Of a stretch of DNA of 64,000 bases, positions 1 through 64,000 are shown piece after piece (position 1 is the stretch's first letter; every line of letters starts with the position of its first letter). This DNA is from Rhodopirellula sp. SM50 (lineage in GTDB: Bacteria; Planctomycetota; Planctomycetia; Pirellulales; Pirellulaceae), in NCBI RefSeq assembly GCF_002289565.1, contig NZ_NTFY01000002.1, positions 1 to 64,000 of the forward strand, given 5' to 3'. The notes beneath the pieces were generated by a model, which did not search any database, had not been told where the DNA came from, and worked only from the letters and a program-made list of their open reading frames with translations. Both the position numbers and the translations under genes were made by a program.

Positions 1-2
1 CC

Positions 3-3000
3 GGCGACATCGTCTTGGTCGACACCGGAGCCTTCAACACCAATCAAATCACACTGCTTTCCACGGTCGCGTCGAAGCAACTCGTCAGCCTAACCGCGAC
101 CACCGGTGATCTGACCCTCGGAGCGGCGATCGGCAACTCCGTCGATGATCTGACGCTCGTCGCCACCGCCGGCAACATCGTCGGGGGAGCGACCGCGACG
201 GCCGACGCATTGACGCTCAACGCCGGCCAGGGCATCGGCATTGGAACCGCCGTGACCGCCGACGCGACCAGTTACAGCCTGACCACCGCCGGAGCGGGCA
301 CTGACGGCAACATCACGCTCGTTGACGTTGGCGCACTCAACACAACTCAAATCACCACACTGGCCACCCACACATCGGCTCAGACGATCAGCCTGACCGC
401 CACCACCGGCAATCTGACCGTGGGAAACGGGATCGGCGATGCGACTGACAACCTGACGCTGATTGCAATCGCCGGTGACGTCGATGGTGGCGCGACTGCA
501 ACCGCGGAGACGCTGACCGTCAATGCCAGCGGAGGCATTGGGAATGGGACAGCCTTGATGACTGACGCCAACACGTTGAGCTTGGTGACATCCGGGTTTA
601 ACGCCGCGGGCAACATCACGGTGATCCAGGCTGACGCCGCCAATCTTTCGGTCGCGACCGACGGCTCCGCACAAACCATCGATGTGACGCTGACGACCGG
701 TGATTTCACGCTGGGCGGCACGATCGGCGACGCGAGTGACAGCTTGAGCTTCACCGCCGCCGGCGGCGACATCGTCGGGGGTGGCACGGTGACGGCAAAC
801 ACATTGACCTTGAACGCGAGCGGTGGAATCGGGATCGGCACGGCGGTGACGGCCAACGCAACGACGTACCATTTGACGACATTGGGCGCGGACGCTGCAG
901 GCAACATCACGCTGGTCGATACCGGCGCCTTCAACACCAATCAAATTGCGACCCTGTCGACGGCCGCCTCGGTGCAGACGATCAGCCTGACCGCGACGAC
1001 AGGAGATCTAACCGTCGGCGCCGCAATCGGCAACGCGACCGACAATCTCGCGTTGATCGCGTCGGCAGGCGATGTCATCGGAGGTGCGACCGCGACCGCC
1101 GCAACACTGACCGTGAACGCCGACGGCGGGATTGGGATTGGTATCGCGCTGAACACGAACGCCGACACGCTGAACCTGACCAGCGGAGGCGCAGCGGCAA
1201 ACGGCAACATCACGGTGATCCAAGCCAGCGCGGCGAACCTCTCGGTCGACACTGCGGCGACGGGCCAAACGGTTGATGTGACCGTGTCGGCTGGGGATCT
1301 GACCATCAGCGGCCCCGTGGGAGACGCCAATGACGACGTCAACCTGACCATCCAGAGTGGCAACGTGGTCGGCGGTAGCTTCGCCGTGACCGCGGACACG
1401 TTGACGATTGATGCCAGTGGCGGGATCGGCATTGGAGTGGAGCTTGACACCGATGCCGACACGCTGGACCTGACAACCCACGGTGTCGCAGTGGCCGGCA
1501 ATATCTCGATCGTTCAGGCCGACGCGGCAAACTTCTCGATTGCGACCGATACGTCCGGCCAAACGATCAGCGTGACGCTGACGACCGGTGACTTCACCGT
1601 TGGCGGTGCGATCGGAGACGGCAACGACAGTCTGACTTTCATTGCCAACGATGGCAACATCGTCGGCGGCGGAACGGTCACAGCCAACGACTTGACGCTC
1701 AGCGCCAGCGGCGGCATCGGGATCGGAACGGCGGTGACGGCCAATGCGGCAACGTACAGCCTGACGACGACTGGAATCGGAACCGACGGGAACATTCGAT
1801 TGGTCGATACCAATGGGCTCAATACCAATCAAATCACGACACTGTCGACCCACAGTTCGACACAAACGATCAGCCTGACCGCATCAACGGGCAATCTGAC
1901 GGTCGAATCATCGATCGGTGATGCAAACGATCATCTGAGCTTGATTTCAACGCTGGGCAACGTCGACGGCGGCGCGACGGCGACCGCGGCGACACTGACC
2001 CTAAATGCCGGCGGCGGGATCGGAATCGGTGCGGCGTTGACCGTCGATGCAACCAGTTACAGCCTGACGACCGCAGGGGCCGGAACCGCGGGCAACATCA
2101 ATCTCGTTGACGCCAATGCGCTCAACACCAACGAAATCACGACGCTCGTGACCGACGGTTCGGTCCAAACGATTCATCTGACCGCATCGGCGGGTGATCT
2201 GACGACCGGCTCTGCCATCGGGAACAATAGCGACCATCTGACCTTGACCACCCTCGCCGGCAACGTGGAGGGTGGAGCGACGGTGACCGCGGACACGTTG
2301 ACCGTCAACTCCAGCGGTGGAATCGGCATCTTGACTGCGTTTGCAACCGACGTGAACACATTAAACCTGACGACCGACGGCATCGGTGCGGCCGGGGACA
2401 TCTCAGTGATTCAAGCCGACGCATCGAATCTTTCGATCGCAACCGATGCATCGGCACAAACGATCAGCGTGACGTTGAACACGGGTGATTTTACGATCGG
2501 CGGCGCGATCGGCGACGGCAACGACAGTTTGACCTTCATCGCATCAGGCGGCGACATCGTCGGCGGGCTCGGAACGGTCACCGCCAATGTCCTGACGCTC
2601 AACGCCAGCGGCGGAATCGGGATCGGGATCGGAAACGCCGTGACCGCCGACGCCACCACCTACAATCTGACCACCGCCGGAACGAACGCCGCGGGCAACA
2701 TCACACTGATCGACGCCGGCGCATTCGATACCAATCAGATCACCACGCTCGTAACGCACGGTTCGGCGCAAAGGATCGACCTGACCGCGAACAGCGGTGA
2801 CCTGACCGTCGGCGGAGCGATCGGGCAGGCAAACGATGACCTGAACTTGACCGCAGCGGCCGGCAACATTGTCGGCGGCGGAGCGGCGGTGACGGCCAAC
2901 GCCCTGACCCTTGACGCCAGCGGTGGGATCGGCATCGGCATGGCGGTGCAAGCCAACGCGACCAGCTACAGCTTGAAGACGACCGGTGTCGGCAACGCCG

Positions 3001-6000
3001 GCGACATCGCCCTGGTCGATACCGGAGCCTTCAACACCAATCAAGTCACCATGCTGTCCACGGGCGCGTCGGCCCAAACGGTCAGCCTGACCGCGAACAC
3101 CGGTGATCTGACCATCGGAACCAACATCGGCAACGCCATCGACGACCTGACGCTCGTCGCCACCGCCGGTGACATCGTCGGTGGGGTGGCTACGACCGCG
3201 ACCGCGGCGATGTTGACCCTGGATGCCGGCGGCGGCATCGGCATCGGCATCGCCGTGACCGCCGATGCGGCCAGCTACAGCCTGACCACCGCCGGAACGA
3301 ACGCCGACGGCGACATCACGCTGATCGACACCGCGGCGCTGAACACCAATCAAATCACCACGCTCGATACCGATGCGTCCGCACAAACGGTCAGTCTGAC
3401 CGCGACGACGGGTGATTTGACCGTGGGTGACGCGATCGGCGACGCAACCGACAGCCTGACGTTGATTGCAGCCGCCGGGAATGTCGTCGGCGGAGCGAAG
3501 GCGACCGCCGATATGTTGACCGTGACTGCCAACGGAGGGATCGGTACCGGCCCCGTGTTGGAAACCGACGCGAATACGCTGAACTTAACGACATCCGGCG
3601 TTGGCGCGGCCGGCAACATTCGCGTGGAAGAATTTGACGCGACAACGTATGTGGTCAATACGCACGCGTCGGCTCAGCTGATTCAACTGACCCAAAGCAA
3701 CGGCGACATCACCATCGGTGGTGCGATCGGCGATGGTGGTGACAGCCTGACTTTCGTCGCGTCAGCGGGAAATATCGAAGGCAGTGGAACGACGGTGACG
3801 GCGAACGCGCTGGTGTTGCAAGCCGGCGGAGGGATCGGCACCGTCACCGAAATCACTGCCAACGCGGCAAGCTACTCGTTGTCCACACTCGGTGCGGGCG
3901 CTGCGGGTAACATCACGTTGGTTGACACCAACTCGCTCAACACCAGCCAGATCACCAATCTGTCCACCGGCACGACGCCCCAAACGGTCAGTCTAACCGC
4001 CTCCTTAGGCAACCTGACCGTTGATGCCGCAATCGGTGACGCCGGCGACGACCTGTCATTGAACGCATTGGTCGGTAACGTCGAGGGCGGCGCCACGGCG
4101 ACCGCGACCAATTTGACGGTCCAAGCCGGCGGTGGGATCGGAATCGGCGCGGTACTCAATACCAACGCCGATACGTTGAATTTGACGACCAGCGGCGTCA
4201 ACGGTTTGGGCAATATCACCGTGGTCGAATCCGATGCGGTCAATCTGTCGATCACGACGGTGGGATCCGCACAGACAGTCAACGCGCGGGTGCTCAACGG
4301 AAACCTGACGATCAGCAATCCCTTCGGTGACGCGAATGACAACCTGACCTTGATCACGTCCAACGGCGACGTGGTCGGTGGCGGAACCGTGACCGCCGAC
4401 ACGTTGACGATCAATTCCAGCGGCGGCATCGGCAACGGCATCCCATTGCAAACGGACGCCAACACGCTCGATCTGACCTCGGCCGGCATCGGGTTGGCGG
4501 GCAACATTAGCGTGGTGCAAGCCGATGCGGCCAATCTGTCGATCGCGACCGATGTCTCGGGGCAAATGATTTCGGTGACACTGACGACCGGCGACTTCAC
4601 CGTCGGCGGCGCGATCGGTGACGGAAACGATAGCCTGATGTTCGCTGCGAGCGACGGAAACATCATCGGCGGCGCCGGCACCGTGACCGCCAACGACTTG
4701 ACGCTCTTCGCCAGCGGCGGGATCGGAATCACAACGGCTGTAACGGCCAATGCAGCGACGTACAACTTGGAAACCCAAGGTGTTGATGCGGCCGGCAACA
4801 TCGAATTGATCAGTGTCAACACCCTGAACACCGACCAGATCACGCTGACGACCGCTGGCTCGACGCAAACGATTGATTTATCCGTGTCGGCCGGCGATCT
4901 GATCGTCGGCGGGGCGATCGGCGATTCGATGGACAATCTCAATTTGAATACCTCCGCCGGTAACATTGTCGGCGGCGGCGCGACCGTGTCCGCCGCGACA
5001 TTGACGATCGTCTCAGCGGGCGGCATCGGCGTTGGAATGGCGTTGAATACCGACGCGAGCGCGTTGAACCTGACCACTAACGGAGCCGATGCGGCGGGTA
5101 ACATCACCGTCGTCGAGAATGACGCGGTCGCTTTGTCCATCAACACAGCGGCATCGACGCAGACGGCGAGCGTCACCGTTCGCAACGGGAATCTCACCGT
5201 CGGCGGACCGATCGGGGATTCTAATGACAATCTGATCTTGATCACCAGCAATGGTGATGTGAACGGCGGGTCGACCGTCACGGCCAACAACTTGACGGTC
5301 AACGCAAGCGGAGGAATCGGCATCGACGCATTCCTGCTGACCAACGCCAACACGATCCTGCTCACCTCCGCCGGATTTGGCTCTGCAGGCGACATCACCG
5401 TCAAGGACGTCGGCTCGGCTGATTTCATGATCGGGACCGATGCGTCGTCACAAACGATCGATCTGACCACTCGCACGGGAGACTTCAACATCGGTGGTGC
5501 GATCGGTGATGTGAATGACCATCTACGTTTCACCGCTATACTGGGCGACATCAACGGCGGCGGTACGGTGACGGCCAACAGTTTGACGCTGTCCGCCGGC
5601 CGCGGCATCGGGACGGTCGCCGCTGTCAGGGGCAACGCGGCGAGTTACAGTTTGACGTCGTCAGCGGTGGGTGCTGCCGGCAACATCTCACTGGTCGACA
5701 CCGGTCCGCTCAACACCAGCCAAATCACGACCTTGTCGACCGATGGTTCCAGCCAAACGGTCACGCTGACATCCGAGACGGCGAACTTGACGGTCGATAG
5801 CTTGATCGGTGACTCCAACGATGACTTGACGCTGATCGCGACGGCCGGTGACGTGATCGGCGGCGGCGTCGCGACCGCCGGCACCTTGCGTCTGGTCGCC
5901 GCCGGAGGCATCGGAGTCGGCACCGCGCTGACCGCTGATGCGACGACCTATGAACTGTCCACGACGGGTGTCGATTCCGCCGGCAACATCGCGTTGGTTC

Positions 6001-6230
6001 ACCAGGGCGCGCTCAACACCAGCCAACTGGCGACGTTGTCGACCGACGCATCGACGCAGACGATCAGCCTGACCGCATCGGCGAGCGACCTGACCGTCGA
6101 TGCCGCACTCCACCACGCCAACGACAATTTTGAATTGATCGCTTCGGGCGGCGGCGTGCAAAACACCGGCGCGTCGGTCACCGCCAATGCGTTGTCGGTC
6201 GATGCGATAACGGGGATCAACCTCAATACC
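3..6230 (+). repeat. 21 tandem ~294-bp modules of two classes within the giant surface protein
   Basis: Reading the protein, class A modules carry LNTNQITTLST-like text after a SYSLTT-like opening. Class B modules carry QADAANLSIAT-like text after a TLNLTT-like opening. The visible order is A A B A B B A A B A A A B A B B A B B A A, giving 12 A and 9 B. The first module is cut by the window edge. The shared half of each module (SLTATTGDLTVGGAIGD and NASGGIGIG types) is common to both classes. The hinge residues before each module predict its class: TAVTANAT precedes A and ALNTDANT precedes B. The repeats are diverged at base level rather than identical. Confidence 0.85.
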
Positions 6231-7742
6231 AGTGTCACGTCGTTTGAAGCGATCAATCGCGTCGGCGGAGACATCCAGGTCACCGAATCCGACGCCGTTA
6301 CGATTTTAATGGTCGAACAGTTCTCCCCGGGCGACGTCTCGATTTCCGCCGGCGGCACCATCGACCTGTCCAACGGCGGACGCATGCCAAGTCGCATCAC
6401 GTCAGGCAGTGGTTCAATCAGCTTGCAGGCCGTCGGGGCCGCGTCGGATCTAAATGTCAATGGCTGGGTCACCTCGGGGACCGGACAGATCACCTTGCGT
6501 GCCGACGACGACTTGGCGTTGGGCGCGGTGGCCCGAGTCACCACCGGCAGCAACGATGCGGTGTCGGTCACGCTCTCGGCCAACGACGACGGTGCCGGGT
6601 CGGGCGTCCTGGCGTTCAATGATTCCGCCATCGTGGCGACCGACAAGGGGCAAATCAGCGGCGTGCTGGTCAACTCGCCCACGCCGATCAGCGGAACCCA
6701 AGTCGGTGAATTACTCGGAGGCACCCAGCGCAACGCCCAGATCGATGTGACGGTCAATGATCCCGCGGGGCTGGGATTTGTCGCCGAAGTGGACTGGCTG
6801 GAGGGCAACCCGGGTGACAGCGACCCGTCTCGCCGCAACCCGCTGGAAAAGAACATCAGCACCGGTGGCGTCGGGGTGAACTTTCAACACTCCTACGACG
6901 TCGCCCCGAACCAAGGTGACATCAACGTGAACGTCTCGCTGACGTCGATCGCCGACGGTTCGATCGTGTTGAGGCAAAACACGACGGACTTGCTGGATCG
7001 CCCGGAGTTCACCACCACGGTCACGCTGCGGGTCGAAGGCGCGCTGCTGCCGTTCTCGGCGCCGTTGCCCGAAGCCGACAACGTTGATTTTGTCCGCACC
7101 TTCGAGCAGATCGTCGTCACCACCCCGGCCACCCAACGCATCGTTTTCGTGACACCTCCGTTGCAATTCAATAATTCGGTCGGTTCCGCCGTCGTGACCA
7201 GCCAGCGCTACTATGTGCTGCGAATCGTTTCGTTCGGTGCCGAGTCGGAGGGCGAAGTCAAGCTTTGGGATTCCCAGCCGGGACGTGAGGAGTACAGCCT
7301 GCCGGATCTGGAAGACCCGAATTCGGGCGAGGGATTTGAACTGAGCCAATTGCCGGAATTGTTCAAGCGATTGCCCGACGATCGTTATCGAATCTATTTG
7401 ATCGAAGGTCAAACGGAACGTCTGGTGTTGGACTTCATCATTCGCGACGGACAACCGATTGAATCTCAAAGCGACGACCAACCCGTTCAGGAAAGCGAAG
7501 CGACCGAGTCCGACGGGGAAATGGACGCCGAACCGGCCGCCGGGCCGATCGAGCGTCCCAACCTGAGCAGCGTCGAGCGGCTGGGCAGCGTTCCGGTGGT
7601 CTCCACGGGCGGCATTGTGCTGGCCGCGGGGATGGCCAAACGCGATCAAAGACGTCATGGACGGCAGTGGCGCAACGCGTCAGCGCAACCCGAGCGCGAT
7701 CGAAATAACATGTCAGCGAGGAGACCAGCGTCATGGCGCTAA
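3..7742 (+). CDS. Giant beta-strand-repeat surface protein (5' end outside window)
   Basis: The frame is open to the left edge and the first codons already match the repeat consensus, so the start and any signal peptide lie before the window. About 2580 residues are visible. Residues 1 to about 2080 are 21 modules of roughly 98 residues, rich in G, A, T, N and D, with recurring motifs such as GGAIGDANDNLTL, NASGGIGIG and AGNITLVD. The remaining 500 residues are non-repetitive: beta-rich stretches, an acidic segment near residues 2490-2515, then a short hydrophobic stretch (VVSTGGIVLAAGMA) followed by basic residues that could be a C-terminal anchor or sorting signal. Cysteine is nearly absent, as is usual for secreted adhesin-like proteins. 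The next gene starts inside its last codons, which suggests coupling. An adhesin or matrix role is inferred; no enzymatic domain is visible. Confidence 0.85.
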   Translation, partial: GDIVLVDTGAFNTNQITLLSTVASKQLVSLTATTGDLTLGAAIGNSVDDLTLVATAGNIVGGATATADALTLNAGQGIGIGTAVTADATSYSLTTAGAGTDGNITLVDVGALNTTQITTLATHTSAQTISLTATTGNLTVGNGIGDATDNLTLIAIAGDVDGGATATAETLTVNASGGIGNGTALMTDANTLSLVTSGFNAAGNITVIQADAANLSVATDGSAQTIDVTLTTGDFTLGGTIGDASDSLSFTAAGGDIVGGGTVTANTLTLNASGGIGIGTAVTANATTYHLTTLGADAAGNITLVDTGAFNTNQIATLSTAASVQTISLTATTGDLTVGAAIGNATDNLALIASAGDVIGGATATAATLTVNADGGIGIGIALNTNADTLNLTSGGAAANGNITVIQASAANLSVDTAATGQTVDVTVSAGDLTISGPVGDANDDVNLTIQSGNVVGGSFAVTADTLTIDASGGIGIGVELDTDADTLDLTTHGVAVAGNISIVQADAANFSIATDTSGQTISVTLTTGDFTVGGAIGDGNDSLTFIANDGNIVGGGTVTANDLTLSASGGIGIGTAVTANAATYSLTTTGIGTDGNIRLVDTNGLNTNQITTLSTHSSTQTISLTASTGNLTVESSIGDANDHLSLISTLGNVDGGATATAATLTLNAGGGIGIGAALTVDATSYSLTTAGAGTAGNINLVDANALNTNEITTLVTDGSVQTIHLTASAGDLTTGSAIGNNSDHLTLTTLAGNVEGGATVTADTLTVNSSGGIGILTAFATDVNTLNLTTDGIGAAGDISVIQADASNLSIATDASAQTISVTLNTGDFTIGGAIGDGNDSLTFIASGGDIVGGLGTVTANVLTLNASGGIGIGIGNAVTADATTYNLTTAGTNAAGNITLIDAGAFDTNQITTLVTHGSAQRIDLTANSGDLTVGGAIGQANDDLNLTAAAGNIVGGGAAVTANALTLDASGGIGIGMAVQANATSYSLKTTGVGNAGDIALVDTGAFNTNQVTMLSTGASAQTVSLTANTGDLTIGTNIGNAIDDLTLVATAGDIVGGVATTATAAMLTLDAGGGIGIGIAVTADAASYSLTTAGTNADGDITLIDTAALNTNQITTLDTDASAQTVSLTATTGDLTVGDAIGDATDSLTLIAAAGNVVGGAKATADMLTVTANGGIGTGPVLETDANTLNLTTSGVGAAGNIRVEEFDATTYVVNTHASAQLIQLTQSNGDITIGGAIGDGGDSLTFVASAGNIEGSGTTVTANALVLQAGGGIGTVTEITANAASYSLSTLGAGAAGNITLVDTNSLNTSQITNLSTGTTPQTVSLTASLGNLTVDAAIGDAGDDLSLNALVGNVEGGATATATNLTVQAGGGIGIGAVLNTNADTLNLTTSGVNGLGNITVVESDAVNLSITTVGSAQTVNARVLNGNLTISNPFGDANDNLTLITSNGDVVGGGTVTADTLTINSSGGIGNGIPLQTDANTLDLTSAGIGLAGNISVVQADAANLSIATDVSGQMISVTLTTGDFTVGGAIGDGNDSLMFAASDGNIIGGAGTVTANDLTLFASGGIGITTAVTANAATYNLETQGVDAAGNIELISVNTLNTDQITLTTAGSTQTIDLSVSAGDLIVGGAIGDSMDNLNLNTSAGNIVGGGATVSAATLTIVSAGGIGVGMALNTDASALNLTTNGADAAGNITVVENDAVALSINTAASTQTASVTVRNGNLTVGGPIGDSNDNLILITSNGDVNGGSTVTANNLTVNASGGIGIDAFLLTNANTILLTSAGFGSAGDITVKDVGSADFMIGTDASSQTIDLTTRTGDFNIGGAIGDVNDHLRFTAILGDINGGGTVTANSLTLSAGRGIGTVAAVRGNAASYSLTSSAVGAAGNISLVDTGPLNTSQITTLSTDGSSQTVTLTSETANLTVDSLIGDSNDDLTLIATAGDVIGGGVATAGTLRLVAAGGIGVGTALTADATTYELSTTGVDSAGNIALVHQGALNTSQLATLSTDASTQTISLTASASDLTVDAALHHANDNFELIASGGGVQNTGASVTANALSVDAITGINLNTSVTSFEAINRVGGDIQVTESDAVTILMVEQFSPGDVSISAGGTIDLSNGGRMPSRITSGSGSISLQAVGAASDLNVNGWVTSGTGQITLRADDDLALGAVARVTTGSNDAVSVTLSANDDGAGSGVLAFNDSAIVATDKGQISGVLVNSPTPISGTQVGELLGGTQRNAQIDVTVNDPAGLGFVAEVDWLEGNPGDSDPSRRNPLEKNISTGGVGVNFQHSYDVAPNQGDINVNVSLTSIADGSIVLRQNTTDLLDRPEFTTTVTLRVEGALLPFSAPLPEADNVDFVRTFEQIVVTTPATQRIVFVTPPLQFNNSVGSAVVTSQRYYVLRIVSFGAESEGEVKLWDSQPGREEYSLPDLEDPNSGEGFELSQLPELFKRLPDDRYRIYLIEGQTERLVLDFIIRDGQPIESQSDDQPVQESEATESDGEMDAEPAAGPIERPNLSSVERLGSVPVVSTGGIVLAAGMAKRDQRRHGRQWRNASAQPERDRNNMSARRPASWR

Positions 7743-10700
7743 TCTGTTCTTATTGTGGTTCCGAATGCAGCCAGCGCGACCAGGCCAATGGGCGTTGCGG
7801 AAGCTGCGCGTGTTTTTTCACCGGTCATGAAGAAATCATCCCCGATGCGCCGGCTGAACAACCGGTTGCGTCGTCCGACGATGCCGCCGCCTCTCCCTTT
7901 ACCGCCCCCAAACCGACCGCCGAGACTGCGGAATCTGATACGGAGCAATCCCGTTCGGCACCGGACACCGCAGTCCCGCCGCCGAGTCAGTTTGATCCGA
8001 CGGCGATTGAGCCCGACAGCCCACTGCAGGAGCTTGCCAGCAGCGAGGGGTTGATTCAGCCCCGACGTTTGTCGCCCCAATTTCGACGACGCGTTGAACG
8101 CACGTGGGAGTCGACGTTCGGTGGCGGAGGAGCAGGCTTTACCGCAGAGAGTACGCTCAGTTCCCATCAGCCGTCGACCGAAACGAAGGTCGAGAGCCCG
8201 ACGCTGAGCATCGCGACGCGAAAGATCACCAAGGGTAAAAGCGGTGCCAAAGGCGCCAGCGAAGGCGATTACGAACTGACCGATGTGATCGGCGAAGGCA
8301 GCATGGGTCGTGTCTGGTCGGCCCGCCAGACCTCGCTGGACCGCAACGTTGCAGTCAAGGTCCCGATGCCCGAATTGGCCGGTGCCGGAAGCGTGGGCGA
8401 GAGCCAATTCATTTCCGAAGTCGTCGTCACGGGACAACTGGAACACCCCAACATCGTTCCGATTTACGAACTCGGACGTGATTCGACCGGGATCCCGTTC
8501 TATTCGATGAAACACGTTCAAGGGCGACCCTGGAACGAGTTCATTCAGGAGAACACGATCCAGGAGAATCTGGAAATCCTGATGAAGGTCTGTGACGCGA
8601 TCGCCTTTGCCCACGACCGAAACTTCTTGCACCGAGACATCAAGCCACACAACGTGATGGTCGGCGAGTTCGGTGAAGTCTCGGTGATGGACTGGGGCAT
8701 CGCGGTTTCGATCACCAAAGACCCCAACCAACCCTGGGCATCGGTCGCGACCGGACCGGCCGGCACACCGGCCTACATGGCGCCCGAGATGGCGGCCCAC
8801 AATCCGTCCGAACTGGGTGTCGTCAGTGACATCTATCTGCTCGGCGCGGTGCTGTATGAAATCGTCACGGGAACACCGCCACACCCCAAGACCGGCGACA
8901 CCGGGGAAGCCCTGCTCGCCGCGGCAGCCAACGAGATCATTCCGACGACGCGATCGGGAGAGTTGGTGGACATCGCTCGCCGCGCGATGGCGACCAATCT
9001 GGACGACCGCTACCAGTCCGTTCAAGAGTTGCAAGATGCGATTCGAGAGTACCAGTCGCATCGCGAGAGCATCAAGCTGTCCGAAAGTGCCGACGAACAC
9101 TTTGCCCGGGCGAAGAAACAAAAAAGCAGCGATGAATTCGCCCGCGCCCGGTTCGCTTATGAAGAAGCGTTGAAACTCTGGGACGGCAACACCGCCGCTG
9201 CCATCGGCATGCGACTGTCGACGTTGGAACACGCCAAAAACGCGCTCGCACAAGAGAACTACGAACTGGGAATTTCCGTTCTGGATTCGACGAATCCCGA
9301 GCATCGCGATCTGCTTTCCAAACTGGAAACCAAGCGGGCGGCGCGGCGACGCCTGGCATGGTTTTCAAAGATTGCGGCGGGCACGGCGATCGCCGCCATT
9401 CTGGCCGTCGTGGTCGTGACGCTTTACTTCTACATGGAGTCGCTGGAAAACGCCAAGTCGCTGGAAGCCGAACGGGATAAGGCTCGTGAACAAGAAGTGG
9501 TCGCGACCAATCTCAAAACGAAAGCGGAATCCGAAAAAGAAAACGCGGAAATCGCTCGAAACGAAGCCTTCCGGGCACAACGGGAAGCGCGACGATTGGA
9601 AGCCGAGGCGCGGTTGGAAAAACGCCGCGCCGAAGAAGCACCCTATTCCTCCGAAATCGGATTGGCCGCCGAGTCGATCCGACGCAAGCTGCGCGACAAG
9701 GCCGAACGCATCCTCGATAAATTGGATCCGACCAAGCCCGATGCCGATCCGGTGATGTCACAACTGCGGCACATCGAATGGGGGATCCTGAAACACAGTT
9801 GGGGTCCGTCCTCGGTGGCGACGCTGACGGGCAAAGATCATGTGGAAGCGGTCGCCAGTTCAGCCGGCGGCGACATACTGGCAGCCGGAACCGATCTCGG
9901 AGATGTGTTGCTGTGGAAGGGTGTCAGCGGTTTGGACAACGATGCGGAACCGGTGACGATCCACTTCGGAAACAAGATTAACGCCCTGGCGATCTCCGAC
10001 GACGGACGATACCTGGCCGCGGCAGGGATTCGCAAACAAGATCCGGACGGTGATGGGCGACAAAATGATTTCGACGTTTGCGTCTGGGAAATCATGTCCG
10101 ATGCAGTCGGCCAGACGCCTCTGTTGCTGCACGGCCACAAAGCAGAAGTCTTAAGCGTCGCCTTTTCCAGCGACGCGACCAAGGTCGTCACCAGCGCCGC
10201 CGACCGCACCGCCGTGGTTTGGGATCAAATCACCGGTGAACGTCTCTCCGTGATGGCCGACCATTTGGATCCCAAGGTTTGGAGTGCGAGGCTTTCACCC
10301 AAAGATGATGACCTGGTCGTGACCGCCTGCGAAGACGGCAGGGTCCGAGTCTGGAGAACCACGACGAAGTCCGGTGGCGTCAGTGAAGCAAAGAAGCTGT
10401 ACGATTTCCGCGGTCACGATGGTCCGGTCTATGCCGCCGTGTTTAGCCCCGACGGCCAGTCGGTGCTCTCGGGCGGATACGACCGTAGCCTGCTGCGTTG
10501 GAAACTCAGTTCGGCACAAGCCGACGTGGTTGCCGCTGGCACCGAACTGTTGAAAAAACGTTTGCAAGGACAGGCCGATGCAAAACAGGGGGCCGCCAAC
10601 CAGCGAGACGAGATCGGCTCGACCGGCGATCGTCATACCGCCAGCATCCGCAGCATCGCGGTCGGCCGACTGGGCGATCAACAGGTCATCGTCACCGGCG

Positions 10701-13700
10701 GAAACGACAACACCGTGCGGGTGTGGCGGCCGACCGAAGACAGCTGGAAACTGGACAAGGTGCTTAGCGGACACGGGCGTTGGGTCCGGTCGTGCGTGTT
10801 TTCCAATCACGGCAACTACGTCTTGTCGGGCGCCGACGACGGTCTGAAACTCTGGGCCTGGCAAGATTATTCGATGCCCCGAGATCTGATTCCCGATCCG
10901 GAGGTTCGCTTGAGCCGCCAACCGAGTGAACGCGGACTGTCCAGTGCGCTCAAATCCATCTATTCCCGAGACGGACGTTGGATCGCAACGGTCTATGCCA
11001 ATGGCACGGTCGAAGTCTGGGACCTGCAAAACCCCGGCCGCGCGACCGGAGAAATGTTGGTCCAGGGCCACGCCATGTTGGCGGCCACCGGCGTGATGGA
11101 CCGGCAAGGCGAACGGTTAATGACATCGGCCGGCGACAACACCACGCGTCTGTGGAACGTCACCCGCGGGACTCACACATTGAAGCTTGATGGAACCGGC
11201 TATCGGGGCGCCGCAGACGTGGCGTGGCAGCACGACCAGGGCAACGCCTTGGTGGTCACCGGCAGCGATGAACACATGACGCCGGCATGGTTCTGGCGTG
11301 TCGACGCAGAGGGCAAAGTGGTCAAGACGGCCCTGCTGGGCGACTATGCCCGTGCTCAGTTGGCCCGGCAAGCGGAAGCGGAGACCAAACGCCGCGGCGC
11401 GACTTATTCGGCCGTCTCGCTTCGCACGACGTCCGACGGCATCGACGCGATGGATCGTCTGCGACGGCGAATTCCCGATGTGACGACGACCAAATTCTCA
11501 CCCGATGGAGGGCGTTTCATGGTCGGAGACTCCTCCGGGCATTGTTTCGTTTTCCAGGTCGACGCCGAATCGAACCGCCCCCGCCAACTGGTCCGCTTTC
11601 GGGCACACCGCTCCGCCATCCGTAGCGCAGCGTTTTTGCCATCAGGACAGTCATTGATCACCGCCGGCGTGGATGGTGAAGTCGTCATGTGGAATGCAAC
11701 TGACGGAACCCAGCAAAATAAACTGCCCTGGTCGGGACCGGTGACGGCGTTGGATGTTTCCGCCAGTGGTGACCGCCTGCTGGTCGGACACGCCCCGTTG
11801 GAAGGCACCGATTTTCCCCTCGCCGAACTGTTCCGCCTGGAGGGTGAGGAGATTCGACCGGAAGCCAGCTTCTTGCTCACCGATGATGCAGGCCATCGCG
11901 ATTGGACCGACAACCGGCCGACGGTTCGGTCCGCGCGATTCGTGCCGGGAACCGACCAGGCGTTGCTGAGTCTGTTTTTCCCGGCCAAGTCAGGCTCGGA
12001 TCGCGGCGGCCCGTCGGGTACCAGCCGCCCCTCACGTTATCGGATCGGCTATTGGACCTGGAACCATCAGGGCACTGATTTTGCGGAAATGCGCTCCTCG
12101 CAAATCGGTGAAGTTTCAACCGCGTTCATCGTGGGCAACGACGCCCCCCAAACCGAGCTCCTGGTGGTCGGCGGCAAGGGTGCTCGACTGTTGGCCGCCG
12201 ATGATCAGCGGCCGTTGAGTTTTACGACGCTCAAGAAGAGTTTTCGCCCCGCATCCAAAATCGTTGCCGCCGATTTTTCGTACGATCCCGCCAACGGTCA
12301 AAGCCATCGATTGGTGGTCGGCGACAGCGAGGGAAACGTACGCGTTTGGGAACTGGACGCGGATCGTTGGAGCGAAAACACGAGCGCCGCGGTTCACTTG
12401 GTCGGCCGGCATGACGGACCGATCGTGTCGACCTTTTTCGATCCCAATGATCCCAACCGAATGATCACTGCGGAACGAAATGGAACCTGGAAACTTTGGC
12501 GGTTCGATGCCGAGCAGTGGCACAGTCGACTTGAATCGCCCCCGGATGATGATCGTCGGGCATTAAATTTCGCAATGTTTTCGCCCGATGGAAAACGCAT
12601 CTTGGCCGGGACCGACAGCGGCGCGGCGGTTTGGCAACTCGATGGTGACGGAACCTTGCAGCGTGTGTTGGAAACGTGGCAACCGGGAAAAGTGCAGACG
12701 GCCGTGTATGCCGACGACGGCAGCTGGATCGTGACCGGTGACGGGGACCGCGTCGTGGCGTTCTGGGATGTGCGCGGAAATCTGCTTGCGCAGATGGATC
12801 AGGAAGACGCCAGTGGTACAACCGCGATCGCGCTTTCCTACGACCGACGACGACTGGTCACCGGCCAGGGCAAAGGCATCGGCATCTGGGACACCAGCCG
12901 CATCTTGGAGGCAATCGTTGCAAAAGATCCGTCGCAAGGGGAAGCCGATGCCGTCTCAGAAACGATCGCTTCGAGCGGTTTGATCAAAGAGTTGTTTACG
13001 CTGAACAAAAAACTGTTCCGGCTGGATGCCGAAAGTGAAGTCAACTCCGAAAGTGATGTCACCTCCATTTCGATTTCGCCCGACGGCCAGAACCTGTTGT
13101 CGTCCGGGATGAATGGTCAAACGACGATCTGGGAAGGCGCGCCGCTGTATCCAATCGCGTTTGCGTTTTCGAATGATCAGTTCACGGTTCGACGCAATGC
13201 ATCGTTCAAGCATATCGGCAGATCTGCTTTTCTGAGCGATCCCAGTCGGCTGGCACGATTTGACGGTGCAGAATTGAACGTGACGATTCAGGGTGAACGG
13301 CTTGCCGGTGAGTCGTTGGCGATTCGACCGATGACCGACTTGTTGGGCGCCACGATCGTGACCGACACCCGGCAGGGGCGCACCATGCTGTATCACCGCG
13401 CCCATCACCTTGCCGAACCGAAGGTGATCGGAGAACTCGTTTCAGCCGAGGGGCCAGCGGATCGATTGAGTATCCGATTCAGCGAGGCGGTCGACGTCAG
13501 GTCGGTGCAAGCGTTGATCAGCGCATTGGCCTACCGGGTCGAATCATCCACCGCCGGCACAGCGAGCGTCAGCGAGGAGGCCACGGATCCGGAGCAGGAT
13601 GCCGAAGCGGCTGAAATGGCCGTGATCTCGCGGACCGTCGAAGTCACGCTGTCCGGTTTTGAGTACCAATTGCACGACGCAGACGGGGCAACGGACGAGC

Positions 13701-13828
13701 GATCGGGGGAATCAAACGACAAGCAATCCGTCAGCCAGACGATCACGATTGAAGTGGAACCGGATCACAGCCAAGACTCCGGGCAAGAGATGCCGCGCTC
13801 GGAAAGCTTGGCGGCTGGGAGTTGGTGA
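7733..13828 (+). CDS. Receptor-like Ser/Thr protein kinase with WD40 sensor domain
   Basis: A 2031-residue protein. In order: a zinc-ribbon-like N-terminus with two CxxC pairs (residues 5-8 and 22-25); an acidic, proline-rich linker; a Hanks-type kinase domain from about 178 to 440 with GEGSMG, VAVK, HRDIKPHN (about 300), DWG in place of DFG (about 320) and APE; a single membrane segment near 545-566; a charged coiled coil to about 640; then about 18 WD40 blades from about 700 to 1805 (RVWRTT, TVRVWRP, TTRLWNV). The last 150 residues resemble the cadherin-like domains of planctomycete surface proteins. The topology suggests a cytoplasmic kinase and an extracytoplasmic beta-propeller. The ATG sits in ATGGCGCTAA, overlapping the upstream stop, with GAGGAG upstream. 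Signal and substrates are unknown; a link to the adjacent surface protein is inferred. Confidence 0.9.
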   Translation: MALICSYCGSECSQRDQANGRCGSCACFFTGHEEIIPDAPAEQPVASSDDAAASPFTAPKPTAETAESDTEQSRSAPDTAVPPPSQFDPTAIEPDSPLQELASSEGLIQPRRLSPQFRRRVERTWESTFGGGGAGFTAESTLSSHQPSTETKVESPTLSIATRKITKGKSGAKGASEGDYELTDVIGEGSMGRVWSARQTSLDRNVAVKVPMPELAGAGSVGESQFISEVVVTGQLEHPNIVPIYELGRDSTGIPFYSMKHVQGRPWNEFIQENTIQENLEILMKVCDAIAFAHDRNFLHRDIKPHNVMVGEFGEVSVMDWGIAVSITKDPNQPWASVATGPAGTPAYMAPEMAAHNPSELGVVSDIYLLGAVLYEIVTGTPPHPKTGDTGEALLAAAANEIIPTTRSGELVDIARRAMATNLDDRYQSVQELQDAIREYQSHRESIKLSESADEHFARAKKQKSSDEFARARFAYEEALKLWDGNTAAAIGMRLSTLEHAKNALAQENYELGISVLDSTNPEHRDLLSKLETKRAARRRLAWFSKIAAGTAIAAILAVVVVTLYFYMESLENAKSLEAERDKAREQEVVATNLKTKAESEKENAEIARNEAFRAQREARRLEAEARLEKRRAEEAPYSSEIGLAAESIRRKLRDKAERILDKLDPTKPDADPVMSQLRHIEWGILKHSWGPSSVATLTGKDHVEAVASSAGGDILAAGTDLGDVLLWKGVSGLDNDAEPVTIHFGNKINALAISDDGRYLAAAGIRKQDPDGDGRQNDFDVCVWEIMSDAVGQTPLLLHGHKAEVLSVAFSSDATKVVTSAADRTAVVWDQITGERLSVMADHLDPKVWSARLSPKDDDLVVTACEDGRVRVWRTTTKSGGVSEAKKLYDFRGHDGPVYAAVFSPDGQSVLSGGYDRSLLRWKLSSAQADVVAAGTELLKKRLQGQADAKQGAANQRDEIGSTGDRHTASIRSIAVGRLGDQQVIVTGGNDNTVRVWRPTEDSWKLDKVLSGHGRWVRSCVFSNHGNYVLSGADDGLKLWAWQDYSMPRDLIPDPEVRLSRQPSERGLSSALKSIYSRDGRWIATVYANGTVEVWDLQNPGRATGEMLVQGHAMLAATGVMDRQGERLMTSAGDNTTRLWNVTRGTHTLKLDGTGYRGAADVAWQHDQGNALVVTGSDEHMTPAWFWRVDAEGKVVKTALLGDYARAQLARQAEAETKRRGATYSAVSLRTTSDGIDAMDRLRRRIPDVTTTKFSPDGGRFMVGDSSGHCFVFQVDAESNRPRQLVRFRAHRSAIRSAAFLPSGQSLITAGVDGEVVMWNATDGTQQNKLPWSGPVTALDVSASGDRLLVGHAPLEGTDFPLAELFRLEGEEIRPEASFLLTDDAGHRDWTDNRPTVRSARFVPGTDQALLSLFFPAKSGSDRGGPSGTSRPSRYRIGYWTWNHQGTDFAEMRSSQIGEVSTAFIVGNDAPQTELLVVGGKGARLLAADDQRPLSFTTLKKSFRPASKIVAADFSYDPANGQSHRLVVGDSEGNVRVWELDADRWSENTSAAVHLVGRHDGPIVSTFFDPNDPNRMITAERNGTWKLWRFDAEQWHSRLESPPDDDRRALNFAMFSPDGKRILAGTDSGAAVWQLDGDGTLQRVLETWQPGKVQTAVYADDGSWIVTGDGDRVVAFWDVRGNLLAQMDQEDASGTTAIALSYDRRRLVTGQGKGIGIWDTSRILEAIVAKDPSQGEADAVSETIASSGLIKELFTLNKKLFRLDAESEVNSESDVTSISISPDGQNLLSSGMNGQTTIWEGAPLYPIAFAFSNDQFTVRRNASFKHIGRSAFLSDPSRLARFDGAELNVTIQGERLAGESLAIRPMTDLLGATIVTDTRQGRTMLYHRAHHLAEPKVIGELVSAEGPADRLSIRFSEAVDVRSVQALISALAYRVESSTAGTASVSEEATDPEQDAEAAEMAVISRTVEVTLSGFEYQLHDADGATDERSGESNDKQSVSQTITIEVEPDHSQDSGQEMPRSESLAAGSW

Positions 13829-13911
13829 TTCAGGTCACGGTGATGGTGGGAGAGGATGGCAGAATGATACGGGGCAGAATGATGAAGCCGTGGTGATGGG
13901 GCAAGACAATC

Positions 13912-13970
13912 AGTGGGATAGGCTTCCAGCCTGTCATTCCAGCGTCGACAGGCTGGAAGCCTTTCCCACT
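13912..13970. repeat. 24-bp inverted repeat, likely dispersed palindrome and terminator
   Basis: The left arm 13912-13935 and right arm 13947-13970 are reverse complements with one mismatch, around an 11-base loop. The core arm reads GGCTTCCAGCCTGTC. It lies between the kinase gene and the converging FHA gene, so it can end transcription from both sides, although no long T-run follows. From memory, similar 'aggcttccagcctgtc' palindromes occur many times in Rhodopirellula-type genomes. Confidence 0.7.
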
Positions 13971-13986
13971 TAGTTTCCGTGCGTTG

Positions 13987-14895
13987 CTAAGCGGGCAACC
14001 CGACGTCACCGGCGAGAAACTCTTTTCCGATCTCGGTAATTTTCCGGAAGCGATCATTGATCGATGGCACCTCGCCGGTGGTCGCGGTCATCGACATTGC
14101 AGCGGCGGCCATTTGGGCGGTCAGTTCTGGATCGGGGGGGACTTCATCGAACTCAGCCGGCGCCATACTGCCTTCGCTCCAGCACGCCGCCGCGGCGACC
14201 AAACTGGCGGCATTGGCGAATTCTAGTTTTTCGGCAATCGCCATCGCCGCGCGGCGGTTTTCTTCGCTGGGGTCCTTCAACCAAGTCATCGTCACGTCGA
14301 GCGCGGCTCGCTCTTCGCTGGTCAAATCTCTTGAAAAGACTTCGTCGACGGCCCGATACGCCCAATAAATGGCTTGTCGCTTGGGGAGGTACAGCGAGAG
14401 GATTCGGATCGCGTCGGCAAACAAGTTGTTCTCCGTCAGAACCTGGAAAAACTCTTCCGGCGAATGACTGGGACGAAAGAGCTGCAACGACTCCTCCTCC
14501 AGATCGGTCATTTGACACAGTTCGACGGCGGAGCGTTTCGGCTCGACCGGCTCATCGGTCTGCGGTTCGTCGGGCGTGAGCTTTGCACCGCCGGGGCGTT
14601 CTTTGACCACGGTTCGAAGCATCGTTTGCCCGGCGACGATCTGATCGCCGTCGTCGATCGACGCTTCGGTGACGGGTTCGTTATTGACGAATGTCCCTGC
14701 GGAACCCGACAGATCGCGAACCAGACATTGTTCGGATTGACAATCCAGTTCGAAATGTACTTCGGCCATCTCCCCATCTTCTGGAAAACAGACATCGGCA
14801 ACGTCACTCCTTCCGAACCGAGCCCGTTCGCCGGACTGCAGCGGGATTTGGCGACCCAGTGCCGGTCCTGCGGTGACCTGAAGAATGACTCTCAT
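13987..14895 (-). CDS. FHA-domain protein linked to VgrG
   Basis: A 302-residue protein. Residues 1 to about 100 form an FHA domain, with FGRSDVADV, the H of AEVHFELD and a VRDLSGSAGTFVNN core, which normally binds phosphothreonine peptides. After an acidic linker with repeated DEP and PVE residues, residues about 125-300 form an alpha-helical domain (LSLYLPKRQAIYWA) that resembles, from memory, the DUF6931-type domain found next to VgrG genes. It lies 79 bp downstream of vgrG on the same strand and is probably cotranscribed. FHA proteins such as TagH/Fha regulate type VI assembly in other bacteria, so a regulatory or adaptor role is inferred. The C-terminal family assignment is less certain than the FHA call. 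Confidence 0.75.
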   Translation of the reverse strand: MRVILQVTAGPALGRQIPLQSGERARFGRSDVADVCFPEDGEMAEVHFELDCQSEQCLVRDLSGSAGTFVNNEPVTEASIDDGDQIVAGQTMLRTVVKERPGGAKLTPDEPQTDEPVEPKRSAVELCQMTDLEEESLQLFRPSHSPEEFFQVLTENNLFADAIRILSLYLPKRQAIYWAYRAVDEVFSRDLTSEERAALDVTMTWLKDPSEENRRAAMAIAEKLEFANAASLVAAAACWSEGSMAPAEFDEVPPDPELTAQMAAAAMSMTATTGEVPSINDRFRKITEIGKEFLAGDVGLPA

Positions 14896-14974
14896 GACTG
14901 GAGATCCGAAAAGAAAGAAGGTGGATCGATGACTGGGAAGCGGGTGGACGACGAGACAAACCGTGCAGGGCGGA

Positions 14975-17005
<2,031 letters not shown>

Positions 17006-17196
17006 AATTCAGCTAATCTCAATGCGCCAGAGCAGGGACAATCTGTAGTGGCCGGATTGTACAGTATCAGAGGACTGCAGCACCAGACTGCGACGTGCAG
17101 CCCGCCGCTCCCACGATGGCGTGTTGCCGGGCCAACCCTCTCGTGTTGAGATGGAATCTCGATTCAATTTACAGCCCCGTTTTTTGTGCAGCAACT

Positions 17197-18516
17197 TTAG
17201 TTTTCTTTGACCGCCGTCACCACGAAACCGCGGACGGGGCGTTTCAGTTCTAGACGGAGGGTCACCGGCTCAATCGCGCGAACGTCGAGTGAGGCTCCGT
17301 TGATGCAATTGGCGAGATAATCTTGCCGATGGCTGTATCTGCCGTGGGGATGGAGCTGGTAGGGTGGCACGTCGTCTGCATCGGAAAGACTTTCGACGGT
17401 GAACAACAGCATCCCTCCCGGACGCAACGCCTTGGCCGCCGCGCCGATCGCCGCTTCGAGTGCTCCAAAATAAATCAGCGTGTCGCACGAGACGATTAGA
17501 TCGTATTGGTCGGCGTGTTCGGACAAGTACTCCACCAGGTCGGCCTCGATCAATTCATCGTACACACCCCGCGCCCCGGCCTTGATCATCATCTCGGGGG
17601 ACAGATCGATCCCGACCAGCCGCTTCGCGTAGGATCGCAAATCCTCGCCGCACAACCCGGTGCCACAACCGGCATCGAGCACCTGCATGTTTCCCTGCGG
17701 CGTCGCGACATCCGAGAGGGCGTCGGCAATCTGGGCCGGTGCCCGATAATCCAACCGTCCCAGCACTTCGTCGAAACTGGACGCAAACGCATCAAACGAT
17801 TCTCGGACAAAGGCTTCGGAACAACGGTCGGGAACTTCATTTCCCTCGCACGCAGCCAGCATGTGCTTGGCGATCGGATTGTCAGGGGCAATCGCCAGCC
17901 ACTGACGATAGACGATGATCGCTTCATCGATTCGGCCGAACGCATACAGCGCCCGCCCCAGGCTCACGTGGGATGTGCTGCGGTGCGGATCGATTTCGAC
18001 CGCCTTTCGGAAGGCCACCAAAGCCTCCTCCTGTCGCCCGCCGGCTTTCAACGCATTGCCGAGGTTTTGGTGGGCGTCGGCATGTCGAGGTTGTAACTCG
18101 ATGGCTGCCTCAAAGGAAGCAATCGCCTCATCGTTCCGTTTGAGCACGCGCAGCACGGCCCCGAGATTGTTGTGCGCGTCGGCGTGCTTGGGATCCGCCT
18201 CGATCACCTTTCGGTACTCGACCTCCGCCTCGACAAACCGTTCGGACTCTTTCAGCACGTTTCCCAAGTTGTTGCGGGCGCCGTGATAGCGGGGATTGCC
18301 GCGAAGCGATCGCCGGATCAACCGCACCGCCTCGTCGGAATTGCCCTGCTTGTGCCGCAGCACGCCCAGAAAGTGCAGCGCATCGACGTTCTCGGGCTCG
18401 CGTTCCAAGGCGCGCTGGTAAAGCCCTTCGGCTTCAGTCAAATGCCCACCTTGGTGTAGCGAAACGGCCAACGAAACGACGTCCGCGACGGGTGGGAGTT
18501 GGGGTCGAGATGCCAT
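17197..18516 (-). CDS. TPR-repeat class I SAM-dependent methyltransferase
   Basis: A 439-residue protein. Residues about 10-220 hold five to six tetratricopeptide repeats (AEGLYQRALEREPENVDAL, ARNNLGNVLKESERFVEAE). Residues about 235-439 are a class I methyltransferase domain with the SAM-binding loop VLDAGCGTGLCGEDL, the acidic strand end GIDLSPEM and the motif LIVSCDTLIYFG. The fusion implies that TPRs recruit a protein partner or substrate for methylation; the substrate is unknown. It is a clear paralog of the gene at 20485-21825, which has the same two-domain order and the same GTGLC and DTLIYxG motifs. It lies downstream of the cysteine-cluster pair on the same strand. Confidence 0.88.
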   Translation of the reverse strand: MASRPQLPPVADVVSLAVSLHQGGHLTEAEGLYQRALEREPENVDALHFLGVLRHKQGNSDEAVRLIRRSLRGNPRYHGARNNLGNVLKESERFVEAEVEYRKVIEADPKHADAHNNLGAVLRVLKRNDEAIASFEAAIELQPRHADAHQNLGNALKAGGRQEEALVAFRKAVEIDPHRSTSHVSLGRALYAFGRIDEAIIVYRQWLAIAPDNPIAKHMLAACEGNEVPDRCSEAFVRESFDAFASSFDEVLGRLDYRAPAQIADALSDVATPQGNMQVLDAGCGTGLCGEDLRSYAKRLVGIDLSPEMMIKAGARGVYDELIEADLVEYLSEHADQYDLIVSCDTLIYFGALEAAIGAAAKALRPGGMLLFTVESLSDADDVPPYQLHPHGRYSHRQDYLANCINGASLDVRAIEPVTLRLELKRPVRGFVVTAVKEN

Positions 18517-18569
18517 GCAGACGGGTAACGTGTGAAGAGAAAGTTCGAGTCAATCAACGGGATCGGTGC

Positions 18570-19217
18570 TCAACCGACGGTCGAAACGCGCCAAAAACCC
18601 GACGAAACAAGGTAGGGACGAATCCGTGGCGTCCAGACGTGATCCACGAAGGCGCGCTGGGCCGCGGTCAGCTCACCGCCCGGCAAGTTTTCTTGGGGCG
18701 TGCGTTTGGGGTCGTAGTAATCTTCCAACGTGGCGATTTTCGCCTGTTCCGAAACTCTCAAGTTCGCCGCAATCGAATCAAACAGATAACGGGGCGGAAG
18801 CGGAACGGCGGGACGATCAGGCGGAGGCGATTCGTCTTGCCCTGCATCCTGCCCATCGCCCTGCCGTTCCTCTTGTCCGGCGCCACCGCTTTCGTCACCG
18901 GCAATACCGTCGGACTGCGGCGGATCGCAGGTCGCCGCCTGGAACGCCTGTCGCAATTGAGTGATCGCTTGGTCGATCCGCACATCCTTGGGCGGAATCA
19001 GGGACAGGTCACTGAGACGCGCAGGAGCTGCCGGGGCACAGAACACGTCATAGATCGCGATCGCGCGGACCGCTTGGGGACGCAGCTGGTATTCGCCAAC
19101 GCAATACAAAAACAGGACGTCGGTGTTAAACGAAAACACACAATGTGTGAGCAATTCGATCAACTCCCGACCGCCGCGTTGCAGGATGGTTTTGGTGCAA
19201 ACCGGCACGTTGTTCAA
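18570..19217 (-). CDS. Hypothetical protein coupled to YkgJ-like gene
   Basis: A 215-residue protein that I do not recognise. The N-terminal 100 residues look folded (RELIELLTHCVFSFNTD, VRAIAIYDVF). A low-complexity acidic, G/Q/D-rich stretch follows at about 105-135. The last 70 residues are again folded (YYDPKRTPQENLPGGELT). The proposed start is TTG, whose bases overlap the TGA of the upstream gene (TTGA), so translation is probably coupled to it. No signal peptide or membrane segment is visible. Because it is coupled to a putative metal-cluster protein, a shared function is inferred. Confidence 0.65.
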   Translation of the reverse strand: MNNVPVCTKTILQRGGRELIELLTHCVFSFNTDVLFLYCVGEYQLRPQAVRAIAIYDVFCAPAAPARLSDLSLIPPKDVRIDQAITQLRQAFQAATCDPPQSDGIAGDESGGAGQEERQGDGQDAGQDESPPPDRPAVPLPPRYLFDSIAANLRVSEQAKIATLEDYYDPKRTPQENLPGGELTAAQRAFVDHVWTPRIRPYLVSSGFWRVSTVG

Positions 19218-20185
19218 GCCTCCGAGGGTGTGATGATGTCGTCGCCGCGCTCGGCTGGTTCCACGAACGGATAGCGTGTCACGTTTTGTGCGTCAATGAC
19301 AGCCACCCGGGTGGACGGGCAAGATGGATCACGGGAGTCGTCTCGATCGTAGTCGCTGACCGAAATCACAAAAACCTCCGGTGATGAATCCTGCAGCTGA
19401 TCGAGGATCTCCTTGAGACCTTTGCAAAGATAGCCGTTACAGACCTTGGATCGCATGTCTCGTGGCAACGTGCATCCGGTCTCGGCATGGTAGACACAGG
19501 AATCTTCGTAGGCTTTGGGCCCGATACGCGACACGTAAGCCTCCAAGACATCACGCGGTCGCAGGTCCGGATGGCGTTTCATGTACCCGAGCACAGTGTC
19601 CACATAGAGGAACGCGTGACCGCGGCCCTGGAAACAGCAGTGGCCGCGACACACGGCACATCCGTTGCCCAGGATTGCGAGTTGGGATGGCGACAAGTCG
19701 GCAGGTGTGTTGTAGCCGACGCCGTCATCTTCCAATGCCGCATTGCCGAACCGGATGGCGGCCGCCCGGCTGATCACGCCCATCAAACGATCGATGAACG
19801 GACGCAGCTGCCGCTTGGAAATCCCGACCAGCCGGCGCTGGTTGGAGGGCAGCACACTGAGCAGGCGATCGACCCCGGCGGGAATCAAATTCGATTCCAC
19901 GAGCGCTTGCTCGGCCATCCCGACACGATCACGCAACTCTTTTTGGCGACGAATTTCTGCCTGTGCTTGCTGCCGCACCTGATGCGTTTTGCATTCGCCG
20001 CGCGAGCAGGTACTCCCGACCGCCTGTTCGGAAACCGTCAAAACATTTCCGCAGACGACACATTGGGGCGCCCCGTGCGACCGAAACGTTCCCGGCTGTG
20101 CCTGACTTCCGCCTGGTGGTCGCATGTCGGCAGATTGCGACGGTCGATGGATCGAACGATCGGGGCGCGACATGGTGCGGATCAA
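19214..20185 (-). CDS. YkgJ-like cysteine-cluster protein
   Basis: A 323-residue protein. Near residues 42-65 there is a CVVCG pair and a second C-x5-C pair, possibly a zinc site, followed by a basic helical stretch (QQAQAEIRRQKELRDR). The second half has a cysteine array of the YkgJ (UPF0153, Zn/Fe-chelating) type: CAVCRGHCC, then C..HAETGCTLP, then KVCNGYLC. This spacing is the main evidence. YkgJ-like domains are thought to bind a metal ion or cluster; the reaction is unknown. The upstream gap is shared with the divergent TPR-methyltransferase gene. The start could also be the inner ATG four codons later (MSRPDRS). Confidence 0.7.
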   Translation of the reverse strand: MIRTMSRPDRSIHRPSQSADMRPPGGSQAQPGTFRSHGAPQCVVCGNVLTVSEQAVGSTCSRGECKTHQVRQQAQAEIRRQKELRDRVGMAEQALVESNLIPAGVDRLLSVLPSNQRRLVGISKRQLRPFIDRLMGVISRAAAIRFGNAALEDDGVGYNTPADLSPSQLAILGNGCAVCRGHCCFQGRGHAFLYVDTVLGYMKRHPDLRPRDVLEAYVSRIGPKAYEDSCVYHAETGCTLPRDMRSKVCNGYLCKGLKEILDQLQDSSPEVFVISVSDYDRDDSRDPSCPSTRVAVIDAQNVTRYPFVEPAERGDDIITPSEA

Positions 20186-20484
20186 AAGATAAATGCGAGG
20201 CAGTCGGAGAGATCAATGGCGTCCGTCGTTCATGGTAAGGGTTCGCTGTCCCGCTGCCTACAGAGGTGCAACCGCAGCGATCGCATGGGTGCCCGTCAAC
20301 CACAGCCCGCCAACCGTAGCAAGACGAGCGACGATCACGCTGTCACACCGGTTGGTCAGCCGATGTGCCGCTGGGCCTGATTGCCGTCGTCCGCTAAACT
20401 CGCTTTTGCGAAGACCGCCCGCGACAAACCGTTGGTGCAGTTTTTGTTGCTTTGTCCAATTCCACCCGGCGGAAAACCAACATC
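20186..20484. other. Divergent intergenic region
   Basis: About 300 bases between the start of the YkgJ-like gene (minus) and the start of the TPR-methyltransferase (plus). It must hold both promoters. I see no clear -35/-10 pair, no strong palindrome and no credible small coding region. A GGCGGA stretch about 16 bases before 20485 is a weak, distant ribosome-binding candidate. Confidence 0.5.
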
Positions 20485-21825
20485 ATGGCGAGTGAGGCAT
20501 CGACCGAATCGAAAGAATTGCTGAAACAGGCCATCGCATTGCATCGCGATGGGGAGTTGACCCAGTCGGAGTCTCTTTACAACAAAGTTTTAGAACTCGA
20601 TCCGAAGCAGACCGATGCGATGCAATTGCTCGGTGTCATCGCGGCCCAGTTGGGGAATACTCCGCTGGCGATTGAGCGCGTCAACCAGTCGATCGCGATC
20701 AATCCCAAACAGCCGGGTGCTCTCAACAACCTTGGCAACATGCTGGTCCGCGAGGAGCGGTATGAAGAGGCCATGGACGCCTTCGAGCGGGCGATCCATT
20801 TCGCTCCCGACGACGCCCAGTCGCACTTGCATTTGGGGCACGTGTTCGATTACCTGCACCGTCATCTGGATGCCTTTTCGGCCTACACCCGAGCCACCGA
20901 ATTAAACCCAGAGGACGCAACGGCGTGGCATTCGCAGGGTGCCGCACTCGAAAAACTCGGCCGACTGGAGGACGCCGTCCAAGCCTACCAGAAGTCGATC
21001 GCAATCTCCCCAGAGTACATCGCGCCCCGAGACGGACTGGGAAGAGCGTTGCGGCTAGCCGGGCGTCTCGACGAAGCCTTGGAAGTCTATCAACAATGGC
21101 TGGCGATGGATCCGGGAAACCCCATTGCGGAGCACTTTGCGCTGGTCTGCGGTGTCCCCGAGAACGTTCCCGAGCGAGCTTCACAAGACTATGTCAAACG
21201 CACCTTTGATGGATTCGCCGACACGTTCGACTCGCTGCTTTCCAGACTCGACTACTGCGTCCCCAAACGATTGGGAAAGATCGCCGACTCGCTTGTCGCC
21301 GATGAAGATCGGGGCACGCTGCGGATCGTCGACCTGGGCTGCGGAACCGGACTCTGCGCCCCGCACCTGAGAGATTTGGCAAGCCATCTCGTCGGCGTGG
21401 ACCTGTCGCCGATGATGCTGGCCAAGGCGAACGCACGAAACCAGTATGACGAACTGGTCGAAGCGGAACTGACGCAATACCTGATCGACTGCTCCGAGCC
21501 TTTCGATTTGATCGTCTCGGCCGACACCTTGATTTACATCGGTGACTTGCGTCCCACCTTTGACGCCGCTGCCACCACACTCCGGCCCGGCGGAGCATTT
21601 TTGTTTAGCATCGAAAAACTGGCATCGGAAACGGCGTCAGACGATCTCGATCACTTTCGACTGGGAACGAGCGGCCGCTATCAACACACCGAGGCTTGCA
21701 TTCGAAATTGGCTGCAAGCACGCGGGTTCTCCGTCAACGAGTGCACCGAAACGGAAGTCCGCAAAGAAGGCCACGACAGCGTGACGGGATACCTGTTCAC
21801 CGCCACACGAAACTCAACCGATTGA
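20485..21825 (+). CDS. TPR-repeat class I SAM-dependent methyltransferase (paralog)
   Basis: A 446-residue protein from the ATG before ASEASTESKELL; an in-frame TTG 33 bases earlier is less likely. Residues about 1-225 are TPRs (AESLYNKVLELDPKQ-type text, ALNNLGNMLVREERYEEAM). The C-terminal domain has IVDLGCGTGLCAPHL, VGVDLSPMML and SADTLIYIGDL. Domain order and motifs match the protein at 17197-18516, so the two are duplicates now facing apart around the YkgJ-like gene pair. The C-terminal ending GYLFTATR parallels GFVVTAVK in the paralog. A protein or small-molecule substrate is possible; nothing in the sequence decides. Confidence 0.88.
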   Translation: MASEASTESKELLKQAIALHRDGELTQSESLYNKVLELDPKQTDAMQLLGVIAAQLGNTPLAIERVNQSIAINPKQPGALNNLGNMLVREERYEEAMDAFERAIHFAPDDAQSHLHLGHVFDYLHRHLDAFSAYTRATELNPEDATAWHSQGAALEKLGRLEDAVQAYQKSIAISPEYIAPRDGLGRALRLAGRLDEALEVYQQWLAMDPGNPIAEHFALVCGVPENVPERASQDYVKRTFDGFADTFDSLLSRLDYCVPKRLGKIADSLVADEDRGTLRIVDLGCGTGLCAPHLRDLASHLVGVDLSPMMLAKANARNQYDELVEAELTQYLIDCSEPFDLIVSADTLIYIGDLRPTFDAAATTLRPGGAFLFSIEKLASETASDDLDHFRLGTSGRYQHTEACIRNWLQARGFSVNECTETEVRKEGHDSVTGYLFTATRNSTD

Positions 21826-21862
21826 TACCGATTCGCCATCACCCCTGAAGGACTCTGATCCC

Positions 21863-23356
21863 GTGTTCTCCGATAAAACGCCGACTCCCCTGGGAGCGGA
21901 GGAAGCGAAGCTCTTTCGTGACGTTTGCCAAGCCGCCGGCTATACCTCGCCCCGACTGGAGGAACGCTTCGGGTTGCTGGTGCCGCCGCCGAGCGACCGA
22001 CTGCCCGCCGCACTAGGGGCAACACTGGGTGGCAGACTGGACCAAAACGCAACGCCCTTCGACGTGCTGGCCAAAGCGTTTTTCCTGGGGACGGCGGTCG
22101 CTGCCGAGACGGCAAACGCACTGCTGCCCGATGGCTTCATTCGCATCTGTCTGCAGTGCGGCTTGCTGGTCAGTGACGGAACCGACTACTGCCCGACCGC
22201 CCTGGTCGCCCCCGTCGGCACGGCACTGCTGGCCTCCGATCTGCAGCGAATCGAATACCAGGACGAGGCACAATTTGTGCCCGCGATTTGCGACGCGGCG
22301 CTGCACCTCAATGCTGTTGCGATACGCCAACCCGTCGGCAGAACGCTCGACCTGTGCAGCGGATTCGCACTGCACGGCGTCCTGTCCTGTCCACATAGCG
22401 AAACCGTGGTGGCATCCGACTTGAATCCGAGAGCAGAAGCGTTCGCCCGCTTCAACGCCGCGCTGAACGGTTTCGACAACTTGCGGGCCGTGACGGGAGA
22501 ACTCTTCGACGCAGTGAAAGGCGAACGATTCAACCTGATCCTTGCCAATCCACCGTTCGTCATTTCACCCGACGCGATGACAACGTATCGATTCAACCCC
22601 ATCGAATTAGACGGATTTGTCCGGCAGATGCTTTCGCAAGCGGCCGACCACCTCGAAGAAGGCGGCATCTTGCAAACGATCTGTGAATGGGTCGAAGTGC
22701 AAGGCCAAGACTGGCAAGATCGACTCCGCGGCTGGCTGGCAGATTCCGGTTGCGATGCCTGGATCCTGCCGGCCAATCGACAGCTGCCGGCCAGCTATGC
22801 CCGCAACACATTGGCCCAAACGATTTCCGACGAAGCGGAATTGGCAGCGCAACAGGCGAAGTGGGAAAACTACTTTCAACAGCAGCGGGTCGAAGCCATC
22901 CAAGGCGGCTTGATCTTCATCCGCCGCCGAAGCGGCAACAATTGGTTCGACGTGACACAAATGACCAAACCCATCCGCCAACCGATCGGCGACGCAATCG
23001 CCCGCGGCTTCTCCAATCGAGACCTGGCACTGGGTGACGGCGAGGACGCGTTGCTGGCCAGCCGATTGACCGTTGCCAATGGGTTGCGTCAGGTCGAGAC
23101 GTCGCACTGGAAAGAGTTTCGTTGGCTGCGCGACTCGATCGTGCTCCACCTCGACGATGGATTACCCGTCTCAATCGGCATCGACGAATACGTCCGCACC
23201 TTGCTCGAAACGTTTGATGGCAGCCGGCCCGTCTTGGAGTGCCTGGACCGGTTCGCCAACCAAGTGGGACTGGCCATCGAGACCGGACGCAAGCAGGGCA
23301 CTGCCATGGTGCGTTCGTTGCTCAAGAACGGGATCCTGGTCACAACGGGCCGCTGA
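21863..23356 (+). CDS. HemK/PrmC-like class I methyltransferase
   Basis: A 497-residue protein starting at GTG with GAAGGA about 11 bases upstream, 37 bp after the TPR-methyltransferase and probably in its operon. The middle carries a SAM-binding fold: TLDLCSGFALHGVL, VVASDLNPRA, then NLILANPPFVISP near residue 230. NPPF/NPPY marks N-methyltransferases acting on amide or amino nitrogens in proteins, DNA or RNA. The N-terminal 150 residues and the C-terminal 200 are extra and could bind substrate. In place of the usual D-x-G-x-G the loop reads DLCSGF. Target unknown. Confidence 0.8.
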   Translation: MFSDKTPTPLGAEEAKLFRDVCQAAGYTSPRLEERFGLLVPPPSDRLPAALGATLGGRLDQNATPFDVLAKAFFLGTAVAAETANALLPDGFIRICLQCGLLVSDGTDYCPTALVAPVGTALLASDLQRIEYQDEAQFVPAICDAALHLNAVAIRQPVGRTLDLCSGFALHGVLSCPHSETVVASDLNPRAEAFARFNAALNGFDNLRAVTGELFDAVKGERFNLILANPPFVISPDAMTTYRFNPIELDGFVRQMLSQAADHLEEGGILQTICEWVEVQGQDWQDRLRGWLADSGCDAWILPANRQLPASYARNTLAQTISDEAELAAQQAKWENYFQQQRVEAIQGGLIFIRRRSGNNWFDVTQMTKPIRQPIGDAIARGFSNRDLALGDGEDALLASRLTVANGLRQVETSHWKEFRWLRDSIVLHLDDGLPVSIGIDEYVRTLLETFDGSRPVLECLDRFANQVGLAIETGRKQGTAMVRSLLKNGILVTTGR

Positions 23357-23360
23357 CGCT

Positions 23361-23399
23361 TACCGGTCGGCGCTACCGGTCGGCGCTACCGGTCGGCGC
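23361..23399. repeat. Three exact 13-bp tandem copies at a gene end
   Basis: The unit TACCGGTCGGCGC occurs three times head to tail at 23361-23373, 23374-23386 and 23387-23399. The TAG stop of the minus-strand gene ending at 23386 lies at the junction of copies two and three. The copies are identical, so recent slippage is likely. Confidence 0.9.
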
Positions 23400-23802
23400 G
23401 AAACCGCTGGATCAGTTCACGGAGCGTCATTTCGTTGGCGTAATACTCTCGCTCCACCTCGTTCTGTCCGTGCCAACGCAAGAACTCCAACAGCTCGGAT
23501 TGCTTCAATTCCTGGATCAATGTCGGATTGATCGGATACTGATAGCCGTGCTCCTGAATCTTTTCGCACACCTGAATCAACTCAGACGGATCCAGCAGAT
23601 TCGCGGCACCGGCATCGACCAATGCGTGGACACCAAACGGCGTCGGCGCGGGATTCTGAGTCAAAAATCGATCGACGACCTGCCAGACCGTGGCGACCTG
23701 CAGCGTCTGCCGCAGATCATCCGCCGGCGGAACACGCGTGCCCTGCGATGGTGCGGCGGAGGGCGTGGAACGGGTGACGATCTTTTTTAGCCATGCGAAC
23801 AT
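23386..23802 (-). CDS. Hypothetical protein
   Basis: A 138-residue protein of unknown family. It starts with a short basic-hydrophobic segment (FAWLKKIV), then a serine/proline linker. A helical body follows with TVWQVVDRFLTQNP and ELIQVCEKIQEHGYQYP, ending in ELKQSELLEFLRWHGQ and TLRELIQRF. No membrane segment or catalytic motif is evident. It converges with the methyltransferase on the plus strand, and its stop lies in a 13-bp tandem repeat. The coding call rests on consistent codon use and a protein-like, well-mixed composition. Confidence 0.65.
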   Translation of the reverse strand: MFAWLKKIVTRSTPSAAPSQGTRVPPADDLRQTLQVATVWQVVDRFLTQNPAPTPFGVHALVDAGAANLLDPSELIQVCEKIQEHGYQYPINPTLIQELKQSELLEFLRWHGQNEVEREYYANEMTLRELIQRFRADR

Positions 23803-23928
23803 GAAACAAGCATAGCAACACGGTCAGCATGCCGGCCAGACGGAGCGAGACCGATGCGTGCGGGGAGACAGGAGTCGCGCCGAAGGCCGCTCGCCACCGC
23901 GATGGAGGCGGGGCGAGGCCAAAAAACA

Positions 23929-23963
23929 AACGCGACCCGGTCTGTGCAGACTCGGGTCGCGTT
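23929..23963 (-). terminator. Rho-independent terminator of the RRM gene
   Basis: On the minus strand a hairpin with 11-bp perfect arms (AACGCGACCCG with CGGGTCGCGTT), an inner 5-bp stem (GTCTG/CAGAC) and one bulged base is followed by a T-rich run, TTTGTTTTTT, at 23930-23921. It lies 66 bases after the stop of the glycine-rich RNA-binding protein gene. Confidence 0.8.
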
Positions 23964-24028
23964 CATGAATTCGTTGAGCGTGGGCCGGCAACGACCCACA
24001 TGACTTAAGCACGATGGCTCAAGGTGAC

Positions 24029-24391
24029 TTACCAGCCGCCGCGGCCTCCGCCACCGCCACCGCCGTAACCTCCGCCGCCGCCGCCACGGTTTCCACCGCC
24101 GCCGCCGCCGCCACGGTAACCACCGCCGCCGCCGCCACCGCCGCCACGCGGCGCTCGCTCTTGGGCTTCGTTGACCCGCAGCGGTCGACCTTCAAAGTCT
24201 TGTCCGTCGAGAGCATCGATTGCTTCCTTCGCAGCCTCGTCGGGCATCGTCACAAAGCCGAAGCCACGGCTTCGACCCGTTTCGCGATCGGTCAAAACAA
24301 TCGCATCATCGACCTGACCGTACTGGCCAAAAATCTCTTCCAGCTTTTCCGTCGTTACGGCCCAAGCCAGATTTCCCACATACATCTTCAT
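24029..24391 (-). CDS. Glycine-rich RRM RNA-binding protein
   Basis: A 120-residue protein. Residues 1 to about 78 are one RNA-recognition motif with RNP2 (MYVGNL, 3-8) and RNP1 (RGFGFVTM, about 42-49), both with the aromatic residues that stack on RNA. Residues about 85-120 are an RGG-type tail of glycine runs with scattered R and Y, ending GGRGGW. This matches the small RNA-binding proteins known in cyanobacteria and planctomycetes, which are often cold-induced. The tail is the kind of low-complexity RGG segment that promotes RNA binding and possibly condensation. A likely terminator lies downstream at 23929-23963. Confidence 0.93.
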
Positions 24392-24767
24392 CGCTACTAC
24401 AGCTCCAAATTCCGGAAGGCCTCATCACTCGGAGCTGTCCGCGACGCACAATAGGCGTCCATTTCGTTCTGAGAGTCTCGGTCTTCGATCTAGCCGGACA
24501 ACGACAACCGTCGTCCGCACACGCGACAAGTGTAACACGATTTCCAGGTAGTCTGGGAGTGATTCTTTCGGGGATTACAAGTGGATACCCAAAAATATGG
24601 GTGATATTCTGTCCACATCCGAGACTGGGGCGGGCGCAAGGTGGGGGGCAAAGCAGCCGTTCTGCCCGCCATTGAGCGGTTTTTGTTCGTTTCCTCCGCT
24701 GGGCTTGGCGCCTCAATGGACATAGATTGCGGTCCGCAAGTCGAAGAAAAGCCAAGGAAAAAAGTTC
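24392..24767. other. Divergent intergenic region, RRM gene and metal ABC operon
   Basis: About 375 bases with promoters for the minus-strand RRM gene and the plus-strand metal transporter operon. Around 24555-24620 it is A/T-richer than its surroundings and contains a short palindrome (24589-24604). AAGGA about 10 bases before 24768 is the ribosome-binding site of the transporter's first gene. No credible gene is seen in it. Confidence 0.55.
24589..24604. promoter_or_regulatory. Possible operator of the metal ABC operon
   Basis: A palindrome ACCCA-AAAATA-TGGGT lies about 165 bases upstream of the substrate-binding protein gene in the A/T-rich part of the intergenic region. Arms are only 5 bp. 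It does not match a Fur, Zur, MntR or DtxR box I can name. It is listed because the operon encodes DtxR-like domains that would need a target site. Confidence 0.25.
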
Positions 24768-25781
24768 ATGAAATTCTGCCAAATTGCTCTTTTGATGGTC
24801 GCCGGATTGAGTATCGGATGCGGTTCCGGCAAGCCGACCGGGGCGCCAGGCGGTGCCGAAACCGGCGCCGCGGAGAAGTTGCAGGTGGTGGTGACGGTCG
24901 GGATGGTCGGCGATTTACTCCGCAACGTGGGCGGCGACCGGATCGAGGTGACACAGATCTGCGGCGCCGGGGTGGATCCCCATCTCTACATGCCGACGCG
25001 TGATGACGTCCAGGACATCATGGAGTCCGACGCCGTCTTTTATTGCGGTTTGATGCTGGAGGGAAAGATGGCCGACACCCTTGAAAAAGTGGGCCGTCGC
25101 AAACCGGTGTTTGCGGTGACCGACGCGATCGACCGCAGCCGCTTGATGTCCGGTGACGCAAGTCAAGCGGCTGGCGGAAGCGAGGCGCACGGTGACCCCC
25201 ATGTCTGGAATGACGTCTCGATGTGGAGCCAATGCGTGGACTTGATCCGCGAGAAACTGACCGAGTTGGCGCCCGAGCACGGAAATGAATTTGCGGAGAA
25301 CGCCGCGGCCTATCAAGCCGAGTTGGAGCGGTTGCACGCCTATGGGCTGCGGGTCATCGCCACCATCCCCGAAGCAAGTCGCTTGCTGATCACGTCCCAT
25401 GATGCGTTCAATTATTTCGGACGCGCCTATGGATTGGACGTGCGGGGCATTCAGGGAATCTCAACGGAGTCCGAAGCCGGCCTGCAACAGATCAACGCGC
25501 TGGTTGATTTGTTGATCCGTCGCAACGTCAAAGCCGTGTTCGTCGAAAGCAGCGTGTCGCCGAAGAATGTCGAGGCCTTGATCGAAGGTGCGGCGAGCCA
25601 AGGGCACACGGTGACCAAGGGCGGCACCTTGTTTAGTGACGCGATGGGGCGCGAAGGCACATACGAAGGAACCTACATCGGCATGTTGGATCACAACTTG
25701 ACGACCACCGCACGCGCGCTCGGCGGCCAAGCAGATCCCGGCGGATTTCAAGGCAAGCTGAGCGGCCAAACGGAGCATTAA
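24768..25781 (+). CDS. Metal ABC transporter substrate-binding lipoprotein (ZnuA/TroA family)
   Basis: A 337-residue protein. Residues 1-18 are a lipoprotein signal with lipobox SIGC, so it should be lipid-anchored outside the membrane. Cluster A-1 family features are the metal-ligand histidines in GVDPHLYMP and GDPHVWND, a conserved SHDAFNYFGRAYGLD, and the acidic ligand region late in the protein (GTLFSDAMGREGTY). There is no long His-rich loop of the type seen in zinc-specific ZnuA, so Mn2+ or Fe2+ is as likely as Zn2+. It is first in a four-gene operon with ATPase and two permeases. Confidence 0.92.
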   Translation: MKFCQIALLMVAGLSIGCGSGKPTGAPGGAETGAAEKLQVVVTVGMVGDLLRNVGGDRIEVTQICGAGVDPHLYMPTRDDVQDIMESDAVFYCGLMLEGKMADTLEKVGRRKPVFAVTDAIDRSRLMSGDASQAAGGSEAHGDPHVWNDVSMWSQCVDLIREKLTELAPEHGNEFAENAAAYQAELERLHAYGLRVIATIPEASRLLITSHDAFNYFGRAYGLDVRGIQGISTESEAGLQQINALVDLLIRRNVKAVFVESSVSPKNVEALIEGAASQGHTVTKGGTLFSDAMGREGTYEGTYIGMLDHNLTTTARALGGQADPGGFQGKLSGQTEH

Positions 25782-25813
25782 CGGCGTGTCGCCAGCGGCG
25801 CCCGGATCCAACC

Positions 25814-26647
25814 ATGCTGAACCCACCAGAACGAAATGATGACGCGAACCTTCCGACGGCGGCCCGGGACGATGGAACGGGCGCCGAGGTGCCGTTGTCG
25901 GTCTATGATTTGACCGTGGCGTACCATCGCAAGCCGGTGATCTGGGATGTCGGCTTCGATCTTCCCGCCGGTCAATTGATCGGAATCGTCGGCCCCAACG
26001 GGGCCGGTAAAAGCACCTTGCTCAAAGCCGTGATGGATCTGATCCCGCGGGCATCCGGTCGCGTTCGCGTGTTCGGCGATACCTATCGAGAAAACCGGCA
26101 CCGGGTCGGTTACGTGCCGCAGCGTGAAAGTGTCGATTGGCAGTTCCCGGTCAGCGCCCTGGATGTCGTCGCGATGGGGCTGTACGACAAAATCGGTTGG
26201 TGCCGACCGGTTCGTAAAAGACATCGCGAACAGGCCCGCGAAGCGCTCGGCCGGGTCGGGATCGGCGACTTGGCGGATCGTCAAATCAGCCAACTTTCCG
26301 GCGGCCAACAGCAACGCACGTTTTTGGCGCGCGCCCTGGTGCAAGACGCCGACTTGTACCTGATGGACGAACCCTTCGCCGCCGTCGACGCCGCCACCGA
26401 GCGGGCAATCGTCGAGATCCTGCGTGACTTGAAGGAGCGTGGCAAGACCGCGGCGGTCATCCACCACGACTTGCAAACCGTCCCCGAGTACTTCGACTAC
26501 GTGGTGCTGTTGAACATGCGCGTCGTCGCACAGGGCCCGGTCTCGCAAACCTTCACGCAAGACAATCTGCAAAAGACCTACGGAGGACGATTGACGCTCT
26601 TGGACGAAGTCACCGAGGCAATGCGGCGACGGGAAAGTTCGCTTTGA
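25814..26647 (+). CDS. Metal ABC transporter ATP-binding protein
   Basis: A 277-residue ATPase with Walker A GPNGAGKST, Q-loop region YVPQRESVDW, signature LSGGQQQR, Walker B DLYLMDEPFAA and switch histidine VIHHD. The VPQR(E/S)xVDW text is typical of manganese/zinc/iron (MntA, ZnuC, TroB) ATPases. It lies 32 bp after the binding-protein gene and before two permease genes. Length is normal for the family plus a short N-terminal extension (about 35 residues). Confidence 0.93.
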   Translation: MLNPPERNDDANLPTAARDDGTGAEVPLSVYDLTVAYHRKPVIWDVGFDLPAGQLIGIVGPNGAGKSTLLKAVMDLIPRASGRVRVFGDTYRENRHRVGYVPQRESVDWQFPVSALDVVAMGLYDKIGWCRPVRKRHREQAREALGRVGIGDLADRQISQLSGGQQQRTFLARALVQDADLYLMDEPFAAVDAATERAIVEILRDLKERGKTAAVIHHDLQTVPEYFDYVVLLNMRVVAQGPVSQTFTQDNLQKTYGGRLTLLDEVTEAMRRRESSL

Positions 26648-26692
26648 GCGATTAGCGGTTAGATTTGAGATTTGAGATTGGGTGTCCCAACG

Positions 26693-28318
26693 ATGTGGCA
26701 GGTGAAGACGAGCAGCAGAAACGCGTTGGCCGGGATCGCTTCGTGCGTTTCAGGCGTGCGGCTGTCGCGTGGCCTGTGGGTGCTGGCGATGCTGACGGTT
26801 TCGGCGACCGTCTGTCACGCGCGGGGCAGACCGTCGCCGGAGACGCCATCGCCATCCTACGCGTTTGAGTGGACCGATTCGCAATGGGGCCGCGTGTTGT
26901 TGATGAAGGATTACAACACGCGGATCGTGATCTTCGGCGTCGCGGTGCTCGGCGGGGCCTCGGGTTTGGTCGGCAGTTTTACGCTATTGCGCAAGCGTGC
27001 CTTGATGGGCGATGCGCTCAGCCACGCCAGTTTGCCGGGGATCGCGATCGCGTTCATCGCCGCCAATTGGTTCGGCGGAAACGAAAAATCCTTGCCTTGG
27101 TTGCTGGTCGGTGCGACCGCCAGCGGGTTGCTGGGGGTTGCGGTGATCCTGGTGATCCGCAACCAAACACGGCTGAAGGAGGACGCGGCGCTCGGCATCG
27201 TGCTCAGCGTCTTTTTTGGCGCCGGCGTGGCGCTGTTGGGTGTGATCCAGCAGATGGACACGGGACACGCGGCGGGTTTGGAAGGCTTTATCTATGGCAA
27301 AACCGCTTCGATGCGGGCGGCCGATGCGCGATTGATCGCCATCACTTCGCTGATCGTGATCGCCGGTTGCTTGGTTCTGTTCAAAGAACTCAAACTGCTG
27401 TGTTTTGACGAAGGGTTTGCGGGGGCGCAGGGGTTTCCCGTGATCGCGCTCGATGCCGGCTTGATGACGATGGTGGTGCTGGTGACGATCGTCGGTCTGC
27501 AGGCGGTGGGATTGGTACTGATGATCGCGTTGCTGGTGATTCCGGCGGCGGCGGCGCGGTTCTGGACCGAAACGATGTGGCGGATGATGCTCTGGGCGGC
27601 GGTGCTGGGGACCGGCGGCAGCATCGTCGGTGGATTGGTCAGCGCGTTGTTCCCGGGACTCCCCTCCGGTGCGATGATCGTCCTGGTGTGTTCGGTGTTT
27701 TTCTTCGTCAGCATGATGCTGGGAACGCGACGCGGCGTGATCATTCGCTTGATCCGCCGGATGCGGCTGAACCGTCGAATCGATCGCCAGCATTTGCTGC
27801 GGGCGATGTATGAACAACTCGAAAAATCGTCCGGCGGGCCCGACCACGCGGGGCTGGCCGAGCGCACCAACCGACGCATTTCGGTCAGTCTTGGCAAGTT
27901 GCTTTCGATGCGAAGCTGGTCGCGGCGACGCTTGAGCCGGGCGATCGAGCGGGCGGTCGAAGACGAGTTGCTGCGGATCCAAGACGGTGCCTGCAAATTG
28001 ACCCAAGCCGGATTCACCGAGGCGGCACGACTGACCCGTCAACACCGCTTGTGGGAAATGTATCTGATCGCCTACGCAGACGTCGCGACGGCCAACGTGG
28101 ACCGCGACGCCGACAAGATCGAACACGTGTTGGCGCCGGAGGTGATCGACCAACTGGAGGACTTGCTGGATGAACAAGGCATGACGATCCCGGTGCCACA
28201 AAGTCCTCACGGACCACTAAGTCCCGGCGAAACACTAAGTCCCGGCGAAACACCTGGCGTGCTGGGAACCGACGCCGACTCGACGCCGCAACGAGACGCC
28301 TCGGGAGGACACCCGTGA
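26693..28318 (+). CDS. Metal ABC permease fused to a DtxR/MntR-like regulator domain
   Basis: A 541-residue protein from the ATG at 26693; an in-frame TTG 21 bases earlier is possible. After a hydrophobic N-terminal segment, residues about 75-355 are an ABC-3 family permease with multiple membrane segments (KRALMGDALSHASLPG, GLQAVGLVLMIALLVIPAAAA). Residues about 368-445 read as a winged helix (SWSRRRLSRAIERA, then LTQAGFTEAARL). Residues 446-482 match the DtxR dimerisation and metal-binding motif: RQHRLWEMYL then ADKIEHVLAPE. An SPHG motif corresponds to the usual CPHG/DPHG. Compared with DtxR, the equivalents of H98 and C102 are Asp, while the E-H pair is kept. This resembles chlamydial YtgC, whose C-terminal YtgR is released as a repressor. 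Confidence 0.85.
   Translation: MWQVKTSSRNALAGIASCVSGVRLSRGLWVLAMLTVSATVCHARGRPSPETPSPSYAFEWTDSQWGRVLLMKDYNTRIVIFGVAVLGGASGLVGSFTLLRKRALMGDALSHASLPGIAIAFIAANWFGGNEKSLPWLLVGATASGLLGVAVILVIRNQTRLKEDAALGIVLSVFFGAGVALLGVIQQMDTGHAAGLEGFIYGKTASMRAADARLIAITSLIVIAGCLVLFKELKLLCFDEGFAGAQGFPVIALDAGLMTMVVLVTIVGLQAVGLVLMIALLVIPAAAARFWTETMWRMMLWAAVLGTGGSIVGGLVSALFPGLPSGAMIVLVCSVFFFVSMMLGTRRGVIIRLIRRMRLNRRIDRQHLLRAMYEQLEKSSGGPDHAGLAERTNRRISVSLGKLLSMRSWSRRRLSRAIERAVEDELLRIQDGACKLTQAGFTEAARLTRQHRLWEMYLIAYADVATANVDRDADKIEHVLAPEVIDQLEDLLDEQGMTIPVPQSPHGPLSPGETLSPGETPGVLGTDADSTPQRDASGGHP
28216..28251 (+). repeat. In-frame 18-bp tandem duplication in permease tail
   Basis: The 18-base unit ACTAAGTCCCGGCGAAAC is present twice in a row, giving LSPGET twice in the tail of the first permease just before its stop. 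It is an exact duplication in a disordered, proline-rich end. Confidence 0.9.
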
Positions 28319-29673
28319 TGACCGGCGAACCGTTTGTTGCATGGATCGGACAGATGCTTCCTCTGGGGTTTTCGTGGAGCTGGGGTCTGGACGGCTGGAT
28401 CGTGGTGATCGGCAGCCTGGCGGCCGTCGCGTCATCGCTGCTGGGAAATTTTTTGGTGCTCCGCAAGATGAGCATGTTGGGCGACGCGATCACGCACGCC
28501 GTGCTGCCGGGGATCGCGGTGGCTTTCTTATTGACCCAGACCCGCAGCAGTCCGGCGATGTTTGTCGGTGCCGTGATCGTCGGCCTGTTGACGGCTGTGT
28601 TTACCGAATGGATTCGCGGCGCCGGGGGTGTCGACGAAGGCGCTTCGATGGGCGTCGTGTTCACGTCACTGTTTGCACTCGGGTTGGTGATTTTGGTCCA
28701 GACCGCCGACGCGGTGGATTTGGATCCGAATTGCGTGCTGTACGGATCGATCGAGTTGACGCCGCTCGATACCGTCTCGGTCGGCGGTCGCGACGTGCCC
28801 CGAGCGGCGGTCGTCCTGGCGGTGGTGACCGTGGTCAACGCGTTGTTCGTCTTGCTCTTTTTCAAGGAACTGCGTTTGACCTCGTTCGATCCGGCGCTGG
28901 CGACGACGATGGGTTTTTCGTCCAAGTGGATGCACTACGGGTTGATGATCCTGGTCTCGGTGACGGCGGTCGCGTGCTTCGAAAGTGTGGGCAGCATTTT
29001 GGTGGTCGCGATGTTCATCGTGCCCGCCGCGGCGGCGTACATGTTGACCGATCGGTTGGGCGTGATGATTGCGATCAGCATCGCGTTGGCGATCGTGTCG
29101 GCGGTACTCGGCCATGTTTTGGCGCTCAGCGTTCCGGCCTGGATCGGATACCGCAGCACGACGACGTCGGGCATGATCGCGGTTGCCGCCGGAGGCCTCT
29201 TCTTTGCGGCCGCGACGCTCGGCCCCAGGCACGGCGTGTTGGTGAAATTGGTCCGACGCCAATTGTTGTCGCTTCGCATCCTCTGCGATGACATCGTCGC
29301 GTCGCTGTTTCGGGGCGAAGAACTGGAACAACAGCCGCCCACGGCGACTTGGTTGGCCGGGGAGTTGTTCGCGTCCAACTGGTCCATGAAGACCGCCCTG
29401 GCGATGCTGCGCCGGCGCGGTGAAGTCGCCGATCAGGACGATCGATTGCAATTGACCCACGTCGGACGCGAACGGGGACAACGGTTGGTCCGGTCACACC
29501 GATTGTGGGAACAATACCTGGTCGACCGGGCCGGCAGCGGCGCCGAGAGGATTCATGACCAAGCGGAACGATTCGAGCACTTCACCGACCGTAATCTACG
29601 CGACGAGTTGGCCAAAGAGACCGACACGCCGGTCGAAGACCCGCACGGCCGGCCAATTCCCGACGAGAGTTAA
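28318..29673 (+). CDS. Second metal ABC permease, also with DtxR/MntR-like domain
   Basis: A 451-residue protein. The ATG overlaps the previous stop as TGATG, with GGGAGGA upstream, so translation is coupled. Residues about 15-310 form an ABC-3 permease (RKMSMLGDAITHAVLPG, GSILVVAMFIVPAAAA). Residues about 343-392 form a winged-helix-like region (SNWSMKTALAMLRRRGEV, LTHVGRERG). Residues 393-445 match the metal-binding half of DtxR/MntR: RSHRLWEQYL, IHDQAERFEHF, DPHGRPIP. All expected positions are acidic or His, with Glu at the DtxR C102 position as in manganese-responsive MntR. The two permeases probably form a heterodimer, each with a cytosolic metal-sensing domain. Confidence 0.85.
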   Translation: MTGEPFVAWIGQMLPLGFSWSWGLDGWIVVIGSLAAVASSLLGNFLVLRKMSMLGDAITHAVLPGIAVAFLLTQTRSSPAMFVGAVIVGLLTAVFTEWIRGAGGVDEGASMGVVFTSLFALGLVILVQTADAVDLDPNCVLYGSIELTPLDTVSVGGRDVPRAAVVLAVVTVVNALFVLLFFKELRLTSFDPALATTMGFSSKWMHYGLMILVSVTAVACFESVGSILVVAMFIVPAAAAYMLTDRLGVMIAISIALAIVSAVLGHVLALSVPAWIGYRSTTTSGMIAVAAGGLFFAAATLGPRHGVLVKLVRRQLLSLRILCDDIVASLFRGEELEQQPPTATWLAGELFASNWSMKTALAMLRRRGEVADQDDRLQLTHVGRERGQRLVRSHRLWEQYLVDRAGSGAERIHDQAERFEHFTDRNLRDELAKETDTPVEDPHGRPIPDES

Positions 29674-29761
29674 AAAGTCCCCGCTGATGGCCCAATTCGT
29701 GGCCTACGGTTTTCCTAGTGCTTCGTCAGCTTTGAATTTCCGAGCCCGCGTTTGTCGAGCG

Positions 29762-29833
29762 GAAAAGAGGTCAGGTACCAAAAACCAAATGGCCCACAGG
29801 GTGCTTCGCATTTTTGGTACCTGCCCCCTTTTC
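29762..29833. repeat. REP-like palindrome with flanking direct repeats
   Basis: Arms 29762-29784 and 29811-29833 are reverse complements apart from two mismatches, with a perfect 13-bp core (CAGGTACCAAAAA) around a 26-base loop. The arm begins GAAAAGAGGTCAGGTACC, which resembles the 'aaaggggtcagg' ends of elements mobilised by REP-associated tyrosine transposases (RAYTs) in other bacteria. A direct repeat CCCTTTTCCGCGGCG follows twice between about 29826 and 29862. The rest of the 270-base gap between the permease and 29946 shows no gene. Confidence 0.6.
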
Positions 29834-29945
29834 CGCGGCGACCCCTTTTCCGCGGCGCCCTCGGTTTAAAAGCGGACGGAGCACAAGGGCGTGCCTGCGA
29901 GAGTCTGCGGGCCACCGGTCAACCACGAATCAATCAGATAGGACG

Positions 29946-30422
29946 ATGGCTACAATTCCCGCTAAACGCAGCAGAACGCTTGTTGATTCGGAGGTCCAGG
30001 GCAGCCTGGTCCGCCGTGTGGCGTTGCACTGGGTTGTGTTCTTTGTTTGCAACACGATCGCACTGACGTTCTGGATCCGGTTGTTTGAGCAACCCGATGC
30101 CGATTGGGGACAGACCTTCGGCGACACCGTTCGTCGGTTCCTGCCGTTCTTCGTGATCACGGTCGCTTTGATCCCAGCGTTTGTCTGGGACACGTTGAAG
30201 CTGAGTCATCGCTTTGCCGGCCCGATCCTGCGATTGCGCAACACGCTCAAGGACATCAAGGCGGGTCGCGCGGTTGCCCCGTTGAAATTCCGCGACAACG
30301 ATTTTTGGCAAGAGATGGCGTGCCACTTCAACGACGTCATGCGGCTCCGCGATGCCGACGGTCAACCGAACCCGGTTGAGTCCGAAACCGACGAGACCGT
30401 GAGGGAACCGTCCAATGCGTAA
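29946..30422 (+). CDS. Two-TM protein with HAMP-like segment, coupled to Tad genes
   Basis: A 158-residue protein from the ATG before ATIPAKRS. Two membrane segments (VALHWVVFFVCNTIALTFW and FLPFFVITVALIPAFVW) are followed by a cytoplasmic segment with HAMP-like text (RFAGPILRLRNTLKDIKAG) and an amphipathic helix, ending in an acidic tail. HAMP modules usually relay signals to an output domain, but none is attached here. Its TAA overlaps the next gene's ATG (ATGCGTAA), so it is coupled to the TadE-like gene. A role in pilus assembly or signalling is inferred from context only. Confidence 0.72.
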   Translation: MATIPAKRSRTLVDSEVQGSLVRRVALHWVVFFVCNTIALTFWIRLFEQPDADWGQTFGDTVRRFLPFFVITVALIPAFVWDTLKLSHRFAGPILRLRNTLKDIKAGRAVAPLKFRDNDFWQEMACHFNDVMRLRDADGQPNPVESETDETVREPSNA

Positions 30423-30843
30423 CCCCTTCAAACGCAGTTCGATTCTCGGCGGGCGAAGTGGTCGCCGGAAACGAGACGGGGTTGCTGCGGTTGAATTCGC
30501 GGTTTGCTTGCCCGTCATCGTGCTGCTGGTTTTCGGATCGATTGAGGCGTCCAGCTTCATCTTTCTCAAACAGTCCCTCAGCGTCGCCTGTTACGAGGCC
30601 GCTCGAGAAGCCTCGCAATCAGGCGGCACGGAAGCGGAAGCGGACGCGCGTGCATCGGCGGTCCTGGAATCCCGGCGCGTCAATGACTTCGAGATTCGAT
30701 TTCCCACCGGCGTGGACGCGTTGCAACGCGGCGAACAACTCGTCTGTGAAGTCTCGGCCCCGACACGCACCAACAGTCCGATCGCGGGCGAATTTGTCAC
30801 CAACCGAACGCTGGTCGCCCGCGTCGTGATGTTGAAGGAATAG
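30415..30843 (+). CDS. TadE-like pseudopilin-related protein
   Basis: A 142-residue protein with a basic N-terminus and the TadE motif: RRKRDGVAAVEFAVCLPVIV, with E in the first turn of the hydrophobic helix, then SIEASSFIFLKQSLSVACYEAAREA. TadE/TadF proteins are minor pseudopilins of Flp/Tad pili, processed by a prepilin peptidase. It is the first of three TadE/TadG-type genes. No TadA ATPase, TadBC platform or CpaB/RcpA gene is visible in the window, so the main machine must be elsewhere or absent. Confidence 0.85.
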   Translation: MRNPFKRSSILGGRSGRRKRDGVAAVEFAVCLPVIVLLVFGSIEASSFIFLKQSLSVACYEAAREASQSGGTEAEADARASAVLESRRVNDFEIRFPTGVDALQRGEQLVCEVSAPTRTNSPIAGEFVTNRTLVARVVMLKE

Positions 30844-30850
30844 ATCCACC

Positions 30851-31918
30851 GTGCCCCATCCCATTGATAATCCAAATCGTTTCCATCCCATGCTCAAGCA
30901 CCGTTTGACGCGTCGCCGGCAACGCCGGGGTGCGATGCTGGTTTTAATCCTCGTGATGCTGATCGGGTTTCTCGCCACGGTCGCCTTTTCGGTCGACATC
31001 GCACACATGCACTTGTCGAGAACGGAATTGCGCTCGGCCACCGACGCAGCCTCCCAAGCGGCTTCACAAGAACTGTCCAAGACCTTTGACACGTCGCTGG
31101 CGATTCGCAGGGGCCAGGAGATCGCGTTGCTCAATCGAGTCAACGGGCAGCCGCTGCAATTGGAATCCCGTGATTTCGAATTCGGTCGCAGCGATCTCGA
31201 TGCCGACGGACGCTTCGTCTTTCGCCAAGGCGCGACTCCGTTGAACACCGTCCGCGTGACCGGCCGCCGCACCAGCGGATCTGCTTCCGGAGCGATTCCC
31301 TTGTTGTTCGGAAACGTTTTAGGGTTCAGCACGTTTGAACCCGAGATGACCGCGGCGGCAACGTACATCGAACGCGACGTCATCCTGGTGGTCGACCGCA
31401 GCGGTTCCATGAGTGGAACCAAGTTCGCCGATCTGCAAACAGCGATCGGTGTGTTCGTCGCCACACTCGGCACCACCCCGGTCAACGAGCAAGTCGGCTT
31501 GGCATCCTACAGCGAGTTTGCCACCGAGGATGTCCCATTGACCGCCAACCTCGTCGAAGTGACCAATGGATTGTCCGCCCTGGTCACCAGCGGTCGCACC
31601 AGCATCAGCCGCGGCATGAGAGCGGGTGAGGCGATCATGAAAGACGGACGCGACCAAGCGTTCGTGGAACGGACGATGATCGTGATGACCGACGGGTTGC
31701 ACAACGAAGGCCCCGAGCCGAGCACCGTGGCCACGGACTTGGCAGCCGATCAGATCCAAATCCACACCATCACGTTTGGCAGCGGCGCCGACCAAGACCG
31801 CATGCGGACGGTCGCGCAAATCGGCGGAGGCAAACATTTCCACGCACTCAGCGCGGCCGAACTGATCGAGGCCTATCGTGAAATCGCTCTCACCCTGGGA
31901 ACGGTGATCACCCAATGA
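30851..31918 (+). CDS. TadG-like protein with von Willebrand factor A domain
   Basis: A 355-residue protein; GTG start with AAGGAA upstream, and an ATG 39 bases later is the alternative. Residues about 25-60 are the TadG membrane motif (RRGAMLVLILVMLIGFLATV, AFSVDIAHMHLSRTELRSATDAA). Residues about 175-350 are a vWA domain with the metal-ion-dependent adhesion motif DRSGSMSG and the downstream T and D positions (SGRTSISRGM, VMTDGLHNEGP). TadG-type proteins sit at the envelope; the vWA domain suggests adhesion or protein interaction. The stop overlaps the next start (ATGA). Confidence 0.9.
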   Translation: MPHPIDNPNRFHPMLKHRLTRRRQRRGAMLVLILVMLIGFLATVAFSVDIAHMHLSRTELRSATDAASQAASQELSKTFDTSLAIRRGQEIALLNRVNGQPLQLESRDFEFGRSDLDADGRFVFRQGATPLNTVRVTGRRTSGSASGAIPLLFGNVLGFSTFEPEMTAAATYIERDVILVVDRSGSMSGTKFADLQTAIGVFVATLGTTPVNEQVGLASYSEFATEDVPLTANLVEVTNGLSALVTSGRTSISRGMRAGEAIMKDGRDQAFVERTMIVMTDGLHNEGPEPSTVATDLAADQIQIHTITFGSGADQDRMRTVAQIGGGKHFHALSAAELIEAYREIALTLGTVITQ

Positions 31919-32472
31919 CAGCCACAAACCATGCAGCGATGGCGACAAACCGGAGTGACAACCACGTGAACGCCCCAACGACGGATTTCCAAACCAACGC
32001 GGGTTTCCAATCCGATAGCCGACCGCGTGGCCCGGTGCAGACCGGCAATCGAGTCAGCCGGCGGCGAGTCAACCGCCGCCGCGGGCGTCGCCGACGCGGT
32101 GCGGCGATGGTCGAATTCGCGATCGTCGCTCCGCTGTTGTTTTTCTTTTTCTTCGCGGCCTTCGAATTCTGTCGCGTCTCGATGATTCGACACACCGTCG
32201 ATAACGCCGTGTACGAAGGGTGTCGCAAAGCGATCGTCCCCGGGGGGACCGCGTCGGACGCTCGGGCGGCAGCCAACCACGTGCTGGGTACCTTGGGACT
32301 GCAGAAGGCCACGGTCAACGTCTCCCCCGGCACGATCAACAACCAGACGCCCGAATTGACCATGACCATCGAGGTCTCATTGGATGCCAACACGTTTGTG
32401 CCGCCCCAATTCACCGGCGGCAGAAAGATCATCCGAACGCTGACGATGAAGCGGGAAACCGCCAATCTGTAG
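31915..32472 (+). CDS. TadE-like protein
   Basis: A 185-residue protein. A polar, basic leader of about 60 residues precedes the TadE motif (RRRGAAMVEFAIVAPLLFFF, FEFCRVSMIRHTVDNAVYEG). The leader is longer than usual; an internal start near the RRRG motif cannot be excluded. It overlaps the TadG-like gene by 4 bases and completes a TadE-TadG-TadE set. The hydrophobic helix contains a run of five phenylalanines. Confidence 0.85.
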   Translation: MTATNHAAMATNRSDNHVNAPTTDFQTNAGFQSDSRPRGPVQTGNRVSRRRVNRRRGRRRRGAAMVEFAIVAPLLFFFFFAAFEFCRVSMIRHTVDNAVYEGCRKAIVPGGTASDARAAANHVLGTLGLQKATVNVSPGTINNQTPELTMTIEVSLDANTFVPPQFTGGRKIIRTLTMKRETANL

Positions 32473-32479
32473 GTCTGCC

Positions 32480-32599
32480 GCAAGCTGAAAGCGTACGCCA
32501 CGACGCGGACGCAAGCTGAAAGCGTACGCCACGACGCGGACGCAAGCTGGAAGCGTACGCCACGACGCGGACGCAGGCTGGAAGCTTACGGCACGACGG
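32480..32599. repeat. 31-bp minisatellite, about 3.9 copies
   Basis: Copies start at 32480, 32511, 32542 and 32573. Each contains GCAAGCTGAAAGCGTACGCC followed by ACGACGCGGAC. The first two are identical; the later ones carry GGAAGC and the last AGGCTGGAAGCTTACGG. It fills most of the 213-base gap between the last Tad gene and 32686. No promoter or gene is evident in it. Confidence 0.9.
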
Positions 32600-32685
32600 C
32601 AATGAGCTACACTGGTCGCTTCTCCCACTCGCGGTCGCCGGACTGCGAACCGGGATCTCCGCTCCAGTCTTTTCAATGCAGTCCG

Positions 32686-33612
32686 ATGGGAATCCGCTTT
32701 TCGTGTCACGGTTGTGCGAAACCGTTAAATATCAAAACCGAGTTAGCGGGCCGTCGTGGATTGTGCCCCGAGTGCGGCACCAAGTTTCGCATCCCACTGG
32801 CCGACGCTGAATTCTCGACGCCGATCACCCCGCACGCACCCCAGGCGGGAAAAGCAGTCACCCCGAACGAACCGTCCGCCGCCGCAGCCACAGCCACACC
32901 GCAACCGGCGACGCCCAACCCGGCGATCAAGCAAAACGGTGCCCCCCGGCAGCCCGCAGCGCCGTCGACAGCGTCATCGCCATCGACTGCGGCATCGCCG
33001 TCGGCAGAGGTATCACCGTCGACAGCGGATGCACCGCAATCCGAGCCACAAATCGAGCCGCATCCTGGCGGCCAACAACCGGCGACCAACCAACCGGCGA
33101 CCACAGACGCGGTGAACGCGGCGGCGACGAACTCGACGGCCCCATCGGCCCCATCGGCCAGTGCGGAACCGGAATTGCTGGCCAGCGAATCGACCGCCAC
33201 TTGGTACGTCCGTCCACCCAGCGGGGGACAATACGGGCCCGCCACCTCGGCGATGTTGAAGGTTTGGATCGATGAGGGACGCGTGGCGAAGACCGCGTTG
33301 CTGTGGAAAGACGGCTGGCCGCAGTGGCGTGAAGCGTCCGAGGCGCTGCCCGAAATCGCCGACTCGCTGCCCGGATCGATGTCACTGGAAACCGCCGAGC
33401 CGTTCCCCGACGGCCCCGGCGGGTCGAAATTGACGACGCCGATCGCCCATGAAAAGACCAGTCGGATCTATTCTGAATTCGCCGGTGATGCAAAAATCGG
33501 TGCCGTCCGGCGAAAACGCTCGTCTCGGCGGATCACCTTGGTCGCCATTCTCGCGGCCCTGGTCGTCGGCTTGATCGTCACGCTCTTCTTGGTGGCCTCC
33601 ACCAGTGGTTGA
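32686..33612 (+). CDS. Zinc-ribbon / GYF_2 membrane protein
   Basis: A 308-residue protein from the ATG before GIRFSCHGC. Residues 4-32 are a zinc ribbon (CHGC ... CPECG). A disordered A/P/S/T-rich linker with CTG/TCA-type repeats follows to about 165. Residues about 170-225 are a GYF_2 (DUF4339) domain, WYVRPPSGGQYGPAT through KDGWPQWREA. One membrane segment lies at the extreme C-terminus (LVAILAALVVGLIVTLFLV), so the rest is probably cytoplasmic and tail-anchored. GYF domains bind proline-rich peptides; the protein's own linker is proline-rich. Partners unknown. Confidence 0.85.
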   Translation: MGIRFSCHGCAKPLNIKTELAGRRGLCPECGTKFRIPLADAEFSTPITPHAPQAGKAVTPNEPSAAAATATPQPATPNPAIKQNGAPRQPAAPSTASSPSTAASPSAEVSPSTADAPQSEPQIEPHPGGQQPATNQPATTDAVNAAATNSTAPSAPSASAEPELLASESTATWYVRPPSGGQYGPATSAMLKVWIDEGRVAKTALLWKDGWPQWREASEALPEIADSLPGSMSLETAEPFPDGPGGSKLTTPIAHEKTSRIYSEFAGDAKIGAVRRKRSSRRITLVAILAALVVGLIVTLFLVASTSG

Positions 33613-33747
33613 CGCGAGATTTGGGTCGGAACCGTGCCCGACGACTTTCGTACTCTTTGCCTGATCGGCTAAAGTGTTCCAAGATTGAGCACTGTCTTCG
33701 TACACACTGTCTTCCCGTCTTCACCTGACCATCGCGGAGTCCCCAAG

Positions 33748-34323
33748 ATGCGAAACCGATATCCAGCCCTTCGCCCCGTCGTCCTGATCGCAGCGTTCCT
33801 TTCGTCGGCCGTCGTTGTCAGCGGCAGTCCGGCCACTGCCGACGACGCGGAGAAGGCTCCGCAGTCGGTCAGCGTGTTTGACAAAGCCGAGTTAGAGGTT
33901 CCCGCGGACTTCAAACGGACGCAACCGGCTTCCCGGATCGTTCAGCATGAGTTCAAGGTCGGCCAAGGCGACTCGACGGCGCGATTGACGATGATGGCGG
34001 CCGGCGGTAGCGTCGACGCCAACATCAAACGCTGGAAAGGTCAATTTTCCGGCGGCGACGATGCGGACCAGAAAAGCGAAAAGATGGACATCGGCAAATG
34101 GACGGTACACGTCGTCGACGTCAGCGGCGCCTATGCCGAGCGGATGGGCGGTGGTCCGTTCGCCGGAGGCAAAGTCGTCCAACGCGAGAACTACGCCATG
34201 GCCGGCGCAATCTTGATCGAGCCGGAAGGACGCCAATTCTTCATCAAGATGATCGGGCCGGCCGACGTGGTGAAGGCCAACCGTGAAAAGTTTGTGGCGA
34301 TGGTCAAGTCGATCGGTCAGTGA
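33748..34323 (+). CDS. Secreted hypothetical protein
   Basis: A 191-residue protein from the ATG before RNRYPALRP. It has a signal peptide (PVVLIAAFLSSAVVVSGSPATA) with probable cleavage near residue 31. The mature part has FDKAELEVPADFKRTQP, a repeated VHVVDVSGAYAERMGGG-type strand and FFIKMIGPADVV near the end, consistent with a small periplasmic beta-rich domain. I recognise no family. An in-frame upstream TTG is possible but the signal peptide supports the chosen start. The gene stands alone between two unrelated genes. Confidence 0.8.
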   Translation: MRNRYPALRPVVLIAAFLSSAVVVSGSPATADDAEKAPQSVSVFDKAELEVPADFKRTQPASRIVQHEFKVGQGDSTARLTMMAAGGSVDANIKRWKGQFSGGDDADQKSEKMDIGKWTVHVVDVSGAYAERMGGGPFAGGKVVQRENYAMAGAILIEPEGRQFFIKMIGPADVVKANREKFVAMVKSIGQ

Positions 34324-34393
34324 GACCGTGACGTCACTGAATGGGTTTCAAGCACCGCTCTTGAGTTTCTGAGCACGAGGCAATGATTCGAAT

Positions 34394-35920
34394 ATGAATA
34401 TCCAGAGTTTGCTTGAGCACCACGGGATCATCCGAAATCCGTTTGCCGAAGAAGACGCCCAGACGGATCAGGTGTTCAAGGAACACTGCATTGCCAACGC
34501 CTACCATCCCGTCTGGGACAAGGTTTACGGCGATCCCCAGGAACCGTCGACCGCGATCGTGTTCGGCCCCAAGGGATCCGGCAAAACCGCGATGCGGTTG
34601 CAGATCCGGCGGCACCTGCAAAAGTTCAATCAAGAACACCCCGCCGAACGGGTCTACACGATCGCCTATGACGACTTCAATCCGTTCCTGGATCATTTCA
34701 GTGAACGATTGAGCCGACGCACCAATCGCAAGCCGGAACGCGTGCTCAAAGAATGGAAGCTGTGGGACCACATGGATTCCATTCTGTGTCTGGGCGTCAC
34801 CAAACTGGTCGATCAAATCTTGAAAGCCGACCACGTCGAAGACGGGATCGATCGCCAGGCACTCTCGAAGCTAGACCGAACGGCGTCGCGTGACCTGCTG
34901 CTGTTGGCCGCCTGTTACGACCAATCCAGCGACGGCTCCTTCACCGATCGCTGGAATGACCTGCGACGCCATCTCGGTTACAACAACCTGGTCGCAAAAA
35001 TCAGCTGCTGGTTCGCGTGCGTCTGGAGCGTGATCGTCGCCTGCGGATTCGTCTACCTGATGTTCACCTCATCCGCCGGCGGTGATGCCGCTGCGGCCGA
35101 AGGCGGCGAAGTGGTGGCGACCAAGACGGTTTGGGATTACCTCTGGTTGGCGCCCCTTTTGATGTTGATCGGGTCGGCGCCCTACTTGCTGCGTCTGCTG
35201 AAAACGTGGTGGGCGGCGTTTCGGATTCGTCGACACATGCGAGTCGGGAAACGGGAAATCGGAACCACGCGCAAGCTGCTGCATTGGATTCCCACCAAGG
35301 AGTTGGCCAGCCAACCCTTGCCGCGTTACGATCGGACCGACGACCGCTACGAATTGCTCAACAAGTTTCAGTCGGTGATCGATCGACTCGGCTATTCCGG
35401 CATGATCGTGCTGATGGACCGCGTCGACGAACCCCACATGACCGGGGGCAAGACCGAACTGATGCGTCTGTTTGTTTGGCCGCTGTTGGACAACAAGCTA
35501 CTCAAACATCCCGGGATCGGATTCAAATTGATGCTGCCCCAGGATTTGCACCGAGACATGGAACGCGAGTCACGTGATTTTCACGAGCGCGCCCGACTGG
35601 ACAAACAAAACGTGATTCCGTCGTTTCAATGGACCGGCGAATCCCTCTACGATCTGGCCCGCGCCCGGATGATGGCCTGTGCGGCGCCTGGGCAATCCCC
35701 CGAGCCGAAGGACCTGTTTGCGGATTTGGATTACGCCCGGATCATTTCCGCATTCAACTCATTGCGCGTGCCCCGGCATCTGTTTCGATTCCTGTATCGG
35801 GTCTTGGTCGATCACTGCAATCGATACACCGACTCCAACCCCGAATACAAGATTCGCTCGGAGACGTTTGAAACCGTCCTGGCCGTCTACAGTCGTGAAG
35901 TCGACTCCAACACGCTGTGA
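34394..35920 (+). CDS. KAP-like membrane P-loop NTPase
   Basis: A 508-residue protein. Walker A is GPKGSGKTAM near residues 55-64. A Walker B-like strand, GMIVLMDRVDEP, lies near 335. Between them two membrane segments are inserted (KISCWFACVWSVIVACGFVY near 200-220, and LWLAPLLMLIGSAPYLL near 255). A membrane hairpin between Walker A and B is the hallmark of KAP-family NTPases (Kidins220, phage-exclusion protein PifA). Family membership is inferred from this layout, not from a search; a generic AAA ATPase is the alternative. The stop overlaps the start of the CPBP protease gene by 4 bases. Confidence 0.7.
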   Translation: MNIQSLLEHHGIIRNPFAEEDAQTDQVFKEHCIANAYHPVWDKVYGDPQEPSTAIVFGPKGSGKTAMRLQIRRHLQKFNQEHPAERVYTIAYDDFNPFLDHFSERLSRRTNRKPERVLKEWKLWDHMDSILCLGVTKLVDQILKADHVEDGIDRQALSKLDRTASRDLLLLAACYDQSSDGSFTDRWNDLRRHLGYNNLVAKISCWFACVWSVIVACGFVYLMFTSSAGGDAAAAEGGEVVATKTVWDYLWLAPLLMLIGSAPYLLRLLKTWWAAFRIRRHMRVGKREIGTTRKLLHWIPTKELASQPLPRYDRTDDRYELLNKFQSVIDRLGYSGMIVLMDRVDEPHMTGGKTELMRLFVWPLLDNKLLKHPGIGFKLMLPQDLHRDMERESRDFHERARLDKQNVIPSFQWTGESLYDLARARMMACAAPGQSPEPKDLFADLDYARIISAFNSLRVPRHLFRFLYRVLVDHCNRYTDSNPEYKIRSETFETVLAVYSREVDSNTL

Positions 35921-36690
35921 GCGATCCCGTACAGCGTCCGGTCCACGAACCGTCGCAAGGCTCGGGCGGACCGGCCGCGGCGACATGGCAAAGCAAAGCG
36001 GCCATGATCGTGCCGCTGCTGATGTTCTTTGTGCTGGCCGCAGCGATCGACACCAGCCCGGTCCGCGACGGCGAAACCGTCAACGCCCAGGCATACTTGA
36101 TTTCCGTCATCGCTCGGGTCGTGGCGATGTCGGCGATGATGCTCTGGTTCGGTAAAGAGATTGTCCGCCAGTTTCCGTTGGCGATCGATCGCTGGGGATG
36201 GATCGTCGGCATCGTCGGCGCGGCGATTTGGATCGGAGTCTGTTCGCTCGATCTGGAACGCCAACTGATCGAGGCCGTGGGACTGCCGGACGATTGGTTG
36301 CCCCAACGCGAAGGGGTCAATCCGTTTGCGACGTACCAACCGGGATTCGAATTGATGGGTTTCCTGATGGTGCGGTTCACCTTGCTGGCTGTTTGCGTCC
36401 CGATCGCGGAAGAGTTGTTTTTGCGCGGGTTTGTGATGCGGGCTTTCGAAGCGGAAAACTGGCCCGCGCTGCCGCTGCATGAAATCGGCCGTAACGGTTT
36501 GATCGTCGGTACCGTCTACGGAATCGCGACGCACCCGGCCGAGTTCATCGCCGCGGCGTTGTGGTTTTCGTTGGTCAGCTGGCTGATGGTGAAAACGGGA
36601 AAGTTTTGGAATTGTGTGATCGCACACGGTGTCACAAACTTGATCTTGGGCATTTATGTTTGCCTGACCGGCACCTGGCATCTTTGGTAG
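35917..36690 (+). CDS. CPBP (CAAX/Abi) family intramembrane metalloprotease
   Basis: A 257-residue protein starting at GTG, which overlaps the NTPase stop (GTGA). It has about seven hydrophobic segments. The active-site motifs are EELFLRGFV, the second-motif histidine in TVYGIATHPAEF, and AHGVTNLILG. It resembles the 'CAAX prenyl protease-related' group that occurs with exosortase/PEP-CTERM systems. Members cleave or process membrane proteins. Translation is coupled to the KAP-like NTPase, so the two probably act together. No prenylation substrate or exosortase is visible in the window. Confidence 0.88.
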   Translation: MSDPVQRPVHEPSQGSGGPAAATWQSKAAMIVPLLMFFVLAAAIDTSPVRDGETVNAQAYLISVIARVVAMSAMMLWFGKEIVRQFPLAIDRWGWIVGIVGAAIWIGVCSLDLERQLIEAVGLPDDWLPQREGVNPFATYQPGFELMGFLMVRFTLLAVCVPIAEELFLRGFVMRAFEAENWPALPLHEIGRNGLIVGTVYGIATHPAEFIAAALWFSLVSWLMVKTGKFWNCVIAHGVTNLILGIYVCLTGTWHLW

Positions 36691-36701
36691 TGATCAACGT
36701 C

Positions 36702-37418
36702 ATGCACTTAAAGACCCGCGACCGCCAAGACGAATGGATGGACGCACCGGACATCGATTCGACCTTGCACGCCGATGCCTTGCGGGGGCTCTCGCGCGTC
36801 AATCGGCTCAGCGGCGCGGTGCGTTCGATTTGGAATCCGATCGCGGAGGTCGCGCGGAGGCGGACCGAGGGTCCGATTCGCGTGCTCGATGTCGCCTCCG
36901 GCGGCGGTGACGTCGCCATCGGCATCAAGCAACTGGCCGATCGCAAAGGTTTGGCGCTGGACGTCGTGGGCTGCGATATCAGCCAGACCGCGGTGGATTT
37001 TGCCGGGGAAAACGCAAAACGCCGGGGCGTGGACGTTACGTTTGTTCAGCAAGACGTGCTCGGCCAAGATTTGCCACCCGACTTCGACGTCGTCTATAGT
37101 TCATTGTTCCTCCATCACCTCGAATCGGCCGATGTGGTTCGGCTGCTGGGTTCGATGCGGACCGCGGCACGGCACCGAGTGGTGATCAGTGACTTGTTGC
37201 GATCTCAGCTGGGCTACGTGTTGGCCAGGTGGGGCATACGGCTGCTGACGGCCAGCAAGGTCTGTCATGTCGATGGTCCGTTGAGCGTGCGTGCGGCGTG
37301 GACGATGCCAGAAGCGATCGAATTGGCGTCTCAAGCCGGACTGACGCCGGTCCGCATCGCGCGGAAATGGCCGGAGCGTTTTTTGATGGTTTACGACACT
37401 CCAATCGGCTCGCAATGA
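36702..37418 (+). CDS. UbiE-like class I methyltransferase
   Basis: A 238-residue protein from ATG before HLKTRDRQ; a GTG 12 bases upstream that overlaps the previous TAG is also possible. SAM-binding motifs are VLDVASGGGDVAIGI, VVGCDISQTAVD and FDVVYSSLFLHHLES. It overlaps the FAD oxidoreductase gene by 4 bases (ATGA). This methyltransferase-oxidoreductase pair occurs, from memory, beside type III polyketide synthases in several phyla, but no such synthase is adjacent here. A lipid, quinone or polyketide substrate is plausible. Confidence 0.85.
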   Translation: MHLKTRDRQDEWMDAPDIDSTLHADALRGLSRVNRLSGAVRSIWNPIAEVARRRTEGPIRVLDVASGGGDVAIGIKQLADRKGLALDVVGCDISQTAVDFAGENAKRRGVDVTFVQQDVLGQDLPPDFDVVYSSLFLHHLESADVVRLLGSMRTAARHRVVISDLLRSQLGYVLARWGIRLLTASKVCHVDGPLSVRAAWTMPEAIELASQAGLTPVRIARKWPERFLMVYDTPIGSQ

Positions 37419-38650
37419 TCCAAGCATTGTCAGCGACGACGACCCGACAGCAAGCGTCTCAAGAACGCTGGGACGCGGTGATCGTGGGCGCGGGGATCGC
37501 GGGATCGTTGGCCGCGTTGGGGCTGGCCCGGCTGGGCCGTAAGGTCTTGCTGATCGAGCGGACGACGTTTCCGCGCCACAAGGTTTGCGGTGCCTGTCTC
37601 AACAGCGACGCCATCGCCGGACTTCGCAGCGCCGGGGTCTGGGATTCAATCGAAGCACTCGGCGGGCATTGGCTGAGCCAATACAACATTCGCAGCGGAT
37701 TGAACCGGGCGAATTTAGAACTCCCCGGCGGACATGCGGTGTCACGATTCGCGATGGACCACGTGTTGGCCGAGTCCGCGATCGCTGCCGGCGCACAATT
37801 CTTGAGCGACACGGCGGTAACGATCGGCAGCGACCCTCCCGACAGTCCGACACGCTCACTGCATGACAATGACGGTCATCGCTATCATGCTTCCGTCTTG
37901 ATTGCGGCCAACGGTTTGGCCAGCAAACCGGCTTCGGGTGATCCCGACGATCGGCTGGTCGTGCCGGCGGATTCACGCATCGGCTTGGGCGCCCATTGGA
38001 CGCAATCGGACGACCCGCGAGGCCCGATGCACTTGTCCAGCGGCGTGATCTACATGGCGATTGCGGAAACCGGATACGTCGGCTTGGTGGTCACAGAGAA
38101 TCAGGTGATCAATTTGGCCGCGGCGGTGGATCGGTCCGCGGTCCAATCATCCGGGCCGGCCGAGGTCTGTCATCAAATCCTGCTCTCCTGTGGCTGGGAT
38201 CTGACCCAACAGCTTCAAACGACGCCGTTTCGAGGAACGCCCACGCTGACGCGTCGCCGCAAGATCGCGGGGGGGCACCGGATGTTCTATGTCGGTGATT
38301 CGTCCGGTTACGTCGAGCCGTTCACCGGTGAAGGCATGGCGTGGGCGATCCGCGCCGGGTTGGCGGTCGTGCCACGAGTCGATGCCGCGATCGACCGCTG
38401 GACGCCGGAGCTTCCCCAGCAATGGACCGACGATCTGAAACAGACGCTGGGAAAACAGCAGTGGCGCTGCCGTATGATTTCCAGGTTGCTCCGCCACCCC
38501 GTGCTGGTGCGGCACACCGTGGGTGCCCTGTCTCGATTTCCGCGATTTGGCCGATTTGCCGTCCAGCAGATCCATCGCGACCGTCGACAAGTGCTCCAGG
38601 AGCTTCACTCCGAAGCGCGTCAGTCGGGGGCAAGTGGGGATGCTGCGTGA
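37415..38650 (+). CDS. FAD-dependent oxidoreductase (geranylgeranyl reductase-like)
   Basis: A 411-residue protein. The Rossmann FAD motif is AVIVGAGIAGSLAALGLARLG (residues about 21-40) with the acid of LLIER following, then CGACLN, typical of the geranylgeranyl-reductase/aromatic-hydroxylase group. The second FAD motif is YVGDSSGYVEPFTGEGMAWA. It is translationally coupled to the methyltransferase, suggesting successive steps on one hydrophobic metabolite. The ATG at 37415 is preferred to upstream in-frame starts because it sits in ATGA and places the FAD motif near the N-terminus. Confidence 0.88.
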   Translation: MIQALSATTTRQQASQERWDAVIVGAGIAGSLAALGLARLGRKVLLIERTTFPRHKVCGACLNSDAIAGLRSAGVWDSIEALGGHWLSQYNIRSGLNRANLELPGGHAVSRFAMDHVLAESAIAAGAQFLSDTAVTIGSDPPDSPTRSLHDNDGHRYHASVLIAANGLASKPASGDPDDRLVVPADSRIGLGAHWTQSDDPRGPMHLSSGVIYMAIAETGYVGLVVTENQVINLAAAVDRSAVQSSGPAEVCHQILLSCGWDLTQQLQTTPFRGTPTLTRRRKIAGGHRMFYVGDSSGYVEPFTGEGMAWAIRAGLAVVPRVDAAIDRWTPELPQQWTDDLKQTLGKQQWRCRMISRLLRHPVLVRHTVGALSRFPRFGRFAVQQIHRDRRQVLQELHSEARQSGASGDAA

Positions 38651-38852
38651 GCCGCGGAACCTCTCGATCGGCTGGATTGCCGGCTCTTTTGGCCGCGGCC
38701 GGGTCCGCAGGCCATTTTCGGCTTGCCCGTGGTGGTGAATTTGCTAGGCTTTGGGGCTCGCAGTTGGCCGAGCCGAAGCGCCGGCCGAAACATCCATTCA
38801 CAATTTTCTAACGGCCGATCAAGTCGGCGTAAACTTTTGGAGAACCGACTAG

Positions 38853-38942
38853 GTGGGTACCAAGAAGACCGGTAAAGGGCGACGAAAAGTAGGACGAAAG
38901 AAACGACGCATGCGCAGCAAGATTCGGCATCGCAAGAAGTAG
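38853..38942 (+). CDS. 29-residue AURKAIP1/COX24-type basic protein
   Basis: GTG start, GGAG ten bases upstream, TAG stop at 38940. The product is MGTKKTGKGRRKVGRKKRR followed by MRSKIRHRKK, with more than half the residues K or R. This matches the short AURKAIP1/COX24-domain proteins found in planctomycetes and, in mitochondria, the ribosomal small-subunit protein mS38. A ribosome-associated role is inferred from that family. A terminator-like hairpin follows 27 bases downstream. It is easy to miss because of its length. Confidence 0.85.
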   Translation: MGTKKTGKGRRKVGRKKRRMRSKIRHRKK

Positions 38943-38968
38943 ACGCCTGCGGTGATGACACGAGAACA

Positions 38969-39000
38969 AACGGCTTCGACCGCCATCGGGGCCGTTTTTT
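38969..39000 (+). terminator. Rho-independent terminator after the mini-gene
   Basis: AACGGC pairs with GCCGTT around a 16-base loop that can pair partly (TTCGACC with CATCGG), followed by six T residues at 38995-39000. It lies directly after the 29-residue basic protein gene. Confidence 0.7.
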
Positions 39001-39100
39001 CGTGCGCGGTCGGGTGGTTGGCGTGAGGTTTCCGATTTCAGATTTGACCACTCTCCTACGGGGCATCCCACAGGGCATTGGTGTCTAAACCTCATAAGTA

Positions 39101-39170
39101 ACCCTCCCTGGCAGGGAGGGTCGAGCGCAGCGAGGGGAGGGTCAGGCGCAGCGAGGGGAGGGTCGAGCGG
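39101..39170. repeat. GGGAGGG palindromic repeat block
   Basis: It begins with a 10-bp-arm palindrome (ACCCTCCCTG-G-CAGGGAGGGT), then TCGAGCGCAGCGAGGGG, and then further copies of GAGGGTC(A/G)(A/G)GCG(CAGCGAGGG). The first 37 bases recur with two differences at 63434-63470, in the DUF1501/DUF1553 intergenic region. It is therefore a dispersed element. Confidence 0.8.
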
Positions 39171-39469
39171 TCGTCGCTGAGCGATTCCCAGCCACAGAGC
39201 CCCTCCCCGCTCCGAGCGTAAACTCCTCCGCGTCCCTCCCATCAGCTTGGGCGTGGTCGGCCCGCCTGGCCCTTCCCGGCTGTGATCGGTTTGACTTCAG
39301 TTGGGCGTCGGACGCTGCAGCTCCCAACCGGTCTTGACTGATTCCTCGCCCAACCTCGTCTCGACCGGGTGATTGGCGATCTTGTAGGATGCGCCCTGTC
39401 GGCGTTGCGATTGTTCGAATCGCGACGCGTCCTTTTTTCCCTTAGTTACAAGAGACTGGTTCTACCCGG

Positions 39470-40387
39470 ATGGGATTGTACGAACGTGATTACGGCCGCG
39501 AGGATGAATCGCCCTGGGATCGGCACCTGCGATCACAATCCCCGATGCCCAAGAGCATGACGATCATCTTGGTGATCATCACCGTGGCGGTCTTTCTAGT
39601 CGACGTGTTCACGGCCAAAGCGGTCGGGCAAGACGAAACGGTCAGCCGGTTGATGCCCTGGTTCGGCTGCTATAAGAAAACGCTGCTGCAGCCCTGGATG
39701 TGGCACCAGTTCCTGTCCTACGGGTTTCTGCACTCGTTGGAGACGCCGTTTCATGTCGGCTTCAACATGTTCGGTCTGTTCATCTTCGGCCGGTCGGTCG
39801 AAGAGCGGATGGGACGCTACGAGTTTCTGCGGGTTTATCTGGTTTCGATGTTTCTCGGCGGCATTGCGGGCTGCCTGACCTATTGGGTGATGGGCGTGCC
39901 ATCGGGCGTTGTCATCGGTGCCAGCGGCGCGGTCAGCGCCGTGACGATCCTGTTCGCCTGCTACTACCCCCACGCGAACATCCTGTTGATGTTTGTTTTC
40001 CCCGTCAAAGCTTGGGTGGTCGCGGTTTTCTTTGTGATCAGCAACCTGTTCGGTTCGTTGTCGATGCTGTCCGGACCGGTGGGCCAAGACAGCGGCGGGA
40101 CCGCCTTCACCGTCCACCTGGCCGGAATCGCATTTGCATTGGCCTATCACTACCAACGCTGGAATCTGAGCTGGCTGGATGTTTCCAAGTACCGAAATCG
40201 CGTCGGCCGATCGGTCAAACGAACCAAGTTAAAACTGCACGACCCCGACGCCAAACTGCGGCGGGAAGAAGACGACGTGGACCGAATCCTGGCCAAGATC
40301 CACGCTTCCGGTGAATCCAGCCTGACGCGGGCCGAGCGACGGACCCTGGAACGACACAGTCGCCGGAAACGCGAGAGCCGCAAGTGA
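39470..40387 (+). CDS. Rhomboid family intramembrane serine protease
   Basis: A 305-residue protein. A polar N-terminus is followed by about six membrane segments. The rhomboid motifs are HVGFNMFGLFIFG (the N of the oxyanion region), VIGASGAVSAV with the catalytic Ser, and VHLAGIAFAL with the catalytic His. The last 60 residues are cytoplasmic and basic (SLTRAERRTLERHSRR), resembling the DUF6576-type tail seen on some bacterial rhomboids. It cleaves membrane proteins within the bilayer; substrates are unknown. It stands alone upstream of the peroxiredoxin-like gene. Confidence 0.92.
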   Translation: MGLYERDYGREDESPWDRHLRSQSPMPKSMTIILVIITVAVFLVDVFTAKAVGQDETVSRLMPWFGCYKKTLLQPWMWHQFLSYGFLHSLETPFHVGFNMFGLFIFGRSVEERMGRYEFLRVYLVSMFLGGIAGCLTYWVMGVPSGVVIGASGAVSAVTILFACYYPHANILLMFVFPVKAWVVAVFFVISNLFGSLSMLSGPVGQDSGGTAFTVHLAGIAFALAYHYQRWNLSWLDVSKYRNRVGRSVKRTKLKLHDPDAKLRREEDDVDRILAKIHASGESSLTRAERRTLERHSRRKRESRK

Positions 40388-40504
40388 AACCGGTGCGTTG
40401 CCGTCGTCTGGTTTCACGCTCGGGTCAGGATCTACCCTGGCGAGATTGATCATGCAGGACGAGTTCCTGAACTACACACCACCACGTCACCATGAGGGTT
40501 CCCG

Positions 40505-41146
40505 ATGAGTTCACCGCCCGTTTCATTCAGGCTTGCTCGTTCCACTCGCACACGCTCTGGCGTGGCACTCGTCGCACTGCTGGCGGGCCTGCTGGGCGGC
40601 CTGTGGGGTACCGCTGCGGTGTCGGCGGCAGACGCTGACAAACCAATTGCCGTCGGTGACAAGGCGCCTGATTTCGAATTGCCGGTCCAAGGAAAAAACG
40701 GATTCGTGACGCTCTCGCAGCTGAACGAGCAGGGTCCGGTAGTGGTCGTCGTTCTGCGGGGTTATCCGGGGTATCAGTGTTCGATCTGCAAGCGACAGGT
40801 CGGCAACATCATCAATCGAGCCAAGGCACTCGCCGCAGCGTTGGGCGACCAACCGAATCGTGTGGTGCTGGTTTATCCCGGTCACCAATCCAGCGCCGAA
40901 CTGGATCGACTGGCCACACAATTCATCGGCGGACGCAGGATGCCGGATCCGCTGGTGATGGTCTGCGACCCGGGGATGGAGATGGTCAAATCGTGGGGAC
41001 TTCGTTGGGACGCAGCTCGCGAGACCGCCTATCCGGCGGCGTACGTGATCGGTGCGGGACGCCGCGTCGAGTGGGCCAAGGTCAGCGATTCACACGCCGG
41101 TCGCGCCTCGGTCGAAGACATCTTGAAGGCGGTCAAGAACCTCTAG
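40505..41146 (+). CDS. Secreted peroxiredoxin-like (redoxin) protein
   Basis: A 213-residue protein. A signal peptide (VALVALLAGLLGGLWG, cleaved near AVSAA) is followed by an AhpC/TSA fold: VGDKAPDFELP, VVVVLRGYPGYQCSICKRQ, and a C-terminal PAAYVIGAGRRVEWAKV. The reactive site is CSIC, a CxxC in the place of the peroxidatic cysteine loop, without the usual PxxxT/S. It could be a periplasmic peroxidase or thiol oxidoreductase. GAGGG upstream of the ATG supports the start. Confidence 0.85.
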   Translation: MSSPPVSFRLARSTRTRSGVALVALLAGLLGGLWGTAAVSAADADKPIAVGDKAPDFELPVQGKNGFVTLSQLNEQGPVVVVVLRGYPGYQCSICKRQVGNIINRAKALAAALGDQPNRVVLVYPGHQSSAELDRLATQFIGGRRMPDPLVMVCDPGMEMVKSWGLRWDAARETAYPAAYVIGAGRRVEWAKVSDSHAGRASVEDILKAVKNL

Positions 41147-41216
41147 TGCTCCGTCGACGTCACGACACGCCCGTGTCTGTCATTTCCCGTTCCATTCCAA
41201 TCCCCCGGCGACCGCC

Positions 41217-42086
41217 ATGCAGGTTCGAAAAGCAGTCATCACAGCTGCGGCCCCCAACCAGAATCGTATTCCAACCCAGCAACTGGTCGACTGCCAGGGG
41301 AAAGACAAATCCGCGCTGCAACTGATCCTTGAAGAGGTTCTGTCCTGCGGCGTCGAAGAGATCTGTTTGGTGATCCGCCCGGGCGATCAACGGTCCTTTG
41401 AACAGGCCGCCGGTGATCTGGTCGGCAGCCTGCAATTTGTCGAACAACCCGAGCCGGTCGGATACGCCGACGCGATCTTGCGTGCCAAGGGGTTCGTCGC
41501 CGGAGAACCGTTTCTGCACCTGGTCGGCGATCACTTGTATTTGAGCGCGTCGGACCTCTCGTGTGCGATGCAGCTGGTCAACGTGGCGTCGGAGTTTTCG
41601 TGCTCCGTCTCCGCCGTCCAATCAACGCGTGAAAACAATCTGCCCTACTTCGGAATCGTCTCGGGCACCCGCGTGGCGCGAAAGGAGGGTGTGTTTGAAG
41701 TCCAACGGGTGGTGGAAAAACCGACTCCGACACGCGCGGAGCAAGAATTGGTCACGCCGGGACTTCGATCCGGTCACTACCTGGGCTTCTTCGGCATGCA
41801 TGTGCTGACCAACGATGTCATCGCCGCGCTGGAACAAGTCGTCGCGGATCAATCGGTCAGCAAGCCCACGCTGTCCGATGCACTGGATGTGCTGCGTTCG
41901 CGGCACAAGTACATGGCCTATGAAGTCCACGGGACGCGGTACAACTTGGGCATTCCCTACGGGTTGCTGATCTCGCAATTGGCGATTGCACTCTCCGGAC
42001 GCGATCGCGATCGAATCCTGACCGAGTTGGTGGACTTGTTGGCACAACGCAATGCCGTCGCCGTCGACGGGGGCCGGAACACATGA
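41217..42086 (+). CDS. GalU-like nucleotidyltransferase with degenerate nucleotide loop
   Basis: A 289-residue protein aligning with GalU-type UTP-glucose-1-phosphate uridylyltransferases: LILEEVLSCGVEEICLVIRPG, EPVGYADAILRAKGFV, HLVGDHLYL, VVEKPTP and GTRYNLGIPYGLL. However, the N-terminal loop, normally GxGTRxLPxTK, reads TAAAPNQNRIPTQQ, lacking the glycines and the Arg. It may have lost catalysis or bind another ligand. It overlaps the next gene by 4 bases (ATGA). That gene carries an intact loop, so this protein could be a regulatory partner. Confidence 0.8.
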   Translation: MQVRKAVITAAAPNQNRIPTQQLVDCQGKDKSALQLILEEVLSCGVEEICLVIRPGDQRSFEQAAGDLVGSLQFVEQPEPVGYADAILRAKGFVAGEPFLHLVGDHLYLSASDLSCAMQLVNVASEFSCSVSAVQSTRENNLPYFGIVSGTRVARKEGVFEVQRVVEKPTPTRAEQELVTPGLRSGHYLGFFGMHVLTNDVIAALEQVVADQSVSKPTLSDALDVLRSRHKYMAYEVHGTRYNLGIPYGLLISQLAIALSGRDRDRILTELVDLLAQRNAVAVDGGRNT

Positions 42087-45000
42087 GCAATCGATTGATT
42101 GACATCATTCGGTCGGAGGACGATTCGCTTCGGCACCGTTCCTTGGAATCGGTCGTCGCCGACGCCGACACGCAACAACTGCTTGAGCATTGCCGACAAC
42201 TGGACGCGTACCGACGGACCGAAGACAACCTTTATTGTCGCGTCCGCGCCCTGTTCTTTCTCTCCTCGATCCACCGCTATCACCTGCCGGATCGACTCGA
42301 GCAAGAGCTTGCCGATTCGACCTCGCGACGCTGCGACGGATTGATCCCCTTTAGCGGTTATGAACATCTGCTTTCGCGTCGCTTCGGCGAGGCGATCGAT
42401 GAATTTCTTCAGACCCAGGAAACGTCCGGCCCCAGCGATGCGATCAGCAGCAGCTTGGCCCAAGCGTATCACCAACTGGGTTTTCAAACGCTGGCCGACC
42501 AGGTGCGAAAAAGCGTTCGGACGGTCCGCGGCAATCAGTGGATGTTTCGCCTGGGGCATCCGATCGACCATCCGCTGCGGCTGCGGCGTGAATTGCTCGA
42601 CGGCGATCAACAACACGGTGTGATGCCGTTGCTGTGTGAAACGACCGCAGTCCGCATGGACCTTTCCCACAGCGCCTGGAGCGACATCTTTTTTTTGGGG
42701 ATGGACTACCCCGAAGGCGCACGGGTGTTGAACATCTCGGTCGACCTGGGTGTGCGCGGCCGTGACGATCATCCCAGCCCGCCGATTGAAACCTACCTGC
42801 GGGTGATCGACGAGCCGGTGTTTCGATTGGCCAGCGTCGACTTGGCGGCAACGGCCGATGTGACGACGATCGGCGAGATGTTCGATTTTGCCCGCGATTA
42901 TTTAGGCTTGTTGAAAGCGGCCGTGATCGCCGCCGGCATCGTTCCGCCAGGGCTGGAAGGCTGTGGTCGACCGATCAGTGAATTGTTGACCCAATTGGTC
43001 GGTCCCGGCAAGGGTCTGGAATTGGTCTCCAAGATCAACGACATCCCCAAGGGGTCGCGGTTGGCCGTGTCGACCAACCTGCTCGGCTCGCTGATCTCGA
43101 TTCTGATGCGTGCGACCGGACAGATCGAATCCCTGACCGGCGGATTGACCGAATCCGAGCGGCGTTTGGTGGCGGCCAGGGCGATTCTAGGTGAATGGAT
43201 CGGCGGCAGTGGAGGCGGCTGGCAGGATTCCGGTGGGGTCTGGCCGGGCATCAAACTGATCTGTGGCACCGATGCCGCCGAGGGTGATCCCGAGTACGGC
43301 GTCAGTCGCGGGCGATTGATGCCGGTCCACGAAGTCTTTGATCGCAAACGGGCGACCGAGCAAACCCGTCAGAAATTGCAGGACTCGCTCGTCTTGGTGC
43401 ACGGCGGCATGGCGCAAAACGTCGGCCCGATCTTGGAAATGGTGACCGAGCGTTACCTGCTGCGCAGCGAAGCGGAATGGATCGCCCGCGGTGAAGCAAT
43501 GTCGATTCTCGATGAAGTCGTCGCGGCGATCGAGTCGGGCGACATTCGCAAGATCGGCCAAGCCACCACTCGCAATTTCAAAGGCCCGTTGCAGACCATC
43601 ATTCCCTGGGCGACCAACCGTTTCACCGATCGACTGATCGACGCCTGTCGTGACCAATACGGCGACCAGTTCTGGGGCTTTGTCATGCTGGGCGGCATGT
43701 CCGGCGGCGGCATGGGGTTCCTGTTTGATCCGTCGATCAAAGCGGAGGCGAGCGATTGGCTTCAATCGAAGATGATCGAGGTCAAAACACAGTTGCAGAC
43801 CGCGTTGCCATTCGCCATGGACCCGGTCGTTTATGATTTTTCGATCAACGATCATGGCACCTGGGCGGAACTGCGAACCGGCGACGATGCGATCATGCCC
43901 GACCGCTATTATCAATTGGTCCTGCCCGGACTGCTGCGAACGGCCCCGCGTGATTTGTCACCCAACCGACGATCGGAACTGCAGTCGATCGCGCGGCGCT
44001 GCGCCGAAGGACAGGTCGCAACGACCGCCTCTTCGAAACTGTTGCAAAGCGTCCTCCCCCACGACGAATCCAAACAGCGATCCGGTGGCTCCTTGCACGA
44101 ACTGTTGCACGCGATCGGGTTCGACGCCGAACAACACGAACAAATCCGTGCCGATCTGAAAAACGGACGCATCGGATTGGCACAGAATCGACTCTCGCCC
44201 AGCACCACGATTCGCGACGTCGGCCCGGAGCACGTCACCGATGTCCGTCAAGGCTGCTCGGCGAAAGACATCCAAGCAGGGAAACGGGCGATCGCGGACG
44301 GACAGGTCGCGGTTGTGACACTGGCGGCGGGCGTGGGAAGCCGCTGGACCGAAGGCGCCGGCGTCTGCAAGGCACTGCACCCCTTCAATCGGTTTGCCGG
44401 CCGCCATCGAAGTTTTCTGGAAGTCCACCTGGCTAAAACGCGTGCGACCACACGCTCGCTGGGCGGACGGATCCCACACGTCTTCACGACCAGCTATTTG
44501 ACCGACGCCCCGATCCGACAACACCTTCAGCAGAACGATGATTTCGGATTCGAGTCGGGTGTTGAAGTTTCCACCGGTAAGAGTGTCGGATTGCGAATGG
44601 TGCCGACCGTCCGCGATCTCCATTTTCTGTGGGAGGAAACCGCCAGCCAGGTCTTGGATCAACAGCAGCAAAAGGTTCGCGAGAGTGTTCGCGCGGCGCT
44701 GATGAATTGGGCCAAAGCGACCGGCGAAGCGAGTGACTATACCGACAACGTCCCCAACCAGTGTCTGCATCCGGTCGGTCACTGGTACGAGGTTCCCAAC
44801 TTGCTGCGAAACGGAATGCTGCATCAATTGTTGCAGGACCAACCGTCGCTTCGCTATCTGCTGCTTCACAACATCGACACGCTCGGTGCAAACGTCGACC
44901 CCGGGCTGCTGGGGATGCATCTGCGAAGCGGCGCCGAACTCAGTTTCGAAGTCATCCCCCGTCGCTTGGAAGACCGCGGCGGTGGCCTGGCGCTGGTTGC

Positions 45001-45433
45001 CGGCCGACCCCGATTGGTCGAAGGGCTCGCGATGCCGGACGAACGCGTCGAATTCGAGTTATCGTATTACAACTCCATGACGACCTGGATCGATCTCGAC
45101 AAGTTGCTGCAAACGTTCGGACTGACGCGCGAGGATTTGGTCAATCAAACCAAGGTCGATGCGGCGGTTCGCAAGTTGGCAAAACGATTGCCCACCTACG
45201 TCACGCTGAAAGATGTCAAAAAACGCTGGGGCCACGCTCAAGAGGACATCTACCCGGTGGCCCAGTTCGAAAAACTGTGGGGCGACATGACAGCACTGCC
45301 CGAAGTGGAGTGTCAGTTCATGGTTGTCCCCAAGCGTCGCGGACAACAGCTCAAGGAGCAGGCTCAGCTCGATCCATGGAAACGCGACGGTTCGGCTGAC
45401 GCGATCAATGCGCTGTGTGATTGGAGCGATTGA
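42083..45433 (+). CDS. Fucokinase-like GHMP domain fused to UDPGP nucleotidyltransferase
   Basis: A 1116-residue protein. Residues about 205-240 carry a GHMP substrate motif (VRMDLSHSAWSDIFF, then VLNISVDLG). Residues about 320 have IPKGSRLAVSTNLLGSL at the ATP-loop position, and about 373 GGSGGGWQDSGG, which is characteristic of fucokinase/heptose-kinase members. Residues about 740-1116 are a UDP-sugar pyrophosphorylase domain with VVTLAAGVGSRW and LLHNIDTLGANVDP. The ATP loop lacks the usual GLGSS (it reads RLAVS). In bacterial FKP the pyrophosphorylase comes first; here the order is reversed. A sugar-salvage or capsule-precursor role is inferred. It is coupled to the GalU-like gene. Confidence 0.82.
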   Translation: MSNRLIDIIRSEDDSLRHRSLESVVADADTQQLLEHCRQLDAYRRTEDNLYCRVRALFFLSSIHRYHLPDRLEQELADSTSRRCDGLIPFSGYEHLLSRRFGEAIDEFLQTQETSGPSDAISSSLAQAYHQLGFQTLADQVRKSVRTVRGNQWMFRLGHPIDHPLRLRRELLDGDQQHGVMPLLCETTAVRMDLSHSAWSDIFFLGMDYPEGARVLNISVDLGVRGRDDHPSPPIETYLRVIDEPVFRLASVDLAATADVTTIGEMFDFARDYLGLLKAAVIAAGIVPPGLEGCGRPISELLTQLVGPGKGLELVSKINDIPKGSRLAVSTNLLGSLISILMRATGQIESLTGGLTESERRLVAARAILGEWIGGSGGGWQDSGGVWPGIKLICGTDAAEGDPEYGVSRGRLMPVHEVFDRKRATEQTRQKLQDSLVLVHGGMAQNVGPILEMVTERYLLRSEAEWIARGEAMSILDEVVAAIESGDIRKIGQATTRNFKGPLQTIIPWATNRFTDRLIDACRDQYGDQFWGFVMLGGMSGGGMGFLFDPSIKAEASDWLQSKMIEVKTQLQTALPFAMDPVVYDFSINDHGTWAELRTGDDAIMPDRYYQLVLPGLLRTAPRDLSPNRRSELQSIARRCAEGQVATTASSKLLQSVLPHDESKQRSGGSLHELLHAIGFDAEQHEQIRADLKNGRIGLAQNRLSPSTTIRDVGPEHVTDVRQGCSAKDIQAGKRAIADGQVAVVTLAAGVGSRWTEGAGVCKALHPFNRFAGRHRSFLEVHLAKTRATTRSLGGRIPHVFTTSYLTDAPIRQHLQQNDDFGFESGVEVSTGKSVGLRMVPTVRDLHFLWEETASQVLDQQQQKVRESVRAALMNWAKATGEASDYTDNVPNQCLHPVGHWYEVPNLLRNGMLHQLLQDQPSLRYLLLHNIDTLGANVDPGLLGMHLRSGAELSFEVIPRRLEDRGGGLALVAGRPRLVEGLAMPDERVEFELSYYNSMTTWIDLDKLLQTFGLTREDLVNQTKVDAAVRKLAKRLPTYVTLKDVKKRWGHAQEDIYPVAQFEKLWGDMTALPEVECQFMVVPKRRGQQLKEQAQLDPWKRDGSADAINALCDWSD

Positions 45434-45437
45434 GGTT

Positions 45438-45510
45438 TTAGCGGCAGGGCGCGAGCCCTCCGGTCTGTTGGTGAAGATGAGGAACCGGAGGGCTCGCGCC
45501 CTGCCGCTAA
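45438..45510. terminator. Perfect 26-bp inverted repeat after the fusion gene
   Basis: Arms 45438-45463 and 45485-45510 are exact reverse complements around a 21-base loop. The core is GCGGCAGGGCGCGAGCCC. It lies five bases after the stop of the kinase-nucleotidyltransferase gene and before the converging gene at 45572, so it can act as a bidirectional terminator, although no T-run is present. The precision suggests a dispersed palindromic element. Confidence 0.7.
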
Positions 45511-45571
45511 CCAATGCGACACCGTATTGCCCATCATTCTGCCAAACCTTCTCTTCATCGTTTTGCCCCCT

Positions 45572-46078
45572 TCACGCCGACGGCCCACCAGCCACCCCCA
45601 TCGACCGATTCCAACCCGCGATCCAGGCTCGGACGCGTCGGGCGAATTCCGGGGGTGTTGCCCCGACGGTTTGCAGCAGAGTCTGCTTGCCGTCAAGCAC
45701 CATCGGATCGAGCGTCGCGTCAATTTGTTGCAAGTGGTCAGAAAGCCGTTGTAGAATTGCGGCTTCATCGTCTTCGCCGATCGGTTCGGTCACCAGCCGT
45801 AACCGTTCGACGGATCGATTGATGGATTCGTGTGGCTGACGCAGGCGGACCAGCTTTCCGTTTTCTGCTTTCAAACGACACGAATCGATGAAGACGCGTC
45901 GCAGCCGGCAAGACTCATCGAATTGAAACACCGGATCTTGGTCCCAATACAGACTCAGCTGCCCTTGGGATCGGAACCCGATCACGACTTCGGCTCGGTC
46001 CACCCACAGCCTGCCGCGAACCGGCATTGCGGTCCCATCGCGGAGCAAGTCTTCACGGTCGTCGGTTTGCTTTGCCAT
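45572..46078 (-). CDS. Hypothetical protein
   Basis: A 168-residue protein of unknown family. Features include a beta-rich N-terminal half (MPVRGRLWVDRAEVVIGF, LSLYWDQDPVFQFDES) and a helical C-terminal half with a conserved-looking EDDEAAILQRLSDHLQQID. No signal peptide or membrane segment. Its ATG is only 13 bases from the ATG of the divergent gene at 46092, so their promoters must overlap each other's coding regions or a shared short region. Confidence 0.65.
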   Translation of the reverse strand: MAKQTDDREDLLRDGTAMPVRGRLWVDRAEVVIGFRSQGQLSLYWDQDPVFQFDESCRLRRVFIDSCRLKAENGKLVRLRQPHESINRSVERLRLVTEPIGEDDEAAILQRLSDHLQQIDATLDPMVLDGKQTLLQTVGATPPEFARRVRAWIAGWNRSMGVAGGPSA

Positions 46079-46091
46079 CAGGAGCGAGAGA

Positions 46092-46658
46092 ATGACGAAT
46101 CAAATTCAGATGCAGCCGACGTTTCGTATTCGGCTTCCTTGGGAACGCGAGGAGGCCAAACAACGGCTTCGCCGTGCGATTCAATCAGACGAACTGTCGC
46201 CCCACGCCGAATCGGCCGGTTGGGTGATCGATTTCCAGATCGAATCGACAGACAAGCGGTTCTGGTCGCCTCATCTATCGGTCCAATTGAACTGTATGGA
46301 CGAGCCGCAGTCTAGCGAGGCATTTTGTCGATTTTCGCCACGGCCCGAAATCTGGACGATGGTGATGGCGATTTACCTGGTCGCGGCCTGCTGTTTCTTC
46401 GGCGCGCTGATCTTCGGATTCGTGCAGTGGTCGATGGGCAATCCGCCCTGGTCGCTGGTCGTGGTGCCGCTCTCGATCGCCGTGATCGCCGGGTTGCATC
46501 TGGCCAGCCTGATCGGTCAGGGGTGGAGCCGTGACCAGATGGACCTGCTTCGCGCCCGCTGGGACCGCACGCTGGAACTGGCGCGAGACCCGACGGTCGT
46601 TGGGTGTCAAAGGAGAGAGTCAGCGAATCCGGTATCCCGAAGGGATTACAGCGAGTAG
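46092..46658 (+). CDS. Membrane hypothetical protein, C-terminus inside a repeat
   Basis: A 188-residue protein. A soluble N-terminal part (FRIRLPWEREEAKQRL) is followed by two membrane segments near residues 95-115 (MVMAIYLVAACCFFGALIFG) and 121-140. A cytoplasmic tail follows. AGGAG lies eight bases upstream of the ATG. The last codons (SANPVSRRDYSE) fall in what looks like a dispersed repeat (see 46659-46686), so the original C-terminus may have been replaced or extended. Family unknown. Divergent from the gene at 45572-46078. Confidence 0.68.
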   Translation: MTNQIQMQPTFRIRLPWEREEAKQRLRRAIQSDELSPHAESAGWVIDFQIESTDKRFWSPHLSVQLNCMDEPQSSEAFCRFSPRPEIWTMVMAIYLVAACCFFGALIFGFVQWSMGNPPWSLVVVPLSIAVIAGLHLASLIGQGWSRDQMDLLRARWDRTLELARDPTVVGCQRRESANPVSRRDYSE

Positions 46659-46686
46659 CCGGAGGTCAGCGCAGCGCAACCTCCGG
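46659..46686. repeat. CCGGAGGT palindrome of a dispersed repeat
   Basis: Arms CCGGAGGT (46659-46666) and ACCTCCGG (46679-46686) surround CAGCGCAGCGCA. The sequence GAGTAGCCGGAGGTCAGCGC and the preceding CCGAAGGGATTACAGCGAG are, from memory, common in planctomycete intergenic regions. It overlaps the stop of the gene ending at 46658. The 176 bases up to 46834 otherwise contain no credible gene. Confidence 0.6.
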
Positions 46687-46834
46687 GCAGGCCGTCGCGA
46701 AGTTCTTCTCGACCCCGGCGGGGTCGCAGCGAATCGATTCGCCGGTGGCGGCGCAGTTCGCCTTGCTGAACGAATTGATCGGGATGCTTGCACGCGGGAC
46801 AACCGGCCGGGTCTGAGGGCTCGGGCGTGATCCG

Positions 46835-47410
46835 CTACGCCCGTTCGGCTTGCTCATGCATGATCGTCAGCAGCCGATCGATCATCGTGCTCTCCTTGTG
46901 AGAAACCTTGCCCACTCCCAGATGCCCGCCGGACGCTTTGGCAACCGTGATCATTTGCTTCTCGGTCAAATGGATCAATCGATTCGCGGCGTTGCGTGAC
47001 ATCTTTTTCAGAATCCCGTGCGTGTACCGTTTCCAAGCATCGATGCCCAATCCCGGCGGCTGTTTTTGCAACCACGTTTCCAGCACCAGCCATGCGGTGG
47101 AGTCTTCGCGAATCCCCAGCGTGGCGGCCTGCGACTGAATCACCTCGCGTTCTTCCGAGTCGGCGTGGTCTTCGGCCCACGCGACCAACACCAGCGGGAT
47201 GAATCGCAGGCAGATCAATTCGTCGGCAGTGATCCCCAACTTGGAAAGCTCGTCGATCAATTGGGGGTCTTCGACACCGGTGCTGCGAACCAATGTGGCG
47301 CGCGACGCCTCCGAGCCGGCTTCGGCGTGGAGTCGCTGGACGATCCTGGCCTCCAACTCGGCGAAGTAGTGGGCCGCTTGTGACGTCGTGGTCGCTGGCT
47401 TGTCACTCAT
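46835..47410 (-). CDS. TerB-like helical protein
   Basis: A 191-residue protein from the ATG before SDKPATTTSQ; a longer upstream frame is not protein-like. The helical core (VLVAWAEDHADSEEREVIQS, AWLVLETWLQKQPPGLG, MITVAKASGGHLG) resembles TerB-type domains, with the pattern of an acidic helix followed by E-R-E and a later WL.KQP. TerB is linked to tellurite resistance and stress, but the family assignment is by resemblance only. The C-terminal part has GKVSHKESTMIDRLL. Confidence 0.55.
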   Translation of the reverse strand: MSDKPATTTSQAAHYFAELEARIVQRLHAEAGSEASRATLVRSTGVEDPQLIDELSKLGITADELICLRFIPLVLVAWAEDHADSEEREVIQSQAATLGIREDSTAWLVLETWLQKQPPGLGIDAWKRYTHGILKKMSRNAANRLIHLTEKQMITVAKASGGHLGVGKVSHKESTMIDRLLTIMHEQAERA

Positions 47411-47766
47411 GATGGCTCTCGATTCAACTCGTTGGCGGGGGAGGAAGACGTCGATCATACGTTCGCGGCAAGCGGCCTGTCGTTGGAATCGATGTCCCGA
47501 AATCAACGTGTGATGCTCTCCGCCCGAAGGTGCAACTGGAGGGCCAAACCGGGGTGGCAGGATGGTTTTACCCGTGTGATTGGAACGCGTTGTCATGATG
47601 TCACACATCGGCACACGCCCGACTGAGACAAATAGCACACTGCGGGCGATTTCGCGCGCTCGATGGAAATTCAAATGATCGAGGGGGCCGATCTGACTGT
47701 CGTCGCACGTTCTGGCATTCGATTTGCTTGACTGCTGGTTGATCACCACCCTGGAGAATTTTTGCT
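47411..47766. other. Divergent intergenic region upstream of the stress-protein genes
   Basis: About 356 bases between the TerB-like gene (minus) and the first universal stress protein gene (plus). CTGGAG eight bases before 47767 is its ribosome-binding site, and TTGACT near 47729 is a possible -35 element, but no clear -10 was seen. No operator palindrome and no credible gene. Confidence 0.45.
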
Positions 47767-48660
47767 ATGCATAATGTCTTACTTGCCATCGACGGATCGA
47801 CCCCTTCGATCGAAGCCGCCAAACTGCTCGCCCACCTTCCCCATCCGGACAGCTTGGACCTGACGGTGTTGAGTGTCGTTCAACGCCCTTTCATTCACAG
47901 CAGCTACGCGACGGGCGAATTGCTGGAGAAGGCGTTTGAGCGTGACAAAGCGTTTGCCAACGAGACGTTCAGGCAGGTGGCAGAGATGTTCGAGGGGGCC
48001 AACGTCACGATCAATCATGCGATGCGTGAAGGTCCGGTCGGTGAATCCATCGTCGAGCTTGCCGGATCGCAGAAGCGGGATTTGGTGGTCGTCGGTGCCA
48101 AGGGGCATTCGCAAATCACGCGTTTGTTGTTGGGCAGCGTCAGCGATCACGTCGCCACCCACGCCCCCTGCAGCACGTTGGTGGTTCGTCCCACGGGGCT
48201 GCATGAAACGGCACGTCCGATCCGAGTCTGCTTGGCGTACGAGAGCAGTGACTCGGCGTCCTTGGCGTTGGAAGAGATCGCGGAAGTCCCTTGGAAAACG
48301 GGAACCGATTTTCATCTGCTGACGGTCGAAACCTATCTTTCGGATTTCATCGGTCAACGCATCGCGGACGAAGGCATTGAGATTTCGTCGCACTACCTCG
48401 AAGGTCTCTCCGACGCCAAAGCGCGACTGGCCGACGTGGCCCCGCACGCCAAAACGCACCTGGTCAAAGGGGATCATATCGGCGAAAGCATCGTCACCTT
48501 TGCCGAAGACAACGCCATCGACTTGCTGATTGTCGGCGAGACGCCGCGGAGCGCGGTGAACCGATTCCTGTTGGGCAGCACGTCGCGGTATGTCTTGCGT
48601 CACGCACCTTGCAGCGTCTGGGTGACGCGCAACCGAGCGGTCAAACACATGGACTCTTAA
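47767..48660 (+). CDS. Tandem universal stress protein
   Basis: A 297-residue protein with two UspA domains. Domain one opens NVLLAIDGSTPSIEAA and ends GAKGHSQITRLLLGSVSDHV, the ATP-binding G-x2-G-x9-G-S pattern. Domain two opens RVCLAYESSDSASLAL and has GETPRSAVNRFLLGSTS, where the first glycine pair is less canonical. Such proteins bind ATP and respond to starvation and oxidative stress. It lies 32 bp before a second tandem UspA gene, so the pair forms an operon. Confidence 0.93.
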   Translation: MHNVLLAIDGSTPSIEAAKLLAHLPHPDSLDLTVLSVVQRPFIHSSYATGELLEKAFERDKAFANETFRQVAEMFEGANVTINHAMREGPVGESIVELAGSQKRDLVVVGAKGHSQITRLLLGSVSDHVATHAPCSTLVVRPTGLHETARPIRVCLAYESSDSASLALEEIAEVPWKTGTDFHLLTVETYLSDFIGQRIADEGIEISSHYLEGLSDAKARLADVAPHAKTHLVKGDHIGESIVTFAEDNAIDLLIVGETPRSAVNRFLLGSTSRYVLRHAPCSVWVTRNRAVKHMDS

Positions 48661-48692
48661 ACCACACCACCACCTCTCTGGAGCGTGAGACG

Positions 48693-49652
48693 ATGAAAGT
48701 CTTGCTAGCGACCGATTGTTCTCAGCAGGCGGCAGCGGCCGCGAAATTTCTGCGCTCGCTGAAATTCACCGAGCCGATGAGCTTGACGATCATCACCGCG
48801 CTCGGCGACCCCTACGGGTCAAGCCCGGAGTCGACGCAGCATTGGTTCCCCGAACTGCTTCGACAAGAACGTGCGCGGGCGGAAGTGCATCAAGCCGACA
48901 TGGCAAAGTTATTGCGTGAGCGTTGCACACGTATCGATACGATCTGTCGTCCGGGACATCCGGTCAAAGTCGTCTTGGGCGAAGCCAAGGATTTGGACTG
49001 TGATCTGATCGTCATCGGTGCCCGCGGCCACTCGTTCTTCGGCCGTCTGTTGATCGGCAGCGTCTCCGATAGCATCGCCACGCACGCCAAATCCTCGGTG
49101 CTGGTCGTCCGCCCGCCGGAAGAGGAGGATGACAAACGCGACGCCGATGCGGCCAAGGCCAATCGAATCCTGATCGGTTACGACAGCTCGAAAGCGTCTC
49201 GCGATGCCGTCGAAGAGATCCTGGCACTCGATTGGCAGGCCGACACCGAGGTCGAATTGCTAAGCGTGGCTCCGATCTACGATTATCTGCTCGGCAACGG
49301 CTTGTCGACGGCCGCGATCGCCAACGAAGAGGAGATTTTCAAGGAGATGAAACAGGGAGGCGATCAGATGAAGGAACGCTTGAGCAAAAAATTGCCCAAG
49401 ACCCAATCGGTGATCATTCATGACCAGCGGGTCGGAGACGCGATCGCCGATCTGGCCGAAAGAAGTGATTCCGATCTCGTCGTCGTCGGTGACTCCGGCC
49501 ACAGCTTGCTGGACGACTTCCTGCTCGGCAGCACCACGAAATATGTGTTGCGTCATGCCCCCTGTAGCGTCTGGATCTCCAGGCACCACCGCACCAACCC
49601 CGATCCAGACACGACCGCGGCCGACGCGGTTTCCAACGGGACTTCAGAATGA
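48693..49652 (+). CDS. Tandem universal stress protein (second copy)
   Basis: A 319-residue protein from the ATG before KVLLATDCSQQ. Domain one ends GARGHSFFGRLLIGSVSDSI, with intact ATP-loop glycines, and domain two ends GDSGHSLLDDFLLGSTTKYV. Between them lies a charged linker (PPEEEDDKRDADAAK). It is a paralog of the upstream gene, sharing YVLRHAPCSVW at the end. Its 3' end overlaps the converging LuxR-type gene by 9 bases. Cytoplasmic, stress-related role. Confidence 0.93.
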   Translation: MKVLLATDCSQQAAAAAKFLRSLKFTEPMSLTIITALGDPYGSSPESTQHWFPELLRQERARAEVHQADMAKLLRERCTRIDTICRPGHPVKVVLGEAKDLDCDLIVIGARGHSFFGRLLIGSVSDSIATHAKSSVLVVRPPEEEDDKRDADAAKANRILIGYDSSKASRDAVEEILALDWQADTEVELLSVAPIYDYLLGNGLSTAAIANEEEIFKEMKQGGDQMKERLSKKLPKTQSVIIHDQRVGDAIADLAERSDSDLVVVGDSGHSLLDDFLLGSTTKYVLRHAPCSVWISRHHRTNPDPDTTAADAVSNGTSE

Positions 49653-50162
49653 GATCGATTGCAGCGGAGCCTCAGTGGGGTGACAGTAACGGGCGGCAAA
49701 GCCCGTGAGTGATTCGACACTGGGCAGCGCCAGTTTTTGTCGCGCCCGTCTCAAGTGCGTGTGAACGGTGCTCGCGCTGACGTCCAAACGTTCGGCGATT
49801 TCACGGGTCGGGCAGCCCAACGCCAACAGTCCCAAAACCTCTCGCTCGCGATCGGTTAGCGCCTTCAGTTCGCTCGGGATCAACACCGACAACACGCACA
49901 CGGCGACCTCCGGACGGTCCAGCGGCCACAACCATTCGCGTGAATGTTGACCGCGTTTGTTCTCCAGCTCAAGCGTCGCCTTCTCACCCAGTGTGACGAC
50001 CTTGGCAAACGCCGACTTAGCCCGCTCGGTCGATTCACCGGTCAAGTGCTTCCAGGCCAAATCACCGGGTTTCCAGGACGGCTTTCGATCGCTACGCCAA
50101 ATCACGTGGCCTCGCCAGTCGCAGATCGTGACATTTATTCCATCCAGCATCACATCAGACAT
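49644..50162 (-). CDS. LuxR-type HTH regulator
   Basis: A 172-residue protein. Residues about 1-95 are PAS-like (VTICDWRGHVIWRSD, SREWLWPLDRPEVAVCVL). Residues about 105-160 are a LuxR/GerE DNA-binding domain (LTDREREVLGLLALGCPTRE, IAERLDVSASTVHTHLRRAR). There is no receiver domain, so control is presumably through the PAS-like part. It converges with the stress-protein operon and overlaps it by 9 bases. Regulation of that operon is possible but not shown. Confidence 0.88.
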   Translation of the reverse strand: MSDVMLDGINVTICDWRGHVIWRSDRKPSWKPGDLAWKHLTGESTERAKSAFAKVVTLGEKATLELENKRGQHSREWLWPLDRPEVAVCVLSVLIPSELKALTDREREVLGLLALGCPTREIAERLDVSASTVHTHLRRARQKLALPSVESLTGFAARYCHPTEAPLQSISF

Positions 50163-50563
50163 TAAGAATCGCCATCATTTTGCTCGTATTGCGATGTTTC
50201 ACGGTGCCCAACTCGCGTACAACTTGGCCTTCATGATTCGGACGTTGTTCGTCGAAAATCCACCTCCAGGCGAGACCGGGGCAATCTCGCCGGGAGGCTT
50301 CGAAGCAATGCCGGACATAATGGATCTACTCCATTGCGGCTTTTCGATGCGGCGAGTTCTGGTCAGATCCACGCCATGGTGAACAATGGCGTTCCGATCG
50401 TCATCGTTGTACGTGTTGTAACATCGTCGCCGATGGGGTTGGCCGCCAATTCACCAGTTCCTGATCGACCGCTGCGGTAGAAAAAGCTTCACCGCCGTGC
50501 CGGCTCGCGATACAGGTTGGCCACGCTGTTTTGACAACCTCGTCCGTCAATCACTGCCCTCCA
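50163..50563. other. 401-base region between LuxR-type gene and motor-like operon
   Basis: The region lies between the start of the LuxR-type gene and the end of the minus-strand operon. It contains an inverted repeat, 50263-50297 (CCTCCAGGCGAGA with TCTCGCCGGGAGG, one mismatch, 9-base loop), which could be the operon's terminator or a repeat. Beyond it I see no credible gene; the frames there are poorly protein-like. Confidence 0.5.
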
Positions 50564-51457
50564 TCACTGCACATACGCCTCGGCTGCATATTGATTGCTC
50601 AATCGCGTGCTGCTGTCACACGGCAGCGTACGATAGGTGTACCCGGCCGCCTTGACCGCGTCTTTGACCGGATTGAATTCTGAAAACGAATCATCCCAAA
50701 CGGCGATCAACACATGAAATTGTCCGGGCTTGAATTCGGCCTTCAGACGCGTGGCCAAGTCGGACAGCGATTGCGAGGTCACCGGCGATCCGCGGTGTGG
50801 CTTCGGCGTCACACGCGTCAACGAGCGACTGTGCTGTAGCACAAAGAAATCGTCGCGATTGACGCCTTCGCTGGGTCCGGTTTGTAACAGGTACCAACGC
50901 CCGTACCGCAGCAACACGACCGCTTCATCGGTCATGCTACGGCTCAAGGGGCGGAATTCGACGGACCGTTCGGACTGGGTGCGGATCGCGCTGGCGGTGG
51001 CCGCTTGGTCGGCGATCTGTCGCTGCACGTCAGCGATTTGTTGTTCCAGTTCGGACTGGTTCGCCAACTGATCCCGCAGCGCCTGCTGTTGTGCTTCCTT
51101 CAGGTGATCGGTCCGGCCGGCGTGGCGGCGTGCCAGCGAGAGCGTCTGCTCGAGGGATCGCAACCGATCCGATTTGGCCAGTACGTCGCCGTCGGGGTCC
51201 AGTTGTCGCATGATTTCTTGCTGAGCCTGGATCGCGGCGGCGGCCTGCCGGACCTTTGCCTCCACCAGTACCGCACTGACCGGCACAGGCCGCTCGTCGA
51301 CTGCGTCGTCCGGTTCCGCCGGCGCGGTCCCTCGGGCGATGATCAACAACGCCGCCAGGAGCGTCAAAAACATCACGCCCCCGAACACATTCGACACCGT
51401 GTCCAGTAACAGTTCCAGCGAATCATCGTCGTTGTTGTTCGTCCTCCGCCGGCTCAT
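50564..51457 (-). CDS. ExbD/MotB-like protein 1 of motor-like operon
   Basis: A 297-residue protein. A polar N-terminus leads into LELLLDTVSNVFGGVMFL and a single membrane segment, with Asp19 at its start. This matches the protonatable aspartate of ExbD, TolR and MotB. Residues about 80-170 are a coiled coil (LEQTLSLARRHAGR, QQQALRDQLANQ). The C-terminal part is a folded periplasmic domain with FHVLIAVWDDSFSEFNPV. No OmpA-like peptidoglycan motif is seen. It overlaps the second ExbD-like gene by 4 bases (ATGA) and is last in the operon. Confidence 0.78.
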   Translation of the reverse strand: MSRRRTNNNDDDSLELLLDTVSNVFGGVMFLTLLAALLIIARGTAPAEPDDAVDERPVPVSAVLVEAKVRQAAAAIQAQQEIMRQLDPDGDVLAKSDRLRSLEQTLSLARRHAGRTDHLKEAQQQALRDQLANQSELEQQIADVQRQIADQAATASAIRTQSERSVEFRPLSRSMTDEAVVLLRYGRWYLLQTGPSEGVNRDDFFVLQHSRSLTRVTPKPHRGSPVTSQSLSDLATRLKAEFKPGQFHVLIAVWDDSFSEFNPVKDAVKAAGYTYRTLPCDSSTRLSNQYAAEAYVQ

Positions 51458-52347
51458 CGTGCGTCTCCTTCGATACTGTCGCCTTCGATACTGTCCCCTT
51501 CGATCGGCACGTCGCCCTGAACCGTGATCTCGGAATCTTCGTCCAACAACTCTAACGCCAGATTGAATCCGGCCTGACGAAAATCAGACAACAAGACGGC
51601 ACCGGCACCGGCCACCGAGGGACGCAGCACCAGGATGATCGATCGCGTTTGAGTCTTCTCTCCTAACACGTCACTGATTTGGGCAACCGTCTGCATCGGG
51701 ATCTGCTTGCGGTCGTATGACACGGTGGTCACGTCGGTGGGTTGAAGCACATCGAACAGTTCCGCGTAGGTGTCGCGCAAATCGACGACCCACATCGGAC
51801 GCGTGGGGCTTGCGGTGGTCTTGAATGCGACCAGTTTGCCACTGCGGTGGAGCACTTGCTCTTGTTTGAGCGACTCCAACTTTTCCCGAAGTCGCTCCCG
51901 CAACTCAAGAATCTCTTTGCGCTGCTGGCTCATCTGCTGTGACGCCACCTGCTGCTGCAACTTCTCGGCCTGTGCCTTCGTCTCGTCGGCCTGACGAACC
52001 AGCTCGGCGAGTTCCGATTGAGCGGCCTGGATGTCACCGTCCAGGTCGCGAGCGGTTGCATCGAGTCGTTCCTGGTTTTCGCGACGCAGTTGTTTTAACT
52101 GTTGTTCCAGCTGTTCCAAATCCTGGAAGGGATCTTCAATCGCCTCGTCCGGCGGCCGCGTGGGCACAGCGGCTTTGGAGGCATCGTCGGCCAGCTTTTC
52201 CTGCAGTTCAGCCGCTTGGGTCGCCAATCGTAGACTCAACTGCACCACCAACAGCAACAAAATAAACAACATCACACCGGCGACACCGGTGATGATGTCT
52301 TGAAAGGCAAACAGGTTGACGGTCTGCTCGCGTCGTCGCCGTCTCAT
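51454..52347 (-). CDS. ExbD/MotB-like protein 2 of motor-like operon
   Basis: A 297-residue protein. After a six-residue basic start, VNLFAFQDIITGVAGVML opens a single membrane segment with Asp17, again at the ExbD/MotB aspartate position. A long coiled coil (LEQLEQQLKQLRRENQERL, then LRERLREKLESLKQEQ) spans about residues 70-170. The C-terminal domain includes RSIILVLRPSVAGAGAVL and FRQAGFNLALELLDEDSE. The end has a three-fold IEGDS repeat. Same length as its downstream neighbour but only distantly similar to it. Transcribed just after the MotA/TolQ-like gene (6-bp gap). Confidence 0.78.
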   Translation of the reverse strand: MRRRRREQTVNLFAFQDIITGVAGVMLFILLLLVVQLSLRLATQAAELQEKLADDASKAAVPTRPPDEAIEDPFQDLEQLEQQLKQLRRENQERLDATARDLDGDIQAAQSELAELVRQADETKAQAEKLQQQVASQQMSQQRKEILELRERLREKLESLKQEQVLHRSGKLVAFKTTASPTRPMWVVDLRDTYAELFDVLQPTDVTTVSYDRKQIPMQTVAQISDVLGEKTQTRSIILVLRPSVAGAGAVLLSDFRQAGFNLALELLDEDSEITVQGDVPIEGDSIEGDSIEGDAR

Positions 52348-52353
52348 CGTGCA

Positions 52354-53346
52354 TCACTCCAACACAATGGGCCCATCGATCACAACCGCGTCCGCTTCGC
52401 CTTCCTGGATCACTTCGACCGGTGCAAAACCCGTTTCATCGTCTTGAATCGATCCAGATGCGGCCGGTTGTGGTTTCGTTTCGGTCGTCCCATCGCTCGC
52501 GTCGGTATGTGCGATCCGGCTCAGCACTTCGCGCTGACAGTACTCCGTGCATTCATCAAGAAACTCTTCTTCTTGTTTTTTCTGAAACGTCATGGTCATC
52601 TGGACCAACAACGCCGCCATCAGGGCCAGCAGTGTCGTTTCAAAGGCTGTCGCCAGTCCGCCCGTCACACCTTGAAGCGCACCGATCAATTTCGACGGGT
52701 CTTCGGTCTGGCTGAGCACCCGGCCGAATCCGCCGATCGCGATCGACAGCCCCGAAACCGTCCCGATGAAACCGAGGATCGGAATCGCCCAGACCAACCC
52801 GCGAATCAGATTGAAACTGGTTTCCATCACCGATTCGTCGTGCTCGGATTGCGTCCGCAAGATCTCGCCCAGATCGACCACACGGCTCAGGTTCCGTGCA
52901 TTGGACAAACCGACTTCGATTCGATGCAGCAGCACAAACCGTTTGGGATCGTCACAGACCTCGTACAAGCGATGCAACACTTCGCTCACCCGGTCGACCG
53001 ACAAGACAAAATCGATTTGGTCCGGCATCACGCGCAGCCGTAGCGCCTTTTGTTGCAGCTTCAGTTTGGCGCGTTTGAACCACAGGATCAGCATCGACCA
53101 GACGGAAAAAAAGACGATCACCGGCGGCGTCCAACCGCGTCGAATGAACATGTCCACGATCGGGTTGGAACCGATCGCGACGAACGATCCGAACAGGGCC
53201 ACCGTGATCGCCGCGGCGATCAGCGCGGGCAACACGCTGCCCACACGCGTGTAACGTGCGCCCGCAAAACCGAAACGGCGTTCGATGTCACGTCGCATCC
53301 AAACGAGTCGATCGTTGCTGACCGGCGATGCATCCACCTTGTTCAT
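52354..53346 (-). CDS. MotA/TolQ/ExbB-like proton channel
   Basis: A 330-residue protein from the ATG that overlaps the upstream stop (ATGA); a longer upstream frame exists but lacks a good start. Two membrane segments lie near residues 36-58 and 71-88. A cytosolic loop follows, then the MotA/TolQ/ExbB core (VWAIPILGFIGTVSGLSIAI and GGLATAFETTLLALMAALLV near 180-250). The C-terminal 80 residues are acidic and cytosolic. With the two ExbD-like proteins it would form an ion-driven stator. It is not TolQ in a Tol operon, since no tolA, tolB or pal gene is nearby. Confidence 0.85.
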   Translation of the reverse strand: MNKVDASPVSNDRLVWMRRDIERRFGFAGARYTRVGSVLPALIAAAITVALFGSFVAIGSNPIVDMFIRRGWTPPVIVFFSVWSMLILWFKRAKLKLQQKALRLRVMPDQIDFVLSVDRVSEVLHRLYEVCDDPKRFVLLHRIEVGLSNARNLSRVVDLGEILRTQSEHDESVMETSFNLIRGLVWAIPILGFIGTVSGLSIAIGGFGRVLSQTEDPSKLIGALQGVTGGLATAFETTLLALMAALLVQMTMTFQKKQEEEFLDECTEYCQREVLSRIAHTDASDGTTETKPQPAASGSIQDDETGFAPVEVIQEGEADAVVIDGPIVLE

Positions 53347-55415
53347 TTCCGGGTTGTTGAGGGAGTTGATGCGGTAGAGCGTGGTGAGACGACACACAGG
53401 ATCGCGCCGCACTGCTGGGCGTCCGGATCGGTCACCCGGAGTGCCATTGATGTCTGCAGCGCGCCGATGTCGACGCGTTTCGTCTGTCCGGTTTGCGAAT
53501 CGACCGGAAAAACAACCAGCGGATCGGAGTCGGCCGGCTCACGGAGGACCGCTTCGTAGTTTTCGCCGTCCAGGGACACCCAACCGATCCAACGCGGTGC
53601 CGGCGGACGAGGGCTGCGGAATGCTTTGAATTCGGCGAGCATCCGTTCGACGCGATTGTTCCAGTCGTCCACACCTTCGAGCAGCCGTCTTGCTTGAGTC
53701 ACTTTCACCAGGCGATCCACGTCTTCGGGGTCAGACACCAACCAGTTGGTGTCCCAGTCGAAATCAGATGCTTGCAAGGAATCAAGCCAATCACCAAAAG
53801 CCAGCTTGATTGGGATGCTTCCCTGGACGGCAATCTCCAACACGCGTCGCATCCAAATCAGTCGATAGATCGGATCAAATTCCGGCTCGCTCTGAAACGT
53901 TCGCAACTCGCTGATCAAACGATACGCGACGGGAGTGAAGTCGGTCACCGAGACATCGGTGACGCTGGGCGCCATCTTGGCGGCGAATTGGCTGTGGCCC
54001 GACAATGCAACCTTGGGCAGCACTTCCTCACGAAACCGCAAGCCGAAGTTTTGGGTTTCACGCTCCAGCGCGGGATTCAACAAGACCGAAACCAGGTGCG
54101 CCCGCGGCGACTTTCGATCCGGCGCCTGTTCCGAATAGAACACACGGCCGCCGGGATCGGGATAGACATAGATGCGATTGACCAGCGGTGACCGAAACGC
54201 CTCACGCAGTTCTTTGATCGCCTCGTCACAGCCGGCAAGGGTTTGATACGTCGCCCGCCATCGGGTCGCCGGAACGGACAGCGGATGCTCAGGCTCCAGC
54301 GATTCGGCGTGCTCAAGAGTCGCCAACCAGGCTGTCGCCATCTCAGCATCGGCCGATTGCGGCTGTTGATAGGCGGGATGGCTCAGCACATCGATCCAGG
54401 CCAGCGTGGCATCGATGGCGTCGGCACTCGGGGCGTCTCGCTGCAACCGTTGGGCTAACGCGTCTCGGGGCCAATCGTCGACAAACTGCTCGATCGCTCG
54501 CGTGTAACGCTGCGTGTTTCCCACCGATCGCGTGATCGCCTGGACGAGCTTGTCGCGATCGGTCTGCTTCCTTTCCTGCTGGGCGGACGCGGCGAGCATT
54601 TTGGCTGCCTGTTTGGCTGCTTCGCTCAGTTCCGGATTGCCCAATTGATGGTCGGCGGCGAACCGCCCCAATTCTTGTTGCAACTCAAACCGTCGTGCCG
54701 CCCGCGCGTCGTCATCAAGCTCCTCGGATTCGACACGTAGGAACCGCTCGACCTTGTCTTGCAGAGTCTCAAAGGCATGCGTTTGATCGTTCGCGCGGGC
54801 GGCTTCTCGTTGCAACCGTTGCTCTTCCACTTTGGCAAGCATTTCGCTGGCGAATTGCAACTCCTCATCGCTGCGCGCCAACGTGTTCAATCGTTTGACG
54901 TCTTCGGCATCGATGTCGGTCGCGGAAGAAGATCGCATCTGACCGGCCAAACGTTTGAATTCAGCCTTACGTTCGGCTTCGCGGGCGATCGCCTGGTCGA
55001 CCATTTCACGGCCGCGGACGAACGCGGGTTCGGATCGCGTGTCCTCGTCAAGCTGATCGAGAAAGTCGGATGCTTCGTCCCAGGATTCCGCCGCAACCAA
55101 TCTATCAAACTCGGCCTCGTGATCGACCAGCGTTCGCATGTGGTCCAGAGTGGTCAAGCCGAATGCGCCGACGACGGTCGCAAACAGGCACACCACACAG
55201 GCGACGGCGAACATCAGCCGACGCCGTTCCAGCATCCGTTCGGCCTGAACGTATTCTTCGGCGCGGTACCGCAACAGTGGCGAGAACGTCTCGCCTGACT
55301 GTTCGGCCGCCGCTTCCGCCGCCGCCAAAGCTTCGGAAACCTCTTCGCGCGACGCACCGGTTTCCAGTGCGCGTTGCAGGCGATGAAGGACGGGGTCGAC
55401 GTTTCGCTGAATCAA
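53343..55415 (-). CDS. 690-residue membrane protein of motor-like operon
   Basis: A membrane protein with one segment near residues 65-85 (LMFAVACVVCLFATVVGAFG), a long helical region (about 95-290, rich in E, R, A and Q), then a folded C-terminal domain (LVNRIYVYPDPGGRVFYSE, ELRTFQSEPEFDPIYRLIW). I do not recognise the family. The best start I find is TTG at 55415 with no clear ribosome-binding site; no ATG or GTG in frame lies nearer. Its stop overlaps the MotA-like start, so the two are coupled. A load- or signal-transmitting subunit of the complex is inferred from position. Confidence 0.7.
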   Translation of the reverse strand: MIQRNVDPVLHRLQRALETGASREEVSEALAAAEAAAEQSGETFSPLLRYRAEEYVQAERMLERRRLMFAVACVVCLFATVVGAFGLTTLDHMRTLVDHEAEFDRLVAAESWDEASDFLDQLDEDTRSEPAFVRGREMVDQAIAREAERKAEFKRLAGQMRSSSATDIDAEDVKRLNTLARSDEELQFASEMLAKVEEQRLQREAARANDQTHAFETLQDKVERFLRVESEELDDDARAARRFELQQELGRFAADHQLGNPELSEAAKQAAKMLAASAQQERKQTDRDKLVQAITRSVGNTQRYTRAIEQFVDDWPRDALAQRLQRDAPSADAIDATLAWIDVLSHPAYQQPQSADAEMATAWLATLEHAESLEPEHPLSVPATRWRATYQTLAGCDEAIKELREAFRSPLVNRIYVYPDPGGRVFYSEQAPDRKSPRAHLVSVLLNPALERETQNFGLRFREEVLPKVALSGHSQFAAKMAPSVTDVSVTDFTPVAYRLISELRTFQSEPEFDPIYRLIWMRRVLEIAVQGSIPIKLAFGDWLDSLQASDFDWDTNWLVSDPEDVDRLVKVTQARRLLEGVDDWNNRVERMLAEFKAFRSPRPPAPRWIGWVSLDGENYEAVLREPADSDPLVVFPVDSQTGQTKRVDIGALQTSMALRVTDPDAQQCGAILCVVSPRSTASTPSTTRK

Positions 55416-55473
55416 AAGGGCACCGCTGGCTTGGAAGACAAGACCAACCGCAGCGCGATCACGCTGCGTTGGC

Positions 55474-56010
55474 TCACTGAATCTCGATGAGGTCCCGCTC
55501 CAAGCTTAATTCGCTGTTGGTCCGCCCGGTACTCCCTTCCAGCCGTTCGAGTAAAGCTTCCAGCTCTTTTCGCATTTGCCGGACCTCCGCATTGGTCACG
55601 CTCGAGCCGGTCGAGGCGACTTGACCTTCGTCCTCCACAACAGACTCGGGTGATCCCGCCGTCGATCCGCCGGCCGGATCTCCCCGCAGGCCGGCCAGTT
55701 CGGTTTCCAAGTCAAAATCTTTGCCCGGCGGCGGCATCAATCGTGCGGCGTCCAACGCCTGCTCGAGCGCCGCTTGCGATTGCCCCCAACGACGATTGGA
55801 CTGGGCTTGCTCGAGCAATTCCTTGGCCGCATCGACCCGGTCTCGCCAATTCATCTCGCCCGACTCGTCGCGGAACGCCAATTCCTCCTCTCGATCGGCG
55901 ACCGCCTGGGCCTGACGCTTTTGAGCCGATGCAGGAGACGAAGCCGGTGGCGGGAAACAGCCACAGCAAACCAACAGACAGCAAATCACAACGTACGTTT
56001 TCTTCATCAC
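55474..56010 (-). CDS. Small lipoprotein of motor-like operon
   Basis: A 178-residue protein. A short signal (VICCLLVCCGC) has a lipobox-like cysteine near residue 16-18, so lipid anchoring is likely. The mature part is helical and acidic, with NWRDRVDAAKELLEQAQSNR and a long coiled-coil-like C-terminal stretch (VRQMRKELEALLERLEGS). The start could be GTG at 56010 or ATG three bases inside. It lies 7 bp after the redoxin gene and 58 bp before the 690-residue protein gene. Confidence 0.72.
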   Translation of the reverse strand: MMKKTYVVICCLLVCCGCFPPPASSPASAQKRQAQAVADREEELAFRDESGEMNWRDRVDAAKELLEQAQSNRRWGQSQAALEQALDAARLMPPPGKDFDLETELAGLRGDPAGGSTAGSPESVVEDEGQVASTGSSVTNAEVRQMRKELEALLERLEGSTGRTNSELSLERDLIEIQ

Positions 56011-56017
56011 CGTTCAC

Positions 56018-57193
56018 CTATTCCAGATACGTTTCTTTCATTTCGGCCAGCAACGCGTCAAGCAATTCCGCTTCGCCGATCATCCCATTGTGGCGAAAGA
56101 CGATCTTACCGCCCGGCGCGACCAACACGGTGTGTGGCTCGGGCCCCTCCCACTGTGGATCCAATGCCGCGATCAACGCATCAACATCCGGGTCGGTGAA
56201 CAGATAATTGTTTGACGTTCGGCCTTCGGATTCCAGCGAGGGTTTCAAACGCGCCGGCAGTGCAGCTCGGTTTGCCGACAGAAAGGCGAGTACACGGTCG
56301 CGGTTTTTAGGCAGATCGGTGCTGATGGTGATCAATTCAAATTTTCGCAATCCCATCCGCCGCGAGACACGCGTCAGCCCTGGAAACTCTTCGACACACG
56401 GCGCACACGTCGTGGACCAGACATTGAACAATCGATACTTGTCAGTGTTGTTTTCGACCAACTTGGCCAACCCCGCCGCGTCGATCTCGTCCAGCGTCAC
56501 GTCCGCCGCTTGCCACCGCGTCTCGTCCTCTTCCACGTTGACGATCTTTTCACGCCACTTGGTCGAACAACCGAACGGTTTGGTCACCGGGACAGGCACG
56601 GGTTTGTCATTCAAGAGCGCGAGAACGGCGTCACGTGTTTCGCGCGACTTGACCGTCGCAGGGTCTGGATAGCGGGAGTTGTCCAGCCGCCCCTTGTATC
56701 GCAACTTTCGATCGGAATCAAAAACGAAAACATGGGGCGTTGCCAAACAGCCATAGCTCTTCGCCGTCGCTTGTGTGGCCCCGTCGTACAGATACGGAAA
56801 CGTGAATCCGTGTTCTTTCGCATAGGGCGTCATGTCTTCGAAACTGTCGTCGTACTTGGAATAGCCCAATTCGTCGGGCCGCAGCCCGTCGCCGGAGTTG
56901 GGATTGATCGCAACAACCCTCACGCCCCGGCCGTCGACCTCGCGAACCAATTCCATGAAACGCGGATCGTGAGCGTGGCAAACGGGGCAATGGTTGGACG
57001 TGAAGTAAACGATCAACACCTTTCCGTCACGAAAATCGTTCAAGGTCCAATCACGCCCATCGATCCCCGGCAATTTGAAGTCCGGTGCCGCATCGCCGAT
57101 TTCCAGGGTTTGCAGACCGGGAGGGAAATCGGCCCCGCCGGACAATGAGGGAACACAGCACAGGGCCAACAACACGAGTAAAACTTTGGGCAT
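56018..57193 (-). CDS. Two-domain secreted redoxin
   Basis: A 391-residue protein from the ATG before PKVLLVLLALCCV, a signal peptide. Domain one (about 30-190) is a redoxin with VYFTSNHCPVCHAHDP, a CxxC active site. Domain two (about 235-391) has FNVWSTTCAPCVEEFPG, a thioredoxin/TlpA-type CxxC. TlpA/ResA-like proteins reduce or isomerise extracytoplasmic thiols. It is the first gene of the operon that leads into the lipoprotein and the motor-like genes (7-bp gap to the lipoprotein). An in-frame upstream extension lacks a signal and is rejected. Confidence 0.85.
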   Translation of the reverse strand: MPKVLLVLLALCCVPSLSGGADFPPGLQTLEIGDAAPDFKLPGIDGRDWTLNDFRDGKVLIVYFTSNHCPVCHAHDPRFMELVREVDGRGVRVVAINPNSGDGLRPDELGYSKYDDSFEDMTPYAKEHGFTFPYLYDGATQATAKSYGCLATPHVFVFDSDRKLRYKGRLDNSRYPDPATVKSRETRDAVLALLNDKPVPVPVTKPFGCSTKWREKIVNVEEDETRWQAADVTLDEIDAAGLAKLVENNTDKYRLFNVWSTTCAPCVEEFPGLTRVSRRMGLRKFELITISTDLPKNRDRVLAFLSANRAALPARLKPSLESEGRTSNNYLFTDPDVDALIAALDPQWEGPEPHTVLVAPGGKIVFRHNGMIGEAELLDALLAEMKETYLE

Positions 57194-57587
57194 CACGATC
57201 ACTCTGGGGGGAAGTGGCGATAACGATTCGGTCTCCGGTGCACCTGATTGTAGCGAAACTCGCCGGGCATTTTGCGGTCCCTCGTTGATCACACCTAAAC
57301 AAAGAGCGGTGAATTGGTGAGATCGCGGGATTGACGATCAACGTGAGCTCTAAAAGATCAACGCCGAAACGCAGCCCCCCTCGGCTCCACTCGATTTCAG
57401 CACCTTTTTAGCGGAAACGCGTGTTCATCGTGGCCACTGCGGAAGTCAGTCGACTGATGTTTCGCGTTTTGGCACGACGTGTGCGATGCAGTGAACTCCG
57501 CCAACGCAATGTCGCATCTCGATGATGTTCATTGAGACGACTTGTGTGTACCAAGCCGGGGCGCAAAACCAGAGAGGAGAACCGGTC
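57194..57587. other. Divergent intergenic region
   Basis: About 394 bases between the redoxin gene (minus) and the DUF5658 gene (plus), holding the promoters of both. GAGAGGAG before 57588 is the plus-strand ribosome-binding site. I see no strong palindrome and no credible gene. Confidence 0.5.
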
Positions 57588-57953
57588 GTGACATCATGCC
57601 AAACAATCAGTTGTCCTACTCGCGCCGAGCAATTCTTTACGACTCGTCGCGGGAAACGCGTTGGCCTGTTTGCACTTGTCTTGGCCATGCTGAACTGGTT
57701 CGATCTCGAGATGACGTTGATGGCCTATCACGCAGGCATCCTTCATGAAGCAAACCCCATCGCCGACTGGGTCTTGAACTTTCATGGTCCCATCGGACTG
57801 CGCGTCTTTAAAGTCGCTTTGGTCGCAAGTTCGGTTTCGGCTTTTTTAATCGGACGGCAACTTGCGCTGACCGAAGCCGGTTGTATCGGTGCGAGCGTGA
57901 TCTACCTGGGCGTCGCAATCGCATGGCTAAACTATCCGCTGTTTTATCTTTGA
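57588..57953 (+). CDS. DUF5658 membrane protein
   Basis: A 121-residue protein from the GTG preceded by GAGAGGAG; an ATG 66 bases upstream is a possible but less supported start. After a basic region (TTRRGKRVGLFALVLAML) the core resembles DUF5658: LNWFDLEMTLMAYHAG, EANPIADWVLNFHGPIG and FKVALVASSVSAFLIG, with three membrane segments. Function unknown. It converges with astB, with a 12-base gap. Confidence 0.75.
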   Translation: MTSCQTISCPTRAEQFFTTRRGKRVGLFALVLAMLNWFDLEMTLMAYHAGILHEANPIADWVLNFHGPIGLRVFKVALVASSVSAFLIGRQLALTEAGCIGASVIYLGVAIAWLNYPLFYL

Positions 57954-57965
57954 ACCGAACGACGA

Positions 57966-59315
57966 TTACACTTGGAAGTCGTAGATCGTTCCCAAACGCA
58001 GCAGATCGGTCAGTTCATCTAACGCTTGATAAGACTCCTTCATCAAATCAGGATCGGCCAAGTCGGCCGCGGTGAGAGATTCTCGGTAGTGCCGATCGAT
58101 CCAGTTTTCCAACTGCGCCACAAGTTCGTCGGTCAATAAAACGCCCGATGCGACCGATGCCAGTTCATCAGGCGTCAAAACGACCCGCAGCCGCAAGCAC
58201 GCCGGGCCTCCGCCGTTGTCCATGCTCTCTCTCAGATCGACGAACTCGACTCGGTCAAAGGTTTTGTCCTCGACCAACTCGCCCAGCAAGGCGTTCACGC
58301 CGGCATGTTGTCGACAATCCTCCGGGGCGACTAAAACGGTCTCGCCAGTTTCCGTCGTGACGATCTGGCTGTTAAACAGGTACGTTGCAACGGCATCGTC
58401 CAGGCTGACGCGTTGCTCGGGAACCTGGACGACTCGGATCGCGTCGTTGGTCGCCCGCCGCAAGTCTTCGATGACTCGCGCCGGTTGCTCAAACGCTTGG
58501 TCGTGGCAAAACAGCAGTTGACGATGTCCCACCGCGATGACATCGTTGTGGAACACCCCCGCGTCGATGGCGTGTGGGTTTTGTTTTGCAAAGACAACTC
58601 GGTCTGGATCGAGACGATGAAGTCGGGCGATCGCCTCACCGGCCGCTTTCGATTGGCGGGCCACAAACCGTTTCGGTCCCGCCCCGTCATCGCCGCGGGA
58701 ATCGGCTCCGTACACAAACAGCTGCACGCCGGGTACGTCGAACGAGTTACAGAATCGCGTGTGATTGGCGGCGCCTTCGTCGCCCATGTCTGTCGAACTG
58801 GGGACCGCATCGTGGTGCACGAAGAATCGCGGATCGGGAAAGATGCGTTTGAGAAGCATCGCCGTCACGTCGGTTTCGCTCGCACGGTGCAGACTGGTGA
58901 CCAAATTGGCCGGGGTGAAGTGGACGCGGCGGTCGTCGGCATCGGCCGACGGACAAACCGTTGCCGCGTTGGCCGTCCACATACCGGAACTGGACATCGC
59001 GGTCGCAAGTAAATGGGGGGATTGCTGCTGTGCCGTTGCCAACACCGTTACGTCGTCACCGGAAAATCCCAACCGTCGCAACAGGCCCAGATTCGGCCGC
59101 GGTTGCGGAGGCAGAACCGCCTGCGGAACCCCCAGCGAACGCAACCGCACCATCTTGGCGAGCCCCTGGCGGGCGGCTGCGCGAGGATGGCTTGGTTCAC
59201 GGCGGTGCGACCACGAAGCAAGGTTCCCCGGAGCGAGGCCGGCATAGTTGTGTGTCGGTCCGATCAGACCATCGAAGTTGACTTCGGCGGCGGTGGGGGC
59301 AGTCGTGATGGTCAA
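57966..59315 (-). CDS. astB: N-succinylarginine dihydrolase
   Basis: A 449-residue protein, matching the 447 residues of E. coli AstB. It hydrolyses N2-succinylarginine to N2-succinylornithine, CO2 and two NH3, the second step of the arginine succinyltransferase (AST) pathway. EVNFDGLIGPTHNYAG is the N-terminal family motif. The catalytic residues are E in GDEGAANHTR, H in FHNDVIAVG and C in NGGGPACLRLRV. The proposed start is TTG, one base after the astD stop; longer upstream frames run into astD. astC and astE are not in the window. Confidence 0.93.
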   Translation of the reverse strand: MTITTAPTAAEVNFDGLIGPTHNYAGLAPGNLASWSHRREPSHPRAAARQGLAKMVRLRSLGVPQAVLPPQPRPNLGLLRRLGFSGDDVTVLATAQQQSPHLLATAMSSSGMWTANAATVCPSADADDRRVHFTPANLVTSLHRASETDVTAMLLKRIFPDPRFFVHHDAVPSSTDMGDEGAANHTRFCNSFDVPGVQLFVYGADSRGDDGAGPKRFVARQSKAAGEAIARLHRLDPDRVVFAKQNPHAIDAGVFHNDVIAVGHRQLLFCHDQAFEQPARVIEDLRRATNDAIRVVQVPEQRVSLDDAVATYLFNSQIVTTETGETVLVAPEDCRQHAGVNALLGELVEDKTFDRVEFVDLRESMDNGGGPACLRLRVVLTPDELASVASGVLLTDELVAQLENWIDRHYRESLTAADLADPDLMKESYQALDELTDLLRLGTIYDFQV

Positions 59316-59316
59316 C

Positions 59317-60765
59317 TCATTGCCCCGCGATCTCAATTCCCGGCATGGTCGTCGCGGGCATCGACAACGATTCCGATTCCAGCATCGCCGCTGCGTCGCT
59401 GCAGTAATCGGCCGCGAAGTAACCACTCGGGCGATGATTACCCGACGCACCCAAACCGCCAAACGGCAGGCGACCGCTGGCACCGATCGTCGCTTGGTTC
59501 CAATTGACAACCCCTGCACGAATGAATTTTCGAAACCGATCGAACAACTCGCGATCATCGGAAAGCAGCGAGGCAGATAATCCATACGCCGTGCGATTCG
59601 CTTCTTTAATCGCCGCATCAAAATCAGCGACACGGACGACCTGAAGCAGCGGCCCAAAAACCTCTTCATCGATCCGTTCGGGCATGGCCGTCACGTCAAT
59701 CAATCCGGGGCGAATCAGCGCCGGATTGCGGGGATCACGTTCCGCCGCGACAAGCTCCACTGCGCCACCGCGCAGCCATTCGTCCTGGGCACTGAGCACC
59801 CGGTCGGCGGCAAGGCTCGAGATCAACGGCCCCATGAACGGTTCCGGATCATCGTCAGGCAATCCCACACGCAAGGTCCGGCAATGCGCGGTGAGCCGCT
59901 CCAATATCGGTTCCGTGTCGGCGTCGTCCACCAACACCAACCGCCGCGCGCATGTGCAGCGTTGGCCGGCGGTGACAAACGCCGAAACGGCAGTCAGATA
60001 CGCCGCGGCGTCGAGATCTTTGGCTCGATGAACCACCATCGGATTGTTGCCGCCCATCTCCAACGCCAACAATACCTGGGGGCGGCCGGCCAATAACCGA
60101 TGGATCGCGCAGCCGGCGGAGTAGCTGCCGGTGAACAGGACACCGTCGACTGCTTGCGACACCAGCGTGGCGCCGACCTTGCCGTCTCCCTGAACGGTCT
60201 GCAGCACGCCCGGCGGCAACCCGGCCGCTTGCCAAAGCTGGACCAGCAATTCTCCCGTGCCCGGCGTCATTTCGCTGGGCTTGAACACGACCGTGTTCCC
60301 CGCGATCAACGCCGGAACGATGTGACCGTTGGGTAAGTGCGCAGGAAAATTAAACGGGCCGAGCACGGCCATGACACCGACGCCACGATAGCCCACACGT
60401 CCGATGCCCTGCGGCAGATCGATCTGTTGCGTCCCACTCCGCTCCCGATAGGCGTCGATGGCCAACTTGACTTTTGCCGGAATCAGCTTCGCCTCACCGA
60501 CGGCTTCCCAATGGGGTTTACCGGTTTCGCGACTGATCTGTTGCGTGATCTGGCCCTGGCGCTGGATCGCCGCGTCGGCAAATCGTTCCGCCACAGCGAT
60601 CCGTTCCTCCACCGGGCTGGTCTGCCACGACGTCAGCGCTGCCCGTGCGTTGGAGACGGCATCGGCCACCTGCGTCTCAGTCGACGCGGTTGCTTCCCAA
60701 ACCACTTCATCGGTTCCCGGAAAGCAGGCCACCAGGGGCGGCGTTGACTCCGATGACGCTGTCAT
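59317..60765 (-). CDS. astD: Succinylglutamate-semialdehyde dehydrogenase
   Basis: A 482-residue aldehyde dehydrogenase. Motifs are VLGPFNFPAHLPNGHIVPA, FKPSEMTPG, LEMGGNNPM with the general-base Glu, and AGQRCTCARR with the catalytic Cys near residue 268. It oxidises N-succinylglutamate semialdehyde to succinylglutamate, the fourth AST step. It follows astA by a 4-base overlap and precedes astB by 1 base, so the three are one operon in the order A-D-B. The aminotransferase AstC and the last enzyme AstE would be needed elsewhere. Confidence 0.92.
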   Translation of the reverse strand: MTASSESTPPLVACFPGTDEVVWEATASTETQVADAVSNARAALTSWQTSPVEERIAVAERFADAAIQRQGQITQQISRETGKPHWEAVGEAKLIPAKVKLAIDAYRERSGTQQIDLPQGIGRVGYRGVGVMAVLGPFNFPAHLPNGHIVPALIAGNTVVFKPSEMTPGTGELLVQLWQAAGLPPGVLQTVQGDGKVGATLVSQAVDGVLFTGSYSAGCAIHRLLAGRPQVLLALEMGGNNPMVVHRAKDLDAAAYLTAVSAFVTAGQRCTCARRLVLVDDADTEPILERLTAHCRTLRVGLPDDDPEPFMGPLISSLAADRVLSAQDEWLRGGAVELVAAERDPRNPALIRPGLIDVTAMPERIDEEVFGPLLQVVRVADFDAAIKEANRTAYGLSASLLSDDRELFDRFRKFIRAGVVNWNQATIGASGRLPFGGLGASGNHRPSGYFAADYCSDAAAMLESESLSMPATTMPGIEIAGQ

Positions 60766-61811
60766 GATGGTTTCCTTTCGTTAGACGGCTCGCCGCTCCA
60801 GAAAGCTTTGGCCGTTCCCTTCAACGGCGAGACGATCAGCGGATCACCCACCGAAACGCCCAGGCTTTCGGCATCGTGTGGTTGCATTTGTAGTCCATCG
60901 GTTGACCGCCGCGTCGCACAACCGATGCACCGAAAGGGACCGTCGGCTGTCGCCACCAGGGTGTCCATGACGGCATCCTGGTTCTCGTTGAACAGGCCCA
61001 ACAGCCCAACCTGACTCGATTCAACAATCGTCCGAATCGCCTTGCGATCGCATCGAATGCACGGCCCGCCGTCAAAAATGTCGACCATTTGAGCCTCGTG
61101 GAAGCCTTCGGATTCGAGCAACCGCAGGGCGGGCTCGGTGTCGGTGTGCACTTTTCCGATCACCTCACGTGCCTGCTCGGGAAGCAGCGGCACATAGATC
61201 GGATGCGTCGGCATCAGCTCCGCGATGAACCGTTTGTCTCGAAAGGACAACGTGTCGGCGATCGGAAAATCGACCTGAAAAAAAGGCCGGCCGACGGCGT
61301 CCCAAAACGGGGAGCGCCCGTCCTTATCGATCACGCCCCTCATTTCCGCGATCACCTGCCGATCGTATCGCTCGGGGTCTCGGGCGATCAGCATGAACCG
61401 CGACAGCGACAACACTCGGCCTTTCCCGCCACCGCGAAATTGGGGATGCAAAAACAACGTCCCCAGCTCGGTCGGCCCGTCAAAGATCTTGGCCAAGTGC
61501 AAGGTGTCGACTTCGGTGCGAACGTTCAACGCCTCCGATCGATGGATGCTGCGTTCCAATCGAAACGCATAAAACGGTTCCCCTTTGGCGGAATCACCGA
61601 CGTGGGTGAACAATCCCGCGGTCCCGATCACGCGATGCTCGGCACCTTCGACCCACACCAACAACGGCGATTGGCCACACTCGGATTCTTCAATCCGCTT
61701 GGCCAGTCGTTCGCGATCCGGTGTCAAGGTGGTCAACCCAAACGTCGACCGGCCGGCCAAATCGAACAGGGCATCCAGGTCTGCCGGCCGCACGAGCCGG
61801 ATGTAGTGCAT
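60762..61811 (-). CDS. astA: Arginine N-succinyltransferase
   Basis: A 349-residue protein, similar in length to the E. coli enzyme (344). It transfers succinyl-CoA to arginine, the first AST step. Family text includes IRLVRPADLDALFDLAGRS, PLLVWVEGAEHRVIGTAGLF, TLFLHPQFRGGGKGRVLS and DGGPCIRCDRKAIRT. It begins the astA-astD-astB operon. The operon suggests arginine use as nitrogen and carbon source. No regulator gene (argR or astR) is nearby. Confidence 0.94.
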   Translation of the reverse strand: MHYIRLVRPADLDALFDLAGRSTFGLTTLTPDRERLAKRIEESECGQSPLLVWVEGAEHRVIGTAGLFTHVGDSAKGEPFYAFRLERSIHRSEALNVRTEVDTLHLAKIFDGPTELGTLFLHPQFRGGGKGRVLSLSRFMLIARDPERYDRQVIAEMRGVIDKDGRSPFWDAVGRPFFQVDFPIADTLSFRDKRFIAELMPTHPIYVPLLPEQAREVIGKVHTDTEPALRLLESEGFHEAQMVDIFDGGPCIRCDRKAIRTIVESSQVGLLGLFNENQDAVMDTLVATADGPFRCIGCATRRSTDGLQMQPHDAESLGVSVGDPLIVSPLKGTAKAFWSGEPSNERKPS

Positions 61812-61930
61812 TGATGAGTTTCCTAAAAAGTAGGGATGTCATGCACAGTATGTCTTACGTCCTCGCTGCCATTGTATCCAGATCAACACGATCGGTCCAA
61901 ATCGAGCGTGTCGCAATCGATCGACGGCGG

Positions 61931-63391
61931 CTAAGCCAGCAACTCCTTCACCACGTGTCCATGCACGTCGGTCAGCCGATAATCACGCCCCTGGAATCGA
62001 TACGTTAACCGTTCGTGGTCGAAGCCCAATTGGTGCAGAATCGTGGCTTGCAGGTCGTGCACGTGCACGGGGTTTTCGGCAACACCAAAACCCAACTCGT
62101 CACTCTGACCATACTCGAATCCGCCCTTCACTCCCCCGCCGGCCATCCACATCGTGAACACATCGGGGTAGTGATCACGCCCCAGAATTTTGCTTTTCGC
62201 CGTTCGACCCTCGCGAAACGGCGTCCGACCGAATTCACCGCCCCAAACGATCAGGGTGTCCTGCAACAGGCCGCGTTGTTTGAGATCGCGGATCAACGCC
62301 GCGATCGGCTTGTCCATCGTCGCGCACTTATTGGTCAGGCCGTCGGTCAGTCCCGTGCCGGCCTGTGTGCCGTGGAAGTCCCAGCCCCAATCGAACAATT
62401 GCACAAACCGCACTCCCGATTCGACCAACCGCCGCGCGAGCAAACAATTGTTGGCCAGACTCGACGCGCCCGGCGTCGCACCGTATTCATCGAGTGTCTT
62501 TTGTGACTCGGCCGAAATGTCCATCACCTCCGGGACCGAGGTTTGCATCCGGAAGGCCAGTTCGTATTGCGAGATCCGCGTCAACGTTTCCGGGTGTCCC
62601 ATCTGTTCGGCTTGCATCTGATTCAAATCCGCCAACGCATCGAGCGTCGCACGCCGCGTCGCGCGGCTCATCCCCGGTGGGTCCGACGAATAGAGCACCG
62701 GGTCCCCCTTGGATCGACACTGCACCCCTTGATAAACCGAGGGCAAAAACCCGCTGCCGAACGAGTTCTTGCCGCCGTTGGGTTGGACGCCGCTGGAGAT
62801 CAACACGACAAACCCGGGCAGGTTTTCGTTTTCGCTTCCCAATCCGTACGTGATCCAAGATCCCATCGAGGGACGTCCGCTACGCGGCGAACCGGTGTAA
62901 ACCAACAACTCCGCCGGCGCGTGATTGAATTGATCGGTGTGCATCGAATGCACCACACACATCTCGTCGGCGACTTCGTGGAAATGCGGAATCGCATCGG
63001 ACATCCACATGCCCGATTGACCGACGCGCTGCCACGCGCGTGGCGATCCCATCAACTTCGGCGTCCCGGACGTAAACGCAAATTCACGACCGGCCAGAAA
63101 CTCGTCGGGGCAATCCTGGTCGCTGCGTTTGACCAGTTCGCTCTTGTAATCAAACAAGTCCAGGTTCGGCGGCGAACCGGTCATGTGCAGATAGATCACC
63201 CGTTTGGCCTTGGGCGCAAAATGGGGCGATCGACTGGCAAGTGGATCACTCGCCCGTCTGACCGCTGACTCGCCGGCGACACCGTCCCCCGCCAGCAACG
63301 ACGCCAAAGCCATCGAGCCGATCCCGGCAGTGGATTGCTGTAAGAAATGCCGGCGGGTGCGCGTTTGAAGGAATGAGACTCGGGGGTCCAT
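61931..63391 (-). CDS. DUF1501 domain protein with Tat-type signal
   Basis: A 486-residue protein. The N-terminus has a twin-arginine-like motif ([11 protein letters not shown]) followed by a hydrophobic stretch ([13 protein letters not shown]), so export in folded form is likely. The body is a DUF1501 (alkaline phosphatase/sulfatase-fold) domain with [30 protein letters not shown] and [20 protein letters not shown]. These proteins are abundant in planctomycetes and occur beside DUF1553 proteins, as here. The substrate is unknown; polysaccharide catabolism is a suggestion from the family. Confidence 0.92.
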
Positions 63392-63433
63392 GGCGATCTA
63401 GAGGTTGCTGGGGGCTTGAAAGGATCATCAATC

Positions 63434-63470
63434 ACCCTCCCTCGCAGGGAGGGTCGAGCGAAGCGAGGGG
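63434..63470. repeat. Second copy of the GGGAGGG dispersed element
   Basis: 37 bases matching 39101-39137 with two differences, starting ACCCTCCCTCGCAGGGAGGG and continuing TCGAGCGAAGCGAGGGG. The palindromic half can form a hairpin. It lies in the gap between the DUF1501 gene and the DUF1553 gene. Confidence 0.85.
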
Positions 63471-63497
63471 CGGCCGAATCAGCGAGATCGATTCTGT

Positions 63498-64000
63498 TTA
63501 TCGTTTCATCAACAGTTCGTCCAAATTCAATATCACATTGGCGACCACCGTCCAGGCAGCGTATTCGGCCGGGTCGGCATCGTCGGGCAGGGCGCCGATC
63601 GGATCGGTCGCCATCTTCATCGCATCTTCGGTCGATTCGCGATAGGTCTCGGTCGCGGCGATCACGAGTTGTTCCAGACGCTCGATCTCCGCAGCACTGG
63701 GCGGCCGAATCAATGCGGTCTCAAAGGCGTACTGGATTCTTCCTGCGGCCGAGTCCGCCTCGCGGATCATGTTTCGCGCAAACGACTGGGCCGCTTCGAC
63801 ATAGACCGGATCGTTCATCGTGACCAAAGCCTGGAGCGGGGTGTTGGTTCGAATCCGACGGACGGTGCAAACCTCTCGGTTGGGCGCGTCGAACTGGGCC
63901 ATCGACGGATAGGGGCTGCTGCGGCGCCACGTCGTGTACACCCCACGCCGATAGCGGTCTTCACCCTTGCTGGTCTTCCAATCGGTGGCCGATCCGAACG
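63498..64000 (-). CDS. DUF1553 (planctomycete cytochrome-c-associated) protein, C-terminus only
   Basis: The frame runs open past the right edge. About 167 residues are visible, including DRYRRGVYTTWRRSSPYPSM, RTNTPLQALVTMNDPVY and ALIRPPSAAEIERL, which are hallmarks of the DUF1553 C-terminal domain (PSD1 family). These are secreted planctomycete proteins usually with N-terminal cytochrome-c-like (DUF1549/PSCyt) domains. The start and any such domains lie outside the window. It precedes the DUF1501 gene on the same strand, the standard gene order. Confidence 0.9.
   Translation of the reverse strand, partial: FGSATDWKTSKGEDRYRRGVYTTWRRSSPYPSMAQFDAPNREVCTVRRIRTNTPLQALVTMNDPVYVEAAQSFARNMIREADSAAGRIQYAFETALIRPPSAAEIERLEQLVIAATETYRESTEDAMKMATDPIGALPDDADPAEYAAWTVVANVILNLDELLMKR

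Follow-up and report, generated by a model that had tools for sequence, protein, structure and literature searches.

Why should a metal importer carry a regulator-type domain on each of its two permeases, and does such a domain serve the genome or the transporter? The question is raised by an operon in a 64,000-nucleotide stretch of Rhodopirellula sp. SM50 DNA (hereafter the window), for which the first-pass annotation had proposed that DtxR/MntR-like domains fused to both permeases may sense different metals, act as built-in gates or be released as repressors. The last option has a precedent in Chlamydia, where, according to two reports, cleavage detaches YtgR from YtgC and YtgR acts as repressor of its own promoter (PMC5599777, PMC7755916).

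The operon consists of genes for a substrate-binding protein (SBP), an ATPase and the permeases P1 and P2 in this order, all on the forward strand (Table 1). This is the ytgABCD-like arrangement recognized from the outset, and it is equally troABCD-like. Among solved structures, the SBP was closest to TroA (1toa, E 1e-70) and retained the histidine of the HDAFNYF motif, while the top NCBIfam match of the ATPase was an MntA-type model at 219 bits, under that model's cut-off of 400. With a TroA-like SBP, an ABC ATPase and two ABC-3 permeases, the TroABCD/PsaBCA importer set is complete, and P1 and P2 were the sole ABC-3 permeases found in the 9.8-Mb source genome. The operon most likely encodes a divalent metal importer of this type, with Mn2+ or Fe2+ as the presumed cargo. 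Specificity for manganese was not decidable from the SBP, which is TroA-like with His in the third ligand place; by this ligand assignment we take it to be of the type that binds several metals. The stop codon of P1 and the start codon of P2 have one base in common, which suggests translational coupling. Among the matches listed, the nearest named relatives over the P2 domain were 'Planctomycetes bacterium TBK1r' (99% identity) and Stieleria sedimenti (98%). An Rfam search of positions 23800-30100 for riboswitch control gave no match at gathering score; a palindromic repeat accounts for four sub-threshold matches to miRNA models, which all fall at 29757-29837.

Table 1. Features of the importer operon and its upstream region, in window coordinates.
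Feature	Position	Strand	Basis or remark
Palindrome ACCCAAAAATATGGGT upstream of the operon	24587..24602		Identical in 4/4 upstream regions aligned for the window's group, the window being one of the four
Substrate-binding lipoprotein, TroA-like	24768..25781	+	PF01297, 254.8 bits
ABC ATPase	25814..26647	+	PF00005
P1 (permease 1), C-terminal DtxR-like domain	26693..28318	+	PF00950 + PF02742
P1 membrane part, aa 77-343	26921..27721	+	
D1, winged helix + metal/dimerisation domain, aa 346-510	27728..28222	+	
TGATG, P1 stop and P2 start	28316..28320	+	Sequence
P2 (permease 2), C-terminal DtxR-like domain	28318..29673	+	PF00950 + PF02742
P2 membrane part	28396..29220	+	
D2, winged helix + metal/dimerisation domain	29236..29670	+	

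The double fusion was borne out by both approaches used. Pfam recognized ABC-3 (PF00950) and Fe_dep_repr_C (PF02742), the dimerisation domain of DtxR, in both permeases, and in the AlphaFold models the fused domains superposed on DtxR at an rmsd of 1.8 Å for P2 (mean pLDDT 91.6) and 3.6 Å for P1 (mean pLDDT 81.1). The winged helix-turn-helix, referred to below as the head, was predicted in both C-termini, as the first reading had anticipated, and both membrane parts matched PsaBC. P1 and P2 thus each combine an ABC-3 permease with a C-terminal DtxR-type metal domain, as YtgCR does, and possess the ligand-bearing PF02742 metal/dimerisation domain of the DtxR/MntR family. The 35 residues after the last membrane helix of P1 are strongly basic (11 K/R, 3 D/E) and the corresponding stretch of P2 is mildly so (6 K/R versus 5 D/E). 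Since basic flanks of membrane helices face the cytoplasm (positive-inside rule), the domains are probably cytoplasmic. This basic stretch, the fold and the metal ligands would suit the cytoplasmic, dimer-forming ligand domain of a trans-inhibited ABC importer. The site residues are H367, H451, E455, D470, D474, E477 and H478 in D1, and D326, H395, E399, H414, E418, E421 and H422 in D2 (numbered from the GTG at 28315). The ligand sets are indeed unlike: D1 has Asp470/Asp474 and D2 His414/Glu418 at positions 98 and 102 (Asp8 is numbered here as in MntR, positions 79-106 as in DtxR).

Conservation of the metal site was followed in relatives that were gathered by PF02742 from 60 related genomes and whose loci were then read; the counts of His79, Glu83 and Trp82 come from this set because loci found by sequence pattern preselect the motif. 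Asp8, His79, Glu83, His98, Glu105 and His106 were invariant in 35/35 P2 tails, and position 102 was Glu, His or Asp in 34 of them. P1 tails, some of which are eroded, mostly carried His, Glu, Asp, Asp, Glu and His at positions 79, 83, 98, 102, 105 and 106 (30, 29, 32, 29, 29 and 29 of 34, respectively); a P1 with a 19-aa tail (L082) and a P2 cut by a contig end (L077) were dropped from these ligand counts. This Asp98 form may still bind metal. Trp at core position 82 is a mark of the fused domains, being present in 35/35 P2, 33/34 P1 and 13/13 single-permease relatives and in 0/30 DtxR and 0/24 MntR proteins. The single-permease relatives, which would form homodimers, retained the site in 14/16 cases. 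In the initial survey the single-permease class is approximate: G020, G022, G052 and one G042 match are some 350 aa long and have no permease part, and in G019, G027 and G037 the genes for P1 and P2 lie apart.

The two permeases appear to share the site in a reciprocal manner. Among 111 operons with both permeases (at least seven duplicate pairs included, sites called by a letter test), exactly one permease had a canonical metal site in 103, usually P2 and in some lineages P1. P2 was canonical in 99 operons, where P1 was of the Asp98 form in 89 and broken or absent in nine, and L055 was the sole operon in which both were canonical. In five operons (L212-L216) P1 was canonical and P2 off-canonical or truncated, the metal part of P2 being truncated in L212, L213, L214 and L216. 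Five operons combined an Asp98 P1 with a P2 that was off at position 102 only, L077 paired an Asp98 P1 with the P2 cut by the contig end, and L217 had a canonical site in neither permease. The canonical site changes subunit between lineages, which suggests that what counts is a single canonical sensor in each putative heterodimer. An intact pair of domains is not always required, since D1 is broken or absent in 9/111 operons with a canonical P2 and both domains are off in L217. The domains could also be relics of a fused repressor, functionless today, as D1 is eroded in several lineages and both D1 and D2 are eroded in L217, but the ligands and core invariant in 35/35 P2 and the reciprocal pattern point to ongoing selection, which makes this explanation highly improbable.

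The head has fared differently from the metal site. Sequences were taken from 80 named loci, the best 80 of 595 stretches matching the pattern L[VIL]R[SA]HRLWE; the P2 set (A2) comprised 72 of 80 P2 plus the window and the P1 set (A3) 64 of 69 P1 plus the window, while L101 was omitted from set A7 before counting. PF02742 matched the P2, P1 and stand-alone sets alike. As rows of A2 and A3 were required to match D1 or D2 of the window, their PF02742 counts follow by construction, while those of PF01325 do not. PF01325 matched 1/73 P2 and 0/65 P1 from these best 80 of 595 stretches and 53/53 stand-alone regulators, and the single P2 match, in a Bacteroidota member, was below the cut-off. An intact DNA-binding helix-turn-helix of the kind that characterizes YtgCR and the DtxR/MntR family was found in neither D1 nor D2. 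The mean pairwise identity of the head (helices 2-3 and the wing) was 0.19-0.20 in P2 and P1, compared with 0.58 in stand-alone DtxR and 0.557 in stand-alone MntR. To take divergence out of this comparison, pairs of equal core identity were compared. At a core identity of 0.45-0.55, head identity was 0.185 for P2 (213 pairs), 0.184 for P1 (104) and 0.508 for MntR (93), and at 0.65-0.75 it was 0.266, 0.271 and 0.244 for P2, P1 and single-permease domains versus 0.581 and 0.626 for stand-alone DtxR and MntR. The deficit was thus about 2- to 3-fold, with a minimum of 1.7-fold in the closest bin. Two P2 proteins with complete metal sites also have shortened heads: in L055 the helix-2 region is about 10 residues shorter, and the spacing from helix 1 to the core is 31 residues instead of 46 in L218. 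The head of D1 keeps an invariant Arg407 and a near-invariant Trp409, so it has some function. In Bacteroidota relatives, most of a MntR model is matched, far below its cut-off (in L168 from the head to the FeoA-like tail), so DNA binding may persist in some of the fused proteins.

A conserved metal site without a conserved head, together with different ligand sets in P1 and P2, would also suit a chaperoning or acceptor role, in which D1 and D2 take over the ion at the pore exit and serve as a buffer rather than a gate. The conserved DtxR dimerisation/switch architecture would be superfluous for plain buffering, and for this reason we consider such a role rather unlikely.

As to regulators of transcription, the source genome encodes an intact stand-alone MntR (PF01325, 43.7 bits). 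At 18/84 loci, an MntR-type gene with an intact head was located upstream of the SBP gene at a distance of no more than 2.5 kb, in 17 cases divergently; the MntR gene of L164 is linked too, but was missed by the search motif and is not included. Removal of duplicates left 18/77 distinct loci. Another 12 loci from the phylum (L212-L223) were hand-picked from the PF00950 list as fused and mostly paired, and eight of them had a linked stand-alone DtxR or MntR. Two palindromes recurred in the regions preceding the SBP gene, namely TAGC....GCTA in 35/73 non-redundant regions (the maximum for 4-base arms in 20 shuffles was 7) and TTTTG......CAAAA in 17/73 (maximum for 5-base arms, 3). Of the operators defined here, op1 (TGTAGC....GCTACA) accompanied MntR-only genomes (7 loci) and op2 (TTTTGA....TCAAAA) DtxR-bearing genomes (15 loci), with no crossover. 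Among the 33 loci of known genome content, op2 was present in 15/15 from genomes with a long stand-alone DtxR, three of which genomes also have MntR, and the 18 loci from MntR-only genomes had op1 in seven cases and neither operator in 11, the window among these (Fisher p 6e-6 for the split, uncorrected for relatedness). This split by genome content, rather than the operator scores, is the evidence, because these very regions had supplied the score matrices. Near stand-alone dtxR genes, op2 was above 20 bits at 0/30 loci (best 14.2), so the link between op2 and DtxR is one of co-occurrence only. In the source genome, op1 occurred three times (TTAGCNNNNGCTAA), twice just upstream of mntR, and the backwards control pattern 42 times. 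In relatives, the operator type upstream follows which stand-alone regulator is present.

The promoter of the window importer itself had neither op1 nor op2, which leaves room for autoregulation of this operon by D1/D2. That it has a conserved palindrome instead (Table 1), that gene order and fusion resemble chlamydial ytgABCD with its cleaved YtgR, and that the DtxR fold is retained in the models would all be expected if D1 and/or D2 were freed by proteolysis and repressed the operon as metal-bound dimers. We nevertheless regard released repressors as unlikely, given that the head sequence is eroded and in places shortened, that intact-head stand-alone regulators are linked at the loci counted above, and that the operators track these regulators. 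Nor do we give much credit to a membrane-tethered regulator, in which an uncleaved D1-D2 pair would act on DNA or its heads would contact a partner (the ATPase or MntR) and relay the metal state: although the Arg/Trp motif is kept in the D1 head and a head fold is present in both models, the D2 head is unconserved, and no common palindrome stood out among the 15 non-redundant upstream regions with neither operator (at most 3/15). From the functions first envisaged, the built-in gate or metal sensor is accordingly favoured and release as repressors is not.

The tree of regulator domains called for in the first-pass annotation (49 fused and 16 stand-alone rows) placed the fused domains, within this sample, in a single clade apart from stand-alone DtxR and MntR (100/100). 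In the tree of membrane parts, the 49 fused rows were likewise united in a single clade that excluded 12 unfused planctomycete permeases (100/98), and P1 and P2 each made up a clade of their own; a clade of P1 and P2 only was neither supported nor rejected (p-AU 0.247). Two Bacteroidota members were basal among the fused domains in the domain tree, where the bootstrap was not settled, but adjoined P2 in the membrane tree (93/82), so the two trees may imply different orders of events. Their position in the domain tree and their match to the MntR model would fit a derived loss of the head. Desulfobacterales members nest inside planctomycete groups, as would be expected of transfer. Of 59 genomes sampled from the phylum, 16 encoded PF02742 within an ABC-3 reading frame, and in six it was present in both adjacent permeases, the source genome being in both counts. 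One fusion followed by duplication would be the simplest reading within the sampled sequences.

Considering these results, the fused domains are probably an in-place metal sensor throttling the importer rather than a released repressor. We assign a probability of about 0.58 to an importer in which two fused, non-DNA-binding DtxR domains provide metal feedback inhibition and transcription is left to MntR/DtxR. An ancestral permease would have fused to a DtxR/MntR protein, and duplication would have given P1 and P2 a copy each, after which the fused domains would have lost their DNA-binding function and worked in place. Below the membrane part, D1 and D2 would pair through the face by which DtxR dimerises, imported metal would bind the canonical site, here in D2, and the metal-loaded pair would keep the transporter in a non-transporting state. 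This would be feedback (trans-)inhibition as in MetNI/ModBC, with the sensor on the permeases instead, while control of transcription would remain with stand-alone MntR/DtxR. More tentatively, and at somewhat less than even odds, the arrangement may be a planctomycete-wide built-in DtxR heterodimer, with one canonical partner (P2 here, P1 elsewhere) and one degenerate, by which a repurposed repressor feedback-inhibits the importer.

Permease-DtxR fusions as such are already known: in a review that discusses Thompson 2012, they are reported in 11 phyla, and the cleaved-repressor mechanism of YtgCR is said possibly to occur throughout bacteria. Our literature search found no work on planctomycete permease-DtxR fusions, although it covered few subscription papers and is weak evidence of absence. 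As far as searched, it is new that both permeases are fused, that metal site and head have met opposite fates and that the sensor subunit is swapped between lineages, and so is the resulting argument for an in-place sensor. In this planctomycete family, where both permeases are fused, metal site and DNA-binding head are under opposite selection, which suggests that such a domain can work for the transporter instead of the genome; not every permease-DtxR fusion should thus be called a repressor, and substrate feedback on a metal ABC importer becomes directly testable.

Compared by description, the importer shares with YtgABCD/YtgCR the operon order and an ABC-3 permease with a C-terminal DtxR-type domain, but there, as described, YtgC alone is fused and the domain is a DNA-binding repressor freed by cleavage, whereas here both permeases are fused and the heads are eroded. 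It resembles TroABCDR of Treponema and PsaBCA in that its SBP is nearest to TroA, its membrane parts match PsaBC and a separate MntR-type gene exists; in addition, its permeases both carry regulator-type domains. The proposed logic, a cytoplasmic dimer-forming ligand domain that halts transport once substrate is abundant, is that of MetNI/ModBC, in which the C-terminal domains of MetN and ModC inhibit transport (PMC10710835). In those systems the domain is on the ATPase, has another fold and its inhibition is proven, while the planctomycete importer has it on the permeases, with inhibition as a proposal. With the DtxR/MntR family, finally, the fused domains have the fold, the metal ligands and PF02742 in common, but they are unrecognised by PF01325, tethered to permeases and distinguished by Trp at position 82.

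The fused type of permease described here for planctomycetes was also present in Desulfobacterales at three loci (L166, L172, and L174). Two of these (L166 and L172) carried a pair of permeases each, corresponding to P1 and P2 of the importer, while only P2 was found at the L174 locus. Since the permeases of L166 and L172 were nested within planctomycete clades in both trees, the phylogeny suggests that the fused pair was transferred between planctomycetes and Desulfobacterales.

In the winged-helix head of D1, the DtxR-like domain of P1, one short segment (residues 400–414) stood out in P1 and its relatives (row sets A3 and A7): its Arg was invariant and its Trp near-invariant (RSW motif), the rest of the head being variable. 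The RSW motif may serve to contact a partner. A helix was predicted at residues 22–43 of the N-terminal extension of P1 with low pLDDT. Relatives also encoded stand-alone DtxR-type proteins of approximately 350 aa (L087, L064, L081, and L093); in the one scanned against Pfam (L087), PF02742 and two stretches of FeoA were accompanied by a weakly matching HTH.

Features in and around the importer operon (window coordinates)
Feature	Position	Strand	Remarks
Glycine-rich protein gene	24029–24391	minus	divergent to the operon
Palindrome ACCCAAAAATATGGGT	24587–24602		operon promoter
P1 N-terminal extension	26693–26900		~70 residues ahead of the ABC-3 fold
Dispersed palindromic repeat	29759–29836		directly after the operon; ~100 bp, GGTACC stem

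The promoter palindrome was kept in the promoters of this operon across the window's group, and the same promoters were devoid of the MntR and DtxR operators (TGTAGC....GCTACA and TTTTGA....TCAAAA, respectively) located upstream of the operon in other relatives. The stand-alone mntR of the window's own genome (L003, contig C122) was preceded by two TTAGC....GCTAA sites spaced by approximately 95 bases. The whole genome contained only three such sites, and no metal-related gene was recognised beside the third (C82:33402), where the neighbours were judged by eye.

Judged by its sequence alone, the divergently transcribed glycine-rich protein looks like an RRM-type RNA-binding protein. The repeat following the operon formed a strong predicted hairpin (z −5.9), and 40 copies with at least 87% identity were scored in the genome (40 of the 149 candidates were scored); it is a REP/MITE-like element.
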